Made by a program: the position numbers and the translations under genes. Of a DNA stretch of 64,000 nucleotides, positions 1 to 64,000 are shown piece after piece (positions within the stretch are counted from its first letter, which is position 1; each line of letters opens with the position of its first letter). The notes below the pieces were generated by a model that searched no databases, was not told where the DNA came from, and saw nothing but the letters and a program-made list of their open reading frames with translations. Where the stretch lies: the NCBI RefSeq assembly GCF_003574625.1, contig NZ_QNUJ01000003.1, positions 248,001-312,000 of the forward strand. Direction: 5' to 3'. The stretch comes from Shinella zoogloeoides. GTDB taxonomy: Bacteria > Pseudomonadota > Alphaproteobacteria > Rhizobiales > Rhizobiaceae.

Positions 1-266
1 AGGTGCTGCTGATGGACGAGCCGAGCCGCGGCATCGATGTCGGCGCCAAGGCGGATGTCTTCCGCACCATGCGGCGGCTGGCGGGCGAGGGGCTCGCCAT
101 CCTCTTCTCCACCTCCGACCTCGAGGAGGTCATGGCGCTCTCCGACCGTATCGCCGTCATGAGCAACGGCCGCCTGGTGACGGTGGTGGATCGCAAGGAC
201 GCTACCGAGGAGATGATCGTCTCGGCCTCCGCGGAGGGACATAAAACCAAAAGGATGCATGCGTGA
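1..266 (+). CDS. sugar ABC transporter ATP-binding protein, C-terminal fragment
   Basis: Only the last 87 or so codons are present; the gene begins before the window. The fragment has a Walker B/D-loop stretch (LLMDEPSRGIDVGAKAD) and a switch region reading FSTSDLEEV. That region lacks the usual histidine, as in the second ATPase domain of RbsA/XylG/MglA-type duplicated sugar ATPases. It overlaps the start of the permease by 4 bases, so the two are co-translated. By position it probably energises uptake of the sugar degraded by the following genes. The substrate (apiose or a related branched sugar) is inferred from context only. Confidence 0.85.
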   Translation, partial: VLLMDEPSRGIDVGAKADVFRTMRRLAGEGLAILFSTSDLEEVMALSDRIAVMSNGRLVTVVDRKDATEEMIVSASAEGHKTKRMHA

Positions 267-1330
267 TGACGACAGGAACGCAAACGGCCGCCGAAAACGG
301 CCTCTCAACCGGATCGGCCCTGCTCACGCTGATGAAGCTGAGGACCTTCATCGCGCTCTTTGCGGTGATCATCTTCTTCTCGATCTTCGCGCCGAACTTC
401 CTGTCGACCGCGAACATGATCCTGATGTCGAAGCACGCGACGCAGAACGCCTTCCTCGCCATCGGCATGACCTTCGTCATCATCACCGGCGGCATCGACC
501 TTTCGGTCGGCTCCATCGTCGGCCTCTGCGGCATGATTGCCGGCGGGCTCATCATGTATGGTGTCGCCGTGCCCTTCGGCTACACGGTCTATTTCAACAT
601 CGTCGAGGTCGCGGTCATCGTCATGGCGGTCGGCGTCCTGATCGGCGCGGTCAACGGCCTGCTGATCACCCGCCTCAATGTCGCGCCCTTCATCGCCACG
701 CTCGGCACGCTCTATGTGGCGCGCGGCATGGCGCTGCTCTATTCCGACGGCCAGACGCTGCCCAATCTCACCGGCCGTGAAGACCTCGGCAACCAGGGCT
801 TTTCCTATCTCGGTTCGGGCACGATCCTCGGCCTGCCGGTCTCCGTCTGGATCCTCATCGTCGTCGCACTGGGCGCGGCCTATTTCGCCCGCTTCGTGCC
901 GCTCGGCCGGCACATCTTCGCCGTCGGCGGCAACGAGCGCGCCTCGCGCATGTCCGGCATCCGCGTCAACCGCGTGAAGATGTTCGTCTACATGTTCTCC
1001 GGCTTCTGCGCGGCCATCGTCGGCCTCGTCATCTCCTCGGAGCTGATGGCCTCGCACCCGGCGACCGGCACGAACCTCGAACTGAACGCCATTGCGGCGG
1101 CCGTCCTCGGTGGTACATCCATGTCGGGCGGGCGCGGCACCATCGGCGGCACGATCATCGGCGCCTTCGTGATCGGCATCCTCTCCGACGGTCTGGTGAT
1201 GATGGGCGTCAGCTCGTTCTGGCAGATGGTGATCAAGGGCCTCGTGATCATCGTGGCCGTGGTGGTCGACCAGGCGCAGCGCCGCCTCCAGCAGCGCGTG
1301 ACCCTGATGCAGATGGCAAAGGCAGGCTGA
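263..1330 (+). CDS. sugar ABC transporter permease, RbsC type
   Basis: A 355-residue inner-membrane protein of the ribose/xylose permease family (BPD_transp_2). Hydrophobic segments run throughout, and the two family hallmarks are visible: GGIDLSVGSIVG near residue 75 and GGTSMSGGRGTIGG near residue 285. The start chosen is the GTG that overlaps the preceding stop. An AAGGA lies 7 bases upstream; an ATG three bases later is nearly as good. It forms one unit with the ATPase before it and the dehydrogenase two bases after it. It should carry a monosaccharide across the inner membrane, and its place in the apiose-type operon suggests which one. Confidence 0.9.
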   Translation: MMTTGTQTAAENGLSTGSALLTLMKLRTFIALFAVIIFFSIFAPNFLSTANMILMSKHATQNAFLAIGMTFVIITGGIDLSVGSIVGLCGMIAGGLIMYGVAVPFGYTVYFNIVEVAVIVMAVGVLIGAVNGLLITRLNVAPFIATLGTLYVARGMALLYSDGQTLPNLTGREDLGNQGFSYLGSGTILGLPVSVWILIVVALGAAYFARFVPLGRHIFAVGGNERASRMSGIRVNRVKMFVYMFSGFCAAIVGLVISSELMASHPATGTNLELNAIAAAVLGGTSMSGGRGTIGGTIIGAFVIGILSDGLVMMGVSSFWQMVIKGLVIIVAVVVDQAQRRLQQRVTLMQMAKAG

Positions 1331-1332
1331 GC

Positions 1333-2367
1333 ATGGCGAAGTTCAAGGGTGCGCTGATCGGCTGCGGCTTCTTCGCCGTCAACCAGATGCATGGCTGGCG
1401 GGACCTGCCGGATGTGGAGATCGTCGCGATCTGCGACCGCGATCCCGAGCGGCTCAACATCGTCGGAGACCAGTTCGGCGTTGCGAGGCGCTATCGGGCG
1501 GCGGAGGAAATGTTCGCCGATGGCGGCTTCGATTTCGTCGACGTCGCGACGACGGTTGGCAGCCACCGTGCGCTTGTCGAGCTTGCCGCGCGCCATAAGG
1601 TGCCAGCGATCTGCCAGAAGCCGTTCGCGCCGACGCTGGCGGATGCGAAGGCCATGGTCGCCGCCGCCGAGGCGGCCGGTATTCCGCTGATGATCCATGA
1701 GAATTTCCGCTGGCAGACGCCGATCCTCGCGGTCAAGGCGGTGCTGGAGAGCGGCGCGATCGGCACACCCTTCTGGGGTCGCGTCTCGTTCCGTTCGGGC
1801 TTCGACGTCTTTTCCGGTCAGCCCTATCTCGCCAAGGGCAAGCGTTTCGTCATCGAGGATCTCGGCATCCACTCGCTCGATATCGCCCGCTTCCTGTTCG
1901 GCGATGCCGGCCGCATGACGGCCCGCACCAAGCGCATCAATCCGGAGATCGCGGGCGAGGACGTGGCGACCATGCTGCTCGACCACGACAACGGCATCAC
2001 CTCCATCGTCGATGTCAGCTATGCCACGAAGCTGCCGGAGGAGCCCTTCCCGGAAACCTTCGTCGAGATCGACGCAAGCGAGGGAACGCTCCGCCTCGGC
2101 AAGGACTACACGCTCACCGTCCATGGCCCGGACGGCACGACACGAAGCATCGTCGCGCCGAACCTGCTGCCCTGGGCCTCGCGCCCCTGGCACAATATCC
2201 AGGAAAGCGTCGCGCTCATCCAGAAGCACTGGATCGAGCGGCTTGCGGCGGGCGCGGAACCGGACACGTCCGGCCGCGACAACCTGAAGACCTTCGCCCT
2301 CGTCGAGGCCGCCTATCTCAGCGCCGAGCGCGGCGAGACCATCGCGCTGGAGGAGCTTCTCGGATGA
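1333..2367 (+). CDS. apdG: Gfo/Idh/MocA oxidoreductase, probable D-apiose dehydrogenase
   Basis: A 344-residue NAD(P)-dependent dehydrogenase. The N-terminal Rossmann motif reads GALIGCGFFA (residues 6-15). The family EKP motif appears as QKP around residue 96, and a DLGIHSLD segment supplies the usual catalytic His and Asp. Proteins of this family next to an apionolactonase, a RuBisCO-like protein and a DUF1537 kinase are the D-apiose dehydrogenases (ApdG) of rhizobia, which oxidise D-apiose to D-apionolactone. The symbol rests on this neighbourhood and overall resemblance. Another sugar or inositol dehydrogenase of the same fold cannot be excluded. Its stop overlaps the next start by 4 bases. 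Confidence 0.75.
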   Translation: MAKFKGALIGCGFFAVNQMHGWRDLPDVEIVAICDRDPERLNIVGDQFGVARRYRAAEEMFADGGFDFVDVATTVGSHRALVELAARHKVPAICQKPFAPTLADAKAMVAAAEAAGIPLMIHENFRWQTPILAVKAVLESGAIGTPFWGRVSFRSGFDVFSGQPYLAKGKRFVIEDLGIHSLDIARFLFGDAGRMTARTKRINPEIAGEDVATMLLDHDNGITSIVDVSYATKLPEEPFPETFVEIDASEGTLRLGKDYTLTVHGPDGTTRSIVAPNLLPWASRPWHNIQESVALIQKHWIERLAAGAEPDTSGRDNLKTFALVEAAYLSAERGETIALEELLG

Positions 2368-4229
2368 GCGGGGACCTGCTCCGGCTCTATGGAACGCGCG
2401 AGCGGGAATCCGAAAGCCGCACGCTCGTCGCCGGCGACCTCAGCGTCGCGTTGCAGGACGGCAATCTGCGCACGCTTCGCTATCGCGGCCACGAAGTACT
2501 GCGCGCCGTCTCCTTCCTCGTCCGGGACAAGGACTGGGGGACCTGCAATGCAGCCATCACCGATCTTGTTGCCGAAGAGACCGGGCAGGGCTTCTCCGTC
2601 ACCTACAAGGCGCGCTTCACGGCCCCGTCGGGCGCCAATCTCGACTGCGCGATTGTGATCACCGGCATGCCGGAGAGGGTGGCCTTTTCCGCCGATTGCG
2701 TCAGCGACGGAGATTTCGAGACCGCCCGCGCCGGCTTCGTCGTGCTGCATCCGGTCGTCGGCATCGCCGGCGAGCCGGTCGAGGTGCGCCATGGCGACGG
2801 TAGTGTCGAGCATTCGCACTGGCCGGACCGGATCGAGCCATGGCAGCCCTTCAAGGATATCGCCGCGATCACCCACCGGGTCGCGCCGGACATCTCGGCG
2901 ACGACGGAGTTCCATGGCGACGTCTTCGAGATGGAAGACCAGCGCAACTGGACCGATGGATCCTACAAGACCTATGTCCGCCCACTGGCGCTGCCCTGGC
3001 CCTATCTGGTGCCGGCGAACAAGCCGTTCCGCCAGCAGGTGCTCGTGGAAATCCACGCACAGGCGGAGGCGCCGGCTGCGGACGCGTCGAAGGCCGTTTC
3101 GCTGAAGCTTTCGCCGACCGGTCTTGCCTTTCCCGAAATCGGCGTCGGGCTCCGGCCGGAGTGCCTTGCCGAAGAGCGGGCCGCCCTTGGCCTGTTGCGG
3201 ACGATCGGCGCGTGCCACCTCATCGCGCATTTCGATCCCGTCGCGGGCCATGGTCTTTCGGCGCTGAAAGGCTATGCGGAGATCGCCGCCCGGTCCGGCC
3301 TCAAGGTGACGCTCGAACTGGCCGTGCCGTGCCGGCGTCCGCTGGACGTGGAGATGAGCGAATTCGCCGCGCTGGTGCGGGAGGCGGGATTGCCGCTCGA
3401 CACGCTCTTCGTCTGCCCCTCGGTGGACCGGCAGTCGACCCCGCCCGGGAGCGAGTGGCCGGAATGCCCGCCGCTGGAAGATGTCTATGCCGCCGCCCGC
3501 GCGGCCTTCCCCGGCGTGCGGCTCGGCGGAGGCATGATGAGCTATTTCACCGAGCTCAACCGTAAGCGCATTCCCGGCGCGCTCGTGGACTATGTCAGCC
3601 ATTGCACCAACCCAATCGTGCACGCGGCCGATGACCTTTCCGTCATGCAGACTTTCGAGGCGCTGCACCACGTCATCCGTTCGGCGCGCGCCATCCATGG
3701 CGACAAGCCCTACCGCATCGGCCCCTCGACAATCGCCATGCGCCAGAACCCCTATGGCAGCGCGACGAAGGAGAACCCGTCCGGATCGCGTATCCCCATG
3801 GCCAATGTCGATCCCCGGCACAATGGCGCCTTCGGCGCGGCCTGGACGCTGGCCTATGCCGCGACCGTGGCGTCCGCCGGCCTCGAAGTGCTGACGCTCT
3901 CCACGCTGGCCGGGCCGTTCGGGCTTGTCGCGGGCGAGGGGGAGGCGACCGCGAAGGGCGAAATGCGGCCGCTCGCGCATGTCCTGTCGCGGCTCGGCGC
4001 CCTTGCCGGGCAGGCGGTTATTGCCGTGGAGACATCGCGGCCGGATGCGGTGCTGGGGCTCGCCACGAAGGAGCGTATTCTCCTCGCCAACATCACGCCT
4101 GACATGCAGACCGTCACCCTTGGCGCAACGCCGCTCCGGGTTGCGCTGATCGCAGGAGAGGGCGCGGAGTTGCCGGCGGGCAAATGGATCACGCTGCCGC
4201 CCTATGCCTGTATCGAGGTGCTGCTCTAA
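2364..4229 (+). CDS. apnL: probable D-apionolactonase (ApnL-like)
   Basis: A 621-residue cytoplasmic protein without a signal peptide. The middle and C-terminal parts look like a TIM barrel: alternating strands such as KVTLELAVPC and VRLGGGMMSYF, then a SHCTNPIVHAADD segment and an NVDPRHNGAFGAAW segment. Size and context match the D-apionolactonase family, which opens D-apionolactone to D-apionate after ApdG. It starts within the dehydrogenase stop (ATGA overlap), so the two enzymes of consecutive steps are coupled. It converges with the GntR gene, sharing 4 bases. The catalytic residues cannot be named from sequence alone. Confidence 0.7.
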   Translation: MSGDLLRLYGTRERESESRTLVAGDLSVALQDGNLRTLRYRGHEVLRAVSFLVRDKDWGTCNAAITDLVAEETGQGFSVTYKARFTAPSGANLDCAIVITGMPERVAFSADCVSDGDFETARAGFVVLHPVVGIAGEPVEVRHGDGSVEHSHWPDRIEPWQPFKDIAAITHRVAPDISATTEFHGDVFEMEDQRNWTDGSYKTYVRPLALPWPYLVPANKPFRQQVLVEIHAQAEAPAADASKAVSLKLSPTGLAFPEIGVGLRPECLAEERAALGLLRTIGACHLIAHFDPVAGHGLSALKGYAEIAARSGLKVTLELAVPCRRPLDVEMSEFAALVREAGLPLDTLFVCPSVDRQSTPPGSEWPECPPLEDVYAAARAAFPGVRLGGGMMSYFTELNRKRIPGALVDYVSHCTNPIVHAADDLSVMQTFEALHHVIRSARAIHGDKPYRIGPSTIAMRQNPYGSATKENPSGSRIPMANVDPRHNGAFGAAWTLAYAATVASAGLEVLTLSTLAGPFGLVAGEGEATAKGEMRPLAHVLSRLGALAGQAVIAVETSRPDAVLGLATKERILLANITPDMQTVTLGATPLRVALIAGEGAELPAGKWITLPPYACIEVLL

Positions 4230-4942
4230 TTCGGGGCCTTAAGGGCATAGAGGGCGCGGGAGCGTTCGAGGTGCTTGATCATCGCCTTTTCGGCAAGGTC
4301 CGCATTGCCGTTCTCGATGGCGCGGATGATTTCCTCATGCTCGGCGAGCGTGAAATTCTCGCGGCCCGTCCAGATGAGCATTTCCGTATGGTAGGATTTC
4401 AGCCATCCGAGCATCGCGCCGCTGACGGCCGCGAAGATCGGATTGCCGGAAATCCGGGCGATGCACTGATGAAATTCCATGTCCGCGTCGATGAAGGCGT
4501 CCGGGTCACCGAGGCTCTGCTTCTGCTTTTCGAGAAGGGCGCGAAGCTCGGCGATCTGTTCCGCCGTCGCCCGGGTCGCCGCCTCGCGGATCATGCCGCG
4601 CTCGAAGAAGATGCGGGCGCTTTTCAGGTGCTCCAGCGTGTCGGAGGAGCCGGAGAGCATCATCTTCGCCGGCAGGTCCACCTGGCGGATGATCGTCTCT
4701 GCGGTGATGCGCAACACCTTGGCGCGCTCGCCCTGCGAGATCTCGACGAGGCCCTTGCCGGCGAGCGCCTGCATGGCTTCGCGGATGGCGGGACGGCCGA
4801 CACCGTAGCGTTCCATGAGTTCCCGCTCGGAGGGCATCTCGTCGCCGGCCTTGAGCTCGCCGGTCTCGATCATGTGCCTGAGGCGCGCGAAGACTTCGTC
4901 GGAAAGTTTCTTGCGGACGATCGGTTCGGAAACGACGTTCAT
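4226..4942 (-). CDS. GntR/FadR-type transcriptional regulator
   Basis: A 238-residue regulator. An N-terminal winged helix (residues about 10-75, with MPSERELMERYGVGRPAIREA) is followed by a helical FCD ligand domain whose metal-site residues include D152 and the HEEIIRA stretch. FadR-type regulators usually repress sugar-acid pathways and are released by a pathway intermediate. This one sits between the apdG-apnL genes and the RuBisCO-like gene and is transcribed away from the latter, so it is the obvious local regulator. The 149-base gap upstream contains a palindrome and promoter-like boxes for both directions. Confidence 0.88.
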   Translation of the reverse strand: MNVVSEPIVRKKLSDEVFARLRHMIETGELKAGDEMPSERELMERYGVGRPAIREAMQALAGKGLVEISQGERAKVLRITAETIIRQVDLPAKMMLSGSSDTLEHLKSARIFFERGMIREAATRATAEQIAELRALLEKQKQSLGDPDAFIDADMEFHQCIARISGNPIFAAVSGAMLGWLKSYHTEMLIWTGRENFTLAEHEEIIRAIENGNADLAEKAMIKHLERSRALYALKAPN

Positions 4943-5091
4943 GAGTCACCTGGTTTCGACAGGTTGGAATATGCACCAAGTTCCGTTGCTGCAACAGCTT
5001 TCGCAATGCCGACTTGCAATAACATAAATACTCATTATACCAGCTGGAGAGCTTTCACAAGCGGCCTGCCGTGCGCCGCGGAGGAGAAGAC
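4943..5091. promoter_or_regulatory. divergent promoter/operator region of the apionate cluster
   Basis: This gap separates the GntR gene (minus) from the RuBisCO-like gene (plus). A perfect 11-base palindrome GTTGCTGCAAC lies at 4985-4995. On the plus strand TTGCAA (5014-5019) and TATACC (5036-5041) are spaced 16 bases apart. On the minus strand TATAAT (5039 to 5034) matches the -10 consensus exactly, with TTGTGA 15 bases upstream. The local AT-rich stretch at 5018-5040 stands out from the GC-rich surroundings. The palindrome is a candidate GntR site; that is inference. Confidence 0.45.
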
Positions 5092-6348
5092 GTGATCCGC
5101 CTGACCTATCGGATAGAGACGCCCGGCTCGGTGGAAGCCATGGCGATGAAGATTGCCAGCGACCAGTCGACCGGCACGTTCGTGGCCCTGCCGGGCGAGA
5201 CGGAGGAGCTGAAGGCGCGGGTGGCGGCCCGTGTCGTCGCCATCCGCCCCCTGCCGCCGGCCGACCGCGCGTCCTTCCCCGATGAAGGCGGCGGCGCCGG
5301 GCCGTTCAACCGCGCCGATGTCGATATCGACTTCCCGATGGATGCCGTCGGGACCGACCTGGCCGCGCTGATGACCATCGCGATCGGCGGCGTCTTCTCG
5401 ATCAAGGGCATGACGGGCATCCGCATCGTCGACATGACGCTGCCGCGGGAATTCGCCGCCGCCCATCCCGGCCCGCAATTCGGCATTCCGGGCAGCTTCG
5501 CACTGACGGGCGTGAAGGACCGGCCGATCATCGGCACCATCGTCAAGCCGGCGCTGGGCCTTCGCCCGCATGAGACGGCCGAGATGGTGGGCGAACTCAT
5601 CGAGGCCGGCGTCGACTTCATCAAGGACGACGAGAAGCTGATGAGCCCGGCCTATTCGCCGCTTGAGGAACGCGTCGCCGCGATCATGCCGAGGATCCTC
5701 GACCACGAGCAGAAGACCGGCAAGAAGGTGATGTATGCCTTCGGCATCAGCCATGCCGACCCGGACGAGATGATGCGCAACCACGACATGGTGCTGCAGG
5801 CCGGCGGCAATTGCGCCGTGGTCAATATCAATTCCGTCGGCTTCGGCGGCCTTGCCTTCCTGCGCAAGCGATCGGGGCTGGTGCTGCACGCGCACCGCAA
5901 CGGCTGGGACATTCTCACGCGTCATGCCGGGCTCGGCTTCGAGTTCTCCGTCTGGCAGCAGTTCTGGCGCCTGCTCGGCATCGACCAGTTCCAGATCAAC
6001 GGCATCCGCGTGAAATACTGGGAGCCGGACGAGAGCTTCGTGCGCTCCTACAAGGCGGTGACGGCCCCGCTGTTTTCCGAGAAGGACATCGCCCTGCCGG
6101 TCATCGGCTCCGGCCAGTGGGGCGGACAGGCGCCGGATACGATTGCCGCGACGGGCGGCTCGACGGACCTGCTCTATCTGTGCGGCGGCGGCATCGTCAG
6201 CCATCCGGGCGGGCCGGGCGCCGGGGTGAAGGCGGTGAGGCAGGCCTGGGAGGCCGCGGTCGCCGGCATCCCGCTGGAGGCCTATGCCCGCGAGCATTCC
6301 GAGCTTGCCCAGTCCATCGAGAAGTTTTCCGGCGGCAAGGGGGCCTGA
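5092..6348 (+). CDS. RuBisCO-like protein, 3-oxo-isoapionate-4-phosphate processing enzyme
   Basis: A 418-residue form IV RuBisCO homologue. The GTG at 5092 is preferred because GGAGGAG lies 5 bases before it; an in-frame GTG at 5071 would place that ribosome site inside the gene. The catalytic lysine region VKPALGL (K152) is present, as is IKDDEKL (K178, with Asp and Glu), which in RuBisCO carries the carbamylated Lys and Mg ligands. A phosphate loop GGGIVSHPGG lies near the C-terminus. In apionate pathways such proteins act either as a decarboxylase (OiaX) or as a transcarboxylase/hydrolase (OiaT). I cannot tell these apart, so no symbol is given. It is not expected to fix CO2. Confidence 0.82.
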   Translation: MIRLTYRIETPGSVEAMAMKIASDQSTGTFVALPGETEELKARVAARVVAIRPLPPADRASFPDEGGGAGPFNRADVDIDFPMDAVGTDLAALMTIAIGGVFSIKGMTGIRIVDMTLPREFAAAHPGPQFGIPGSFALTGVKDRPIIGTIVKPALGLRPHETAEMVGELIEAGVDFIKDDEKLMSPAYSPLEERVAAIMPRILDHEQKTGKKVMYAFGISHADPDEMMRNHDMVLQAGGNCAVVNINSVGFGGLAFLRKRSGLVLHAHRNGWDILTRHAGLGFEFSVWQQFWRLLGIDQFQINGIRVKYWEPDESFVRSYKAVTAPLFSEKDIALPVIGSGQWGGQAPDTIAATGGSTDLLYLCGGGIVSHPGGPGAGVKAVRQAWEAAVAGIPLEAYAREHSELAQSIEKFSGGKGA

Positions 6349-6351
6349 ACC

Positions 6352-7922
<1,571 letters not shown>

Positions 7923-7940
7923 GCCCCCCAAATTTGCTGC

Positions 7941-7973
7941 GCCCCGGCGGATGAAGCTCCGCCGGGGCTTTTT
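7941..7973 (+). terminator. intrinsic terminator of the small-protein gene
   Basis: A perfect 11-bp stem, GCCCCGGCGGA (7941-7951) with TCCGCCGGGGC (7958-7968) and a 6-base loop, is followed directly by TTTTT. It begins 18 bases after the stop codon. Confidence 0.93.
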
Positions 7974-7994
7974 GTCGTCCTGTCGTGGGGTGGC

Positions 7995-9962
7995 TCATAG
8001 CCCGAAGGGGAAGGTATCCGGCATCCGTCCGCTCTTAGCCTCCATGGCAAGCGGAGTGACGGCACGGGTCTCCTCGAACCAGACATAGGCATCGAACTGC
8101 CGCGCGAGTTCCACCTTCGCATAGTGGCTGAGCAGTTCGGTTTCGGGCCGGTAGATCACCCCGATGAAGCGTTCGAGCCTCTCGGCGCAGAGCGCCTCCG
8201 AGACGCCGGGATGGCGGGCGAAATCGAGAAGCAGCCGTGGCCGGCCGGAGAGATGGAAACATCTCTCGACGCTCTCTTCGTGGGAGGGACGAACGGCGTT
8301 GATTTCCATGTCACCATCCCAGTCGCTCGCCGCGGCGACTGTCCCCGTATTCATGCCGAAGCCGATCAGCGCCGCCGCATCGCCGTATTTCTCGCGGCAT
8401 AGCTGGCCGATATTGAGCTCCCCGCGAACCTTGCCCATGTCGGTGCGGCGCGCGTCGCCGATATGGGAATTGTGCGCCCAGACCACGGCCTTGCCATCCG
8501 GCCCCGCGCGGTCGAGAAGCCGTTCCAGCGTTTCGAACATGTGGCGATCGCGAAGGTTCCAGGCGTCCGCCCCGCCGTAATACATGATGCGGTAGTATTT
8601 TTCGGCCGAGGCGACGAGGCGGGCGTTCTGCGCGGCGTCGAAGAGAGCGTCGGGCTCCCGCGTCATCGCATCGAGCGCCTGCCGAAGCAGCTCGCGACAT
8701 TGCTGCACGACCGCTTTCTCGCAGGTATGATAGCCGGCGGTGAGCACCGCCCGGCCATAGGTGTCAGGCGCGTTCTGCCAGGGTGTCAGACAGCCGTAGC
8801 GCTCGCGCGCGATTGCCGCCGCCTGCGGGTCCGTGGCATCCAGATAAGCGAGGACCGCAGCGATGGAGCCGCGCATATTATAGATGTCGAGGCCGTAGAA
8901 ACCGGCCTGCCTGCCCGTCGTGGCCGCGTTGTGGGATCGCAGCCGGCGGATGAAGGCATCCACCTCGCGGTTGCGCCACATCCACGTCGGAAAGCGCTGG
9001 AAGGGCGGCGCTTCGCCCGCCTTCTGCCGCCCGCGGACGAAACGGTCGACCACCGCCGCATCCGGCCAGTCGGCCTCCACCGCGACGATGGTGAAGCCGT
9101 GCCGCTCGACGAGGCGCCGGGTGATCGCGGCGCGGGCGCGGTAGAATTCGGACGTGCCATGGCTTGCTTCGCCAAGAAGGACGACGCGCCGGTCGGCGAA
9201 GCGTTCGAAGAGATCGGCGAAGGCGGGATCGTCGGGGGACGGCAGGTCCTCGCCGGCTTCCGCGATCAGGTCTGGCAGGTGCTGCCGCAAATGGGCGGTT
9301 GCCGGCTGCGAATGCTCGCGCCAGCCCGCTTCCCCGATCAGCGGAACGAAGAAGACCGCACCGAGATCCTCTTCCTCATAGCGGCCGGCCGCGAGCCGGG
9401 TGATGCGAACGAGCCGCTGCGAACGCTCCTGTTGCCCGATGGGGATGATGAGGCGGCCGCCGATTTCCAGTTGTTCCTTCAGGGCCATCGGCGCTGAAGG
9501 CCCGCCGGCGGAAACCAGAATGGCATCGAAGGGTGCCTTTTCCGGCCAGCCTTTCGTGCCGTCGCCGGTACGCACCGCGACGTTGCGACGGTCGAGCGCC
9601 GCCAGCCGCTGCGAGGCTTTTTCCGCAAGGGCTGCATGGCGCTCGATGGCGGAGACCTGTCGCGCCAGATGGCTGAGGACGGCGGCCGCATAGCCGGAGC
9701 CGGCTCCCACTTCGAGCACATTGTCCGTCGCTTCGATTTCCGCCGCCTCCGCCATGCGGGCGACGATATAGGGCTGGGAAATGGTCTGGCCCTCGGCGAT
9801 CGGCAGCGGGGAATCCTCATAGGCGAACTCCTCGAAACCCTGCTCGACGAAAGCCTCCCGCGGCACGGCTTCCATCGCCTTCAGCACCCGCGCATCCGCG
9901 ATGCCGCGGCGCGCGAGATGCCGCTCCACCATCTGGTGCCGGGCATAGTCGTGATCGAACAT
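7995..9962 (-). CDS. fusion of isoaspartyl methyltransferase-like and erythromycin esterase-like domains
   Basis: A 655-residue two-domain protein. Residues 1-215 form a protein-L-isoaspartate O-methyltransferase-like domain with the SAM motif VLEVGAGSGY (82-91) and the PCMT-type segment around GQTISQPYIVARM. Residues about 225-655 are an erythromycin esterase-like domain with GEASHGTSEFYRAR (264-277; H268 is the expected catalytic His) and VAVEADWP. The start at 9962 has GGGAGG 6 bases upstream. The esterase family hydrolyses macrolide lactones in EreA/EreB, but most chromosomal homologues have no known substrate. The fusion suggests a repair or hydrolysis role on one target. It is followed by a NAD-independent GFA-type gene upstream on the same strand. 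Confidence 0.87.
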   Translation of the reverse strand: MFDHDYARHQMVERHLARRGIADARVLKAMEAVPREAFVEQGFEEFAYEDSPLPIAEGQTISQPYIVARMAEAAEIEATDNVLEVGAGSGYAAAVLSHLARQVSAIERHAALAEKASQRLAALDRRNVAVRTGDGTKGWPEKAPFDAILVSAGGPSAPMALKEQLEIGGRLIIPIGQQERSQRLVRITRLAAGRYEEEDLGAVFFVPLIGEAGWREHSQPATAHLRQHLPDLIAEAGEDLPSPDDPAFADLFERFADRRVVLLGEASHGTSEFYRARAAITRRLVERHGFTIVAVEADWPDAAVVDRFVRGRQKAGEAPPFQRFPTWMWRNREVDAFIRRLRSHNAATTGRQAGFYGLDIYNMRGSIAAVLAYLDATDPQAAAIARERYGCLTPWQNAPDTYGRAVLTAGYHTCEKAVVQQCRELLRQALDAMTREPDALFDAAQNARLVASAEKYYRIMYYGGADAWNLRDRHMFETLERLLDRAGPDGKAVVWAHNSHIGDARRTDMGKVRGELNIGQLCREKYGDAAALIGFGMNTGTVAAASDWDGDMEINAVRPSHEESVERCFHLSGRPRLLLDFARHPGVSEALCAERLERFIGVIYRPETELLSHYAKVELARQFDAYVWFEETRAVTPLAMEAKSGRMPDTFPFGL

Positions 9963-10048
9963 GGAAGCCTCCCTTTGGCTGGTTGGCGTCTGTTCGATCA
10001 ACCGGCCGGGACGGGGCATTGTTCCGCTTTTCCTTCCCTTACGAAGGC

Positions 10049-10423
10049 TCAGACCCGGTCTTCCTCGTATTGCGCGGCGCCCTCGATGGACCGGAGCCAG
10101 GGCTCGCGGCGCTTGACCCAGAGCTCGTAGCTCGGCGTGAAAGGCGTCGGTGCCTCGGGCAGGGTACCGAGCTTGACTTCGGCCTCCCGCTCGTCGAGCG
10201 AAAACAGCCGGCCGCCGCAATGCGGGCAATAGCAGCGGCCCTGGAAGTTGGCGGCATCGCCGGAATACTCGAACTGGCTGGCCGGCCAGATACCGTAGAA
10301 GGTGAAGGCGGATCCGCTCTCCTGCCGGCAGTCTGTGCAGTGGCAGATGCCGACGCGCAGCGGTTCTCCCCGCACGGAAAGCCGCACCTGCCCGCAAAGG
10401 CATTGTCCCGATAGCGTCGTCAT
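10049..10423 (-). CDS. GFA-family zinc protein (glutathione-dependent formaldehyde-activating enzyme-like)
   Basis: A 124-residue protein. The zinc-binding cysteines of the GFA/CENP-V fold are all visible: CLCGQV near residue 8, CHCTDC near residue 30 and CYCPHCGG near residue 70. The start at 10423 is preceded by AAGGGAG 6 bases upstream; longer in-frame starts lack such a site. Family members are annotated for formaldehyde-glutathione chemistry, but most have no proven reaction. It lies 86 bases upstream of the methyltransferase-esterase fusion on the same strand and may share its transcript. Confidence 0.85.
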   Translation of the reverse strand: MTTLSGQCLCGQVRLSVRGEPLRVGICHCTDCRQESGSAFTFYGIWPASQFEYSGDAANFQGRCYCPHCGGRLFSLDEREAEVKLGTLPEAPTPFTPSYELWVKRREPWLRSIEGAAQYEEDRV

Positions 10424-10517
10424 GCGATCTCCCTTCGGCCTTGTCGCGCTTGTGAGAACGGGCGTGCCGCCCAGTGGTTCCAGGCTATCGATCTTCCGAA
10501 GGGTTGGCGAGGGCTCG

Positions 10518-11096
10518 TCAGAGCCACTTGGGCGCGTTCGTCCGTTCATGCGCGCGCAGTTTTTCGATGAGGCTTGCCGGATCGCTGTCGACGGCGATGC
10601 TTCCGCGGTGCGCGGCAGGCAGGAACTTCGTCTCGACCATCCTGTCGAGAAAGGCGAGGAAGGGCGAGAAGAAGCCCGCCACGTTCAGGAGGCCGGCGGG
10701 TTTGTCCATTTCGCCGAGCTGGTTCATGGACCAAACGACCATCAGTTCCTCGACCGTTCCGATCCCGCCCGGCAGCACGACGAAGGCGTCGGCCAGCTCG
10801 ATCATGCGCGCCTTGCGGATGCCGAGGGTCGGCACGATCTCGTGGCGGGTGAGGTCGGGATGGGAGTGCCCGCGTGCATGGAGGCTCTCGGTGATGACGC
10901 CATGGACCGTGCCGCCGCCGGCAAGGACGGCGTCCGCCACGACGGTCATCAGCCCCTTGGTCGTGCCGCCATAGACGAGGGCGATGCCGGCTTCCGCGAG
11001 CGCCGTGCCGAGCGCCCTTGCGCCGTCCACATAGGCGTCGCCTTCGCCGGTGTTCGATCCGCAGAATACGGCAATCGTGCCGAGCGTCTTCGTCAT
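10518..11096 (-). CDS. LOG-family protein (TIGR00730, cytokinin-riboside phosphoribohydrolase-like)
   Basis: A 192-residue Rossmann-like protein. The LOG signature PGGIGTVEE lies near residue 105, and GGTTKGLMTVVAD near residue 55 forms the nucleotide pocket. Such proteins hydrolyse nucleotide 5'-monophosphates to the free base and ribose 5-phosphate and are often mislabelled lysine decarboxylases. The ATG at 11096 is chosen because AAAGGAAC precedes it; an upstream in-frame ATG would add nine charged residues. It lies 23 bases downstream of the MFS exporter gene and is probably co-transcribed. The physiological nucleotide is unknown. Confidence 0.88.
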   Translation of the reverse strand: MTKTLGTIAVFCGSNTGEGDAYVDGARALGTALAEAGIALVYGGTTKGLMTVVADAVLAGGGTVHGVITESLHARGHSHPDLTRHEIVPTLGIRKARMIELADAFVVLPGGIGTVEELMVVWSMNQLGEMDKPAGLLNVAGFFSPFLAFLDRMVETKFLPAAHRGSIAVDSDPASLIEKLRAHERTNAPKWL

Positions 11097-11119
11097 GGCC
11101 TGTTCCTTTCGTTCGGCGT

Positions 11120-12433
11120 TCAATCCCCGTGCCCGCTGTAGCGCAACAGCGCGGGAACGCGAAGCGCCAGAAAGGCGAGGAAGGTTGCGAGCAGCGTTCC
11201 GCTGATCAACGCCACATGGGTGATACCGATGAGCTCGGCCGCCGCGCCGAGCATGATGCTGGCAAGCGGCATGACGCCAATGGTCAATTCCTGGATGCCC
11301 ATGACGCGGCCCTGCACATGCGGCTCCGTCATCATCAGCATCAGCGTCGTCTGCAGGATGCCGAAGGGCGCCGCGACAAGGCCGATGAGAACCATTAGCG
11401 CGAAGGAAAGGGGCACGGAGGAACAGAGGGCGAAGACTGCCCAGAGCGCGCCCCAGATCGCCGTGCCCAGCACGAAGAGGCCGCCCTTGAAGCGGAAGTC
11501 GCCGAGCGCCGCGACGATCACCGAACCGGCGAGGCCACCCATCCCGGCGCAGGCCAGCAGCCAGCCGAGGCCGCTCGGCGAAAGCCCCAGATGCTCCTTG
11601 GCGATGACGGGCATGAAACCCTGATAGATCGGCCAGAGCAGGATGTTGGCGGCAAAGGTGACGAGCAGCACGGAACCGAGAAGGCGGTTCGAGAGGACCG
11701 TGCTGAAACCGGCCGAAAGCAGAATCCGGAGTTTCTGGGGACCGATGGCCTCATGGCTGTTCTTCACCTGCCGGAGCGGCCAGAGCGCGAGGAAGGCAAC
11801 GAGATACCAGAGCGCCGAGATCGCCAGCGCCGCAGCCGCCCCGAAGGCGGCGATCATCGCGCCGCCAAGCGCCGGGCCGATCACCTGCGTCATGCTCAGG
11901 ACGATGGAGTTGAGCGCATTGGCATTGCTGAGGCTCCTTCGCCCGACAAGCTCGCTGACGAGCGTGAAGCGCGCCGGCTGCGAGGGGGATTGTGCAAGGC
12001 CGATGCAGAACCCCGCCGCAACGAGGCCGGCAAAGGATATGCTGTCCAGCGCCACGAGAAGGGCGACGACGGTCAGGACGCAGAACGCCCAGCCCGACGC
12101 AACGAGCAGCAGCCGCGGCCGGTTGAAGCGGTCGGAGATCACGCCGGCAAGGGGCCCGAGCATCAGCGGCGAAAGCCGCGCCGCGGTGAAGATGGCGACG
12201 GAGAATTCCGAGCCCGTCATCTCGAAGACCAGCCAGCCGAGCACGAGGGTCTGCGTCCAAACGCCGGCAAAGAAGAAGAGGTTGGAAACCCACAGCAGCC
12301 GATAGCGGGGATAAAGGATGAGCGAAGAGGCGACCCGGCCGAGGAGACCGGCGGGCACGGCACGGGGCATCGGCAATTCCAGCGCCGCGCTGGTGGCATC
12401 CTCGGCAAGAGCGGTGGTCTCGGATCGCGGCAT
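11120..12433 (-). CDS. MFS transporter, DHA3/EntS-like
   Basis: A 437-residue membrane protein with about 12 hydrophobic segments. The start is at 12433, where AGGAAG sits 8 bases upstream. Features fitting the DHA3 drug/siderophore exporter group are the N-terminal FAGVWTQTLVLGWLVFEMTGS, and LAGVISDRFNRPRLL, which matches MFS motif A after TM2. The Pro-Ser-Gln stretch AQSPSQPARFTLVSELV is also typical of this group. It probably exports a small molecule by proton antiport. No substrate can be given from sequence. The gene converges with nothing and shares its strand with the LOG-family gene. Confidence 0.85.
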   Translation of the reverse strand: MPRSETTALAEDATSAALELPMPRAVPAGLLGRVASSLILYPRYRLLWVSNLFFFAGVWTQTLVLGWLVFEMTGSEFSVAIFTAARLSPLMLGPLAGVISDRFNRPRLLLVASGWAFCVLTVVALLVALDSISFAGLVAAGFCIGLAQSPSQPARFTLVSELVGRRSLSNANALNSIVLSMTQVIGPALGGAMIAAFGAAAALAISALWYLVAFLALWPLRQVKNSHEAIGPQKLRILLSAGFSTVLSNRLLGSVLLVTFAANILLWPIYQGFMPVIAKEHLGLSPSGLGWLLACAGMGGLAGSVIVAALGDFRFKGGLFVLGTAIWGALWAVFALCSSVPLSFALMVLIGLVAAPFGILQTTLMLMMTEPHVQGRVMGIQELTIGVMPLASIMLGAAAELIGITHVALISGTLLATFLAFLALRVPALLRYSGHGD

Positions 12434-12772
12434 GTTCGGCTTCCTGCACTGCGGCCAAGCGCCCGCCGGCGCGGAGGGCGGGTACGGCATGTCCGTATCG
12501 ATGTGTTCGGCGTGACGACGTCCCTGCGGGTGGCGACGGGACGGAAGGGGAGGCCGGTTCGATATCCGGCCGCCTGTTTATAGGCGCGCGCATCCGGTTT
12601 CCGAAATTAAATCTCCCGATGCCTTTCATTGAATTGCTGAATGACGCCCCGGCGCGGGCAGCCGCGATCATTCTTTGGTGAGGACCGGCGAAATCCCGCA
12701 GGGAGGCGTTGTCTTCGCCCTATCCGCATGGTATGCATCTCTATCATTAGCCCCCTAATAGTAGCTTCCTCT
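12434..12772. other. 339-base divergent intergenic region
   Basis: This region separates the MFS exporter (minus) from the marR-emrAB operon (plus). It holds a SlyA-like palindrome next to the marR start, listed separately. A TATAAA-type box on the minus strand near 12574 could serve the MFS gene, with only a weak -35. An AT-rich patch occurs at 12602-12635. I see no gene: short open frames here lack ribosome sites and start within the region without continuing into a recognisable product. Confidence 0.5.
12746..12759. promoter_or_regulatory. SlyA/MarR-type operator upstream of marR-emrAB
   Basis: The palindrome ATTAGCCCCCTAAT has 5-base arms and a 4-base spacer, giving TTAG-N4-CTAA. This is the spacing and core of the established SlyA box TTAGCAAGCTAA. 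It ends 13 bases before the marR ATG, so a bound repressor would cover the transcription or translation start. Autorepression is inferred. Confidence 0.6.
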
Positions 12773-13231
12773 ATGAGTGCCCATTCCCTCGCTCTGCTGG
12801 CCGACATCGCGCGCCTCGTGCGCAAGCGATTCGAACAGCGGGCGCAAAGCCTCGGCCTGACGCGATCGCAGTGGCGCACGCTCGCCTATCTGTCGAAGAA
12901 CGAGGGCATTCATCAGGGCGGATTGGCGGAGCTTCTGGAAATCGAGCCGATCGCGCTGGTGCGCGTTCTCGACAAGCTTGCCGAGCGCGGATTGATCGAG
13001 CGCCGGCGCCATCCCTCCGACCGGCGCATCTGGCTCCTCTACCTGCGCGACGAGGTGCGTCCGCTGCTGGCCGAAATCCACGAACTGGCCGATGCGACGC
13101 GCGCCGAGGCGCTGCTCGGCATCGCGCCGGAGCGGCTCGACGAAACATTCACTGTGCTTTCCGAAATAAAGGCGAACCTCGTCCTGGCCTGCGAGGCGCC
13201 GACTGGCGAAAAAGAGCAAGAGCATGACTGA
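12773..13231 (+). CDS. MarR-family regulator (EmrR/SlyA-like)
   Basis: A 152-residue winged-helix regulator. The region LTRSQWRTLAYLSKNEGIHQ leads into the recognition helix around EIEPIALVRVLDKL, and the wing RRRHPSDRRIWLL is typical of SlyA/MarR proteins. I chose the ATG at 12773, which begins the usual N-terminal dimer helix; longer frames have no family support. Its 3' end overlaps emrA by 8 bases, so it is the first gene of an efflux operon and probably senses the exported compounds. The operator just upstream supports autorepression. Confidence 0.88.
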   Translation: MSAHSLALLADIARLVRKRFEQRAQSLGLTRSQWRTLAYLSKNEGIHQGGLAELLEIEPIALVRVLDKLAERGLIERRRHPSDRRIWLLYLRDEVRPLLAEIHELADATRAEALLGIAPERLDETFTVLSEIKANLVLACEAPTGEKEQEHD

Positions 13232-14447
13232 CAAGCCCACCTTCCGCGTCATCACCGACGCCGATGCCGAAAATGCCGCCGACAGAGGCGAGACCCTGGA
13301 GGCGCAAGGTACGGTCGCCGAAGCGCCGTCCCCCGTTTCCGGCGCGACTGCCGAGGCAGTGCCCGCACCCGAGCTGCCGCGCCGCCGGCGCTCGCTCACC
13401 CGGCCGGTCCTCTTCGCCCTGCTCCCGGTCGCCCTCGTAGTAGGCGGCTATTATTACGTCACCGGCGGGCAGGTCATGGCGACCGACAATGCCTATATCC
13501 AGGCGGACATGGTGGGCATCGCGACCGACGTCTCGGGCATCGTCGAGCGCATCGACGTACATGAGAACGAGGCGGTGAAGGCCGGCCAGCCGCTCTTCAC
13601 CCTGCGGCCCGATGCCTTCCGCATCACGCTCGAAGGCGCCAAGGCGCAGCTCGGCGTCCAGCGGAACCAGATCGAGAACCTCAAGGCGAGCTACCGCCAG
13701 TCGCTGGCGGAGATCACGCAGGCGGAAGCGGACCTGCCCTATTTCCAGGCGCAGTTCGACCGCCAGCAGAGCCTGCTGAACGGCGGAAGCGCCAGCCGCT
13801 CGGCCTATGACGAAGCCAAGCACAATCTCGACACCGCGCGCCAGAAGGTTTCCGTGAGCAAGGCCGAGGCCGCCGTCACGCTCGCCCAGCTCGGCGGCGA
13901 CGCCGACCGGCCGGCCGAGGAATATCCGCTCTATCTCCAGGCGAAATCCAGCGTGGACAACGCCCAGCGCGAACTCGACCATACCGTCGTGCGTGCGCCC
14001 TTCGACGGCGTCGTCACCAATGTCAACGCGCTACAGGTCGGCTCCTACCTTCAGGCCTCGCAGCAGGCGTTCTCGCTGGTCTCGACCAACCGCCTGTGGA
14101 TCGCGGCCAATCCCAAGGAGACCGAGCTGACCTATGTGAAGCCCGGCCAGGAGGCCACGATCTATGTCGACACCTATCCGGGCGTTTCCTGGAAGGGCAA
14201 GGTCGAGAGCATCAGCCCGGCCTCCGGCTCGTCCTTCTCGCTCCTGCCGGCGCAGAACACCTCCGGCAACTGGGTCAAGGTCGTGCAGCGCATTCCCATG
14301 CGCGTGAGCATCGAGGATGCCGAAGGCAAGCCGCCGCTGCGCGTGGGCATGAGCACCGTCGTCGATATCGACACTGGCCACGCCCGCGGCCTGCCGGATT
14401 CCATCCAGGGCATGCTGGACAGCATCAGCGGCAAGAAACATGGCTAG
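13224..14447 (+). CDS. emrA: EmrA/HlyD-type periplasmic adaptor subunit
   Basis: A 407-residue membrane fusion protein. It has a long acidic, alanine-rich cytoplasmic N-terminus (residues 1-50), one membrane anchor (about 57-78), a lipoyl half-motif (VSGIVERIDVHENEAVKAGQPLF) and a coiled-coil hairpin (about 135-215). The second lipoyl half (VRAPFDGVVTNVNALQVG) and a beta barrel complete it. It joins the inner-membrane pump encoded next to an outer-membrane TolC channel. It overlaps marR by 8 bases and emrB by 8 bases, indicating tight co-translation. The extended N-terminus is longer than in E. coli EmrA. Confidence 0.9.
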   Translation: MTDKPTFRVITDADAENAADRGETLEAQGTVAEAPSPVSGATAEAVPAPELPRRRRSLTRPVLFALLPVALVVGGYYYVTGGQVMATDNAYIQADMVGIATDVSGIVERIDVHENEAVKAGQPLFTLRPDAFRITLEGAKAQLGVQRNQIENLKASYRQSLAEITQAEADLPYFQAQFDRQQSLLNGGSASRSAYDEAKHNLDTARQKVSVSKAEAAVTLAQLGGDADRPAEEYPLYLQAKSSVDNAQRELDHTVVRAPFDGVVTNVNALQVGSYLQASQQAFSLVSTNRLWIAANPKETELTYVKPGQEATIYVDTYPGVSWKGKVESISPASGSSFSLLPAQNTSGNWVKVVQRIPMRVSIEDAEGKPPLRVGMSTVVDIDTGHARGLPDSIQGMLDSISGKKHG

Positions 14448-15984
14448 TTCCACGGACGCACCGACCGTCATCGTGGCCAATCGCGGCGCGATCACGGCCT
14501 GCGTCATCCTCGCCGTCATCATGCAGGCGCTGGACACGACCATCGCCAATGTCGCGCTGCCCTTCATCCAGGGCAGCGTGTCGGCGTCGGCCGACCAGAT
14601 CAACTGGGTGCTGACCTCCTATATCGTGGCGGCCGCCATCATGACGCCGCCCTCGGGCTTCCTTGCGGCCAAGTTCGGCCGCAAGCGGGTACTGCTGACG
14701 GCCATTGCCGGCTTCGTCTTCGCCTCGGTCCTCTGCGGCCTTGCGCAGTCGCTCAACCAGATCGTCGCCTTCCGCCTGTTGCAGGGCCTGTTCGGCGCGG
14801 CGTTGGTGCCGCTGTCGCAGGGCATCCTGCTCGATATCTACACGGTCGAGGAACGCGGCTCGGCCATGGCGCTCTTCGGCGTCTCGGTGATGGTCGGGCC
14901 TGTGCTCGGGCCGGTCATCGGCGGCTGGCTCACCGACAATATCAGCTGGCGCTGGGTGTTCTACATCAACGTGCCGATCGGCGCGCTCGCCTTTGCCGGC
15001 ATCGTCATCTTCGTGAACGAGACCCTGCGGGACGCGCTTGCCAAGCTCGACTGGTTCGGCTTCGGCATGATGAGTCTCTTCATCGGCGCGCTACAGCTCT
15101 TCCTCGACCGTGGCGAGCAGCTCGACTGGTTCTCCTCCGGCGAAATCCTCGTCGAGGCCATCATCTGCGCGGCGGCCTTCTATCTTCTCGTCGTGCATAC
15201 GCTGACGTCCGAGAAATCCTTCGTCAATCCGCGGCTTTTCCTCGACCAGAACTTCGCCGTCAGCATGATCTTCATCTTCGTGATCGGCATCACCTATCTG
15301 GCGTCGCTGGCGCTGATGACGCCCTATCTCCAGACGCTGATGGGCTATCCGGTCATCACCGCCGGCATCGTCATGGGGCCGCGCGGCCTCGGCACCATGC
15401 TGTGCATGTTCCTGATCGGGCGACTGATCGGCAAGGTGGATACGCGAATCCTGCTTTCCGCCGGCCTCGGGCTGACGGCCTGGGCGATGTACGACATGAC
15501 CGCCTGGACGCCGGACGTCTCGCAATGGACCATCGTTTCCGTCGGCTTCGTGCAGGGCGCCGGCCTCGGCTTCCTCTTCGTGCCGCTGACGACCATGGCC
15601 TTCTCGACCCTGCCGCCGGAGATGCGCGGAGACGGTACGGGCCTCTACAACCTTTCGCGAAACATCGGCTCGTCCGTCGGCATCTCGCTGGTGACGGCGC
15701 TGATCACCGAGAGCGTGCAGAGCAATCACGAAAGCATCGCCGCCTATGTGACGCCGTTCAACCACGCCTTCAACAATCCGGCCGTGCAGCAGCATCTCAA
15801 CCCGCTGACGGAGGCCGGGCGCGCCGCGCTCGACAGCACCATCACCCTGCAGGCAACGATCATCGCCTATATGGACGATTTCAAGCTGCTGATGCTGCTC
15901 TCGCTTGCCGTCATGCCGCTCGTCCTGCTGCTCAAGAAGCCGCAAGCGGCCCCGGCGCTCGATCACAGCGCGGTGGTGGACTAG
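14440..15984 (+). CDS. emrB: EmrB/QacA-type DHA2 multidrug MFS transporter
   Basis: A 514-residue transporter with about 14 transmembrane segments. The DHA2 motif LDTTIANVALPFIQGSVS is in TM1, and a motif C-like GPVLGPVIGGWLTD in TM5 marks antiporters. It works with the EmrA adaptor encoded immediately upstream to expel hydrophobic toxicants using the proton gradient. It is the last gene of the operon. Only 15 bases separate it from the convergent M20 hydrolase gene, and that gap can form a short GC hairpin (CGGGC/GCCCG) that may act as a weak terminator. Confidence 0.92.
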   Translation: MASSTDAPTVIVANRGAITACVILAVIMQALDTTIANVALPFIQGSVSASADQINWVLTSYIVAAAIMTPPSGFLAAKFGRKRVLLTAIAGFVFASVLCGLAQSLNQIVAFRLLQGLFGAALVPLSQGILLDIYTVEERGSAMALFGVSVMVGPVLGPVIGGWLTDNISWRWVFYINVPIGALAFAGIVIFVNETLRDALAKLDWFGFGMMSLFIGALQLFLDRGEQLDWFSSGEILVEAIICAAAFYLLVVHTLTSEKSFVNPRLFLDQNFAVSMIFIFVIGITYLASLALMTPYLQTLMGYPVITAGIVMGPRGLGTMLCMFLIGRLIGKVDTRILLSAGLGLTAWAMYDMTAWTPDVSQWTIVSVGFVQGAGLGFLFVPLTTMAFSTLPPEMRGDGTGLYNLSRNIGSSVGISLVTALITESVQSNHESIAAYVTPFNHAFNNPAVQQHLNPLTEAGRAALDSTITLQATIIAYMDDFKLLMLLSLAVMPLVLLLKKPQAAPALDHSAVVD

Positions 15985-15999
15985 CCGGGCAGCGGCCCG

Positions 16000-17220
16000 T
16001 CACCGGCTGAGCTTCGTAGCGACGTCGAGGAGCACGTTGGCGCCGGCGACGAGATCGGCCTCGTCGGTATGTTCGGCCGGATTGTGGCTGATGCCGCCCT
16101 TCGACGGTACAAAGATCATCGCCGAAGGGGCGATGCGGGCGATCATCTGCGCATCATGCCCCGCGCCCGATGTCATGCGCCGGCAGCTCAGCTGGCGTCC
16201 CGCCGCCGATGCCTCGATAGCCGTCACGATTTCCGGCGCGAAGGCAACGGGCTGGAAGCGCGCCAGACGCTCCGTCGATATCTCGAAGCCTTCGCCCTGC
16301 AGTTTCTTCAGAAAGGCATCGAGCGCGGTTTCCTGTCCCTTGAGCCTTTCTTCATCGGGATTGCGCAGATCGACCGTGAAGATCGCTGCCGAGGGAATGA
16401 CGTTGATCGCATTGGGCTCGAAGCGGATCGTACCGACCGTCGCGACCGCACCCGGCGTTTCGCGGGCAAGCCGGTCGAGGAAGGCGAGCGTGCGGCCGGC
16501 GGCAACGCCGGCGTCGCGGCGCATCGCCATGGGCGTCGTGCCAGCGTGGTTGGCCATGCCGCCGATGGTGATCCTCTGCCAGGAAATGCCCTGCAGGTTC
16601 TCGACCGCCCCGATCGGAGCTCCTTCCGCCTCGAGGATTGGTCCCTGCTCTATATGGAGTTCGATATAGGCATGCGGCCTGAGGAAGCCCGGTTCGCGCG
16701 TCCCGGCATAGCCGATGCGCGCCAGCTCCACCCCGAGCGTCGTGCCGTCGCTGCCGATGGTGGCGAGCGCATCGTCCGCGCCGAGCCCTCCGGCCGCGAC
16801 CAGGCTGCCCATCATGTCGGGCGCATAGCGCACGCCTTCCTCGTTGGTATAGGCGACGACGGCAAGAGGCCGCGAGGGGCGAAAACCTGCCTGCTGCATC
16901 GCCTCGATCACGGCAAGGCCCGAAAGAACGCCGTAGCAGCCGTCATAGATACCCGCGTCGATCACCGTATCGATATGGGAGCCCATGACGACCGGGTCGC
17001 CGGAGGCGCCCTCCGGCTCCCACAGGCCATGAATGTTGCCGATGCGGTCGATTTCGATGCGGAGGCCGGCTTCCCCGAGCCACGCGCACAGAAGATCCCG
17101 TCCCACCCGGTCGGCATCGGTCGCGGCAAGGCGGCAGAGCCGGCCGGCCTCGTCCCGCCCCGTATCGCCAAGCGCCTTCAGGCGGGCAGTCAGACGGGCG
17201 GCGTCGATGGCGGCGATCAT
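16000..17220 (-). CDS. M20 zinc hydrolase, allantoate/N-carbamoyl amino acid amidohydrolase type
   Basis: A 406-residue member of the hydantoinase/carbamoylase M20 group. Metal ligands appear in GSHIDTVIDAGIYDG (residues about 80-95) and in HIEQGPILE, with the dimer-domain motif MANHAGTTPM. Such enzymes remove a carbamoyl or ureido group from amino acid derivatives. It overlaps the diaminopropionate ammonia-lyase gene by 4 bases (ATGA). The same pairing occurs in E. coli as ygeX-ygeY, which suggests that the hydrolase releases the diamino acid that the lyase then splits. The exact acyl or carbamoyl substrate is not known. Confidence 0.85.
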   Translation of the reverse strand: MIAAIDAARLTARLKALGDTGRDEAGRLCRLAATDADRVGRDLLCAWLGEAGLRIEIDRIGNIHGLWEPEGASGDPVVMGSHIDTVIDAGIYDGCYGVLSGLAVIEAMQQAGFRPSRPLAVVAYTNEEGVRYAPDMMGSLVAAGGLGADDALATIGSDGTTLGVELARIGYAGTREPGFLRPHAYIELHIEQGPILEAEGAPIGAVENLQGISWQRITIGGMANHAGTTPMAMRRDAGVAAGRTLAFLDRLARETPGAVATVGTIRFEPNAINVIPSAAIFTVDLRNPDEERLKGQETALDAFLKKLQGEGFEISTERLARFQPVAFAPEIVTAIEASAAGRQLSCRRMTSGAGHDAQMIARIAPSAMIFVPSKGGISHNPAEHTDEADLVAGANVLLDVATKLSR

Positions 17221-18428
17221 GCAGCGCCTCCGTTGCGGACGGCTTCGGGGCTGCGGCCGACGATCCTCTCGTAGAGGGCTGGGTCGGTCGCGCCTTCCGT
17301 GTTGACGATGAGCACGCGCGCCTTGCTGTCGAGACCGATCCGGGCGGCAAGCGCGGGGTCGCGAAGCGCCGTCAGAAGACCCGCCAGCCCGGCACTTCCG
17401 CTTTCGCCGGCAACGATGGCGGGGTCCTCGCCGACGGGATTGGCGAGGCGGCGCATCGCCTCCGGCGCGACATCCTCCTCGACCGTCATGAAGCCATCCG
17501 CGACCCGCTCGAGGACACGGAAGGCGACCAGCGACGGCTCATAGCATTCCAGCATCGCCATGATGGTCGGCTCTCCCTCTTCCACCTTGACCACATGGCC
17601 CGCGCGGGCGCTCTCATAAATGCTGGCGGCGCGCGCCGGATCGACCACCGTGACATGCGGACGATTATCGCCGAGCGCCATCGCCATATGCCCGCTGACC
17701 GCAGCGGCAAAGCCGCCGACGCCGGCCTGGAGAAAGACATGGGTCGGGGGTTCGGCAAGCGAGGCGAGGGCTTCGCGAACCAATGCGGTATAGCCCTGCG
17801 ACACGAGGCCGGGAGCGTATTCATAGCCGGGCCATGAGGTGTCGGAGAGGATCGTCCAGCCCTCTTCGGTTGCCACGCGCGCGGCTTCGGCAACGGAGAC
17901 GTCGTAATTCCCGTCGACGCGCACCATTTTCGCACCGAAGCGGGCGATGGCCTCGATGCGGGCATCGCTGACGCCGGAATGGACGAAGATCACCGCGCGG
18001 GCGCCCATCAGCGCCGCGCCCTGTGCAACCGACCGGCCGTGATTGCCATCGGTCGCGCAGGCAAAGGTCATGGTCGCGGCGATGGCGCGGACCTCGTCCG
18101 ACATGAGTTCAGCGATGGGGACGGGGCGGCCAAGGTGGCGCTCGGCCTCCTCCTTCACCAGGATCATCAGCGCATAGGCGCCGCCCAGTGCCTTGAAGGA
18201 GCCGAGGCCGAGGCGAAAGCCCTCGTCCTTGACATATAGGGCCCCGATGCCGAGTTCGGCGGCAAGGCCGGGCAGCGTGTGGAGCGGCGTCGCATCGTTG
18301 TTCTCGCGAAGGGCGAGGACCTGCGCCACCCGCCCGGCCGCCGCGATGCCCAGCGTTTCGGCGTCGCGTGCGTCCAGCGGTTGCCGATAACCGGGCAGGG
18401 TGTTCGTCAAATAGGGCAAGGTGGGCAT
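17217..18428 (-). CDS. dpaL: diaminopropionate ammonia-lyase
   Basis: A 403-residue fold-type II PLP enzyme. The Schiff-base lysine is K79 in GSFKALGGAYA. The family-specific acidic residues are present in CATDGNHGRSVA and in SDTSWPGYEYAPG, matching the two catalytic aspartates described for E. coli DAPAL. It converts 2,3-diaminopropionate to pyruvate and two ammonia. It is coupled to the M20 hydrolase downstream and lies 139 bases from an Lrp regulator upstream. An ectoine-type EutB lyase is a less likely reading, because EutB is shorter and threonine dehydratase-like. Confidence 0.85.
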   Translation of the reverse strand: MPTLPYLTNTLPGYRQPLDARDAETLGIAAAGRVAQVLALRENNDATPLHTLPGLAAELGIGALYVKDEGFRLGLGSFKALGGAYALMILVKEEAERHLGRPVPIAELMSDEVRAIAATMTFACATDGNHGRSVAQGAALMGARAVIFVHSGVSDARIEAIARFGAKMVRVDGNYDVSVAEAARVATEEGWTILSDTSWPGYEYAPGLVSQGYTALVREALASLAEPPTHVFLQAGVGGFAAAVSGHMAMALGDNRPHVTVVDPARAASIYESARAGHVVKVEEGEPTIMAMLECYEPSLVAFRVLERVADGFMTVEEDVAPEAMRRLANPVGEDPAIVAGESGSAGLAGLLTALRDPALAARIGLDSKARVLIVNTEGATDPALYERIVGRSPEAVRNGGAA

Positions 18429-18567
18429 CGGTGTCTCCTCGGGCAGATATCGGATGAAGGATATTTCAACGGAGGAGAGAAAGGCGCTGTGTTTTGCGAC
18501 CTTCGATGCATTTCTGTTTCGTTCAGGCCGGGGCGGGCTGACTTTTGTTCCGCGCCACGCAGGAACG

Positions 18568-19056
18568 TCACTCCAGCGGAATGCTCAATCCCACCTTGAC
18601 GCGCTCCATGGAAACGAACGTCCGGAAGCGTTTCACATTGTTGTTGCCGAAAAAGAGCCTTCGCGTCAGCGCCTCGTAATCCGACATCGCGCGCACGATG
18701 ACGATCAGGATGAAATCCGCCTCTCCCGTCACATAATAGCATTGCTGCACCTCCGGCGCGGCGGCGAAGGAGCGTTTGGCGGCGTCGTAAAGCTCTGCGC
18801 GCTCGCTTTCCATCTCCACTTCGACGAAAAGCGTGATCGACCGGTCGACCCTCGCCGGATCGACGAGCGCGACATTGGCCCTGATGACCCCGATCTCCTC
18901 CATGCGCCGGATGCGGCGCTGGACGGCCGGCGCGGAGAGGTGGATCATCTCTGCGATGGTTCGCTGCGGCGTCTTGTTGTCCCGCTGCAGGATGTCGAGG
19001 ATCTTCAGGTCCAGCCGGTCGAGCTCGGCGGAACCGCGTGTCGGCTTCTCGCTCAT
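18568..19056 (-). CDS. Lrp/AsnC-family regulator
   Basis: A 162-residue regulator. An N-terminal helix-turn-helix (LDRLDLKILDILQRDNKTP, then SAPAVQRRIRRMEEIG) precedes a RAM/AsnC ligand domain with the VQQCYYVTGEADFILIV strand. The start at 19056 has AAAGG about 9 bases upstream; the longer frame would add 20 basic residues without a ribosome site. It sits between the dpaL-M20 pair and the doeA-type operon, all on the same strand. Lrp proteins (DoeX/AsnR) are a known fixture of ectoine catabolic loci, so it may respond to a diamino acid intermediate. Confidence 0.87.
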   Translation of the reverse strand: MSEKPTRGSAELDRLDLKILDILQRDNKTPQRTIAEMIHLSAPAVQRRIRRMEEIGVIRANVALVDPARVDRSITLFVEVEMESERAELYDAAKRSFAAAPEVQQCYYVTGEADFILIVIVRAMSDYEALTRRLFFGNNNVKRFRTFVSMERVKVGLSIPLE

Positions 19057-19168
19057 CTTCAGCGCCTTTCGCAACGAAATTGCGTGGCTGCGCCGGATTT
19101 CCGGCGCAGCTTTCACATGGTGCCGAGCATTATTTCATCTGCCGCTGCAAGTCATCCTGCGCGCGAGG

Positions 19169-20365
19169 CTATTCCAGTTGCCGGAGGAACCTGAGTGCAG
19201 CCGCAGACAGGGTCATCGCACCCTTGGGAAGGGCGGTTTCATCCACGCGGAACTTCGGGTGATGCAGCGGATAGATTGCCTCCATCACCTCGTTGCGGAT
19301 GCCGAGGCGGAAATAGACCGACGGGCATTTCTCGCTGTAGAAGGCGAAGTCGTCCGCCGCGGTCCAGCCGGGCGCGTTGAGCACGTTGTCCCGCCCGACG
19401 ACCTCGGCTCCCGCCTGCTGGACGATGGCGACCATTTCGGGCGCGTTGACGACCGGCGGCTCGCCGCGCTGGATTGTCACCGCGACGCTTGCATCATGGG
19501 TGGCGGCGACGCCTTCGAGGATCTGCCGCAGCCGGCGCCAGGCCTTCTGTCGTGTCTCCTCGTGGCCGCTGCGGATCGTGCCCTTCAGGCGCACTTCGGG
19601 GGCGATCACGTTATAAGCGCCGCCGCCCTCTATGCCGGTGACGGAAACCACCAGCGGGTCGTAGGGATCGATCTCGCGCGAAACGATCTTCTGCAATTCC
19701 GTCACCATGGAACAGGCGACCGCGATCGCATCCACTCCGTCGGAGGGCTTGGCGGCATGGGCGGAATTGCCGGTAACGACGACGTCGAAGATATCGCAGG
19801 CGAGCGTGTAGGGACCGGCGCCGACAGCGATCTGTCCGGCGGGCGTATAGGGATCGACATGGATGCCGATTGCGGCGTCCACGTCATCGAGAAGCCCCTC
19901 CTCGATCACCCGCCGGCCGCCGAGCGGCTCGGCTTCCTCGGCGGGCTGGAAGATCAGGCGCACCGTGCCGCTGAACGACGATCTCTGCCGGTCGAGCAGG
20001 ACCGCGGCGGCGTAGCCCATCGCAGCATGCGCGTCGTGCCCGCAGGCATGCATCACGCCCGGTCGCCCGGAGGCGAAGGGCACGCCCGATGCCTCGGTGA
20101 TCGGCAGCGCATCGATATCGGCCCGGATCACCACCTTGCGGTTCGAAGGCCCGGCCGTTCCGGCGATATCCACGGCAAGGCCGAAGCCCGCGACGGGCCG
20201 GACATTCTCCAGCCCCGCCGCCTCGAGCGCCTGCTTCAGATAGGCCTGCGTCTCGCGCTCCTCGTTCGACAGTTCCGGATTGCGATGGAGGTGGCGCCGG
20301 ATGTCGATCATCCCGCGTTCCAGCGACGGCTCCATCGCGGCGGTGTCGGGGTCAGGCCTTGACAT
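19169..20365 (-). CDS. M20D amidohydrolase, candidate N-acetyl-diaminobutyrate deacetylase
   Basis: A 398-residue hippurate hydrolase/IAA-amino acid hydrolase-type enzyme. Metal-binding elements are visible in GVMHACGHDAHAAMG (Cys and His ligands, residues about 105-119), in the FQPAEEAEPLGG loop and in the C-terminal LHHPKF. It overlaps the ectoine hydrolase-like gene by 14 bases and would act immediately after it in a pathway. The ectoine hydrolase product is N-acetyl-2,4-diaminobutyrate, so deacetylation is the natural assignment (a DoeB2-like role). That is inference; classical EutE/DoeB deacetylases belong to another family. Confidence 0.8.
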   Translation of the reverse strand: MSRPDPDTAAMEPSLERGMIDIRRHLHRNPELSNEERETQAYLKQALEAAGLENVRPVAGFGLAVDIAGTAGPSNRKVVIRADIDALPITEASGVPFASGRPGVMHACGHDAHAAMGYAAAVLLDRQRSSFSGTVRLIFQPAEEAEPLGGRRVIEEGLLDDVDAAIGIHVDPYTPAGQIAVGAGPYTLACDIFDVVVTGNSAHAAKPSDGVDAIAVACSMVTELQKIVSREIDPYDPLVVSVTGIEGGGAYNVIAPEVRLKGTIRSGHEETRQKAWRRLRQILEGVAATHDASVAVTIQRGEPPVVNAPEMVAIVQQAGAEVVGRDNVLNAPGWTAADDFAFYSEKCPSVYFRLGIRNEVMEAIYPLHHPKFRVDETALPKGAMTLSAAALRFLRQLE

Positions 20366-21530
20366 GGATGTCCCGCGGGAAGTTGGTCAGCGTCTCGCAG
20401 CCGCGTTCGGTCACGAGGATCGTCTCGCTGACCTCGATCCCCCAGCCGTCCATCCACATGCCGAGGATGGAGTGCAGCACGTTGCCGGGCTTGAGGATGG
20501 TCCTGTCGCCCGGGCGCAGGCTGATCGTGTGCTCGCCCCAGTCCGGCGGATAGGCGACGCCGATGGAATAGCCGATGCGCGATTCCTTTTTCAGGCCGTA
20601 GCGCTGGATGACCTGCCGCCAGGCGGCCTCGACCTCCTCGGCCGTGATGCCCGGCTTGATGGCGGCGAGCACGGCCTCCATGCCTTCGAGTACCGCCTTG
20701 CCGGTGTCGCCGACCTTGGTCGGCATCCGGCCGAGCTGCATGGTGCGGGCAAGGCCGGCCGTATAGCGGCGGACGACGCCGGCAAGCTCCAGCGCGACCG
20801 TCTCGTTCTCGCCGAAGCGCCGGTCGCTCCACATGACATGGGGGGCCGATGCGTTCTCGCCGGCAAGGATGGTCGGGGGAAGGGCGGTGATGTCCCCGGC
20901 GAAATCGGGTGAGCCGGCAACTTGCGCGGCCTGGATCCGCGCGATGGCATCGCATTCGCGCACGCCGGGCGCGATGACGTCATAGGCGGCGGTCACGGCG
21001 GCTTCGGCAAGGCGCGAGGCCTTGCGCAGATAATCGATCTCGGCGGCGGACTTGACGCTGCGGATCCAGTTCACCAAGAGGTCCGCATCGTGGAAGGTTG
21101 CGTTGGGCAGGCCGGCGGTAAGGCGCGCATGCGCCTTCGGCGAGTAATAATAGGCCTCCAGCTCGATGCCGATATTGCCGCGATCCCAGCCCTTGCGGGC
21201 AATCCAGCCGGCGATCCAGTCCATCGGGTGGCGGTCGGCGCGCTGGACATGGTCCTCCGGGAAGCCGACGACGTTTTCCGGCTTCATCCATGCGGTCAGA
21301 AGGCCGCCGGCCGCATCCATGGCGCGGCCGATCCAGACGGGCTCCTCGTCCGCGAGGGGAACGAGCACGACCTGCGGCGTGTAGAAAGACCAGCCGTCAT
21401 AGCCGGTGATGTAGTGCTGGTTGGCGACGTCGTTGACGACCAGCAGGTCGAGATTGCGGCGCGCCATCTCCGCACGGATGGCCTGGAGGCGGGCCTTGTA
21501 TTCGGAAAGCGCGAAGGGAAGTTCGATCAT
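20352..21530 (-). CDS. doeA: ectoine hydrolase-like M24 protein (DoeA/EutD)
   Basis: A 392-residue pita-bread-fold protein. The N-terminal creatinase domain carries NQHYITGYDGWSFY (residues 38-50). In the C-terminal domain the usual M24 metal ligands are altered. Where aminopeptidases have Asp-x-Gly and a second Asp, this protein has ALELAG (E248) and YTAG. EutD/DoeA enzymes are known to lack the standard metal site and to use a glutamate in this region. The enzyme should open the ectoine ring to acetyl-diaminobutyrate. The start at 21530 removes a 57-residue arginine-rich extension. Confidence 0.78.
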   Translation of the reverse strand: MIELPFALSEYKARLQAIRAEMARRNLDLLVVNDVANQHYITGYDGWSFYTPQVVLVPLADEEPVWIGRAMDAAGGLLTAWMKPENVVGFPEDHVQRADRHPMDWIAGWIARKGWDRGNIGIELEAYYYSPKAHARLTAGLPNATFHDADLLVNWIRSVKSAAEIDYLRKASRLAEAAVTAAYDVIAPGVRECDAIARIQAAQVAGSPDFAGDITALPPTILAGENASAPHVMWSDRRFGENETVALELAGVVRRYTAGLARTMQLGRMPTKVGDTGKAVLEGMEAVLAAIKPGITAEEVEAAWRQVIQRYGLKKESRIGYSIGVAYPPDWGEHTISLRPGDRTILKPGNVLHSILGMWMDGWGIEVSETILVTERGCETLTNFPRDIHVKA

Positions 21531-21556
21531 GATGGATGCATCCTGTCGGGTGGCGG

Positions 21557-22318
21557 TTATCGGGTATCGGCAAGGGTGAGCAGGCGGCAGGCCGCCGCCG
21601 GGTCGGGCGCTATCCCGCATTGGCGGAGGCTGGCCCAGGCGGCCGCAAGGTTGCTGGTGACGACCGGCAGGCCGGTTCGCCGTTCGATCTCGGGCGCACA
21701 TTGCGCGGCACGGAGGGCCGTGCAGGCGAGGAACAGCGCCTCGGCGCCGGGCGTGATCGTCTCGACGGCCAGCCGCACGATCTCCTCGAGCGGCAGGCGC
21801 GCCATCTCGCGGTCGTCCTCCATGCCGAGGCAGACAAGGCGGTCGACGTCAAAGCCCTTCGCGGCGAAGAACGCCTGCATCGGCTCTGCCGTGCGCCGGA
21901 CATAAGGCGTCAGGATAGCGATGCGCCGTGCCCGCAGGGTGCGAAGCGCCCGGACGGCGGCGCCGGCGGGCGTGATGACCGGCGTTTCCGGCTTGCCCGC
22001 TTCGAGGGTCGCGGCCACCGCATCCTCGCCGATGACGACCGAGGCGGAAGTACAGCCGTAGACGATGGCGTCGAGCGCCTCGCCGGGCAGGATAAGCTCG
22101 GCAGCGGCGGCAAGGTGCGGATGCATCGCGCGCAGGTTTTCCGGCGTGGTCGGGTTGGCGTAGTGGACGCGGGCCACATGGACCGCGACGGCATCGCTCG
22201 CGACGAGACGCCGGAAATCCGCCTCGACGGTGTGGTCGGTCGCAAGTGCGATCAGGCCGATGCGCCTGGGTGCAGGGCGATCGTCCAGTGCCGGCCGTGG
22301 CTGAATTTCCTCGATCAT
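21557..22318 (-). CDS. eutA: EutA-like Asp/Glu racemase-superfamily protein
   Basis: A 253-residue protein of the Asp/Glu/hydantoin racemase and maleate isomerase superfamily. Both catalytic cysteines are present, in VYGCTSAS and in FLACTALRAA. The N-terminus RIGLIALATDHTVEADFR resembles EutA of ectoine utilisation operons. It is first in the eutA-doeA-M20D unit, 26 bases before doeA. The start at 22318 has GGAG 6 bases upstream. EutA has been linked to hydroxyectoine stereochemistry, but its reaction is not firmly established. A maleate isomerase or arylmalonate-type role remains possible. Confidence 0.75.
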   Translation of the reverse strand: MIEEIQPRPALDDRPAPRRIGLIALATDHTVEADFRRLVASDAVAVHVARVHYANPTTPENLRAMHPHLAAAAELILPGEALDAIVYGCTSASVVIGEDAVAATLEAGKPETPVITPAGAAVRALRTLRARRIAILTPYVRRTAEPMQAFFAAKGFDVDRLVCLGMEDDREMARLPLEEIVRLAVETITPGAEALFLACTALRAAQCAPEIERRTGLPVVTSNLAAAWASLRQCGIAPDPAAACRLLTLADTR

Positions 22319-22399
22319 GCGCGCTCCGCAGCTCTCGACCTGTATTGAGCCGCGCAGAAAGAACCGCGTCAATCTTCGAAAAAGACACGTGTCAATTTA
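22319..22399 (-). promoter_or_regulatory. promoter/operator region of eutA-doeA-M20D
   Basis: This 81-base gap lies between the MocR stop and the eutA start. On the minus strand an exact TTGACA occurs at 22395 to 22390. It overlaps a perfect 10-base palindrome GACACGTGTC (22384-22393). A second TTGAC copy lies 23 bases downstream (22372 to 22368). No convincing -10 box is placed 17 bases from the first TTGACA, so the promoter assignment is tentative. The palindrome is a candidate regulator site. Confidence 0.4.
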
Positions 22400-23782
22400 T
22401 CAGATCGAGAGAATGCTCCGGTCGGGCGCCGCGCGCAGGAGCGAGGCAAGGATATCGAGGCCCGCGCGCAACTCCTCCGCTTCCGTCGCGCCGACCGAAA
22501 GCCGGACGGCGCCGGCGGGAAGGCCGGAGAGGCAGAAGGGTGTGCTCGGGGCGACGGCGACGCCGCGCGCCCGCGCCTGGGAGACGAAGGCGAGCTCGTC
22601 GTGATCGGGTGGAAGGGGCAACCAGACATGCAGGCCCTCGGGATGCGCGCGGCAGGATGCCTTGCCGAGGGATTCCGCCACGATGCGATGGCGGGCACGC
22701 AGCGTCTCGCGCTGCCAGCCGACCAGGGCGTCCATGGTGCCGTCGCCAAGCCATAGCGTGGCGATCTCGGCCATGATTGGCGTCGCCATCCAGTTCGCCA
22801 TCAGTTGCCGGTTGGCGATCGTCGCGGCGAAATGATCGGGCGCGGCCACATAGCCGATCCTCAGGCCCGGCACGGCAACCTTGGTGAAGCCGGTGATGTA
22901 GATCGTGCGTTCCGGCGCGAGGGCCGCGAGCGGCTGCGGTCGGTCGGACAGAAGCGGACCGAAGACATCGGTCTCGATGATCGTCACGTCATGCCTCCGC
23001 GCGACCTCGGCTATTGCCCGCCGCCGGTTTTCTGACATCACAACGGCGGTGGGATTGGCAAGGTTCGGCTGGAGCGTCGCCACCCGCACCTCCTCGCGAA
23101 GGCAGGCCTCCTCCAGCGCCTCCGGCAGCATTCCATCCGCGTCGGCGGCGATTGCCCGCACCCTGATGCCGAGATAGTCGGCGAGGGGGCGGATGACGTG
23201 ATAGCAGATCTCTTCCGCCGCGAGGATCGCGCCCGGGCCGGCCGCAGACATGAGCGCGACGGTGAAGGCGGAGGATGCGCCGTTCGTCAGCAGCACGTTC
23301 TGCGGCGCTGCCTCCAAGCCAAGGCCGGAAAGCCAGGAGACGGCCGCCTCGTTGTGGCGGGCGAAGATGGTGTTGGGCCGGAAGGACAGCACGGCGGCCG
23401 GCGGGATCGTGTCGCCGAGCCGGCGCAGCGCTGCCTTCATCCGGTCGAGCTGCATGGCGGTGCAGACGGGCGTCACGATGGAGAGGTCGATGACATTCGC
23501 TAGCCGCTCGGCGATATAGGGCGGCTGCAGCGCCGGGCCGCCCGGCTTCACATAGGTGCCGCGCCCCACCTCGCCGGACACGAGGCCCCGGCGGGCCAGG
23601 ATGTCATAGGCCTTGCTGACCGTCTGGATGGAGACCTTCAGGTCATAGGCAAGGTCGCGATGGGCCGGCAGCTTGCCGCCCGCCGCAAGCCGGCCGCTCT
23701 TGATCGCGGCCGTGAACTGGTCGGCGAGGGAAATGTAGACGGGACGCCGCAGGAGGGCGGGATCGGGTTGCCATTTTGTCAT
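22400..23782 (-). CDS. MocR-type (GntR/aminotransferase) regulator, EhuR/EnuR-like
   Basis: A 460-residue chimeric regulator. Residues about 10-75 form a GntR winged helix (GGKLPAHRDLAYDLKVSIQT). Residues about 100-450 are an aminotransferase class I fold with the PLP lysine in YITGFTKVAVPGLRIG. MocR proteins named EnuR or EhuR control ectoine operons, sensing acetyl-diaminobutyrate and diaminobutyrate through PLP. Position directly upstream of eutA-doeA supports that role. Other MocR regulators (pdxR, gabR) are alternatives without local support. A 13-base-arm inverted repeat overlaps its start codon. Confidence 0.85.
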   Translation of the reverse strand: MTKWQPDPALLRRPVYISLADQFTAAIKSGRLAAGGKLPAHRDLAYDLKVSIQTVSKAYDILARRGLVSGEVGRGTYVKPGGPALQPPYIAERLANVIDLSIVTPVCTAMQLDRMKAALRRLGDTIPPAAVLSFRPNTIFARHNEAAVSWLSGLGLEAAPQNVLLTNGASSAFTVALMSAAGPGAILAAEEICYHVIRPLADYLGIRVRAIAADADGMLPEALEEACLREEVRVATLQPNLANPTAVVMSENRRRAIAEVARRHDVTIIETDVFGPLLSDRPQPLAALAPERTIYITGFTKVAVPGLRIGYVAAPDHFAATIANRQLMANWMATPIMAEIATLWLGDGTMDALVGWQRETLRARHRIVAESLGKASCRAHPEGLHVWLPLPPDHDELAFVSQARARGVAVAPSTPFCLSGLPAGAVRLSVGATEAEELRAGLDILASLLRAAPDRSILSI

Positions 23783-23810
23783 GCATTTTTCTGGCGCAAA
23801 TGCATGACAA
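23776..23810. promoter_or_regulatory. perfect 13-bp inverted repeat over the MocR start codon
   Basis: The arms are TTGTCATGCATTT (23776-23788) and AAATGCATGACAA (23798-23810), separated by 9 bases. The MocR start codon occupies 23780-23782 on the minus strand, inside one arm. There is no T run after the hairpin on either strand, so an operator is more likely than a terminator. A folded mRNA would also hide the start codon. Autoregulation by MocR is the simplest reading. Confidence 0.6.
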
Positions 23811-23820
23811 TTTCAATGGC

Positions 23821-25101
23821 TCAGCTTTCCGCTATGCCGCACCAGTCCGCCGCAAAGAGGGCGAGCGTCTTGGTGACGCGCTTCAGCGAAGAAAGGCTGA
23901 CTCGCTCGTCGATGCCGTGGATGTTTTCGGCCACCGGGCCATAGACGAGCGCTGGGATGTTGCCGTGCACGGAGAAGACGGCAGCGTCGAGATAGCAGGC
24001 CATGACATAGGAGGGTAGCTCGCCTCCCGCATGCGTCAGGGCGTGGGCGGCGCGAAGGCTGGCTTCGGCCGGCGTTCCCTCGGCAAGCTCGTAGTCTGCA
24101 TGCATCACGCCGACCCAGGTGAGGTCGACCAGACCCTCGCCTGCAAAGGCCGGATCTTCCGTCTGAATGCGCGCGAGGAAGGCTTCGAATTCCACCGCAC
24201 GCGCCTGCGGATCCTCGCCTGGGTAGAAACCGATGCGGCCCTCCGCAACGCAATCGCTGGGAATGGAGGCGATCCAGTCGCCGCCGCTGATCGTGCCGAT
24301 GGTCAATGCCACGGGGTTGGCGAGCTCGCTGAACCAGCGCCTGTCCTGCCGCTCGTCGATCCATTTGCGCTCCAGCGCCCGGAGGTGGCCGATCAGGCGG
24401 ATCATGAGATCGATGGCGCTCTGGCCGGATTCCGGCTCGCGGGGATGGGCGGGACGGCCCTTGGTTTCCAGCCGAAACTTGATGACGCCGGCATTGGCCC
24501 GCACGAGCTGTTCGTCCGTCGGTTCGGGGCTGATGACGGCGTCGGCGACGAAGCCGCGTTCGAAGAGCGTCGCGGCGCCGTTGCCGGTGATCTCCTCCTC
24601 CACGACGGACTGGACTTGGATATCACCCCGCAGGGAAAGGCCGGCCGCTGCGATGGCGTCGAGCGCGAAGATGGAGGCGACGAGGCCGGCCTTCATGTCG
24701 CCGGCGCCGCGCCCGTAAAGCCAGTCGCCCTTGCGGACCGGCTGGAAGGGGGCGGAAGCCCAGCGGTGGCTGCTTCCCGCCGGAACGATGTCGACATGGG
24801 AATTGAAGGCGAGCGACCGGCCGCCCTTGCCGCCTGCCGGCTTCAGGCCGACGACATTCCAGCTTTCCGCATAGTCGACGGTCGCCGGCGAGAATGCCGG
24901 GTGCCGCCCGATCTTCGAGGCATCGGTGCGCAGGCGCTCCACCGCAAAGCCGCGCTTCTGCAATGCCGCCTGAACGAAATCCTGCGCCTCGGCCTCCTCG
25001 TTGCGGAGGGAACGGAAAGCGACCAGCTTTTCCAGAAACCGGACCTCACTCTCAAAAGACTGGTCTACGGCATTGAGAATACGGCAATTTGCAGATGTCA
25101 T
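23821..25101 (-). CDS. M20 deacylase, ArgE/DapE/acetylornithine deacetylase family
   Basis: A 426-residue metallohydrolase. Metal-binding motifs are SHVDIVPAG (residues about 102-110), GRGAGDMKAGL (about 130-140, containing the bridging Asp) and VVEEEITGNGA (about 165-175, containing the catalytic Glu and ligand). Members deacylate N-acyl amino or diamino acids. It lies 38 bases upstream of the MocR gene on the same strand, with the inverted repeat between them. It may provide a third amidase activity for the diamino-acid island. Substrate candidates are acetyl-diaminobutyrate, acetylornithine or succinyl-diaminopimelate analogues. Confidence 0.85.
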   Translation of the reverse strand: MTSANCRILNAVDQSFESEVRFLEKLVAFRSLRNEEAEAQDFVQAALQKRGFAVERLRTDASKIGRHPAFSPATVDYAESWNVVGLKPAGGKGGRSLAFNSHVDIVPAGSSHRWASAPFQPVRKGDWLYGRGAGDMKAGLVASIFALDAIAAAGLSLRGDIQVQSVVEEEITGNGAATLFERGFVADAVISPEPTDEQLVRANAGVIKFRLETKGRPAHPREPESGQSAIDLMIRLIGHLRALERKWIDERQDRRWFSELANPVALTIGTISGGDWIASIPSDCVAEGRIGFYPGEDPQARAVEFEAFLARIQTEDPAFAGEGLVDLTWVGVMHADYELAEGTPAEASLRAAHALTHAGGELPSYVMACYLDAAVFSVHGNIPALVYGPVAENIHGIDERVSLSSLKRVTKTLALFAADWCGIAES

Positions 25102-25257
25102 GGCGGGCCGGGTCCGAAGTTGAATGCGGTGCGGGGCAGCGTAACCGCTGTCTCGCTCATTTCAAGCTGGATCGTCCGGAAGCCCGACTTCCGCTTTGAC
25201 ACGGGCGGCGAACTCCATCATTCAGAGGCGGATTGAAAGCGTCGGCGATAGAGACCC

Positions 25258-25767
25258 GTGAAGACAGGCAAGAAGGAAAAGAAAACGAGGGAGCGCAAGC
25301 CGAAGACGCTCCTGCAGAAGCTCGCGGCTTCGCCCGAGAAGCTGTTCTCGGGTGCCTTCCGCCAGCAATATGCCGCCCTTTGCTTTCGCCCCGCGTCGAC
25401 GGGCGAAGGGATCGAGATCCTTGTCGTGACGTCGCGCGACAGCGGGCGGTGGATCATTCCCAAAGGCTGGCCGATGAAGGGCAGGAAACCCTATGAAGCG
25501 GCGGCCATCGAGGCGCTGCAGGAGGCCGGCGTCAAGGGAACCGTCCGCAAGAAGCCGGTCGGCAGCTATACCTACCTGAAGCTGCTCGACGACGGCGATG
25601 TCGCGCCCTGCATCGTCGACGTCTTCCAGATCGAGGTCACGAGCGTCACGGAAAAGTTCAAGGAAAAGGGCGAGCGCATCCTCGCCTGGGTCAGCCCGGA
25701 CGAAGCCGCCCGGCGCGTCCGCGAGATCGAGCTCAAGTCCATGCTGGTCGAATTCGTCCCCCGTTGA
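25258..25767 (+). CDS. NUDIX hydrolase with a divergent Nudix box
   Basis: A 169-residue protein with a lysine-rich N-terminus (residues 1-22). The Nudix box region runs from about G79, starting GWPMKGRKPYEAAAIEAL and ending QEAGV. Compared with the consensus GX5EX7REUXEEXGU, the Arg is Ile and the first Glu of the EE pair is Gln. The other two glutamates remain. The size and GWPMKG opening resemble diphosphoinositol/diadenosine polyphosphate-type hydrolases of alphaproteobacteria. Start: GTG at 25258; no strong ribosome site precedes it. It converges with the phosphatase gene. Confidence 0.85.
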   Translation: MKTGKKEKKTRERKPKTLLQKLAASPEKLFSGAFRQQYAALCFRPASTGEGIEILVVTSRDSGRWIIPKGWPMKGRKPYEAAAIEALQEAGVKGTVRKKPVGSYTYLKLLDDGDVAPCIVDVFQIEVTSVTEKFKEKGERILAWVSPDEAARRVREIELKSMLVEFVPR

Positions 25768-25770
25768 AGC

Positions 25771-25793
25771 TCCGGCGGCTTTATGCCGCCGGA
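25771..25793. terminator. possible bidirectional terminator hairpin
   Basis: A perfect 9-bp stem, TCCGGCGGC (25771-25779) with GCCGCCGGA (25785-25793) and loop TTTAT, lies in the 37-base gap between the convergent NUDIX and phosphatase genes. A T tract is absent on both sides, so efficiency is uncertain. Confidence 0.4.
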
Positions 25794-25804
25794 ATTCCGG
25801 TCCG

Positions 25805-26389
25805 TCAGTCGAGGACGGCCATTTGCAGTTCGGCGTGGCGGCCGAGGGTCTTCATCCACTCGCCATATTGCGGCTGATTGCGGATCTGCCGGCCGTAGTG
25901 ACGGCCGAGCGCGGCCGTCAACTCGCCCTTGCGGCCGAGCTGCTCGTCGGCAAAGCCGATCATCTGCGAGTTCGGCCAGGCCTGCGGCCGGATCGTGACG
26001 AGGCGGGTGAAAAGGTTCTCGGCCGTTTCATCCGGGTTGGCCTGCGCCATCAGGGTCAGCATGGCGGCAGTCGAGCGGGAAACGCCCATATGGCAATGCA
26101 CGAGCAGGTGGCTCGACGCCTGCGCGTTCTGCTGGGCCTGGAAGTCCGAGCCGAATTTCAGGATGGCCTCGACATGGTCGGGACGCGGCATCACCCGGTC
26201 CGGCGCGGCGACGATGATGTCGTGGAAGCGCAGCGTCGTGCGGTGGTGCTGGCCATAGGTCGCGAAGGTCTCGATCTCGGGAAGCTCCGGGTCGAGCAGG
26301 GACAGGACATGGGTCACCTTGCGCTCGCGCTGCGCCGGCAGCTCCTCTATGCCGCAAATCGTCAGTTCCGGGGTAAAGATCACATCCAT
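25805..26389 (-). CDS. tyrosine/dual-specificity phosphatase-like protein
   Basis: A 194-residue protein with the Cys-x5-Arg P-loop in VHCHMGVSRSTA (residues about 98-109). A plausible general acid Asp lies in the FHDIIVAAPD segment. The N-terminus VTHVLSLLDPELPEIETF is typical of small prokaryotic dual-specificity phosphatases. The start at 26389 has AAAGGACAG upstream. It should act on phosphotyrosine or on a small phosphorylated metabolite in the cytoplasm; no target is evident from its neighbours. A two-component sensor gene lies 56 bases upstream on the same strand. Confidence 0.83.
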   Translation of the reverse strand: MDVIFTPELTICGIEELPAQRERKVTHVLSLLDPELPEIETFATYGQHHRTTLRFHDIIVAAPDRVMPRPDHVEAILKFGSDFQAQQNAQASSHLLVHCHMGVSRSTAAMLTLMAQANPDETAENLFTRLVTIRPQAWPNSQMIGFADEQLGRKGELTAALGRHYGRQIRNQPQYGEWMKTLGRHAELQMAVLD

Positions 26390-26445
26390 GGTCTGTCCTT
26401 TCAGTCTTCGATGCAAATGATTGGTGTCATTTTCCGTGCCCTACG

Positions 26446-28578
26446 CTACGGAAATGGCGGTGTTATGATGGGTCTTTCCCCGGCGCGGGCCGGGAACCAC
26501 AGTTCGACCGTCGTGCCCTTGCCGGGGGTGGAATGAATGCGCGCGTCGCCGCCGCTCTGCCGCACGAAGCCATAGACCACGGCAAGGCCGAGGCCGGCGC
26601 CGCCCTGTTCGTTGCGGGTGGTGAAATAGGGCTCGAACGCCTTGTCCGCCGCCTCCGGCGACATGCCGACACCCTCGTCGCTCACCGACACGACGACGCC
26701 CGTCTCGTTGCGGAAGGAACGCACGAGGATCGTTCCGCCTTCGGGCATCGCCGCGGCGGCGTTGAGGCAGAGATTGAGCACGGATTGCTCGAAGAGGGCC
26801 GGATCGAGCAGCACGGCCGGAAGGCCCTCCGCGATGTCGAAGGCGAGGCGGCATTTCTCGCCGATGGCGATCTCCAGCACGTCCGCCATGCCGCGCAGCA
26901 GCGCGCCGATCTCCACCGCGCCCGGATGGATCGGCTGCTGGCTGCCGATGGAAAGCATGCTGCCGGCGAGCGAACGCCCGCGGTCGGCGGCCTTGCGGAT
27001 GCGGGAGAGATGCCGCTTCTGCCGGTCGTTGAAGCCGGTCTCGCGCTCCAGCAGGCCGAGACTTCCCGTGATGATGCCGATCATGTTGCCGACCTCGTGG
27101 CTCACCTGATGGGTCATGCGCATGATGCCGTCGAGGCGGTGCGCCTTGGCCGCCTCCGCTTCCTGCCGGTCCATGTCCGTGACGTCGCGGGCAAGTAGCA
27201 CGATGCCGCCGTCCGGCTGGCGGGAGAGCGAGACCTCCGTGACGCGCCCGGCCTTCGAGCGGTGGCGCAGGACGGCGCGGTCCTCCAGCGCACCCCGGTC
27301 TTCGTCCGCGGGCAGAAGGGCGGGCTCTATCTCGGGAATGGGCTCCACGAATTTCCGCGCCGGCAGCTTTCGCGCAGAACCGGACCAGCCGACGAGCTCG
27401 ATGACGCGCCGGTTCATGGTGATCGGCCGGCCGCGCGGATCGAAGAGCGCGATCCCTTCATTCATGTTGCGGAAGGTCGAGCGGATGGTCCGGGCGGCCG
27501 CTTCGGCGGTGCGCCGGAGCCGCGAAACGCGCTCGACGCTCTCGCGGAAGGCGCGGAAGGCCTCCAGGAGCCGCACAAGCTCCGTTTCCGATCCCTCGTA
27601 GCTCGGCGTCTCGACATCCTTGCGGCCCTCCGCAAGCGCGTTCATGCCACTCGAAAGCGAGACGATGCCGCGCGAGACGCGCATCACCGAGCGGATGGAA
27701 AGGACCGCCATGGCAAGCACCAGGAGCGCGGCGAAGGCGACGATGACGAGCAGCCGGCTCAGCACGTCGGAAGTGGTGAGCAGGTCGTCGTTCAGTCCAC
27801 GGGCGACGGCCTCGCTCTGCGTTTCCGTAGCATGCGACAGGTCGCGCGAGACGACATGCAGCCGCGCGACGGCTGCGCGGATCGAGAACATTTCGAGCAG
27901 GTACTGGGTCTGTGCCTCGAAGACCCGTTCATAGGGGGCGAGCTCGGCGGCGGAAACGCGGACATCCGGCGCCGCCCGCTCGAGGCGCGGCGTGGTTTCC
28001 GCCACATAGCGGCGGCGCAGCTCGCCGAGCTGGAAAAGGCTGTCGGAATTGGAGGCCGACTGCACGATGCCATTCAGCCGGCGGCGGAAATCCGCGTCGG
28101 CGATGCCGCGCCCGGTCGCGATCTCGCCCAGCGCCGCGGCGGCTTCCGCCTTGTGCTGCTGGGCGGAATCGGCATCGGCGGCAAGCGTCGTCGTCTGGTT
28201 GCGGATGGTCTCCAGCAGTTCGACGATCCGGGCGCTGGCAAAGCCCTTGACCGCCTTCTCGCCGCTTTCCGGCTGCATGGCGCGCAGCAACACATCGACC
28301 TGCCCGACCACCGAGCGGCTTTCGCTGGAAACGCGGTAGGGCGACGTCGCATTCATCAGGAACGGCGCGCTCGACACGAGGTCCGAGACCTGGCGGGAGA
28401 CGAGGGAGGCCTTGGCGAGGCTGGAAAAGGCCTGAAGCCCGTAGGCGGCCATCTCTTCCCGCGCCCGCTGCAGGCCGTAGACGGCGATGGTCGCGAGGCT
28501 GAAGACCAGCACGCAGATGAAGACGATCGCAAACGGCAGGCGGAAGGCGATCGACGAAAGGAAGGGGCGGCTGATCAC
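26446..28578 (-). CDS. membrane sensor histidine kinase
   Basis: A 710-residue sensor. TM1 is at residues about 11-35 and TM2 at 275-295, enclosing a 240-residue mostly helical periplasmic sensing domain. A HAMP linker follows (296-350), then a PAS-like domain (365-460). The phosphoacceptor is H494 in QVSHEVGNMIG. The ATPase domain has the N box around N606, G1 as DEGVGMS and G2 as GGAGLGLAV. The gene overlaps its response regulator by 4 bases. It is divergent from two binding-protein genes for an importer, and the large periplasmic domain suits sensing of the imported solute or a loaded binding protein. Confidence 0.9.
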   Translation of the reverse strand: MISRPFLSSIAFRLPFAIVFICVLVFSLATIAVYGLQRAREEMAAYGLQAFSSLAKASLVSRQVSDLVSSAPFLMNATSPYRVSSESRSVVGQVDVLLRAMQPESGEKAVKGFASARIVELLETIRNQTTTLAADADSAQQHKAEAAAALGEIATGRGIADADFRRRLNGIVQSASNSDSLFQLGELRRRYVAETTPRLERAAPDVRVSAAELAPYERVFEAQTQYLLEMFSIRAAVARLHVVSRDLSHATETQSEAVARGLNDDLLTTSDVLSRLLVIVAFAALLVLAMAVLSIRSVMRVSRGIVSLSSGMNALAEGRKDVETPSYEGSETELVRLLEAFRAFRESVERVSRLRRTAEAAARTIRSTFRNMNEGIALFDPRGRPITMNRRVIELVGWSGSARKLPARKFVEPIPEIEPALLPADEDRGALEDRAVLRHRSKAGRVTEVSLSRQPDGGIVLLARDVTDMDRQEAEAAKAHRLDGIMRMTHQVSHEVGNMIGIITGSLGLLERETGFNDRQKRHLSRIRKAADRGRSLAGSMLSIGSQQPIHPGAVEIGALLRGMADVLEIAIGEKCRLAFDIAEGLPAVLLDPALFEQSVLNLCLNAAAAMPEGGTILVRSFRNETGVVVSVSDEGVGMSPEAADKAFEPYFTTRNEQGGAGLGLAVVYGFVRQSGGDARIHSTPGKGTTVELWFPARAGERPIITPPFP

Positions 28579-29315
28579 AGGGCGGGCTCACCGTCGTCCG
28601 TGTCGAGGACATATCCCTTGCCGCGCCGCGTCTTGATATGGCGCGGCAGGTCCGGGTTGCGCTCGATCTTGCGCCGCAGCCGAAGCACGAGGACATCGAC
28701 GTTGCGGTCGATGTAGCGGTCGCTCTCCGCGCCGAGCCGGTCGAGGATATGCGCGCGGCTGACCGGCATGTTCGGTGTCTCGGCGAGGATTTCGAGGAGG
28801 GTGAATTCCGCGCTGGTCAGCGATTTGCCCGGATCGGAGAGGCAGACGGCGCGGCGGTTCTTCAGGTCCACCGACCAGTCGCCGAGTCGGAGCGAAGCGG
28901 GCTCCGGCTCGCGCTCGCCGTCGCGCTCCGGCTTCAGCGACGGTATCGTGCGGCGCAGCACCGCCTTGATGCGGGCGGTGAGCTCGATCGGTTCGAAAGG
29001 CTTGACGACATAGTCGTCCGCCGCCGTTTCCAGCCCTAGCACGCGATCCGCCGCGCTGCCGGCGGCCGTCACCATGACAATGCCGATATTGGTCTGCGCA
29101 CGCAGGCGCTGGGCGAAGGTGCGCCCGGAGGTGCCGGGAAGGTTATGGTCGACGAGCACGAGATGCACGGTCTCATGCGCGAGCACGGCCGCGGCCGCTT
29201 CGGCCGACGGGGCGATAAGCGGCGTCCAGCCTTCCGCCTCCACGAGGTCGGAAACAAGCTCCGCCATGTCCGGATCGTCCTCGACGATCAGAATCCGAAT
29301 CCGCTCGATCAGCAC
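28575..29315 (-). CDS. OmpR/PhoB-type response regulator
   Basis: A 246-residue regulator. The receiver has the acidic pair E12/D13/D14, phosphoacceptor D56 in LVDHNLPG and K105 in VVKPFEP. The C-terminal winged helix (about 140-240) ends RRKIERNPDLPRHIKTRRGKGYVL, the typical OmpR-type wing. I chose the GTG at 29315, which has GGGAGG 8 bases upstream; a longer frame to 29363 lacks such a site. It pairs with the histidine kinase encoded next and probably controls the divergent transport operon. Tandem TTTGTAAT repeats lie in the shared upstream gap. Confidence 0.9.
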   Translation of the reverse strand: MLIERIRILIVEDDPDMAELVSDLVEAEGWTPLIAPSAEAAAAVLAHETVHLVLVDHNLPGTSGRTFAQRLRAQTNIGIVMVTAAGSAADRVLGLETAADDYVVKPFEPIELTARIKAVLRRTIPSLKPERDGEREPEPASLRLGDWSVDLKNRRAVCLSDPGKSLTSAEFTLLEILAETPNMPVSRAHILDRLGAESDRYIDRNVDVLVLRLRRKIERNPDLPRHIKTRRGKGYVLDTDDGEPAL

Positions 29316-29392
29316 TGCACGTCCTCCCGCCCGCATCATAGGCGGCGCTTGTCGAATGTTCAAAGCAGCTCGTGTTATGCGGATTTATCACA

Positions 29393-29409
29393 TTTGTAAT
29401 CTTTGTAAT
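29393..29409 (+). promoter_or_regulatory. tandem TTTGTAAT direct repeats, candidate response-regulator site
   Basis: TTTGTAAT occurs at 29393-29400 and again at 29402-29409, a 9-base period, in an AT-rich patch of an otherwise GC-rich gap. OmpR-type regulators bind tandem direct half-sites of similar period. The patch lies 78 bases from the regulator start and 125 bases from the first binding-protein start. Function is inferred. Confidence 0.4.
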
Positions 29410-29533
29410 TTTTGCCATGCGGCGGCCGCCCCAGGCTGTAAGAACGGTAACCATTCTTCGATTGCGGCAGGCGGGGAATGTGACATCCTGACTGCGGAGA
29501 TTGGGACGGCGACGTTCCAAATGGGAGGAAATC

Positions 29534-30556
29534 GTGAAAGGCATCACCGCTTTCGGCGCGGGCGTGGCCCTGTGGCTATGCAGCGTCACGACCGGCATGA
29601 CAGCCCCGGCGCTCACCGTTCTGTGCGGCGTCGACGAGGACTGGTGCGCGGCGATGAAGAAGGCGTACGAGGCGAAGTCCGGCCTCGAAATCTCGATGAC
29701 CCGCAAGAGCACCGGCGACATCCTCAACCAGATCCGCGCCGAGAAGGTCGCCCCGACGGTCGACGTCTGGTGGGGCGGCACGGGCGACACGCATCTCCAG
29801 GGCGGGTCGGAAGACCTTCTCGAACCCTATCGTCCGGCGCATGAACGCGACATGCTGCCCTGGGCGCAGAATTTCTTCGCCATGTCGGGCGGGCGCTCGG
29901 CGGGCATCTATGCCGGAGCGCTCGGCTTTGCCTACAATGCCGACCTCCTGCGCCAGCTGAAACTGCCCGCGCCGGCCTGCTGGAAGGACCTTGCCGACAT
30001 TTCCTATCGCGGGCGCATCGAGAGCGGCAATCCGAACTCCTCCGGCACGGCCTTCACGACGCTCGCGACGCTGGTGCAGCTCTTCGGCGAGGACGAGGCG
30101 TTCCGTTTCATGGCGGCGCTCAACCGCAATATCGGGCGCTATACGAGCGCCGGGTCCGCGCCGGTCAAGGCGGCGGCGCGCGGCGAGACACTGATCGGCA
30201 TCTCCTTCATGCATGATGCAGTCACCCAGAAACAGGCGGGCTATCCGCTGGTGATCGTCGCGCCCTGCGAGGGCACCGGCTACGAGATCGGCGCGGTCAG
30301 CATCGTCAAGGGCGCGCGGCATCCGGATGAGGCGAAGCGCTTCGTCGACTTTGCGCTCAGCCCGGAAGGACAAGGCACCGGCGCGGCATCCGGCCAGAAC
30401 CAGGTGCCGTCCAATGCGAAATCGACCCTGCCGCTGGCAGCGCCCGATATCTCGATGATCAAGATGGTGGATTACGACTTCGCGACCTTCGGCTCGCCGG
30501 AAGAGCGAAGTCGGCTGCTCGAAAGGTTCGACGCGGAGATCGCCGCGACGAACTGA
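29534..30556 (+). CDS. ABC transporter substrate-binding protein 1, AfuA/FbpA-like
   Basis: A 340-residue periplasmic binding protein with a signal peptide (about residues 1-25, ending GMTAPA). The start is GTG at 29534, with GGGAGG 5 bases upstream. Family signatures are VDVWWGGTGDTHLQ, NPNSSGTAFTTLATL and a SAPVKAAARGE loop. It is a close paralogue of the protein encoded next, and both retain PCEGTGYEIG. This family was first labelled as ferric-iron binding, but AfuA-type members bind sugar phosphates, and the two phosphatase genes in this operon favour an organic phosphate. Conserved Cys pairs (ICAxxWC-like) are also present. Confidence 0.87.
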   Translation: MKGITAFGAGVALWLCSVTTGMTAPALTVLCGVDEDWCAAMKKAYEAKSGLEISMTRKSTGDILNQIRAEKVAPTVDVWWGGTGDTHLQGGSEDLLEPYRPAHERDMLPWAQNFFAMSGGRSAGIYAGALGFAYNADLLRQLKLPAPACWKDLADISYRGRIESGNPNSSGTAFTTLATLVQLFGEDEAFRFMAALNRNIGRYTSAGSAPVKAAARGETLIGISFMHDAVTQKQAGYPLVIVAPCEGTGYEIGAVSIVKGARHPDEAKRFVDFALSPEGQGTGAASGQNQVPSNAKSTLPLAAPDISMIKMVDYDFATFGSPEERSRLLERFDAEIAATN

Positions 30557-30675
30557 GCGAGCCTTCACGCAAGACTTAGGAATACCGCGGACGCGCCGCC
30601 CTCGCGGGCAGGCCGATGGCCCCCTCGTGCGCCGTTCGCAGCCAAATTCATGACCAGGCAACAGGAGGATGCCCA

Positions 30676-31704
30676 ATGAAAATGAAGACCCTTTCCCTCA
30701 TGCTCTTCGCCGGAACGGCCCTTGCCGCCCTGCCGGCAAAGGCCGCCGGCGAGCTCAACCTCATCTGCTCGGCCGACGTTGTCATCTGCGAGCAGATGAA
30801 GGGCGATTTCGAGAAGGCGCACAGCGACATCAAGGTGAACATGGTTCGCCTGTCCTCCGGCGAGACCTATGCGAAGGTCCGCGCGGAAGCCCGCAACCCG
30901 AAGACCGACATCTGGTGGGCCGGCACGGGCGACCCGCACCTGCAGGCCGCTTCCGAAGGCCTGACGCTGGAATACAAGTCGCCCAAGCTCGACGAGCTCA
31001 ACGACTGGGCCAAGAGCCAGGCGGAAAGCTCGGGCTACCGTACGGTCGGCGTCTATGCCGGCGCGCTCGGCTGGGGCTACAACAACGACATCTTCAAGTC
31101 GAAGGGCTTCAAGGAGCCGAAGTGCTGGGCCGACCTCCTGGCGCCCGAACTGAAGGGCGAGATCCAGATCGCCAACCCGAACTCCTCGGGCACGGCCTAT
31201 ACGGCGCTCGCCTCCCTCGTGCAGATCATGGGCGAGGACCAGGCCTTCGACTACCTGAAGAAGCTGAACGAGAACATTTCGCAATACACCAAGTCCGGCT
31301 CAGCGCCGGTCAAGGCGGCGGCGCGCGGCGAAACGGCGCTCGGCATCGTCTTCGTGCACGACGCCGTGGCACAGATCGCCGAAGGCTTCCCGGTCACCTC
31401 GGTCACGCCCTGCGAAGGCACCGGCTACGAGATCGGCTCCATGTCGATCATCAAGGGCGCGCGCAACCTCGACAATGCGAAGATCTGGTACGACTGGGCG
31501 CTGACCCCGGAAGTCCAGTCGCGCATGAAGGATGCCAAGTCCTTCCAGCTTCCCTCCAACAAAAACGCGGAGATTCCGAAGGAAGCGCCGAAGTTCGAGG
31601 ATATCAAGCTGATCAACTACGACTTCAAGACTTACGGCGACCCGGCAAAGCGCAAGGAATTGCTGGAGCGTTGGGACCGCGAAGTCGGCGCTGCCGCCAA
31701 CTGA
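30676..31704 (+). CDS. ABC transporter substrate-binding protein 2, AfuA/FbpA-like
   Basis: A 342-residue periplasmic protein. A clear signal peptide (residues 1-23, ending PAKAAG) is followed by ELNLICSADVVICEQ. It shares with its upstream neighbour the motifs IWWAGTGDPHLQA, NPNSSGTAYTALASL, GSAPVKAAARGE and PCEGTGYEIG. Tandem duplication is therefore evident. The start ATG has an ideal AGGAGG. A strong GC hairpin follows the stop and precedes the permease gene, a common way to give the binding protein more mRNA than the membrane subunits. The two paralogues may differ in ligand or affinity. Confidence 0.9.
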   Translation: MKMKTLSLMLFAGTALAALPAKAAGELNLICSADVVICEQMKGDFEKAHSDIKVNMVRLSSGETYAKVRAEARNPKTDIWWAGTGDPHLQAASEGLTLEYKSPKLDELNDWAKSQAESSGYRTVGVYAGALGWGYNNDIFKSKGFKEPKCWADLLAPELKGEIQIANPNSSGTAYTALASLVQIMGEDQAFDYLKKLNENISQYTKSGSAPVKAAARGETALGIVFVHDAVAQIAEGFPVTSVTPCEGTGYEIGSMSIIKGARNLDNAKIWYDWALTPEVQSRMKDAKSFQLPSNKNAEIPKEAPKFEDIKLINYDFKTYGDPAKRKELLERWDREVGAAAN

Positions 31705-31714
31705 TGTCCTGAGT

Positions 31715-31743
31715 GGCGGCGCCCGTCTCCTCCGGGCGCCGCC
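31715..31743 (+). terminator. stem-loop between binding protein and permease genes
   Basis: A perfect 11-bp GC stem, GGCGGCGCCCG (31715-31725) with CGGGCGCCGCC (31733-31743), has a 7-base loop. Only TT follows, so it is more likely an mRNA-stabilising or attenuating hairpin than a full terminator. Confidence 0.7.
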
Positions 31744-31773
31744 TTCCCATAATCAAAGACAGCGAGGTCGGCC

Positions 31774-34008
31774 ATGACGAATGGCAATCGCAGGCTGGAC
31801 ATCGTCCTGATCCTGGGCGCGGTCGCATTGACCCTTCTGCCCTGGTATCGCATCGAGAACGGCTTCTTCGGGTTCGGCTGGCTGGCCGGTTTCCCGCTTT
31901 CCACCGAGGCCGCACCCGGTCTCGTCCAGATCGCGGCGCATGGCCGCCTGTGGCTCGCGGCCGTCGTGCTGCTCCTTCTCATCGCCGGTGCAGCGCGCGG
32001 CATGGCGGACCCGATGCGCCGCGGCGCCGTGCTGGCCTGGGTGGGGGCGATCGGCGTCCTGTTCCTGGCGCTCCAGGGGCTGGCCATCGGCTTCTCCGGC
32101 TGGACATGGGCGATCAGCGAAAGCCTGTTCGGCCCGCTTGCCGACGGCCAGTCCTCGATGGGGGCGGGCGCGGTGCTCTGCGCCATCACCTTCGTCCTGA
32201 TGTTCTCCTTCGGCCTTGCCGAGCGGGGCGTCATGAAGGGCGATGCCTTCGTCGTCAGCTCGATCTCGCTGCTCGTCTTCCTCGTCGCGGTCTTCGTCTT
32301 CTATCCGATCGGCAGCATGTTCATCGGCTCGGTGCAGGATTTCGACGGCTCGTTCAATCCCGACAATTTCATCCGCAACCTGCAGGATCCGAGCATCTGG
32401 AGCCTCAATTGCGTCATCGGCGCGGGCCGCTGCGGCGTCGCCTGGCGCACGCTATGGCTCGCCATCATGACGGGCCTCGGCTCCACGCTGCTCGGCCTCG
32501 CCTTCGCGCTGGTCGCCACCCGCACGCAGTTTCCCTTCAAGAAGGGCCTGCGCCTGCTGACGATCCTGCCGATCATCACCCCGCCCTTCGTCATCGGCCT
32601 TGCGCTGACGCTGCTCTTCGGCCGCGCCGGCGTGGTCACGCAGGGGCTTTCGAGCCTCCTCGGCATCGAGCCCGGTCGCTGGCTCTACGGGCTCACCGGC
32701 ATCTGGATCGCTCAGGTCCTTTCCTTCACGCCGATCTCCTTCCTCGTGCTGATCGGTGTCGTCGAGGGCGTCAGCCCGTCGATGGAGGAGGCCTCGACCA
32801 CGTTGCGCGCCAATCGCTGGCGCACCTTCTACCGCGTCTCGCTGCCGCTGATGAAGCCGGGCCTCGCCAATGCCTTCCTCATCGGCTTCATCGAGAGCAT
32901 GGCCGATTTCGGCAACCCGCTGGTGCTCGGCGGCAGCCATGGCGTGCTCTCGACGGAAATCTTCTTCGCCGTCGTCGGCTCGCAGAACGATCCGTCCCGC
33001 GCCGCCGTGCTCGCCATGGTGCTGCTCTTCTTCACGCTCTCGGCCTTCCTGGCCCAGCGCGTCTGGCTCTCCGGCAAGAATTTCGCCACCGTCACCGGCA
33101 AGGGCGACAGCGGGGCGCATATCGCCCTGCCGAAGGGGCTTTCCATCGCCGTCCATTCGGTGGTCATCCCGTGGGGCCTGTTCACGCTGGTCATCTACGG
33201 CATGATCCTCGTCGGCGGTTTCGTGAAGACCTGGGGCCTCGACAATTCGCTGACGCTCGACCACTACATCAAGGCCTTCTCGATCACCTTCGGCAATGGC
33301 ACGGCCTGGGGCATCGCCTGGACGGGCGTCGCCTGGAACTCGTTCTGGACGACCATGGAGATCGCGCTTCTTTCCGCGCCGCTCACCGCCGCGGTCGGCC
33401 TGCTGACGGCCTATATCATCGTGCGCCAGAAGTTCGCCGGGCGGAACGTCTTCGAATTCGCGCTGATGATGAGCTTCGCTATTCCCGGCACGGTCATCGG
33501 CGTCAGCTACATCATGGCCTTCAACCTGCCGCCGCTGGAAATGACGGGCTCGGCGCTGATCCTGATTGCCTGCTTCGTCTTCCGCAACATGCCGGTCGGC
33601 GTGCGCGGCGGCATCGCGGCGATGAGCCAGCTCGACAAGAGCCTCGACGAGGCCTCGCTGACGCTGCGCGCCGGCAGCTTCCGCACGATCCGCAAGGTCA
33701 TTCTGCCGCTGCTGCGCCCCGCCATCACCGCCGCGCTCGTCTATTCCTTCGTGCGCGCCATCACGTCCATCAGCGCCGTCATCTTCCTCGTGAGCGCCGA
33801 ATACAACATGGCGACGTCCTACATCGTTGGCCTCGTCGAGAACGGCGAATACGGCGTGGCGATCGCCTATTCCTCCATGCTGATCGTCGTGATGATCGCG
33901 GTCATCGCCGTCTTCCAGCTTCTCGTGGGTGAACGGCGGCTCAGGCGCGAGAACCGCGTCGCCGGCCTCACCCCGTCCTCTTCCTCCCGTCAGGAGAAAA
34001 TAGCATGA
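31774..34008 (+). CDS. fused ABC transporter permease, AfuB/FbpB type
   Basis: A 744-residue inner-membrane protein containing two BPD_transp_1 domains. The first EAA loop is near residue 340 (MEEASTTLRANRWRTFYRVSLPL) and the second near residue 630 (LDEASLTLRAGSFRTIRKVILPL). Extra N-terminal membrane segments (about 8-140) precede the first domain, making it longer than classical FbpB. A single chain thus supplies both halves of the channel. It is followed with a 4-base overlap by the ATPase gene. It belongs with the two AfuA-like binding proteins upstream. Confidence 0.92.
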   Translation: MTNGNRRLDIVLILGAVALTLLPWYRIENGFFGFGWLAGFPLSTEAAPGLVQIAAHGRLWLAAVVLLLLIAGAARGMADPMRRGAVLAWVGAIGVLFLALQGLAIGFSGWTWAISESLFGPLADGQSSMGAGAVLCAITFVLMFSFGLAERGVMKGDAFVVSSISLLVFLVAVFVFYPIGSMFIGSVQDFDGSFNPDNFIRNLQDPSIWSLNCVIGAGRCGVAWRTLWLAIMTGLGSTLLGLAFALVATRTQFPFKKGLRLLTILPIITPPFVIGLALTLLFGRAGVVTQGLSSLLGIEPGRWLYGLTGIWIAQVLSFTPISFLVLIGVVEGVSPSMEEASTTLRANRWRTFYRVSLPLMKPGLANAFLIGFIESMADFGNPLVLGGSHGVLSTEIFFAVVGSQNDPSRAAVLAMVLLFFTLSAFLAQRVWLSGKNFATVTGKGDSGAHIALPKGLSIAVHSVVIPWGLFTLVIYGMILVGGFVKTWGLDNSLTLDHYIKAFSITFGNGTAWGIAWTGVAWNSFWTTMEIALLSAPLTAAVGLLTAYIIVRQKFAGRNVFEFALMMSFAIPGTVIGVSYIMAFNLPPLEMTGSALILIACFVFRNMPVGVRGGIAAMSQLDKSLDEASLTLRAGSFRTIRKVILPLLRPAITAALVYSFVRAITSISAVIFLVSAEYNMATSYIVGLVENGEYGVAIAYSSMLIVVMIAVIAVFQLLVGERRLRRENRVAGLTPSSSSRQEKIA

Positions 34009-35066
34009 TCAATCCCAAAGCCGGTTCCGTCACCTTCGAGAATGTGAAGAAGACCTTCGGCGCCTTCACCGCGATCCCGGACCTGTCGCTCACCATCGAG
34101 CCCGGCACGCTCGTCACCCTGCTCGGCCCCTCCGGCTGCGGCAAGACCACGACGCTCAGGATGCTCGCCGGCCTCGAGCACCCGACCGCCGGGCGCATCC
34201 TCATCGGCGGCAAGGACGTCACCATGCTGCCGGCCAACGAGCGCGACGTCTCTATGGTGTTCCAGTCCTATGCGCTCTTCCCGCACATGAGCTCGCTCGA
34301 CAATGTCGCCTATGGCCTGGAATCCTCCGGCCTCTCGCGCAGGGAGGCGCGGGAGCGGGCGGAGGAGGGGCTGGCGCTCGTCGGCCTTGCCGGCATGGGC
34401 CACCGCCTGCCGGCCGAGCTTTCCGGCGGCCAGCAGCAGCGCGTCGCCGTCGCTCGCGCGCTGGTGCTGGAGCCGCAGGTGCTGCTCCTCGACGAGCCCC
34501 TGTCGAACCTCGATGCGCGCCTGCGCCGCAAGGTGCGCACGGATATCCGCGAGCTCCAGCAGCGTCTCGGCTTCACCGCCGTCTATGTCACGCACGACCA
34601 GGACGAGGCGCTCGCCGTCTCCGACCGAATCATCGTCATGAAGGACGGCGAGATCGCTCAGTCCGGCGCCCCGCGCGAGCTCTACGAGGCGCCCGCCTCC
34701 TCCTTCATCGCCGATTTCATGGGCGAGGCCAATGTGATCGCCTGCGAGGTGATCGGCATCGAGAACGACGAGGCGAAAGTCCGCGTCGGCGGGTTCGAGC
34801 GTCGCGTGCCGGCCGGGCGGGCAAGGCCCGGCGCGGCGAACCTTGCCGTGCGGCCGGGCTCGGTGACGCTCACCGAAGGGCGCGGGGAGGGGCTTTCCGG
34901 CCGCATCCTGCACTCGGCCTATCTCGGCGATCATGTCGAATACGAAGTCGAGACCGATGTCGGCACGCTCTTCATCGTCGACCACGCCGTCGACCGCATC
35001 CTGCCCGCCGCGGCGGATGCCACGCTGCAGTTCAAGAACCGCGGCATCGCCCTCATCAATACCTGA
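34005..35066 (+). CDS. ABC transporter ATP-binding protein, AfuC/FbpC/PotA type
   Basis: A 353-residue ATPase. Walker A is GPSGCGKTT (residues about 43-51), the signature is LSGGQQQRVA, Walker B is VLLLDEPLSNLDARL and the switch is VTHDQDEAL. A TOBE domain (about 280-350) follows. Its start overlaps the permease stop, so the importer is co-translated. The system is completed by the two binding proteins upstream. The next two genes encode phosphate monoester and diester hydrolases, which suggests dephosphorylation of the imported solute in the cytoplasm. Confidence 0.92.
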   Translation: MINPKAGSVTFENVKKTFGAFTAIPDLSLTIEPGTLVTLLGPSGCGKTTTLRMLAGLEHPTAGRILIGGKDVTMLPANERDVSMVFQSYALFPHMSSLDNVAYGLESSGLSRREARERAEEGLALVGLAGMGHRLPAELSGGQQQRVAVARALVLEPQVLLLDEPLSNLDARLRRKVRTDIRELQQRLGFTAVYVTHDQDEALAVSDRIIVMKDGEIAQSGAPRELYEAPASSFIADFMGEANVIACEVIGIENDEAKVRVGGFERRVPAGRARPGAANLAVRPGSVTLTEGRGEGLSGRILHSAYLGDHVEYEVETDVGTLFIVDHAVDRILPAAADATLQFKNRGIALINT

Positions 35067-35088
35067 CACCATTGCAAGGAATAAACGC

Positions 35089-35889
35089 ATGACGTCGCAA
35101 GAGACGGCCCTCGACAAACGCTTCGCCCTCGCCAAGCTCCTCGCGCAGGAGGGCGGGGCAATGGCGCTCGATTATTTCAACCGGCGCGATTCCCTGGTGA
35201 TCGAGACCAAGCGCGACCTTCAGGACGTGGTCTCCATCGCCGACCGCAACGTGGAGAAACTGATCCGCGACCGGGTCGAGGCCCTGTTCCCGGAAGACGG
35301 CTTCCTCGGGGAGGAGTTCGGCCTGACGGCGGGCACATCCGGCTATACCTGGGTCGTCGACCCCATCGACGGCACGGCGCCTTTCGTCAATGGCATGCCG
35401 AACTGGTGCGTCTCGGTCGCCGTGCTGCACGAGGGCGTGCCGGTCGTCGGCGTCATCGGCGCGCCTTGCCATGGCGAGCTCTATGCCGCCGCCGCCGGCA
35501 GGGGGGCGAAGCTCAACGGCAAGGTCCTGACGCTCGATCCTTCCCGCACCATCGAGAACGCCCTGACCGGCATCGGCGCCAACAGCCATGTCACGCCGGA
35601 AGCCGTGGCGGATATCGTCAGCCGCCTGCTGCAGGCGGGCGGCAATTTCATCCGCAACGGTTCCGGCGCGCTGATGCTGGCCTATGTCGCCGCCGGCCGG
35701 CTCGTCGGCTATTACGAGCCCTACATGCATGCCTGGGATTGCCTTGCCGGCTATTGCCTCGTCAAGGAGGCAGGCGGCTGGTATCACCCCTTCCCGACGG
35801 AAGGCGAGCGGCTGACGAAGGGGTCTCCCGTCGTCGCTGCCGGGCCGGGCGCGCGCGCCGCACTCGCAAAGCTCGCGCAACTGGACTGA
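35089..35889 (+). CDS. inositol monophosphatase-family phosphatase
   Basis: A 266-residue Mg-dependent phosphatase. The metal motif WVVDPIDGTAPFVNGMP (residues about 85-101) and the second motif HAWDCLAGYCLVKEAGG (about 220-236) are intact. A GEEFG segment supplies the first Glu ligand. The ATG at 35089 has AAGGA 8 bases upstream; the frame is open further upstream inside the ATPase gene, but that part has no family resemblance. Members hydrolyse inositol phosphate, histidinol phosphate or sugar phosphates. Its place after an AfuABC-like importer suggests action on the imported phosphate ester. Confidence 0.88.
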   Translation: MTSQETALDKRFALAKLLAQEGGAMALDYFNRRDSLVIETKRDLQDVVSIADRNVEKLIRDRVEALFPEDGFLGEEFGLTAGTSGYTWVVDPIDGTAPFVNGMPNWCVSVAVLHEGVPVVGVIGAPCHGELYAAAAGRGAKLNGKVLTLDPSRTIENALTGIGANSHVTPEAVADIVSRLLQAGGNFIRNGSGALMLAYVAAGRLVGYYEPYMHAWDCLAGYCLVKEAGGWYHPFPTEGERLTKGSPVVAAGPGARAALAKLAQLD

Positions 35890-35918
35890 AGGCTGCCCCG
35901 GCCCGGAGAGGAACGATA

Positions 35919-37571
35919 ATGCATCAACGGTTCGCCATCATCGCGGATCCGCATCTGCACAATGTGCGCGGCAACTATCGCGGGGACCGCATCGCGGCCG
36001 ACCGCCTGCCCGGCGGGATGGAGCTGCGCACGCTTGCCGACACGGTCCAGTCGACGCGCCTCTTCAACGAAAGCGAGGCGGGCTTTCGCGCGGTGCTGGA
36101 CGACATCGCCGCGCGCGGCATTCGCCATGTCATCGTCGTCGGTGACTATTCCGACGACGGGCAGGATGAAAGCGTCGCGGCCTCGCTTGCGCTGATGCAG
36201 TCCTATGCCGACCGTTTCGGCATGCGGTTCTTCTCCACCGTCGGCAACCATGACGTCTACGGCTATTCCGGCCGAAGCCTCGACCGGAGCTTCCTGCTCG
36301 AGGACGGCGGATCCTTCCTGGTCTCGGGATCGCGGCCGGATGGCGAGGGCGTGCTGTTCAATCCCGCCATGCGCTGCCGCTCCTATGCGGAAAGCCTGCC
36401 GCGCGGGCTCGGCTTCTTCCGCGACGGCGCGGCGCTGCACTGGGAAACGCCATTCGGCGTGTCTGACGATCTTGCGGACCGGCAATACACCCTGTCCTCG
36501 CCGGACGGCCGCCACGAGCGCCGTTTCATCGATGCGTCCTATCTGGTCGAACCGGTGGAGGCCGTCTGGCTGCTCTCCATCGACGGCAATGTCTTCGTGC
36601 CGCGCGACGGCGATTTCGACCTTGCGGAAGAAGCTTTCGACGACAGCACGGATGCCGGCTACAACGCGCTGGTGGCGCACCGGCCTTATCTGCTGGACTG
36701 GATCGCCGATGTCTCCCGGCGGGCCGAGCGGCTGGGCAAGCGGCTGATCGCCTTTGCCCATTATCCCGCCGTCGACCCGTTCGACGCGACCCTGGAGGAC
36801 GAGCAGCGGCTGTTCGGGCGGACGATCTTCGTGCGCCGCACGCCCTCGAAAGACACCGCCGCGCTGCTCGCGAAAGCGGGCCTCCGGCTGCATTTCAGCG
36901 GGCACCTGCATATCGACAACGTTTCGCAGCAGGATGGCATCGTCAATGTCGCCGTGCCTTCCACCGCCGGCTATCCCGGCGGCTACCGCCTGCTGACGCT
37001 TCACGACGACGGAGCCGAGCTCGAAACCATACGCGTGGCGGGCCTTGCCCTCGATCCGGCAATCCTCTCGGCCTATCGCCGGGAGGCGGAACAAAGCGGC
37101 CTCGATGTCGGCGACCTGCTGGATGCCGGCGATTTCGGCGCCTTCGCCATCCGGCACCTGCGCGAGATCGTCCACCATCGCTTCTTCGCGAAGGAATGGA
37201 CGCCGGAAGCCCGGGCCGCCATAAAGCGCATGACGCTGGCGGACATCGCGAGCGAAGGAGCGGGCGTTGCACTTTCCCCGGAGCAGGGCGCGCGGTTCGC
37301 GGCCATCCCCGCCATGCGGCTGGTCGAGGCGATCTATATCGCCCGCCACAACGCCGCCTGGCGCCTGGAAATGCCGGAGGACGAGCGCGCGACCTTCGAC
37401 GCGCTGCTGGATATCTGCGGCATGCCGGCCGGCGAGGGCCTTGCCGCCAGCCTCCTGCGGATATTCCGCCGGCATTTCCGGAAGGACGATTTCCGTCGCC
37501 TCGCTTTCTCACGCGACTGGGAGATCGTGACCGGATCTCCGGAAACCGACGCCATCAGGATTGCCCGTTAG
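35919..37571 (+). CDS. calcineurin-like metallophosphoesterase
   Basis: A 550-residue cytoplasmic phosphoesterase without a signal peptide. All five metal motifs are present: ADPHLHN (DxH, residues 9-15), GDYSDDG, GNHDVYG, AFAHYPA and SGHLHIDN. The C-terminal 170 residues are helical and not assigned. Longer than GpdQ-type enzymes, it may cleave phosphodiesters such as glycerophospho-compounds. It is the last gene of the import operon, 29 bases after the monophosphatase. A diesterase plus a monoesterase would release phosphate and an alcohol from an imported diester. Confidence 0.87.
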   Translation: MHQRFAIIADPHLHNVRGNYRGDRIAADRLPGGMELRTLADTVQSTRLFNESEAGFRAVLDDIAARGIRHVIVVGDYSDDGQDESVAASLALMQSYADRFGMRFFSTVGNHDVYGYSGRSLDRSFLLEDGGSFLVSGSRPDGEGVLFNPAMRCRSYAESLPRGLGFFRDGAALHWETPFGVSDDLADRQYTLSSPDGRHERRFIDASYLVEPVEAVWLLSIDGNVFVPRDGDFDLAEEAFDDSTDAGYNALVAHRPYLLDWIADVSRRAERLGKRLIAFAHYPAVDPFDATLEDEQRLFGRTIFVRRTPSKDTAALLAKAGLRLHFSGHLHIDNVSQQDGIVNVAVPSTAGYPGGYRLLTLHDDGAELETIRVAGLALDPAILSAYRREAEQSGLDVGDLLDAGDFGAFAIRHLREIVHHRFFAKEWTPEARAAIKRMTLADIASEGAGVALSPEQGARFAAIPAMRLVEAIYIARHNAAWRLEMPEDERATFDALLDICGMPAGEGLAASLLRIFRRHFRKDDFRRLAFSRDWEIVTGSPETDAIRIAR

Positions 37572-37768
37572 GCCGGCAGTCAGGAACAACAAGCTAATGG
37601 AAGAGGGGAAACATCGCGCTCGCCCGGCGAAATCCGTGGCTGCGCCCGCGTCGTGGCCTGATCTTCTTTCGCCGGTCTTGCAAAGCGCAAATCCGAAAGG
37701 GTACTGATCGATATCGGCGGGCAGGGGGATGGCCTCCACCCAACGTGCAGATCCGAAGGTGGCAAAGC

Positions 37769-38383
37769 ATGGAAATTCTGACGGCGGCCGGCCTCACGGC
37801 GCTCTTGCAGGTCATTGCGATCGATCTCGTGCTGGCGGGCGACAATGCGGTGGTCATCGGCCTTGCCGCGGCCGGCCTGGAACCCACGCAGCGTAAGAAG
37901 GCGATCCTCGTCGGCATCCTTGCGGCGACGGTCCTTCGCATCATCTTCGCCACGGTCGCCGTGCACCTGCTGGCGATCATCGGCCTGCTGCTCGCCGGCG
38001 GCCTGCTTCTGCTCTGGGTCTGCTGGAAGATGTGGCGCGAACTGCGCGGCGGGCACGAGGAGGGCGAGGACGGTGCCACATCCGAGGGCGCCCCGCGAAA
38101 AACCTTCTTCCAGGCCGCGACGCAGATCGTCGTCGCCGACGTCTCCATGTCGCTCGACAACGTCCTTGCCGTCGCCGGCGCGGCCCGCGAGCATCCGGGC
38201 GTCCTCGTCGTCGGCCTCGCGCTCTCCATCGCGCTGATGGGTATCGCGGCCAACTTCATCGCCCGCCTGCTCAACAAGCATCGCTGGATCGCCTATATCG
38301 GCCTTGCGATCATCCTCTATGTCGCGCTCGACATGATCTATCGCGGCGCGCTTGAAGTGATGCCCTACATTCCGGCAAGCTGA
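37769..38383 (+). CDS. TerC/YjbE-family integral membrane protein
   Basis: A 204-residue protein with about six membrane segments. The paired acidic motifs of the TerC superfamily are present: DLVLAGDNAVVIGLAA (residues 18-33) and DVSMSLDNVLAVAGAA (near 125). A charged, Gly/Glu-rich cytoplasmic loop (about 92-115) separates the two halves. The start at 37769 has AAGGTGGC upstream. Relatives export manganese or protect metalated exoenzymes. It stands alone: 197 bases follow the phosphoesterase gene, and I could not identify a manganese riboswitch there. Its downstream gap contains a 9-bp inverted repeat (38391-38399 and 38419-38427). Confidence 0.85.
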   Translation: MEILTAAGLTALLQVIAIDLVLAGDNAVVIGLAAAGLEPTQRKKAILVGILAATVLRIIFATVAVHLLAIIGLLLAGGLLLLWVCWKMWRELRGGHEEGEDGATSEGAPRKTFFQAATQIVVADVSMSLDNVLAVAGAAREHPGVLVVGLALSIALMGIAANFIARLLNKHRWIAYIGLAIILYVALDMIYRGALEVMPYIPAS

Positions 38384-38557
38384 ACCCTTCCGCGCGGCAT
38401 TTTCGGCTGGCTTTCGATTGCCGCGCGAAGCGAACCGGGACAGTCGCCGAAGGGGGATTGTTTTTCCCATCAGTATTATGATTGTATTGCGGAAATGGCA
38501 TCGGCGCATCGATCCCGTGCCGCGGCCTTCAAGCACAATCGAAAATGGGGAACCGGA

Positions 38558-40207
38558 ATGAACAGGGAAAAGATCAATTCGCGCATTCGCCCGCTGCTCG
38601 CCGGCGCGGCCTTCACGCTGCTGCTGGCCACCGGCGGCATGGCGCCCGCCTTTGCCGAGACGCCGGCCGATACGCTCGTCCAGGCCTGGGCCATCGACGA
38701 CACGATCACGCTCGATCCGGCCGAATCCTTCGAGCTGACGCCGGCCGAGTTCATCGGCAATGCCTATGACATGCTCGTGCGCCTCGACATCGCCGACACG
38801 ACCAAGGTGAAGGGCGGCGTCGCCGAAAGCTGGACCGTCTCCGACGACGGCCTCACCTATACGTTCAAGCTGAAGCCGGGCATCAAGTTCGCCTCCGGCA
38901 ACCCGCTCACCGCCGAGGATGTCGCCTGGTCCTTCGAGCGCGTCGTCAAGCTCGACAAGAGCCCCGCCTTCATCCTCACCCAGTTCGGCCTGACCGGCGA
39001 CAACGTCGCGGAAAAGGCGAAGGCCGTGGACGAGGGCACCTTCGTCTTCACCGTCGACAAGCCCTATGCGCCGAGCTTCGTGCTGAACTGCCTCACCGCG
39101 ACCGTCGGCGCCGTGCTCGACAAGAAGCTGGTGATGGAACACGCCGAATCCACCAAGCCGAGCGACGACTACAAGTACGATACCGATTTCGGCTATGCCT
39201 GGATGAAGACCAACTATGCCGGCTCCGGTCCCTTCAAGATCCGCGACTGGCGCGCCAACGAGATCGTCGTGCTGGAGCGCAACGACAACTACTATGGCGA
39301 AAAGCCCGCGCTCACCCGCGTCATCTACCGCCACGTCAAGGAAAGCGCGACCCAGCGCCTGATGCTGGAAGCCGGCGACGTGGATGTCGCCCGCAACCTG
39401 GAGCCGGGCGATCTGGAAGCCGTTTCCAAAAACGCGGACCTGACGACGACCAGCGCCCCCAAGGGCACGGTCTATTACATCAGCCTCAACCAGAAGAACG
39501 AGAAGCTGGCGAAGCCCGAGGTGCGCGAGGCCCTCAAGTATCTCGTCGACTACGACGCGATCGGCTCGACGCTCATCAAGGGCATCGGCGAGATCCGCCA
39601 GACCTACCAGGCCAAGGGCGTGCTCGGCGCGCTCGATGCGAGCCCCTACAAGCTCGATGTCGCGAAGGCCAAGGAACTGCTCGAGAAAGCCGGCCTGAAG
39701 GACGGCTTCTCCGTCACCTTCGACGTGCGCAACACGCAGCCGGTGACGGGCATTGCCGAGTCCTTCCAGCAGACTGCCGGCCAGGCCGGCGTCAAGGTCG
39801 AGATCATTCCCGGCGACGGCAAGCAGACCCTGACCAAGTATCGCGCCCGCAACCACGACATGTATATAGGCCAGTGGGGCATGGACTACTGGGATCCGAA
39901 CTCCAACGCGGAAGCCTTCACCTCGAACCCGGACAATGGCGACGACGCCTCCGTCAAGACGCTCGCCTGGCGCAATGCCTGGGACATTCCGGAGCTGACG
40001 GAGCAGAGCAAGGCCGCCCTTCTGGAGCGCGATTCCGACAAGCGCGCCGAGATGTACAGGAAGCTCCAGCAGGAGGCGCTGGACACCAGCCCCTTCGTGA
40101 TGATCTTCCAGCAGATCGAGGTCGCCGGCGTGCGCGGCAAGGTCAAGGGCTATACGCTCGGCCCGAGCTTCGACTCCAACCCGCTGGCCCCCGTCAGCAA
40201 GGAATAG
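38558..40207 (+). CDS. peptide/opine-type ABC transporter substrate-binding protein (family 5)
   Basis: A 549-residue periplasmic protein. The signal peptide covers about residues 1-36 (ends PAFAET). The SBP family 5 core is visible in GGVAESWTVSDDGLTYTFKLKPGIKFASG and in the C-terminal YTLGPSFDSNPLAP. It starts a five-gene operon with two permeases and two ATPases. The Trp-rich TYxxGQWGMDYWDPNSNAEAF segment contacts peptides in DppA/OppA relatives. The ligand (peptide, opine or other) cannot be given. The start ATG has a GGGGAA site 6 bases upstream. Confidence 0.9.
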   Translation: MNREKINSRIRPLLAGAAFTLLLATGGMAPAFAETPADTLVQAWAIDDTITLDPAESFELTPAEFIGNAYDMLVRLDIADTTKVKGGVAESWTVSDDGLTYTFKLKPGIKFASGNPLTAEDVAWSFERVVKLDKSPAFILTQFGLTGDNVAEKAKAVDEGTFVFTVDKPYAPSFVLNCLTATVGAVLDKKLVMEHAESTKPSDDYKYDTDFGYAWMKTNYAGSGPFKIRDWRANEIVVLERNDNYYGEKPALTRVIYRHVKESATQRLMLEAGDVDVARNLEPGDLEAVSKNADLTTTSAPKGTVYYISLNQKNEKLAKPEVREALKYLVDYDAIGSTLIKGIGEIRQTYQAKGVLGALDASPYKLDVAKAKELLEKAGLKDGFSVTFDVRNTQPVTGIAESFQQTAGQAGVKVEIIPGDGKQTLTKYRARNHDMYIGQWGMDYWDPNSNAEAFTSNPDNGDDASVKTLAWRNAWDIPELTEQSKAALLERDSDKRAEMYRKLQQEALDTSPFVMIFQQIEVAGVRGKVKGYTLGPSFDSNPLAPVSKE

Positions 40208-40225
40208 GCCGGAAGGACGATTTCC

Positions 40226-41293
40226 TTGAGCATGTCTGACACGGTAAAGCCGGCAGGGCGCGCCAAACGGCGCGCCTATGCGAGGCTCAAATCGGTTGCC
40301 GGCTTCCTCGTGGTCGTCGCCACGACCTATCTCGGCCTGCTCGCCGTCACCTTCTTCATCGGCCGCGTCGTGCCGATCGATCCGGTGCTGGCGATCGTCG
40401 GCGATCGCGCGCCGGCCCGCGTGGTCGAGCGCGTGCGGCAGGAGATGGGGCTGGACCTGCCTTACTACCAGCAGTTCTGGCTCTATATCAAAGGCGTCTT
40501 CCAGGGCGACTTCGGCACCTCCGTGCTGACAACCAATCCCGTGATGACGGACATCCGCCGCGTCTTCCCGGCGACGATGGAGCTTGCCTCCGTCGGCACC
40601 ATCATCGGCGCGGTCATCGGCATTCCGCTCGGCGTGCTGGCCGCCGTCCGGCGCGGCAGCATCGCCGACCAGGTGGTGCGCATCGTCGGCCTCATCGGCT
40701 ATTCCGTGCCGATCTTCTGGCTCGGGCTTCTCGCGCTCCTCGTCTTCTATGCCCGCCTCGGCTGGGTTTCCGGCCCCGGCCGCATCGACGTGGTGTTCGA
40801 ATATACCTTCACGCCCGTCACCGGCTTCTTCCTGATCGACGCAATCCTCAACCGCGACTGGGCGGCCTTCCGCGACATCGTCTCGCACATCATCCTGCCG
40901 GCCTCGCTGCTCGGCTATTTCTCCATGGCCTATATCAGCCGCATGACGCGCTCCTTCATGCTGAACGAGCTGGGGCAGGAATATATCGTCGCGGCGCGGG
41001 CCAAGGGCCTTTCGGAAACCCGCATCATCTGGGGGCATGCGCTGCGCAACGCGGCCGTGCCGCTCGTCACGGTCATCGCGCTCTCCTATGCCGGCCTTCT
41101 CGAAGGCTCGGTGCTGACGGAGACGGTCTTCGCCTGGCCGGGCCTCGGCCTTTACATCACCAATTCGCTGCAAAACGCCGACATGAACGCGGTGCTCGGC
41201 GGCACCATCGTCATCGGTTCCGTCTTCATCGCGATCAATATTCTCTCCGACGTGCTCTATCGCATGCTCGATCCCCGAACGAGGACCCGATGA
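40226..41293 (+). CDS. ABC transporter permease, DppB type
   Basis: A 355-residue permease with six predicted membrane segments and the EAA-type loop MLNELGQEYIVAARAKGLSE near residue 245. TTG at 40226 is preferred as the start because AAGGA is 8 bases upstream; the ATG at 40232 would be 15 bases away. The N-terminus is rich in basic residues before TM1. An inserted loop between TM3 and TM4 (around FEYTFTPVTGFFLIDAIL) is longer than in E. coli DppB. It overlaps the next gene by 4 bases. Confidence 0.9.
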   Translation: MSMSDTVKPAGRAKRRAYARLKSVAGFLVVVATTYLGLLAVTFFIGRVVPIDPVLAIVGDRAPARVVERVRQEMGLDLPYYQQFWLYIKGVFQGDFGTSVLTTNPVMTDIRRVFPATMELASVGTIIGAVIGIPLGVLAAVRRGSIADQVVRIVGLIGYSVPIFWLGLLALLVFYARLGWVSGPGRIDVVFEYTFTPVTGFFLIDAILNRDWAAFRDIVSHIILPASLLGYFSMAYISRMTRSFMLNELGQEYIVAARAKGLSETRIIWGHALRNAAVPLVTVIALSYAGLLEGSVLTETVFAWPGLGLYITNSLQNADMNAVLGGTIVIGSVFIAINILSDVLYRMLDPRTRTR

Positions 41294-42207
41294 GCGAGGC
41301 CGCCATGACCCGCCGCGAATGGCTCCTGACCGACCGGCCGCAATCGCGCCTTCAGGCAAGGCTCGGCCGCGCCTATGTCGCCTGGCGGCGCTTCACCGCC
41401 AACCGGCTTGCCGTGCTCGGCCTGCTGATCATCCTCGGCCTCGTCTTCCTTGCCGTCTTCGCGCCGCTGCTTGCGCCCCATTCGCCCTATGTCGGCGATC
41501 TCGCCAATGCGCGCCTGCTGACGCCGGGGCCGGGCCACTGGCTCGGAACGGATGATCAGGGCCGCGACATCCTCTCGCGCCTCATTTACGGTTCGCGCCT
41601 CACCTTGCAGGTCGTGCTGCTGGTGGCGGTCATCGCCGCGCCGCTCGGGCTTCTGGTCGGCACGGTCGCCGGCTATGCGGGCGGCTGGGTGGATGCGGTG
41701 CTGATGCGCATCACCGATATCTTCCTCGCCTTCCCGAAGCTCGTCCTGGCGCTCGCCTTCGTCGCGGCGCTCGGCCCCGGCATCGGCAACGCCATCATCG
41801 CCATCGCCATCACCTCCTGGCCGCCCTATGCGCGCATCGCGCGGGCCGAGACGCTGACGGTGCGCAATTCGGACTATATCCTCGCCGTGCAGCTCATGGG
41901 GGCTTCGCCCTGGCGCATCGTGCTGCGCCATATCATGCCGCTCTGCATCTCCTCGCTCATCGTGCGCGTGACGCTCGACATGGCAGGCATCATCCTCACC
42001 GCCGCCGGCCTCGGCTTCCTCGGCCTCGGCGCACAGCCGCCGCTGCCCGAATGGGGCGCGATGATCGCCTCCGGCCGCCGCTTCATTCTCGATCAATGGT
42101 GGGTCGCCGCCATGCCGGGCTTCGCCATCCTCGTCGTCAGCCTCGGCTTCAACCTGCTCGGCGACGGCCTGCGCGATGCGCTCGACCCGCGGGGGAGCGG
42201 CCAGTGA
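41290..42207 (+). CDS. ABC transporter permease, DppC type
   Basis: A 305-residue permease. The N-terminal OppC-type region includes LAPHSPYVGDLANARL and GTDDQGRDILSRLIYGSR, the latter a hallmark of this subunit. The EAA loop is near residue 190 (YILAVQLMGASPWRIVLRHIMPL). It pairs with the DppB-type subunit to form the inner-membrane channel. The start overlaps the previous stop by 4 bases, and its own stop overlaps the following GTG by 4 bases, so the whole operon is coupled. Confidence 0.92.
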   Translation: MSEAAMTRREWLLTDRPQSRLQARLGRAYVAWRRFTANRLAVLGLLIILGLVFLAVFAPLLAPHSPYVGDLANARLLTPGPGHWLGTDDQGRDILSRLIYGSRLTLQVVLLVAVIAAPLGLLVGTVAGYAGGWVDAVLMRITDIFLAFPKLVLALAFVAALGPGIGNAIIAIAITSWPPYARIARAETLTVRNSDYILAVQLMGASPWRIVLRHIMPLCISSLIVRVTLDMAGIILTAAGLGFLGLGAQPPLPEWGAMIASGRRFILDQWWVAAMPGFAILVVSLGFNLLGDGLRDALDPRGSGQ

Positions 42208-43037
42208 GCGCGCTTCTGACCGTCGAGGACCTTCGCGTCTCCTTCCCGACGCGCACCGGCGTCGTGGAGGCCGTGCGCGGCGTCTCCTTCGCCCTTGGCC
42301 GCGAGCGGCTCGGCATCGTCGGCGAGAGCGGTTCCGGCAAGTCCCAGACCGGCCGCGCTATCATGGGCCTCACCGCCGAGCACGGCGTCATCGACGCCAA
42401 ACGCCTCGAATTCAACGGCATCGATCTCCTCAAGGCGTCGAAGGCCGAGCGGCGGGCGCTGCGCGGCAAGCGCATCGCCATGATCCTGCAGGACCCGAAA
42501 TATTCGCTGAACCCGGTCATGACCATCGGCCGCCAGATCGTCGAGACGCTGCGCGCGCACGAGCCCGTCGGCCGGGCGGAGGCGAAAAAGCGCGCGCTCG
42601 ACATGCTTGCCGCCGTGCAGATCCGTGATCCCGAGCGCGTCTTCGACCTCTATCCGCACGAGGTCTCCGGCGGCATGGGCCAGCGCGCGATGATCGCCAT
42701 GATGCTCATCGCCGGCCCGGAACTGCTGATCGCCGACGAGCCGACCTCGGCGCTCGACGTGACGGTGCAGCTCGACGTGCTCGCCATCCTCAACCGGCTG
42801 GTCGCCGAGCGCGGCATGGGGCTGATCTTCATCTCGCATGACCTGCGCCTCGTCTCCTCCTTCTGCGACCGCGTCATCGTCATGTATGCCGGCCGCATCG
42901 TCGAGGAGCTGCCGGCCGAAAAGCTCTCCGAGGCGCAGCATCCCTATACGCGCGGCCTGCTCAACTGCATGCCTCAGATCGGCGCCGACCGGCACCCGCT
43001 GCCGGTGCTCGATCGCAAACCGGAGTGGCGGACATGA
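42204..43037 (+). CDS. ABC transporter ATP-binding protein, DppD type
   Basis: A 277-residue ATPase. Walker A is GESGSGKSQT, the signature reads VSGGMGQRAMIAMML and Walker B reads LLIADEPTSALDVT. The start is GTG at 42204 inside the permease stop; the frame is open further upstream but within the permease gene. The usual C-terminal oligopeptide domain with a Cys cluster is short (RGLLNCMP). It is the first of two ATPases that form the heterodimer of this importer. Confidence 0.92.
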   Translation: MSALLTVEDLRVSFPTRTGVVEAVRGVSFALGRERLGIVGESGSGKSQTGRAIMGLTAEHGVIDAKRLEFNGIDLLKASKAERRALRGKRIAMILQDPKYSLNPVMTIGRQIVETLRAHEPVGRAEAKKRALDMLAAVQIRDPERVFDLYPHEVSGGMGQRAMIAMMLIAGPELLIADEPTSALDVTVQLDVLAILNRLVAERGMGLIFISHDLRLVSSFCDRVIVMYAGRIVEELPAEKLSEAQHPYTRGLLNCMPQIGADRHPLPVLDRKPEWRT

Positions 43038-43783
43038 CGCCGGCCCTTGCCATAAACGGCCTCGGCGTCGTCTACGACGATTTCGTGGCGCTCGACGATG
43101 TCAGCCTCTCGGTCGCGCCGGGCGAGTCCTACGGGCTCGTCGGCGAATCCGGCTCCGGCAAGTCGACGCTGCTGCGCGCCGTGGCCGGCCTTGCGCCGGT
43201 CTCCCAAGGCACGATCACCGTGGATGGCGCGCCGCTCGGCAACAAGCGCGACAAGGCCTTCTATCGCAAGGTCCAGATGGTCTTTCAGGATCCTTACGGC
43301 TCGCTGCATCCGCGCCAGACGGTGGACCGGCTGCTCCTCGAACCGCTCGCCATCCACGGTTTCACCGATACCGAAAACCGCATCGTTCGGGCACTCGACG
43401 AGGTGGGCCTCGGCTCCGGCTTCCGCTTCCGCTATTCGCATCAGCTCTCCGGCGGCCAGCGCCAGCGCGTGGCGATCGCCCGCGCGCTGATCCTCGAACC
43501 CTCGATCCTGCTGCTCGACGAGCCGACTTCCGCGCTCGACGCCTCGGTGCAGGCCGAGGTGCTGAACCTTCTGGAACAGCTTCGCGCCGCCCGCAGCCTC
43601 ACCTTCGTCATGGTCAGCCACGACCTCGCCGTCGTCACCCATATGTGCGACCGGCTGATGGTCATGCAGAACGGCCGCGCCGTGGAAGAGCTGACCGCCG
43701 CCGATCTTGCGGCCCGCAGGGTGACGCAGGACTACACGCGCGGCCTGCTTGCCGCCAGCGAAGGCTTCCGGCGCACCGGCTGA
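43034..43783 (+). CDS. ABC transporter ATP-binding protein, DppF type
   Basis: A 249-residue ATPase. Walker A is GESGSGKSTLLRAVAG, the signature is LSGGQRQRVAIARAL and Walker B is ILLLDEPTSALDAS. DPYGSLHPRQTV matches the conserved Q-loop neighbourhood of DppF/OppF. At 249 residues it is shorter than the usual 320, lacking the C-terminal oligopeptide extension. It overlaps the preceding gene by 4 bases and ends the five-gene importer operon. Confidence 0.92.
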   Translation: MTPALAINGLGVVYDDFVALDDVSLSVAPGESYGLVGESGSGKSTLLRAVAGLAPVSQGTITVDGAPLGNKRDKAFYRKVQMVFQDPYGSLHPRQTVDRLLLEPLAIHGFTDTENRIVRALDEVGLGSGFRFRYSHQLSGGQRQRVAIARALILEPSILLLDEPTSALDASVQAEVLNLLEQLRAARSLTFVMVSHDLAVVTHMCDRLMVMQNGRAVEELTAADLAARRVTQDYTRGLLAASEGFRRTG

Positions 43784-43890
43784 GTCACGGAACGCAAGCG
43801 ATCCCGCTATTTGCTGTTGACGTCCGCCCGCCTTGCCATCGACCGGGCTTTGCGCAAGATGGCGCCGTGGAACGAAGCAGAGGAGACGAG

Positions 43891-44538
43891 GTGAGCGCAG
43901 GAAAACCCTCGGGGACGAAGCAGGCCGCCGGACGCATGACGCGCGAAGCCTGGATCGAGGCTGGCGTCGAGGCACTGGTCGAAGAGAGCATCGGGCACGT
44001 CAAGATCCAAGTCCTGGCGAAGAAGCTCGGCGTGTCGCGCTCCAGCTTCTACTGGTTCTTCACGGATCTGCAGGCGCTGCAGCGCGCGCTGCTGGACCAT
44101 TGGCTGCGCAAGAATACCGGCCCGATCATCGAGCGCGCCCTGCGCCCGGCTGCATCAGCCAATGAAGGCGTCTGCCATATCTTCGAATGCTGGGTCGATC
44201 CCGCGCTTTTCGATCCTCCACTGGATGCCGCCGTTCGCGCCTGGGGGCGCATCGACGCCACGGTGCGCGCGGTCGTCGAGCAGGCGGACGATCAGCGGAT
44301 CGACGCCATAAAGCGGATGTTCCTGCGCTACGACTATCCGGAGGAAGAGGCCTTCACCCGGGCGCGCATCCTCTATTTCACGCAGGTCGGCCATTTCACG
44401 CTCGGCATCGGCGATAGTCGCGACGAGCGCCTCAGCCACCTCCGCTCCTATCTCCTGACCTTCACCGGCCGCCCGGCCACGGAAGGCGAGGTGGCGGATT
44501 TCACTGCCGTGATGCGCCGGCTGCTGCCCGACGGCTGA
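43891..44538 (+). CDS. TetR-family regulator
   Basis: A 215-residue regulator. The helix-turn-helix is in VKIQVLAKKLGVSRSSFYWFFTD (residues about 34-56). The ligand domain is helical and unclassified. GTG at 43891 is chosen because AGGAGA lies 4 bases upstream; the open frame extends into the importer gene before it but without similarity. It lies between the peptide importer and the sarcosine oxidase operon. TGTACA palindromes immediately downstream, before soxB, are plausible targets, so it may regulate sarcosine use. Confidence 0.85.
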   Translation: MSAGKPSGTKQAAGRMTREAWIEAGVEALVEESIGHVKIQVLAKKLGVSRSSFYWFFTDLQALQRALLDHWLRKNTGPIIERALRPAASANEGVCHIFECWVDPALFDPPLDAAVRAWGRIDATVRAVVEQADDQRIDAIKRMFLRYDYPEEEAFTRARILYFTQVGHFTLGIGDSRDERLSHLRSYLLTFTGRPATEGEVADFTAVMRRLLPDG

Positions 44539-44550
44539 TTTCCGTTCACC

Positions 44551-44560
44551 TCTGTACAGA
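44551..44560. promoter_or_regulatory. palindrome TCTGTACAGA, candidate TetR operator 1
   Basis: A perfect 10-base palindrome 13 bases after the TetR stop codon and 195 bases before soxB. Its core recurs at 44630-44637. Spacing between the TGTACA cores is 77 bases. Binding by the adjacent TetR protein is inferred. Confidence 0.4.
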
Positions 44561-44629
44561 CGATTTCCCCAGCCCTTTGCACTCGCGTGGAAAGAACGTG
44601 GATGCTTTTCAAGCCCCAATGGACATTCA

Positions 44630-44637
44630 TGTACAGA
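44630..44637. promoter_or_regulatory. TGTACAGA repeat, candidate TetR operator 2
   Basis: A second copy of the TGTACAGA half found at 44553-44560, followed by GAGG, so that its complement reads CCTCTCTGTACA, similar to the ACCTCTGTACA flank of the first site. It lies 118 bases before the soxB start. Confidence 0.35.
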
Positions 44638-44755
44638 GAGGATATGAAATTCATCCAACGACAGGCGCGGGCCTGCCGGGAGGGGGATTCATGAGGAAAA
44701 ATCCGGCCGTCGCTTTCTCGGCGAAGCGGCTCTACCCTGCAAAGGATGGAGTGCG

Positions 44756-46009
44756 ATGACGCGGCATTACTCGGCGCTTTCGCTCTTCAAGGAAGGGCTT
44801 GCCGGCCAGAAAGGCTGGCAGCAGGCGTGGCGCTCGCCCCAGCCGAAGCCGCGCTACGACATCCTCATCATCGGCGGCGGCGGGCATGGGCTGGCGACGG
44901 CCTATTATCTCGCCAAGGTCCACAATATCCGCAATGTCGCGGTCATCGAGAAGGGCTGGCTCGGCGGCGGCAATACGGGGCGCAACACGACGGTCGTTCG
45001 CTCCAACTACTTCTTCCCCGAGAGCACGGCGCTCTATGAAATGGCCCTGAAGCTCTACGAAGGGCTCGGCCGCGACCTCAACTACAATATCATGCTTTCC
45101 CAGCGCGGCATCATCACGCTCGCCCACAGCGAGGCGGAGATGGAGATGGCGGCGCGCACCGTCAATGCCATGCAGATCAACGGCACGGATGCCGAGCTCT
45201 TCGGCATCGAGGACGTGCGACGCGTGCTGCCGCTGCTCGACATGTCGCCCGATGCACGCTACCCGGTCTTCGGCGGCGTCTGGCAGGGCAGGGCCGGCAC
45301 GGCGCGGCACGATGCGGTCGCCTGGGGCTATGCGCGCGCCGCCGACCGGCTGGGCGTCGATATCATCCAGTCCTGCGAGGTCGAGGAATTCCTCATCGAG
45401 GGCGGGCGCTGCCGCGGCGTGAAGACGAGCCGCGGCGAGATCCGCGCCGAGCGGGTCGGCATGGTCGTCGCCGGCCATTCGTCCCACCTTGCGGCCAAGG
45501 CCGGTTTCCGCCTGCCGATCACCTCCTATGCCCTGCAGGCCTGCGTTTCCGAGCCGATCAAGCCGGCGCTCGACACGGTCGTTCTGTCGCCGGCCACCGG
45601 CACCTATGCCAGCCAGTCGGACAAGGGCGAACTCGTCATCGGCGGTGGGCTCGACCGCGTTCCCTCCTACGGCCAGCGCGGCAACCTGCCGATGCTGGAG
45701 ACGGTGATCTCGGGGCTGCTGGAAATGTTCCCGAGCTTCCGGCAATTGCGGTTGATGCGGCAATGGGCCGGCATCGTCGACGTCACGCCGGACTCCTCGC
45801 CGATCCTCGGCGAAAGCCCGCTGCCCGGCCTCTTCCTTAATTGCGGCTGGGGAACGGGCGGCTTCAAGGCGATCCCCGCGGGCGGCACGCTGCTCGCGCA
45901 TCTCCTCGCCACCGGCAAACACCACGACGTCAGCCGCCCCTTCGATCTCGACCGCTTCGCCCGCGGACGGCTGATCGATGAGGCTGCCGGCTCCGGCATC
46001 GCGCATTAG
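44756..46009 (+). CDS. soxB: sarcosine oxidase subunit beta
   Basis: A 417-residue flavoprotein. The FAD-binding DILIIGGGGHGLATAYYLAK segment lies at residues about 34-53. The family-specific segment GGGNTGRNTTVVRSNYF, near residue 80, carries the covalent FMN neighbourhood in characterised enzymes. The C-terminus has LNCGWGTGGFKAIPAGG. With the three following genes it forms the heterotetramer that oxidatively demethylates sarcosine to glycine, passing the methyl group to tetrahydrofolate. It is the first gene of soxBDAG. The two TGTACA sites lie in its promoter region. Confidence 0.95.
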   Translation: MTRHYSALSLFKEGLAGQKGWQQAWRSPQPKPRYDILIIGGGGHGLATAYYLAKVHNIRNVAVIEKGWLGGGNTGRNTTVVRSNYFFPESTALYEMALKLYEGLGRDLNYNIMLSQRGIITLAHSEAEMEMAARTVNAMQINGTDAELFGIEDVRRVLPLLDMSPDARYPVFGGVWQGRAGTARHDAVAWGYARAADRLGVDIIQSCEVEEFLIEGGRCRGVKTSRGEIRAERVGMVVAGHSSHLAAKAGFRLPITSYALQACVSEPIKPALDTVVLSPATGTYASQSDKGELVIGGGLDRVPSYGQRGNLPMLETVISGLLEMFPSFRQLRLMRQWAGIVDVTPDSSPILGESPLPGLFLNCGWGTGGFKAIPAGGTLLAHLLATGKHHDVSRPFDLDRFARGRLIDEAAGSGIAH

Positions 46010-46018
46010 GAGGACCGG

Positions 46019-46303
46019 ATGCAGCTTTTCCCATGCCCCTTCTGCGGGCCACGCTCCGAGACCGAATTCCACTTCGGCGGCGACGCCGGCAACCACCGCC
46101 CGGAAGGTTTTCGCGACGTCACGGATGGCGAATGGACCGCCTATCTTCATGAACGGAACAACCTGCGCGGCGCGGCAAACGAGATCTGGATGCACATGAC
46201 CTGCGGCGAAGTGTTCCGCATGGAGCGCGACACGGTGCACCACGGCATTGCGCGGTCTTTCGCACTGACGGAAGGAGGCGGCGATGACGGCTTGGCGCAC
46301 TGA
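46019..46303 (+). CDS. soxD: sarcosine oxidase subunit delta
   Basis: A 94-residue subunit. The zinc site starts with CPFCGPRSETEFHFGGDAG and includes the later HMTCGEVFRMERDT. The length and the HYERxNLRG-like HERNNLRGAANEIW segment match SoxD. It bridges the other subunits. It lies 9 bases after soxB with AGGAGG upstream and overlaps soxA by 20 bases. Confidence 0.95.
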   Translation: MQLFPCPFCGPRSETEFHFGGDAGNHRPEGFRDVTDGEWTAYLHERNNLRGAANEIWMHMTCGEVFRMERDTVHHGIARSFALTEGGGDDGLAH

Positions 46304-49091
46304 AGGCGGGACGGCCATCGACAGGACGCGGCCGTTGCGCTTCACCTTCGACGGCAGGGTGGTCGAGGGTTTTGCGGGCGATACCGTCGCCTCGGCGCTG
46401 CTGGCGGGCGGTGTTTCCGTCCTCGGCCGCAGCTTCAAGTATCACCGCCCGCGCGGCCTCTGGGGCGCCGGCGTCGAGGAGCCGAACGCACTGGTCGACA
46501 TCGCCGGTGCCATGCCGAACACGCGGGCGACGCAGGTACTGGCTGTCGATGGCCTTGCCGTGCGCAGCGTCAATGCCGATCCGAGCGCCGAGAAGGATCG
46601 CCTTGCCTTCCTCGACGCCTTCTCGCGCTTCATCCCGGCAGCCTTCTACTACAAGACCTTCATGTTCCCCGACTGGCACCTGTTCGAGCCGCGTATCCGG
46701 CAGATGGCCGGCCTCGGGACGCTGGATGCCGGCTTGCGCGAGCCGTCCTTCGCCGAGCAGGTCAACCATCATTGCGACGTGCTGGTGGTCGGCGCCGGGC
46801 CCTCGGGCCTTCTTGCTGCGCGCAAGGCCCTGCGGGCCGGCCGGCGGGTCGTGCTTTGCGACGACGGGCGGCAGGTGGGCGGCAGCCTTCTTCATCGCGC
46901 GGCGACCATCGAGGGCAAGCCGGGGGCGGAGTGGGCTGCGGACGTCGCGGCGGAACTCGTGGAGGCAGGCGCACTGGTGCTGGCAGGAACCACGGCTTTC
47001 GGCATCTACGACCACCGCCTCATCGGCCTCAGCCAGAAGGGCGCGGATGGTGCGCCGGACCGGCTCTGGCGGGTCCGCGCCGGGTCCATCGTGCTCGCCA
47101 CCGGCGCCATCGAACGGCCGCTGCCCTTCGGCAACAACGATCTGCCGGGCATCATGTCGGCGGAGGCCGCGCTCGTCTATCTCCGCCGCTTCGGCGTCGT
47201 CGCCGGGCGGAAGATCGTCGTCGCCACCAACAATGGCCTTGCCTATGAGGCGGCGGAATCGCTGGCGGACGCCGGCGCCGAGGTCACAGTCGTCGACTAT
47301 CGCCCCGATGCCCCGACGTCCGCTGGAATCCGGGTGCTGAAGGGGCTCACCGTCGTCTCTGCGAGCGGCCGCGGCGCTGTCAGTGCCGTCCGGCTTTCCG
47401 ACGGCAGCATGCTGGAGGCGGATGCGGTGCTCGCTTCCGGCGGCTTCACGCCGACCGTGCATCTCTATTGCCAGGCGCAGGGCAAGCTCGACTGGCGCGA
47501 CGACATTCTCGCCTTCGTACCCGGCCGGCCGGTGGAGGGCGTCGAGGTGGTCGGGGCCGCGGCCGGCGATTTCGGCCTTCCGGCAGAGCTTGCGAAGGGG
47601 GCGGCCCGCGATTTCGGCATCGTCGCCGCATGGCCGAAGCCGGGTGCCAAGGAGCGGGTCTGGATCGACCTCCAGAACGACGTCACCGCCAAGGACGTGG
47701 AACTGGCCGTCCGGGAAAACTTCGTCTCCGTCGAGCACCTCAAGCGCTATACCACGCTCGGCATGGCGACCGACCAGGGCAAGACCTCGAATGTCAACGG
47801 CCTCGCGCTGATGGCCGAGATCACCGGCCGCCGTATTCCCGAAGTCGGCACGACGACCTATCGCCCGCCCTTCACCCCGGTTCCGCTCGCCTCCTTCGCG
47901 GGCGCCCGGTCCGGCACGCTCATGAATCCGCTGCGCCGCCTGCCGCTCGAAAGGGAGCATCGGGCGGATGGCGCCGTCTTCCGCGAATATGGCGGCTGGC
48001 TGCGGCCGGCCTATTATGGCGAAGGCCCCGCAGAAGCCCGCATCCAGGCCGAGGCCATGGCTGCACGCAAGGGCATTGCGCTCTTCGACGGCTCTCCCCT
48101 CGGCAAGATCGAGGTCATCGGCCCGGATGCCGCGCCCTTCCTCGACTTCATCTATTACAACACCGTCTCGACGCTTGCGCCCGGCCGTTGCCGCTACGGC
48201 TTCATCCTCAGCGAGGCAGGCAATATCTATGACGACGGCGTGCTGGTGCGCCTCGACGAGAACCGTTTCATCGTCTCCTGCTCCTCCTCCCATGTGGCGG
48301 GCGTGCACGCCCTGCTGGAGGAATGGCGGCAGGATCGTTTCGACCGCAGCCGCATCTTCATCCACAATGCGACAGCGGAAATGGCAACGCTGACGGTGTC
48401 CGGCCGCGAAGCGCCGGCGCTGATCGCCGCGCTCGGCCTGAATGCGGCACTCGACGATGCGGCCCTGCCGCATATGGCCGTCGTCTCCGGCGCTTTCGAA
48501 GGAGCCCCGGTGCGGATCGCCCGCGTCAGCTTCACCGGCGAACGGTCCTACGAGATCTCCGTTCCGGCCGACCATGCCGCCGCGCTCTGGTCGCGGCTGC
48601 GGCGCGAGGGCGAGGCTTACGGCGCGACGCTGCTCGGCCTCGAAGCGCTCATGATCCTGCGCGCGGAAAAGGGCTATGTCGTCATCGGCAAGGATACGGA
48701 CGGAACGAGCCGGCCGATGGATTTCGGCCTTGCCGCGCCGCTGGAAAGAAAAAAGGTCGAGTTCATCGGCCGCCGCTCGCTGATCACCGAGGATGCCGCG
48801 CGGGCCGATCGCCGGCAGTTCGTCGGGCTCGAGGCGGTGGACGGCAAGGGCGCGCTGCCGACCGGCGCGCACGGTACCGAGCGGGCGTCGGGCAGCCGGC
48901 GCAGCACGGGCTATGTCACGTCGAGCTATTTCAGCCCCGCGCTCCAGCGGCCGATCGCGCTCGGCCTCATCGAGCGCGGCCTTTCGCGCATGGGCGACGT
49001 CATCGAATTGCAGCATCTGAAGGGGGTGCGGCACGCCCGCATCGTCGCGCCCTGCGCCTTCGATCCGGAAGGAGGCCGCCTCCATGCTTGA
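46284..49091 (+). CDS. soxA: sarcosine oxidase subunit alpha
   Basis: A 935-residue subunit. It opens with a ferredoxin-like region (residues about 15-110, with DTVASALLAGGVSVLGRSFKYHRPRG), then an NAD(P)-binding domain with VLVVGAGPSGLLAARKALRAG (about 170-190). A C-terminal aminomethyltransferase-like domain (about 560-935) binds folate. The subunit binds NAD and takes part in transfer of the methylene group to tetrahydrofolate. It overlaps soxD by 20 and soxG by 8 bases. Slightly shorter than many SoxA chains, but no domain appears missing. Confidence 0.95.
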   Translation: MTAWRTEGGTAIDRTRPLRFTFDGRVVEGFAGDTVASALLAGGVSVLGRSFKYHRPRGLWGAGVEEPNALVDIAGAMPNTRATQVLAVDGLAVRSVNADPSAEKDRLAFLDAFSRFIPAAFYYKTFMFPDWHLFEPRIRQMAGLGTLDAGLREPSFAEQVNHHCDVLVVGAGPSGLLAARKALRAGRRVVLCDDGRQVGGSLLHRAATIEGKPGAEWAADVAAELVEAGALVLAGTTAFGIYDHRLIGLSQKGADGAPDRLWRVRAGSIVLATGAIERPLPFGNNDLPGIMSAEAALVYLRRFGVVAGRKIVVATNNGLAYEAAESLADAGAEVTVVDYRPDAPTSAGIRVLKGLTVVSASGRGAVSAVRLSDGSMLEADAVLASGGFTPTVHLYCQAQGKLDWRDDILAFVPGRPVEGVEVVGAAAGDFGLPAELAKGAARDFGIVAAWPKPGAKERVWIDLQNDVTAKDVELAVRENFVSVEHLKRYTTLGMATDQGKTSNVNGLALMAEITGRRIPEVGTTTYRPPFTPVPLASFAGARSGTLMNPLRRLPLEREHRADGAVFREYGGWLRPAYYGEGPAEARIQAEAMAARKGIALFDGSPLGKIEVIGPDAAPFLDFIYYNTVSTLAPGRCRYGFILSEAGNIYDDGVLVRLDENRFIVSCSSSHVAGVHALLEEWRQDRFDRSRIFIHNATAEMATLTVSGREAPALIAALGLNAALDDAALPHMAVVSGAFEGAPVRIARVSFTGERSYEISVPADHAAALWSRLRREGEAYGATLLGLEALMILRAEKGYVVIGKDTDGTSRPMDFGLAAPLERKKVEFIGRRSLITEDAARADRRQFVGLEAVDGKGALPTGAHGTERASGSRRSTGYVTSSYFSPALQRPIALGLIERGLSRMGDVIELQHLKGVRHARIVAPCAFDPEGGRLHA

Positions 49092-49626
49092 CAATTCCCG
49101 CAAATGGCGGCCGGAACCCGACTGGGCGGGAGCGCTGCTCGCCGCACCGTCGCTTGGCATCCGTGCCGTCACCGGCCTGCCGCAGCATCTTGTCAGCGGC
49201 AATATCGAGCGCTTTCTCGCCCGGCACGGCCTTGGCACCGACATCGGCGCCTTCGGGCTCGCCTCCGGCGAACGATATGCAGTGCGCGTTGCCCGCGACC
49301 GACTGCTTGCCGTGGGCGTTCCGGCATCCGAATGCCCGGTCGGATGGCACGATGAGGGCTATGCCGTGACGGCGGTCGGCTCGGCACTGCGCGTCCTCGA
49401 AGCGCGCGGGCAGGGTGTCCGTGACCTCATCGCCCGCGCGACGGCTGTCGATCCCGATAATGGCGGCCCCTGTGCGGCCTTGCAGTTTTGCGGCCTGACA
49501 TGCAGTGTCTATTTCCACGGGGATGTGCAGACATTGCGCATCCACGTGGACCGGGGACTTGCCGCTTATCTATGGGAATGGATGGAACGCCAGCCGCTGC
49601 TTTCGAGCAGGGCCGGCGGGGGCTGA
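49084..49626 (+). CDS. soxG: sarcosine oxidase subunit gamma
   Basis: A 180-residue subunit of the sarcosine oxidase heterotetramer. It matches SoxG by size, position and the segments LGTDIGAFGLASGE and ARATAVDPDNGGPCAALQFCGLTCSVYFHGD. It overlaps soxA by 8 bases and closes the soxBDAG order found in rhizobia. It has no catalytic motif and is thought to act structurally. Confidence 0.92.
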   Translation: MLDNSRKWRPEPDWAGALLAAPSLGIRAVTGLPQHLVSGNIERFLARHGLGTDIGAFGLASGERYAVRVARDRLLAVGVPASECPVGWHDEGYAVTAVGSALRVLEARGQGVRDLIARATAVDPDNGGPCAALQFCGLTCSVYFHGDVQTLRIHVDRGLAAYLWEWMERQPLLSSRAGGG

Positions 49627-49690
49627 GGAGAACCCGGTTTCGAACAAGAACGACCCGCAATGGTGCGGGCGCAAAGGGGAGTTGAACTAT

Positions 49691-50806
49691 ATGAAAAGCA
49701 TTCTGATCCTCGGCACGGCCCTCGGCCTCGTCATGGCAACGGCCGCGCGGGCGGATGACCTGACCATCGCCGTGGCCGGCCCCATGACCGGGCCGCTCGC
49801 CACGATCGGCGACCAGTTCAAGCAGGGCGCGCAGGCTGCTGCCGACGCCATCAACGGCAAGGGCGGTGTGCTCGGCCGCCAGATCAAGCTGCAGTTCGAG
49901 GACGACCAGTGCGACCCGAAGCAGGCGGTCTCCGTGGCCAACCGCATCACGGCCGCCGGCATCGGCTTCGTCGACGGCCACGCCTGCTCGGGCTCGAGCA
50001 TTCCGGCCTCCGCCGTCTATGCCGAAAACGGCACGCTGATGATGAGCCCCGCTTCCTCCAACCCGGTCATGACGGACGATGCCGCCGCCAAGGGCTGGAC
50101 CAACATCATGCGTCTCTACACCCGCGACGATGCCCAGGGCGCCTTCATCGGCCCGTGGATCGCCCAGCAATATGCCGGCAAGAACGTCGCCGTCCTGCAT
50201 GACAAGACGGCCTACGGCCAGGGCGTCGCCGACGCCGTGCGCGCTACCATGAACGAGAAGGGCCTCAAGGAAGTTCTCGCCGAAGGCATCAATCCGGGCG
50301 AGAAGGACTACAATGCGCTGGTGACGAAGCTGAAGGACGCCAAGGTCGATGTCGTCTATTTCGGCGGCTATCACCCGGAAGCCGGCCTCATGCTGCGCCA
50401 GGCGGCCGAGCAGAACTACAAGTTCCAGCTCATCATGCCCGATTCCATCGCTTCGCCCGAATTCTGGCAAGTCGCGGGCCCGGCCGGCGAAGGCACGCTC
50501 TTCGTCTTCCCGTCCGATCCGCAGGCCAAGCCCGAAGCGAAGGAAGCCGTCGAGAAGATCAAGTCCGGCGGCTTCAAGCCGGAAGGCTTCACGCTCTTCT
50601 CCTACGCCGTCATCCAGGCCTTTGCGCAGGGCATCGAGCGCGCCGGTTCGGACGATCCGACGAAGGTTGCCGAGGCGCTGAAGAACGGCCAGTCGATCGA
50701 CACCGTCGTCGGCACCGTCACCTTCGACGAGAAGGGCGACCTGAAGAACGCCAGCTACGACATCAACCGCTGGAGCAACGGCGCCTACGCCCCGATCGCC
50801 CAGTAA
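49691..50806 (+). CDS. LivJ-type ABC transporter substrate-binding protein
   Basis: A 371-residue periplasmic protein of the branched-chain amino acid family. Signal peptide residues 1-22 (ends AARADD). The core begins LTIAVAGPMTGPLATIGDQFKQGAQ and includes GHACSGSSIPASAVYAENG. It lies 64 bases after soxG, with AAGGGGAG about 9 bases upstream, but no permease or ATPase gene accompanies it. It may share a transporter encoded elsewhere, or supply the sox pathway or the neighbouring dad genes with substrate. The terminator immediately downstream ends the transcript. Confidence 0.88.
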   Translation: MKSILILGTALGLVMATAARADDLTIAVAGPMTGPLATIGDQFKQGAQAAADAINGKGGVLGRQIKLQFEDDQCDPKQAVSVANRITAAGIGFVDGHACSGSSIPASAVYAENGTLMMSPASSNPVMTDDAAAKGWTNIMRLYTRDDAQGAFIGPWIAQQYAGKNVAVLHDKTAYGQGVADAVRATMNEKGLKEVLAEGINPGEKDYNALVTKLKDAKVDVVYFGGYHPEAGLMLRQAAEQNYKFQLIMPDSIASPEFWQVAGPAGEGTLFVFPSDPQAKPEAKEAVEKIKSGGFKPEGFTLFSYAVIQAFAQGIERAGSDDPTKVAEALKNGQSIDTVVGTVTFDEKGDLKNASYDINRWSNGAYAPIAQ

Positions 50807-50818
50807 GCCTGCAAACAG

Positions 50819-50849
50819 AAAGGGCGGGAACTCGGGTTCCCGCCCTTTT
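50819..50849 (+). terminator. intrinsic terminator after the LivJ-type gene
   Basis: An 11-bp GC-rich stem, AGGGCGGGAAC (50821-50831) with GTTCCCGCCCT (50836-50846), has a 4-base loop and continues into A-T pairs, giving TTTTC on the plus strand. It may serve the opposite dadA transcript too, since A residues precede the stem. Confidence 0.9.
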
Positions 50850-50882
50850 CACATGGAGCGGCCGAAAGGCCGCTTTTTCATT

Positions 50883-52133
50883 TCAGGCGTAGCGGGCGAT
50901 CGCGAGGTCCGTTGCGTCGATGTCCGGCTTCTTGCCCGAGACGAGGTCGGCGATGACGCGGGCGGAGCCGGAGCTCATCGTCCAGCCGAGCGTGCCGTGG
51001 CCGGTATTGAGGAAGAGGCCGGCGATCTTCGTCGGACCGATGACCGGCGTTCCGTCCGGCGTCATCGGGCGCAGGCCGGACCAGAAGCTGGCCTTGGAAA
51101 TGTCGCCGCCGGGGAAGAGATCGGTGACGGAGTGCTGCAGCGTGAGGCGACGCGGCTCGCCGAGATCGTTGGTATAGCCAGAGATTTCCGCCATGCCGCC
51201 GACGCGGATGCGGTCGCCGAGGCGGGTGATGGCGATCTTGAAGGTCTCGTCCATGACGGTCGATTCCGGCGCGCGCGAGGCATCGACGATCGGGATCGTC
51301 AGCGAGTAGCCCTTGACCGGATAGACCGGCAGGTGGATGTCGTGCGGCTTGACGAGGAGCGGCGAGAAGCTGCCGAGCGCCACGACGACGGCGTCGGCCT
51401 CCAGCCTGCCATGCGCGGTGATGACGCCGCGCACACGGCCGCCCTCCACATCGAGCCCGCGGATGATGCTGCCATAGTTGAAGCGCACGCCGAGCGCCTC
51501 GGCCTTCGCGGCCAGCGCATTGGAGAACTTGAAGCAGTCGCCGGTCTCGTCCTTGGGCGTCAGCAGGCCGCCCACGATCTTCTCGCGCACGTGCCTCAGC
51601 GCCGGCTCGACGCGGATGCAGCCCTCGGGATCGAGCACTTCATAGGGAATGCCGTCGGCGGCGAGCGCCTTGACGTCCTTGGCCGAGGCGTCGAGCTGCG
51701 CCTGGGTACGGAAGAGCTGCAAGGTGCCCTGCATGCGCTCGTCATAGGCGATGCCCGTTTCCTCGCGCAGCGCGGCGATGGAGATGCGGCTGTAATCGGC
51801 GAGGCGCAGCATGCGGCTCTTGTTGATGGCGTAGCGGCCGGAGGTGCAGTTGCGGAGCATCTTCACCATCCAGGACAGCATGGCGCCATCGACCTTGGGG
51901 CGAAGGATCAGTGGGGCATGCTCCATGAACAGCCATTTCAGCGCCTTCATCGGAATGCCGGGCGCGGCCCAGGGCGAGCAATAGCCGAAGGAGACCTCGC
52001 CGGCATTGGCGAAACTGGTCTCCAGCGCCGGGCCGGGCTGGCGGTCGACGACCGTGACCTCATGCCCCGCCTTGGCAAGCTGGTAGGCCGACGTGACGCC
52101 GACGATGCCGGCGCCGAGAACGATGACTTTCAT
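50883..52133 (-). CDS. dadA: D-amino acid dehydrogenase small subunit
   Basis: A 416-residue membrane-associated flavoprotein, the usual DadA length. The FAD motif is [22 protein letters not shown] (visible from residue 2), followed by [22 protein letters not shown], which is typical of DadA. The C-terminus has [14 protein letters not shown]. It oxidises D-alanine and other D-amino acids to oxo acids. The start at 52133 has TGAGGA upstream; a longer frame would add 14 residues. It lies 82 bases after alr on the same strand, with the Lrp regulator divergent beyond. Confidence 0.95.
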
Positions 52134-52215
52134 GGTATCCTCATTGGAAAGAAAAGCTTTGTCTTTTGTTTTCAAGGCAGTCGCGGAAACGGCGGATGTT
52201 TTCCGCGAACCTGCC

Positions 52216-53349
52216 CTAGCGGTATTGCCGCTCGTATCGGTGGCCGAGACTGGTCAGGATCTCGTAGGCAATGGTGCCGGAATCGCGCGCCACGTCCTCC
52301 AGCGTCTGGTGCGGGCCCAGCACTTCCACGAGGCTGCCGAGCTTGAGGCGTCCTTCCGGCAGGGCGGAGACGTCAATGGTGATGCTGTCCATCGAGACGC
52401 GGCCGACGATGGGCAGGCGTACGCCATCGCAGAAGACGGCGCCGCGGTCCGAAAGGCTGCGCAGCATGCCGTCGGCATAGCCGGCCGCGATGGTGGCAAG
52501 GCGGGTGGGGCCAGTCGTGACATGCGTGCCGCTGTAGCCGACGCGCGTGCCGGCGGGCACGGTGCGCGTCTGCACCACGGCGATGTCGAGACGCACGACG
52601 GGCTCCATCGGATTGGCGCGTCCTGCCGTCGGCGCGCCGCCGTAAAGCGCGATGCCGGGACGGGCGACCACGCCGTGATAGGTCTTGCCGAGGAAGACAC
52701 CGCCGGAATTGGCGAAGCAGACGGGAAACTGCGGGAAGTCCGCTGCGACGCGCTCCATCTCGGCAAGCTGGTCGCCGTTCTGCTCGCTGTCCGCATCGTC
52801 GGCGGAGGCAAGGTGGCTCATGACGAAGAGAATGTCGATTCCGCCTTCAGACTTCACCAGTTCGGCAAGCGCGGCCCGCTCTTCCGGCGGCACGCCGAGG
52901 CGCGACATGCCGGTGTCGAATTGCAGGACCGCCGGCAGCCTGCGGGCGAGCATCCGGGCGGCATCCGCCCATTGCTGCCACTGCGCCAGCGAGTTGATGA
53001 CCGGCACGATACCGTCCCGCGCGGCGGGGAATTCATTGCCGGGCTGCAGGCCGTTCAGCACGAAGACGGTCGCGTCGGCGGCAAGCAACGGACGCAGGGC
53101 GAGGGCCTCGACGAATTGCGCGACGAAGAAATCGCGGCAGCCATGGGCATAGAGCCTTTCGGCGACCCGGGCGGCGCCGAGTCCATAGGCATCGGCCTTG
53201 ACGACGGCGGCGGCACGTGCCGGCGCGACCTCGGCACAGAGCCGTTCATAGTTGCGGGCAAGGGCCGCCAGATCGATGGTCAGGTAGCCCGATGCGCCAC
53301 CGGCGCCGGCCGCTTCGCTCTGCCTGTCTGTTCTCGTCACGCCGTCCAT
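52216..53349 (-). CDS. dadX: alanine racemase, catabolic
   Basis: A 377-residue PLP racemase. The Schiff-base lysine is in [14 protein letters not shown] (K50). The second catalytic residue, Tyr, is in [11 protein letters not shown]. The start has GGGAGG 6 bases upstream. Its place beside dadA and a divergent Lrp regulator identifies it as the inducible catabolic racemase rather than the cell-wall Alr; the two cannot be separated by sequence alone. It feeds D-alanine to DadA. Confidence 0.9.
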
Positions 53350-53474
53350 GTCCAGCCTCCCGCATTACGCGCAGCCTAGTGAAACGATCGTGAAATTGCC
53401 GACGAAACAGCGCTTGATTGTTGTGTGCGGCTATGATTTTTGAAAGAAACGACGACGGTTTGGAATGATATGCA
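53350..53474. promoter_or_regulatory. divergent promoter region of dadX-dadA and the Lrp regulator
   Basis: A 125-base AT-richer gap. On the plus strand TTGAAA (53440-53445) precedes AATGAT (53464-53469) with 18-base spacing, a plausible promoter for the regulator, though its transcript leader would be very short. No clear box is seen for the minus direction. Lrp proteins bind degenerate AT-rich sites, which this gap could supply. Confidence 0.35.
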
Positions 53475-53948
53475 ATGACCGCTCTCGATGCCATAGACCG
53501 CAACATCCTGCGCCTTCTGCGCCTCGATGCACGCATGAGCAATGCGCGGCTGGCGGCCGAGGTGGGCCTGTCTCCCTCGGCCTGTCTCAGGCGCATCAAG
53601 CTGATGGAACAGGCGGGCGTCATCCGCGGCTATACCGCGCTGGTGGATGCCTCGAATGCGGAATCGACCATCGCGGTCATCATCAACATCACGCTGGAAC
53701 GCCAGACGGAGGACCACCTCGACCGTTTCGAGGCGGCCGTGCGAAAACACCCGGAAATCCGCGAATGCTTCCTGATGACGGGCGGCTCGGATTACCTGCT
53801 GCGCGTCGAGGTCGCCAATGCCGGCGAATTCGAGCGCATCCACAAGGAAATCCTCTCGGCAATGCCCGGCGTCTCGCGGATCCATTCGAGCTTCGCGATC
53901 CGCAACGTGCTGGCGACGAAGCCGAGAGGACGGACGAAGCGCGCCTGA
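53475..53948 (+). CDS. dadR: Lrp/AsnC-family regulator of the dad locus
   Basis: A 157-residue regulator. The helix-turn-helix is in NARLAAEVGLSPSACLRRIKLMEQAG (residues about 25-50), and the RAM domain contains IRECFLMTGGSDYLLRVEV. It is divergent from dadX-dadA, the arrangement of the dadR activator in rhizobia and pseudomonads, which responds to alanine. It converges with the decarboxylase gene after a 9-base gap. Confidence 0.85.
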   Translation: MTALDAIDRNILRLLRLDARMSNARLAAEVGLSPSACLRRIKLMEQAGVIRGYTALVDASNAESTIAVIINITLERQTEDHLDRFEAAVRKHPEIRECFLMTGGSDYLLRVEVANAGEFERIHKEILSAMPGVSRIHSSFAIRNVLATKPRGRTKRA

Positions 53949-53957
53949 CGCTGTCGC

Positions 53958-55364
53958 CTACGGCAATGCGCGTGCGACCTCGGTTATCACCTTGAAGGCC
54001 GTATCGGCATCGTCGCGCGTCATCTCGAACTGGCCCGCCTGGAAGCGGATGGCGATGCGCCCGTCGACGCGGGTCTGCGTGAGATAGATGCGGCCGTCGT
54101 CGTTGATGGCGTTGACGAGGGCGATGTTGTGCCGGTCGGCACCTCCCGCGCCCTTGTGACGGAAGGAGAAGAGCGACAGGACCGGCTGGCTGACGATCTC
54201 GAAATCGGCCTCGGCGGCCAGCCGTGCGGCAAGCTCCGCCGACCATTCGACATGGTTACGGATCATCGCGCGCAGCCCTTCCAGCCCGTGATAGCGCATC
54301 AGGAACCAGAGCTTAAGCGCGCGGAAGCGGCGGCCGAGCGGCACGGACCATTCGGAATAGTTGACGATGCCGTCGTGGCCGTGGGTTTTCAGATATTCCG
54401 GCTGGATGGCCAGGGTGCGCACCTGATCCTCGGGGCTGCGGATGAACTGCACCGAGCAGTCGAAATTGGCGCCGAGCCATTTATGCGGGTTGAAGACAAT
54501 GGAATCGGCCTCCTCTATGCCCTCCCAGAGGGTACGGAATTCCGGGCAGATCATGGCCGAACCCGCCCAGGCGGCATCGACATGGAGGTAGAGGCCATGC
54601 GCCTTCACCACCGCCGCCACCTCGGCGATGGGATCGCAGGCGCCGATGGAGGTTCCTCCCGTGCAGGCGATGACGCCAGCGGGAATGTGGCCGGCCGCAA
54701 GGTCCGCCCTGATCGCGGCATCCAGCGCTTGCGGGTCCATGCCGTTCAGCGCTCCCTTGGTGGGAATGCGCACGAGGTTCGCTTCCCCGATGCCGGCAAT
54801 CCAGATCGCCCGGTCGATGGAGGTATGCACCTGCCCGGAGGCATAGACGCGAACGGCGCCGTGCGCCGCCAGCCCCTCGCTGTTGCCCTTCCAGCCGAGC
54901 GCCTTTTCCCGCATCACCAGCACGGCGGCGAGCGTCGCGGTGGAGGCGGAATCCTGGATGACGCCGGAAAAGCCGTCCGGCAGGCCGAGCGCCTTGCGCA
55001 GCCAGTCGACGACGCGCGTTTCCAGTTCCGTCGCCGCCGGCGAAGTCTGCCAGAGCATGCACTGCGCGGCGACGGCGGTGACGAGGTAATCGGCGATCAC
55101 CGAGACCGGCGCGGCATTGGCCGGGAAATAGGCGAAGAAGCGCGGATGCTGCCAATGGGTGATGCCATCGGGGATGATGCGCTCGAAATCGGCGAAGATG
55201 GTCTCCATCGTCTCGCCGGTTTCCGGGGCGGCATCGGAAATCTGCCGGATGATGTCGCCGGGCTTCGTCTGCGCCCGCACGGGTCGGTCGCGCAGCCCTG
55301 CACGGTAGTCGGCGCCCCAGTCGGCGACGGTTCGCGACCATTGGCGGAATTCTTCGCTGTCCAT
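53958..55364 (-). CDS. group II PLP-dependent amino acid decarboxylase
   Basis: A 468-residue enzyme of the aromatic-L-amino-acid/glutamate decarboxylase group. The PLP lysine is in NPHKWLGANFDCS (about residue 295), with the upstream HVDAAWAGSA carrying the Asp that contacts the pyridine nitrogen. GVIQDSASTATLAAVLV is near residue 130. The start at 55364 has AAAGGGAGAG upstream. Substrates of relatives are Dopa, tryptophan, tyrosine or phenylalanine; I cannot choose. It is divergent from the YqaA-like gene. Confidence 0.87.
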   Translation of the reverse strand: MDSEEFRQWSRTVADWGADYRAGLRDRPVRAQTKPGDIIRQISDAAPETGETMETIFADFERIIPDGITHWQHPRFFAYFPANAAPVSVIADYLVTAVAAQCMLWQTSPAATELETRVVDWLRKALGLPDGFSGVIQDSASTATLAAVLVMREKALGWKGNSEGLAAHGAVRVYASGQVHTSIDRAIWIAGIGEANLVRIPTKGALNGMDPQALDAAIRADLAAGHIPAGVIACTGGTSIGACDPIAEVAAVVKAHGLYLHVDAAWAGSAMICPEFRTLWEGIEEADSIVFNPHKWLGANFDCSVQFIRSPEDQVRTLAIQPEYLKTHGHDGIVNYSEWSVPLGRRFRALKLWFLMRYHGLEGLRAMIRNHVEWSAELAARLAAEADFEIVSQPVLSLFSFRHKGAGGADRHNIALVNAINDDGRIYLTQTRVDGRIAIRFQAGQFEMTRDDADTAFKVITEVARALP

Positions 55365-55534
55365 GTCCTCTCCCTTTATGCCTATCGTTCTTCTCGGCGC
55401 TCGGGCGATGATTTGCAATGCCTGCGGCGGCGATGCGGGCAGGGGCGCGGGTTGAGTTCACGGGGCGAAGCATGTACCAAGCCGGAGGCTGCATCCCGGC
55501 CATTCCCCATCCTGTTCGGCAGACACGAAATCCC

Positions 55535-56125
55535 ATGTTACGAAAACTCTACGCCTGGACCCTCTCGCTTGCCGGACGCAAGGCCGCGGAAGCCTGGCTT
55601 GCGCTTATCGCCTTCGTCGAAAGCTCGGTCTTCCTGGTGCCGGCGGATGTCCTTTTCCTGCCCATGGCGCTCGCCCGGCCGGAGCGGGCCTACCGCTATG
55701 CCTTCGTCGCCACGGCGGCATCGGTGGCCGGCGGCATTGCCGGTTGGATGCTCGGCTATTATGCCTATGAGGCGGTCGCCAAGCCCGTGCTCGAGTTCTA
55801 CGGCAAGCTGGAGGCCTTCGAGCAGCTGAAATCCCATGTCACCGAGGGGCAGCTCAACCTTCTCCTCGTCACGTCGGGCCTTGCGCACCTGCCGCCGATC
55901 AAGATCGTGACGATCCTTGCAGGCGTCGCGCATATCAAGCTCTGGCATTTCGTGCTGTCGGCGATCGTCGCGCGCGGTTTTCGCTTCTATCTCCTCGCCT
56001 TCCTGCTGCGCCGCTACGGCGAACCGATCCAGGCCTTCGTGGAAAAGCGCCTCGGGCTCATCCTCGGCGCCGTGGCCGTCGGCCTCATCGTGCTTTACGT
56101 CGCCTATCACCTGCTGGCCGGCTGA
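55535..56125 (+). CDS. YqaA/DedA-like VTT-domain membrane protein
   Basis: A 196-residue integral membrane protein. The VTT/SNARE-associated hallmark is the segment WLALIAFVESSVFLVPADVLFLPMAL near residue 20 and the re-entrant loop LAHLPPIKIVTILAGVAHIKLWHF near residue 115. Relatives transport or flip lipids. The start at 55535 has a weak ribosome site; upstream in-frame ATGs lack a membrane-protein-like sequence. Its 3' end overlaps the phosphopantetheinyl transferase gene by 19 bases in convergent orientation. Confidence 0.8.
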   Translation: MLRKLYAWTLSLAGRKAAEAWLALIAFVESSVFLVPADVLFLPMALARPERAYRYAFVATAASVAGGIAGWMLGYYAYEAVAKPVLEFYGKLEAFEQLKSHVTEGQLNLLLVTSGLAHLPPIKIVTILAGVAHIKLWHFVLSAIVARGFRFYLLAFLLRRYGEPIQAFVEKRLGLILGAVAVGLIVLYVAYHLLAG

Positions 56126-56757
56126 TCCTCCGCGACGGCAAGGACGACGATGCGGGGCAGGAGGCAGAAGGAGAGCCGCATCCTGCGGCCGCGCGCCGTC
56201 ATGGCCTCGCGGCGCGCAAGATCGACGCCGATGTGCTCATAACCGAGGATTTCCTCGTCCAGCGGATAGGTGGCCTTATAGACCGCCTCCTTCGCGCTGA
56301 AGAGAAGGCGTGCCGCAAGGCGGGGATCGATGCCCCCAAGGACATCGCCGGGCATCACGGCCAGCGCGGCGATCTCGTCCGGTAGCGGCTCGGCCGGCTC
56401 GACATCGATGCCGAGCGAGGCAATATCGGCCTTGCGGGCGACGGCGGCGACGGCCATCTCGTCGTCATGGGCGAGCGAACCTGTGAAACCTGTCGGCCAG
56501 AGCGGCTCCCCCGCAGGACCGCGTCCGATTGCAGCGGAAGTCATGCCTTCAACCGCCAGCAGACCTCGCGCAAGCGCACGGGCTGCGCCGCTTGAACGCC
56601 GGGCCGCGAGCCGGCGGGCCGGAAGGGCGGCAGCCTCTTCCGGCAGGAGAAGAGCCTCGTCGCCCGCCCGGATAAGCCGGCAGCCGAGCCGCACCGCCGG
56701 CGGGGCCAGCCGCTCCATCTGCGCCAGCAGCGCGGTCTCGGCCGCGCTGTCGCTCAT
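56107..56757 (-). CDS. 4'-phosphopantetheinyl transferase, EntD/Sfp type
   Basis: A 216-residue transferase. Mg-binding motifs GIDVEPAEPLP (residues about 113-123) and FSAKEAVYKATYP (about 148-160) are intact, and GFTGSLAHDDEM is the EntD-type motif before them. It moves the phosphopantetheine arm from CoA to a carrier serine. Its start overlaps the stop of the NRPS-like gene by 4 bases, so it is made with that enzyme and very probably activates S582 of its carrier domain. Confidence 0.92.
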   Translation of the reverse strand: MSDSAAETALLAQMERLAPPAVRLGCRLIRAGDEALLLPEEAAALPARRLAARRSSGAARALARGLLAVEGMTSAAIGRGPAGEPLWPTGFTGSLAHDDEMAVAAVARKADIASLGIDVEPAEPLPDEIAALAVMPGDVLGGIDPRLAARLLFSAKEAVYKATYPLDEEILGYEHIGVDLARREAMTARGRRMRLSFCLLPRIVVLAVAEDQPASR

Positions 56758-59700
56758 TCGGCCAGGACCGGTCTGGCGAAGGCGTGGAGCTTGGCCGGAT
56801 TGCCGCGCCAGATCGAGTGCGGTTCGAGGATCTCGCCCTTCATCACGAAGCAGTCGACATCGGCGATCGAGCCTTCGCCCATCGTCACGCCGTAATGGAC
56901 GAAGGCGGAGGGGCTGAGCGTGCAGCCGTTGCCGATGCGGATATAATCCGACTTGAAGGCGCCTTCCTCCAGCGAATGGGCCTGGATGACGCAGCCTTCG
57001 TTGAGCGTGGCGTCGTCGCCGATCTCCACCAGCGAGCGTTCCGTCAGGTTGGCCCCGCCGTCATAGACGCGCCTGCCGACCTTGACGCCCAGCGCACGCA
57101 GGATCATCGGGCGGAACGGCGTGCCGGCGAAGAGCCGCACGATGGGCGAATCCGACAGTTTCCAGTGCCGCTCGTGGCGCCAGAAATCGACGTCGTAGAT
57201 GGTGGTCATCTGCGGCCGGAGCCTGCGGAAGCGAAGGCTCGCCCATTCCATCAGGATATAGAAGGGAATGGTGACGGCCGCCGTCAGGACGACGGCGACG
57301 AAGAGCGCCACCTGTGCCCATTCCGTATAGTAGTTGAGCGCCCGGTCCCAGATCGCCAGCGTCACGAACAGCATCGTCCACTGCACGGCGATGAACATCA
57401 GCGCGGTTACGAGGTTATGCCGGTTCTTGTGCGGCAGGCGGGCGCGGCGGTCCTCGTCGCTGACACCCTGGATCAGTTCCTTGTCGCGCTTGACCATGCG
57501 CGGGATCTCGAACGGCGGGGAGCCGAGGAGGCCGACATTCTCGCGCAGCGGCCCGTCGATGGGCACCATGACCTTGGTGCCGAGAAGGACGTTCTCCCCC
57601 GTCCGCCCGTCGGGCGGATAGAAGATGTTGTTGCCGAAATAGTTGCGCTCGCCGACCTTCGTGTGCGCCAGCCGGAAGGCGGAGGCCGACTTGTGCACGT
57701 TGATCATGTAGAGGCCGTCGGAGACCATGGTGCCGGTCCCGATCTCGCAGAACAGCGGATTGTCCTGCTGTTGGTTGCTGCCGAAATTCGAGCCGGTCTG
57801 CACCACCTTGTTGAGGTTCCAGCCGAGCGCCCGGATATAGTGGACGACGGCGGAGCTGTCGCCGAAGATCAGGTTGAGCAGGCGTGCATTGGTGCCGGCC
57901 TCGACGATGGACTGGAGCCAGAAATGGAAGCCGTACATCCGATAGGTACGGCCGGGCTTCAGGACGAGGCTGAACAGCCGCGGCAGCACCAGGGCGACGA
58001 AGGCGAGGGCCGCAATGAGGGCGATGAGCGTGACCGTCGTGCCGATGGCGACGATGCCGATCGATTCCTGGTAGTCGTCGCTGACATTCTGCCAGTAGCT
58101 GTGGAACCACAGCGGGAATGGCGTGACGACGGCAAAGAGCGTGATGAGCTGCACGGCCTCGTAAAGGATGCGCCGCGTCTTGGAGAGCGTGACGACCGGC
58201 ACCTTGCAATAATCCGCATTTGTCGGGACGGCGGGCGAGCCGTGCCAGTGCGCGTCATCGGGAACATGCTGCCCGCGCTGGAGCGAGGAGGCATGGCCAA
58301 GCTGGGCGCGGTCGCCAATGGATGTGTCGATGTCGATCGCGCAGCCGACGCCGACGAAGGCGTCGCGGCCAATGGAGATCGGGCCGGTATGGATGTAACC
58401 GGCCTGCGCCCGGTAGCCGAGAATCATCGATTCCTTGCGCAGGATCGAGCTCTCGCCGATGGAGATGAGATCGGTGCAGACCGGGATCGTGCGACATTCG
58501 ATGGTGGTGCTGCGCCCGAGCCGCGCGCCGAGCAGGCGCAGATAGAGGCTATAGAGCGGGCTGCCGCGGAAGAGGACGACCGGCGCAGTGCGGATCAGCG
58601 TCTTGACCACCCAGAAGCGATAATAGCGAAGCCCCCAGATCGGGAAGCTCTCGGCCTTCCATCGACCGACCAGCAGCCACTTCATGGCGACGGCAAAGCC
58701 GGACATGCCGAAGAACACGGCAGCCGACAGGATGGCGCAACGCAGATAGAGCCGAACCGGATCGTCGAGCATGTCGTAGACCCAGTTGAGGCCGTAGTTC
58801 AGCATCCACAGGCCGAAATAGCTGTAGAGGCCGTAGAAGGCGAGCTGCGCCGCGCCGCTGGTCCAGTAGGCGAGGTTCGAAGCGCGGTGGGTTAGGCAGG
58901 GCTCTTCCACGGCCGCAACCTCTTCCTCGGGGCCGCGCAGGTGCCGCGCGAGGCCGGCCACCGTCGGATGCATGTAGATGTCGCGCATCGAGGTGGTCGC
59001 CCACTCCTTGCGCGTGCGCAGCTTCGCGCAGAAGCGGGCCATCAGCAGCGAGTTGGCACCGAGATCGTCGAAGAAATGATCCTCGGCGTAGATGTCGTCC
59101 ATCTTCAGCACGTCGCGCAGCGCTTCCGTGAGGAAGCGCTCGTCGTCGGTGGACGGCAGGATTTCCTTACGCTCGGTCCCGAGGCGAAGGCTCATGGGCT
59201 TCGGCAGTTTGCGCGTATCGACCTTGTCGGACACGGTCATCGGCAGGGCCGGAAGCTCCTCCAGGAAGGAGGGCACCATGTAGTCGGGCAGGCGGCGGCG
59301 CAGTTCCCTGCCGAGGTCGGCGCGGGCAAGCGTGTCCGTGCCGGATTTCAGCGCATAGTAGCCGACCAGCTCGACGCGGCCGGGCTCGATCTCCCAGGTC
59401 GTGACGGCCGCCTGCGCGATGCCGGGCTGGTCGAGCAGCACGGCCTCGATCTCGCCGAGCTCGATGCGGTAGCCGCGGATCTTCACCTGCGTGTCGATGC
59501 GGCCGTGATATTCGATCTCGCCATCCGCATTGATGCGGCCGAGGTCGCCGGTGCGGTAGATGCGCTGCGAGGGATTGTTCGGCAGGCCGATGAAATCGGG
59601 GATGAACTTCTGCGCCGTCAGGTCCGGCCGGTTGAGATAGCCGACCGCGACGCCGATGCCGGCGATGCCGATTTCACCAAGCTCGCCCGGCGCCGTCAGT

Positions 59701-60794
59701 TGCGGCGCCTCGGCATCGAGGATGACGATGGAATAGGTCGGCAGCGGCGCGCCGATCGTCACGGGGCGTTCGGGCGTCAGGTAGCCCATCGTCGCCGTCA
59801 CGGTCGCCTCGGTCGGGCCATAGGTGTTGAGGATCTGTCGGCCCGGCTTCGACCAGCGCGTGACGAGGTTGTGCGGGCAGGCCTCGCCGCCGACGAGGAT
59901 GGCACGCAAGCTCGGCACGTCGCTCTCGATGGAGGAAAGCAGCGTCGGCGAGCAGGCCATGCAGGTGATGTCGTTGGCGCGCAGGAAATCCGCAAGTTCC
60001 TCGCCGACCAGCGTCATGCGGCCCGGCGCGGGAACGACGGTCGCGCCGGCGGCGAACGGCACCCAGATCTCCTCGGTGGAGAAGTCGAAGGCGATGGTCA
60101 TGCCCTGGTAGACGCGGTCGCCCGGGCGGTAGCCATAGGCATCGGCCGCGACGCGGACGAAGTTGCAGATGCTCTGGTGGCGCACCGCCACGCCCTTCGG
60201 CCGGCCGGTCGTGCCGGAGGTATAGAGGATGTAGCAGATGTCGTCTTCGGAGAAGCCGAGTTCGAGCGGCGTACCCGGGTGCCGGGCGGCTTCCGGGCAA
60301 TCGGCGGCGATCACCACATGAGGGACGGAAAGTCCTGCGGCGCGCGCGGCATAGCCGGCGATGGTGACGACGAGGCTGACGCCCGCATCCTCGACGATGA
60401 GCGACATGCGCTCCTCGGGGAAGGCCGGGGCGAGCGGCACGAAGGCCGCGCCCGCCTTCATGACGGCGAGGATGGCGATATAGGTCTCGGCGGAGCGGTC
60501 GAGCAGCAGGGCCACCCGGTCGCCGGGCTTGACGCCGCGCCCGGCGAGCAGGCGCGCGAAGCGGTTCGCGGCGGCGTCCATCTCGCGATAGGTCCAGGTG
60601 CGGCCGGAATCGAGCACGGCCGGCGCGTCCCCAAAGGTTGCGGCAAGGCCCTCGAAGACGCGGGAAAGCCGCTCTTCCGGCTGGCCGGCGCGCGGCGAAT
60701 CGGGGCCGCACAGGATCTGCGGCATCGGGCCGCTCTCGGTCGTGTCCATCACGCCCCGGCTGAGGCCGCGCAAATGGGTGCCTGCGTCGTTCAT
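56754..60794 (-). CDS. NRPS-like enzyme with epsilon-poly-lysine synthetase architecture
   Basis: A 1346-residue protein. Residues about 45-535 are an adenylation domain with A3 (YTSGTTGRPKG, 191-201), A4 (AFDFSTEEIW), A5 (NTYGPTEAT) and A10-like DKVDTRKL. A carrier domain follows, with its pantetheine serine at S582 (DLGANSLLMARF). Six membrane segments at about 648-668, 683-708, 880-898, 916-945, 1128-1148 and 1160-1182 surround three soluble domains rich in hexapeptide-like turns. There is no condensation or thioesterase domain. This is the layout of Streptomyces Pls, which polymerises lysine. Manual alignment suggests a basic amino acid. ATG at 60794 has AGGA 8 bases upstream. Confidence 0.9.
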   Translation of the reverse strand: MNDAGTHLRGLSRGVMDTTESGPMPQILCGPDSPRAGQPEERLSRVFEGLAATFGDAPAVLDSGRTWTYREMDAAANRFARLLAGRGVKPGDRVALLLDRSAETYIAILAVMKAGAAFVPLAPAFPEERMSLIVEDAGVSLVVTIAGYAARAAGLSVPHVVIAADCPEAARHPGTPLELGFSEDDICYILYTSGTTGRPKGVAVRHQSICNFVRVAADAYGYRPGDRVYQGMTIAFDFSTEEIWVPFAAGATVVPAPGRMTLVGEELADFLRANDITCMACSPTLLSSIESDVPSLRAILVGGEACPHNLVTRWSKPGRQILNTYGPTEATVTATMGYLTPERPVTIGAPLPTYSIVILDAEAPQLTAPGELGEIGIAGIGVAVGYLNRPDLTAQKFIPDFIGLPNNPSQRIYRTGDLGRINADGEIEYHGRIDTQVKIRGYRIELGEIEAVLLDQPGIAQAAVTTWEIEPGRVELVGYYALKSGTDTLARADLGRELRRRLPDYMVPSFLEELPALPMTVSDKVDTRKLPKPMSLRLGTERKEILPSTDDERFLTEALRDVLKMDDIYAEDHFFDDLGANSLLMARFCAKLRTRKEWATTSMRDIYMHPTVAGLARHLRGPEEEVAAVEEPCLTHRASNLAYWTSGAAQLAFYGLYSYFGLWMLNYGLNWVYDMLDDPVRLYLRCAILSAAVFFGMSGFAVAMKWLLVGRWKAESFPIWGLRYYRFWVVKTLIRTAPVVLFRGSPLYSLYLRLLGARLGRSTTIECRTIPVCTDLISIGESSILRKESMILGYRAQAGYIHTGPISIGRDAFVGVGCAIDIDTSIGDRAQLGHASSLQRGQHVPDDAHWHGSPAVPTNADYCKVPVVTLSKTRRILYEAVQLITLFAVVTPFPLWFHSYWQNVSDDYQESIGIVAIGTTVTLIALIAALAFVALVLPRLFSLVLKPGRTYRMYGFHFWLQSIVEAGTNARLLNLIFGDSSAVVHYIRALGWNLNKVVQTGSNFGSNQQQDNPLFCEIGTGTMVSDGLYMINVHKSASAFRLAHTKVGERNYFGNNIFYPPDGRTGENVLLGTKVMVPIDGPLRENVGLLGSPPFEIPRMVKRDKELIQGVSDEDRRARLPHKNRHNLVTALMFIAVQWTMLFVTLAIWDRALNYYTEWAQVALFVAVVLTAAVTIPFYILMEWASLRFRRLRPQMTTIYDVDFWRHERHWKLSDSPIVRLFAGTPFRPMILRALGVKVGRRVYDGGANLTERSLVEIGDDATLNEGCVIQAHSLEEGAFKSDYIRIGNGCTLSPSAFVHYGVTMGEGSIADVDCFVMKGEILEPHSIWRGNPAKLHAFARPVLAE

Positions 60795-61023
60795 ATTCGA
60801 AATCCTGCTTGTGCCATGTCCGGCGAGGTGACGTTCGGCAGTGGCGCGCCCTTACCGGCGCGGGACCGCTCGAATCGTCCGGCGGGGCCGTTGGCAGCCG
60901 CCGTCGTCATCGTCGTCTTATTCGCGCCTTACGCGCGCTTTTGCTAAAAGAAAAGCGGAATTTTGAGGCAGACAGACACGAAACGATATCAAATTCTCGT
61001 GCTGTGCTTCCTTTGCATGGCAA

Positions 61024-62280
61024 TCAGGCCCGAAGGGCCCGCGCCGGGCTGAGGCGGAGGGCGGAAACGGCTGGCACGAGCGAGACCAGCACCGCCAGGA
61101 ACAGGAACCAGAGGGCGAGGGGAACGTCCTCGCGCGCGAACTCCACGGGCATGCGGACGGCGGTCGTAGCGGCCAGCGAGGCGGAGATCGCCTCGGCGGC
61201 GGCATAGCCGACGGCAATGCCGAGCGCAAAGCCGGCAAGGAAGAGCACGAACAGTTCGCCCCAGACGATGGCCAGCACCGAACGCCGCGGCGCGCCGAAG
61301 GCCCGCAGCGCCCCGATCTGCCGCTGGCGCGCCCCGACATGCATGACAGTGACGAGCAGGATTGCCGCGATGACGATCACCTGCGTGCCGATGGCGATGG
61401 CGAGGAGGAGGCTGCGTGCATCGCCGAGCGTCGCGTAAAGCCGCGTCAGCACTTCGGCGGGAAAGACGGCGAGCGTCGTCTCGCCGCGATATTCCTGCCG
61501 CAGGCGATAGGCGTCGGCGACCGTTTTCGGCTTGACGAGAACGGCTGGAATTCCCGGTGTTGCGGCATCGAAATGCTCATCGAGGCCCGCATTCGCATCG
61601 ACATGGGCTTCGTGGTCGTGATCATGATCCTCGTGGGCATCTCCTTCGTGATCGTGATCCTCATGGCCGGCCTTTTCCTCCATGCCATGCAACTGCCAGA
61701 CCGCGCGGATCGGCACGAGGATCGCCCGGTCCCAGGCCGTGCCCGTCGGCGCCATCCGGCCGGTCACGGTATAGGCGATTTCCGTATGGGTATGGCCGCC
61801 TTCGTCGGCGGCGCCGTGCATCGGCTTGATCTCCGCGCCAAGCCGCTTGGGCACGTCCGCGCCGACCACGGCCTCGCCGAGGCGGGTGAAAAGCGCGCCC
61901 TCGGCAAGCGTGGGCGAAAGAGCGGAGACGAGCGTCGTCGTCGTGCCGACCACCGGATATCCGTCCGCCGAATCGCCGAAGCCGACCGGCGCGGCGAAAT
62001 CAACGCGCGGATCGTCCGATAGCTTGGCGAGCACGCCGCCCGACATCAGCGGCAGGGGCGAGGGCTGAAGGAAGACGGCCGAAAGGGCAAGCTGGGTCTC
62101 GCTGCCGGCGGCTCCAACCAGAAGGTCGAATTTTTCCGCCGCCCGCGCGCTGCCGAGCCGCACGGCGCGCTCCTGCAGCGTGACGGTAACACTGAGCGCG
62201 ACGGAAAGCGCGATCAGCACCACGACGGCAAAGGCGCCCGCCTTGAAGCGGCGAAGGTCGGCGAGGATGAAACGGATCAT
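61024..62280 (-). CDS. FtsX/MacB-type ABC permease with a histidine-rich loop
   Basis: A 418-residue membrane protein. TM1 is at about 14-34; three more segments lie at about 292-315, 335-360 and 388-408, the MacB/LolC topology. The large periplasmic loop includes a metal-binding-looking stretch at residues 198-226 with nine histidines interspersed with Asp and Glu. It overlaps the ATPase gene by 4 bases. Such permeases export or extract lipoproteins or envelope ligands rather than import solutes. The His cluster suggests zinc or another metal as cargo or regulator. Confidence 0.87.
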   Translation of the reverse strand: MIRFILADLRRFKAGAFAVVVLIALSVALSVTVTLQERAVRLGSARAAEKFDLLVGAAGSETQLALSAVFLQPSPLPLMSGGVLAKLSDDPRVDFAAPVGFGDSADGYPVVGTTTTLVSALSPTLAEGALFTRLGEAVVGADVPKRLGAEIKPMHGAADEGGHTHTEIAYTVTGRMAPTGTAWDRAILVPIRAVWQLHGMEEKAGHEDHDHEGDAHEDHDHDHEAHVDANAGLDEHFDAATPGIPAVLVKPKTVADAYRLRQEYRGETTLAVFPAEVLTRLYATLGDARSLLLAIAIGTQVIVIAAILLVTVMHVGARQRQIGALRAFGAPRRSVLAIVWGELFVLFLAGFALGIAVGYAAAEAISASLAATTAVRMPVEFAREDVPLALWFLFLAVLVSLVPAVSALRLSPARALRA

Positions 62281-62963
62281 GCTGCAAGCGCCTCCGCGCT
62301 GTCCTCGACGATCCGGCCGCCGGCAAGGCCGATGCGCCGGTCGAGCCGCTCCGTCAGGGCGGGATCGTGGGTGACGGCGATCAGCGTCGCCCCTTCCGCC
62401 CCGGCAAGCTCGACGAGGAGGTCTGCGACGGCCTCACCCGTGCGCCCGTCGAGACTGGCGGTCGGTTCGTCGGCGACGATGACGCCGGGTCTTGCCAAGA
62501 GCGCCCGCGCCACGGCGACACGCTGCATCTCGCCGCGCGACAGGGTCTCTATGGCCTGCTGCGGTCGCGCGATGCCGACCGTGTCGAGGAGCCGGAGCGC
62601 CCGTTCGCGCTCGGCCGGCTCCAGTCGCCGCGAAAGGCGGATCGGCAGCACGACATTCTCCAGCGCCGAAAGGCCGGGAAAGAGATGGAAATCCTGCATG
62701 ACGAGGCCGATATGCGCTGCGCGGAACGCATCGCGCCGGCCCGTCGGAAGACGCGTGATGTCCGTTCCGCCCCAGGAGACCGTTCCGCCGGTCACGCGCT
62801 CGAGGCCGGTGATCGCATTCACCAGCGTGCTCTTGCCCGAGCCGGACGCCCCGGTGACCGCAAGCTGTCCGCCGGCCGGAACGTGAAGGCGGCCGATGGC
62901 GAGGACCGGCGTTTCGAGGCCGGAAAAGCGCATGGTGAGATCGGCAGTGTCGAGCGAAAGCAT
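62277..62963 (-). CDS. ABC transporter ATP-binding protein, LolD/MacB type
   Basis: A 228-residue ATPase. Walker A is GASGSGKSTLVNAITG (about 35-50), the signature is LSRGEMQRVAVARAL (Arg replaces the usual second Gly) and Walker B is VIVADEPTASLDG. It partners the FtsX-type permease downstream with a 4-base overlap. It lies 3 bases after the secreted-protein gene, so all three are one operon. Confidence 0.92.
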   Translation of the reverse strand: MLSLDTADLTMRFSGLETPVLAIGRLHVPAGGQLAVTGASGSGKSTLVNAITGLERVTGGTVSWGGTDITRLPTGRRDAFRAAHIGLVMQDFHLFPGLSALENVVLPIRLSRRLEPAERERALRLLDTVGIARPQQAIETLSRGEMQRVAVARALLARPGVIVADEPTASLDGRTGEAVADLLVELAGAEGATLIAVTHDPALTERLDRRIGLAGGRIVEDSAEALAA

Positions 62964-62966
62964 GGG

Positions 62967-63431
62967 TCAGACCGTATCGAAGGCGGCTTCGCGCAGGCGA
63001 AGCTGGCTGACGAAGCCGGTTTCCGGGTCAATCCAGGCGCCGTATTCCAGCACGCCATGGGCCTCGATCGGGGCATTGTACTGCACGAAGGTCTGCCTGC
63101 GCGCGAGATAGACGACAAGGATGTTGTCCGGCCAGTCCGCATCGGAAGAGCAGAAGGGGCAGAGCGACATCGGGATTTCGGTGAGGACGAAGAAGTTCGC
63201 TTCCGCCTTCAGCGGCGGCGCCATGAAGCCCTTCACGGTGACATCCGCGCCGTTCAGCCGCTTCACCTTGTCGGAGAATTCGAGGCCGAGCACGCCGAAG
63301 CTCTTGTAGAGCTCGCCGAAGCCGAGCCTTTCCGCCGCGCGCGCCGGACGGGCGAGGGGAAGGGCGGAGAAGGCCGCAAGCGCTCCCAGAACCTGCCGCC
63401 GCTTGAACATCTGTCGCATGGTCGTCTCCAT
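62967..63431 (-). CDS. secreted protein, DUF3299-like
   Basis: A 154-residue protein beginning with a twin-Arg-like leader (MFKRRQVLGALAAFSALPLARPARAAE in part, with cleavage after ARPARA). The mature part contains LNGADVTVKGFMAPP and the Cys pair SLCPFCSSDADWPDN, as in DUF3299 proteins. ATG at 63431 has GAGGGGC upstream; an ATG at 63419 with GGAG is as likely. Function is unknown. Clustering with a LolD/FtsX pair and a His-rich loop suggests an envelope metal-handling set. Confidence 0.72.
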   Translation of the reverse strand: METTMRQMFKRRQVLGALAAFSALPLARPARAAERLGFGELYKSFGVLGLEFSDKVKRLNGADVTVKGFMAPPLKAEANFFVLTEIPMSLCPFCSSDADWPDNILVVYLARRQTFVQYNAPIEAHGVLEYGAWIDPETGFVSQLRLREAAFDTV

Positions 63432-63568
63432 GGTCGGCCCCTCATCCGCCTGCCGGACCTTCTCCCCACGCGGGGAGAGGGACGGGGTGAAACCGCTTTG
63501 CCGCCACCCCACTCCTTGCGGGAAAGGGGTGGCAGCGGGACGGGGGATTTCCCCCCGGTACAGCCTGA
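63432..63568. repeat. rhizobial-type intergenic hairpin repeat
   Basis: The gap between the DUF3299-like gene and the phosphatase gene carries CCCCTCATCCGCCTGCCGGA followed by hairpin TCTCCCC/GGGGAGA (63461-63467 with 63472-63478). A second hairpin GCCACCCC/GGGGTGGC follows (63503-63510 with 63526-63533). The leading motif and TCTCCCC hairpin resemble a repeat scattered through rhizobial genomes. A CGGGGG/CCCCCG mini-hairpin near 63541 completes it. It may double as a transcription terminator for the phosphatase gene. Confidence 0.65.
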
Positions 63569-64000
63569 CTACTTCTTCACCGCGCCGAGTGCGAAGGCGT
63601 CGGCCAGCACGCGGTAGACATCGCTCTGTTCCATGTAGCCACGGAAGCCTTCGGCACCCGGGCCTGTGGCCTGGAGCACGATATCGTCGACGGCGTGGAC
63701 GCCGGTGTCCTCATCCTTCGGGATATTGCCCTGAACGAAGACCGCGCCGGGCACATCCTTATAGGCCTCGTTGGCGACATATTCCTTGTTCTCGTTCTGG
63801 ATCGCCGGAACGAAGGGGCCGTCAAGCTTCGGACGGAAGGTCTCGTAGTGGTCCGGGCCGTTGTTGGCGGCCATGAACAGGCGGCGCGAGACGTCGACGC
63901 GGTCCGGATAGCCGTCGCCGTCCTTGTCCTCGTAGTTCGGGAAGCCGGCATTGTCATAGGTGCCGACCTTCTCACGCATTTCCGTGCCGGGCTTGTCGTC
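63569..64000 (-). CDS. alkaline phosphatase, C-terminal part
   Basis: The last 143 codons of a gene that starts beyond the window. The conserved histidine region HAVDDIVLQATGPGAEGF matches the His412 zinc-ligand region of PhoA-family enzymes. Just before lies an inserted loop DKDGDGYPDRVD, which has the spacing of an EF-hand-like calcium site. The C-terminus ends YMEQSDVYRVLADAFALGAVKK. It should be a periplasmic or extracellular phosphomonoesterase. The promoter and active-site serine are outside the window. Confidence 0.85.
   Translation of the reverse strand, partial: DDKPGTEMREKVGTYDNAGFPNYEDKDGDGYPDRVDVSRRLFMAANNGPDHYETFRPKLDGPFVPAIQNENKEYVANEAYKDVPGAVFVQGNIPKDEDTGVHAVDDIVLQATGPGAEGFRGYMEQSDVYRVLADAFALGAVKK

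Follow-up and report, generated by a model that had tools for sequence, protein, structure and literature searches.

The window, a 64,000-nucleotide stretch of Shinella zoogloeoides DNA, contains a gene for a Pls/PosA-family synthetase at 56754..60794, on the minus strand like all the features described below. The unbroken open reading frame encodes 1346 residues. Translation may in fact begin at Met24 (60725), which is the start position in the RefSeq record of a Shinella homologue; GenBank uses the upstream start instead for another Shinella homologue. Pfam and the alignment of the adenylation code place the adenylation domain at residues 51-534 (59193..60644), followed by a carrier domain at residues 554-619 (58938..59135) with the phosphopantetheine serine, Ser582, in the motif DDLGANS, and by the C-terminal polymerisation domain at residues 647-1334 (56793..58856). 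The Pfam models over their cut-offs were AMP-binding (51-387), AMP-binding_C (448-524) and PP-binding (554-619); a Hexapep match fell just short of the threshold. At E up to 0.001, Pfam detected neither a condensation nor a thioesterase domain in the synthetase. A preliminary description of the locus had reported a chain of this length with adenylation and carrier domains and without C or TE domains, and the intact reading frame and the Pfam matches agree with it.

The C-terminal domain, the NRPS_term_dom of this family, matches the NCBIfam model TIGR02353 'Pls/PosA family non-ribosomal peptide synthetase' with 847.8 bits against a curated cut-off of 423.1 (E 6.2e-255, residues 647-1334), and it is preceded by single A and T domains. 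By sequence, the synthetase is a member of this known family of cationic homopoly(amino acid) synthetases. An ordinary NRPS is ruled out, as Pfam detects no C or TE domain at E up to 0.001, and an ordinary acyltransferase unrelated to Pls is ruled out by the TIGR02353 match, the structural model and the Foldseek search. The Pls-like architecture and kinship proposed earlier are thus borne out by a TIGR02353 score far over the cut-off and by a pocket that keeps Asp237 and Glu241. The accompanying claim of a novel system was too strong: the family is already named in public records, and PosA of Acinetobacter baumannii, a delta-poly-L-ornithine synthetase with a Gram-negative product, was published in 2023 (PMC10522769). 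The gene is a well-formed member of a known family.

The synthetase stop codon is overlapped by 4 bases (ATGA) by a gene for a 4'-phosphopantetheinyl transferase (PPTase) of 216 residues (56107..56757). The NCBIfam models closest to this protein are PptT and Npt, both below their cut-offs. RefSeq annotates the pair in Shinella sp. H4-D48 as 'Pls/PosA family non-ribosomal peptide synthetase' and '4'-phosphopantetheinyl transferase superfamily protein'. In our sample of the genus, the synthetase occurs in 5 of 21 genomes and the PPTase adjoins it in all 5 carriers, while the 16 non-carriers have a single PF01648 match in 13 cases and two in 3, showing that the PPTase gene travels with the synthetase. 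In a plasmid-only collection, the best named match was the S. zoogloeoides plasmid p1_Teo12, at 99.3% identity on the protein level, and the six that followed were from Shinella too. We rejected a tie to the decarboxylase, alanine racemase, DadA and Lrp genes at 50883-55418, as three other Shinella loci (L039-L041) have no counterpart of them next to the synthetase. A tie to the upstream ABC exporter (61024-62963) was rejected in the same way, the matches in L039 being no more than generic ABC ATPases. A VTT/YqaA gene at 55418 is retained in two of these three loci.

We modelled residues 640-1346 with AlphaFold2 from an alignment of 38 sequences and obtained a mean pLDDT of 91.1 and a pTM of 0.90. 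The model contains six long helices in three pairs (641-673 and 679-709, 872-901 and 908-941, 1113-1154 and 1161-1186), the helix 872-901 being broken at 891, and each pair is followed by a stretch of short strands. Predicted membrane helices 1-2 (residues 641-709, 58668..58874) thus precede a soluble beta-helix C1 at about residues 756-871 (58182..58529), helices 3-4 (872-941, 57972..58181) precede C2 at about 991-1101 (57492..57824), and helices 5-6 (1113-1186, 57237..57458) precede C3 at about 1236-1339 (56778..57089), with the motifs HGSPA, GSPPF and GNPAK near the respective ends. The arrangement of six membrane segments around three soluble domains that had been described from the sequence is therefore predicted by the model as well. 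A Kyte-Doolittle scan at 1.25 picked five of the six membrane helices, missing the first, and also marked two stretches within the soluble adenylation domain.

Among 93 sequences of both subfamilies, 48 residues of the window protein are conserved in 97% or more, of which 19 lie in the last third, C3. His1273, in the motif QAHSLEEG (56976..56978), is invariant together with Gln1271, Glu1276 and Tyr1301, and is found in 93 of 93 sequences from both subfamilies. In profile alignments it is matched with a histidine in the acetyltransferases 8vr6 and 3ftt, but with an aspartate in 3ixc; the matching histidine of such acetyltransferases is one that we take to be catalytic. Because 19 of the 48 conserved residues and the invariant His1273 lie in C3, this domain is the likely condensation site, with C1 and C2 as its likely partners in a fused pseudo-trimer, and conservation and alignment make His1273 the likely general base of the condensation.

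The fold of the soluble domains is that of the hexapeptide acyltransferases of the maltose/galactoside O-acetyltransferase type. A maltose O-acetyltransferase was the best Foldseek match to the C-terminal model among solved structures (E 7.7e-05, TM by target 0.56). The profile search gave 95 matches with E no higher than 1; the 60 listed cover short stretches only and were by name nearly all acetyltransferases or gamma-carbonic-anhydrase-like proteins. No solved structure spanning the whole C-terminal domain was found by the profile search or Foldseek. Unlike these acyltransferases, the synthetase fuses three copies in one chain between membrane helices, and its soluble domains are served by a carrier domain. 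The C-terminal half had been considered at risk of proving kin to ordinary acyltransferases alone; it has their fold, yet as a whole the domain falls within the Pls/PosA family.

The adenylation pocket, read by alignment, has the code DFEALGTVTK (D237, F238, E241, A280, L300, G302, T324, V332, T333 and K524). As a control, the identical procedure gave DMEHNGTVSK for Acinetobacter PosA (L160), exactly as published. The window code equals that of PosA at positions 1, 3, 6, 7, 8 and 10, is similar at position 9, and differs at positions 2, 4 and 5. The Asp and Glu at positions 1 and 3 are found in 63 of 63 sequences with a readable code (68 sequences, among the matches listed). Mutation of PosA D217 or E221 abolished its activity and T304A and S313A weakened it (PMC10522769); the window threonines at positions 7 and 9 correspond to T304 and S313. 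The same paper proposes a rule for position 2, in which Phe specifies diaminopropionate (DAP) or diaminobutyrate (DAB), Met specifies ornithine and Ala specifies lysine (PMC10522769). The window has Phe238 at this position, as expected of a poly-DAB or poly-DAP synthetase and not the Ala of Pls. As aligned, the two cues disagree: the polar contacts (E241, T324 and T333) are ornithine-like while Phe238 is DAP/DAB-like. The side-chain volume of the pocket was not decisive for the monomer, since the window (878) falls within the range of the codes linked to the diaminobutyrate transaminase EctB (872 to 950); PosA has 835 and the Pls code 800. The code DFEALGTVTK may already be among the many codes in Supplementary Table 2 of PMC10522769.

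Among the matches listed, the gene is present in Mesorhizobium, Phyllobacterium, Aureimonas and other Rhizobiales. TIGR02353 exceeded its cut-off in 9 of 289 sampled genomes of the class, the window genome included, and in 9 of 61 genomes of the window's own and related species, where further matches were weak and hexapeptide-like. Our genome-contig scan covered the best 80 of at least 578 relatives, with locus views that in most cases took in about 4 kb on the upstream side and 6 kb on the downstream side. Proteins of up to 1290 residues were excluded from coding, and six sequences with short C-domain matches were excluded from the tree and the conservation count. Three more were left out of the tree, the coding and the conservation count: L047 (DGSFVATTDK, no Glu at position 3, partial C-terminal match below the cut-off), L064 (DLEDIGSVVK, at a contig end) and L120 (wrong open reading frame). 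Of the 68 sequences coded, five had no readable code (L097, L099, L117, L118, which has EctB, and L135), and L090 (DFEALSAVTK), whose contig begins just upstream, belongs to neither of the two pocket groups described next.

The window-type pocket is found in 35 of the 68 coded sequences, window included, among the matches listed: DFEALGTVTK in 27, DFEAMGTVTK in 3, DFEALGSVTK in 2, and DFEALGTITK, DFECMGTVTK and DFECLGSVTK in 1 each. Within these 35 loci (again among the matches listed), a PPTase is present in 31, the others being L070, L083 (contig end), L084 and L164, and a GNAT acetyltransferase is present in 27; neither EctB/Dat nor SbnB is found in any of them. Loci with all three genes have them in the order synthetase, GNAT, PPTase, an arrangement that is annotated in Aureimonas. 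The nearest solved relatives of the GNAT are spermine/spermidine acetyltransferases (E 3.5e-14), and its NCBIfam matches are far below the cut-offs. At our threshold the GNAT is lacking in the window, L039-L042, L065 (which has a weaker GNAT-like match of 29%), L074 and L100, and none was detected elsewhere in the window genome at E 1e-5 in a search that had no positive control.

The second pocket group carries the sister codes DFEC/DYEC..S..VTK, and EctB/Dat was found in 12 of 18 of its loci among the matches listed, as annotated in Skermanella. One of the sister-code loci, L111, contains an aspartate kinase, which five more loci match; the Streptoalloteichus poly-Dab cluster obtains its DAB from an aspartate kinase together with a transaminase (PMC8225329). 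A crude motif search, run without a positive control, found no DapF-like racemase in 19 sister-code loci. SbnB occurs in 30 and SbnA in 14 of the best 80 of at least 578 loci, and neither occurs in the window-type or sister-code groups. A third group, from Streptomyces, Pseudonocardia and relatives, comprises TIGR02353 proteins that match the window over about 720-880 residues only and have no recognisable adenylation domain.

A tree of the C-terminal domains (93 sequences, built by a quick method, with long branches flagged by the program) placed the 35 window-type sequences in one clade with a support of 91, nested in a group of Pseudomonadota in which most of the outer members are EctB-linked. 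PosA is in the other main subfamily, on a long branch. Because EctB was lost in the very clade in which the pocket changed, the association between the two is unreplicated.

We give the genome-wide counts of monomer-supply genes more weight than the neighbourhoods because in Streptomyces albulus PD-1 the DAP genes are located away from the synthetase (PMC4668381). None of Dat, SbnB, EctB and SbnA exceeded its cut-off in six carriers (the window genome, G001, G008, G019, G028 and G033); the window genome thus has no DAB transaminase by this measure, linked or unlinked, and no DAP synthesis of the SbnA and SbnB type. The curated cut-offs may miss an odd transaminase, and one transaminase of the window genome scores 273 bits on the Dat model. 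In 19 further carriers, whose completeness is not stated, EctB exceeded its cut-off in 7 and SbnB in none; on the EctB model the best score in the 12 carriers without EctB was 237 bits, compared with 361 for the Dat-type enzyme of L111. Altogether, 18 of the 25 carriers tested have neither EctB nor SbnB over the cut-off. Genomes of the EctB type (6 of 6) and SbnA type (4 of 4) have the expected gene, but they were picked for having it in the locus and give no independent evidence. The rhizobial branch is not generally accompanied by a known route of DAB or DAP supply.

From these data we infer the activity of the synthetase, its monomer and linkage, the role of His1273 and any biological role; adenylation, carrier loading and iterative C-terminal joining are carried over from relatives. 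The PPTase would load the carrier at Ser582, and the adenylation domain would activate one diamino acid and then load it onto the carrier, with Asp237 holding the alpha-amine and Glu241 the side-chain amine. The membrane-anchored pseudo-trimer of beta-helices would then join the monomers through the side-chain amine, with His1273 as the likely base, and a short isopeptide polycation would be released without a thioesterase. The product would be a cationic homopolymer. The reading that we tentatively prefer, with a confidence somewhat below the halfway mark, is that the enzyme, a cationic homopoly(amino acid) synthetase activated by a PPTase of its own, uses a diamine of primary metabolism, most likely L-ornithine, instead of DAB or DAP. 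Ornithine or lysine is favoured by a negative argument tied to a single evolutionary change, namely that the known DAB/DAP routes are not generally present; the Phe rule at position 2, the ancestry, with nearest outgroups that are mostly EctB-linked, and EctB in 7 of 19 carriers speak against ornithine.

These same observations support the unlikely but serious alternative that the same enzyme uses L-2,4-diaminobutyrate or diaminopropionate, obtained through an unrecognised transaminase or by uptake. Phe at position 2 is as in the PDAP and PDAB synthetases (PMC10522769), the sister lineages are EctB-linked, the window genome has the transaminase of 273 bits on the Dat model, and EctB is present in 7 of the 19 further carriers. 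The absence of EctB, Dat, SbnA and SbnB over the cut-off in the window genome and of EctB from all 35 window-type loci among the matches listed argues against it, as do the strong Dat-model matches (E 1e-60 or better) in all 20 genus genomes, just 4 of which carry the synthetase. Lysine, which would make the enzyme an epsilon-poly-L-lysine synthetase, needs no special pathway and would suit the Gly and Thr that the window code shares with Pls at positions 6 and 7 (by visual reading of the 7wew alignment). It is disfavoured because of Phe238, where Pls has Ala, and PosA, even with Met there, prefers ornithine over lysine by more than 160-fold (PMC10522769), so that we regard lysine as the least probable of the readings. 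Scarcely more probable is a product that is no homopolymer at all, namely a dipeptide or amide, for example a diamino acid ligated to a polyamine, finished by the GNAT of the related operons. The spermine/spermidine-acetyltransferase-like GNAT in 27 of 35 loci (among the matches listed) and the literature searched, which reports no polymer for the rhizobial branch, are consistent with this; the characterised members make polymers of one diamino acid (PMC10522769), and the window and, at E 1e-5 without a positive control, its genome lack the GNAT.

Returning to a primary-metabolism diamine as the monomer, we can outline how the rhizobial branch might have become a distinct polycation system, a scenario that is possible but rather doubtful. 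An ancestor making poly-DAB would have switched to a diamine of primary metabolism, probably ornithine, with the pocket changes Cys to Ala, Ser to Gly and Val/Ala to Thr and with loss of the DAB transaminase. A synthetase-GNAT-PPTase operon would have arisen, in which the GNAT would cap or detoxify the polymer, and Shinella would have dropped the GNAT while keeping the polymer. The monomer and the GNAT are the points that deserve work. The monomers known for this enzyme family number no more than a handful; one of its products, epsilon-polylysine, is a food preservative (PMC8117764), and the literature searched holds no described product for the gene in Mesorhizobium, Phyllobacterium, Aureimonas and other Rhizobiales. 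Our comparison yields three testable monomer logics in one family, SbnB-linked, EctB-linked and unlinked, and offers a test of the rule that one residue sets the monomer size.

Among the known systems, PosA resembles the window protein in its Gram-negative origin, in the D, E, T and S/T pocket residues and in its layout of A and T domains followed by six helices and three beta-helices; in the published model of PosA, six helices carry three left-handed beta-helices of five turns each (PMC10522769). Of the five features viewed near PosA, none is a precursor gene, as at the window locus. PosA differs in sharing only about 31% identity, in belonging to the other main subfamily of the tree, in having Met, His and Asn at positions 2, 4 and 5 where the window has Phe, Ala and Leu, and in having no PPTase in the 8.4 kb viewed around it. 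The EctB-linked homologues, our comparators for the poly-Dab synthetase PddA (PMC8225329), share the window's main subfamily and have D, F/Y and E at positions 1-3, but their codes are DFEC/DYEC..S..VTK instead of DFEALGTVTK, and their loci contain a diaminobutyrate transaminase and in some cases an aspartate kinase, both of which the window locus lacks. Pls, the epsilon-poly-L-lysine synthetase of Streptomyces albulus, shares the layout, the family and the Gly and Thr at positions 6 and 7 with the window protein, whereas its second pocket residue is Ala (D A E S I G T V V, judged by eye in the 7wew alignment). A Geodermatophilus homologue with the Pls code is placed in the same main subfamily as the window protein.

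Upstream of the synthetase gene and on the same (-) strand, the window carries an ABC ATPase and FtsX-type permease pair (61024-62963), separated from the start of the synthetase by ~230 bases. Two further annotated replicons of Shinella do not have this pair next to the synthetase gene. The window also encodes a PLP-dependent decarboxylase (53958-55418), which is weakly similar to the diaminobutyrate decarboxylase RhbB (167 bits against a cut-off of 900) and lies near an alr/dadA/lrp block; a link between this decarboxylase and the synthetase was sought and none was found.

Downstream of the synthetase, 27 of the 35 rows with the window's pocket type have a GNAT gene resembling spermidine/spermine acetyltransferases; this count comprises L164 (12094-12558), L165 (12005-12490) and 25 further loci of that type.

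We also observed other gene architectures among the relatives. In one alphaproteobacterium, a TIGR02353 domain (locus L057, G111:C2:562146-564230) is located inside an open frame given as 3474 aa, which is perhaps a fusion or merely a long open frame. In the order-level relative L044 (G047:C96), two Pls-like ORFs of 1116 and 823 aa adjoin each other as well as SbnB (16545-17648) and SbnA (18586-19260). Of the 80 loci from a scan of genome contigs, which represent the best 80 of at least 578 relatives, 30 contain SbnB, for example L095, L098, L101, L103, L106-L109 and L112 from Streptomyces and its relatives. The TIGR02353 proteins of these 30 loci match the window protein over only about 720-880 residues and contain no recognisable adenylation domain. 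They are apparently split synthetases, perhaps for diaminopropionate.
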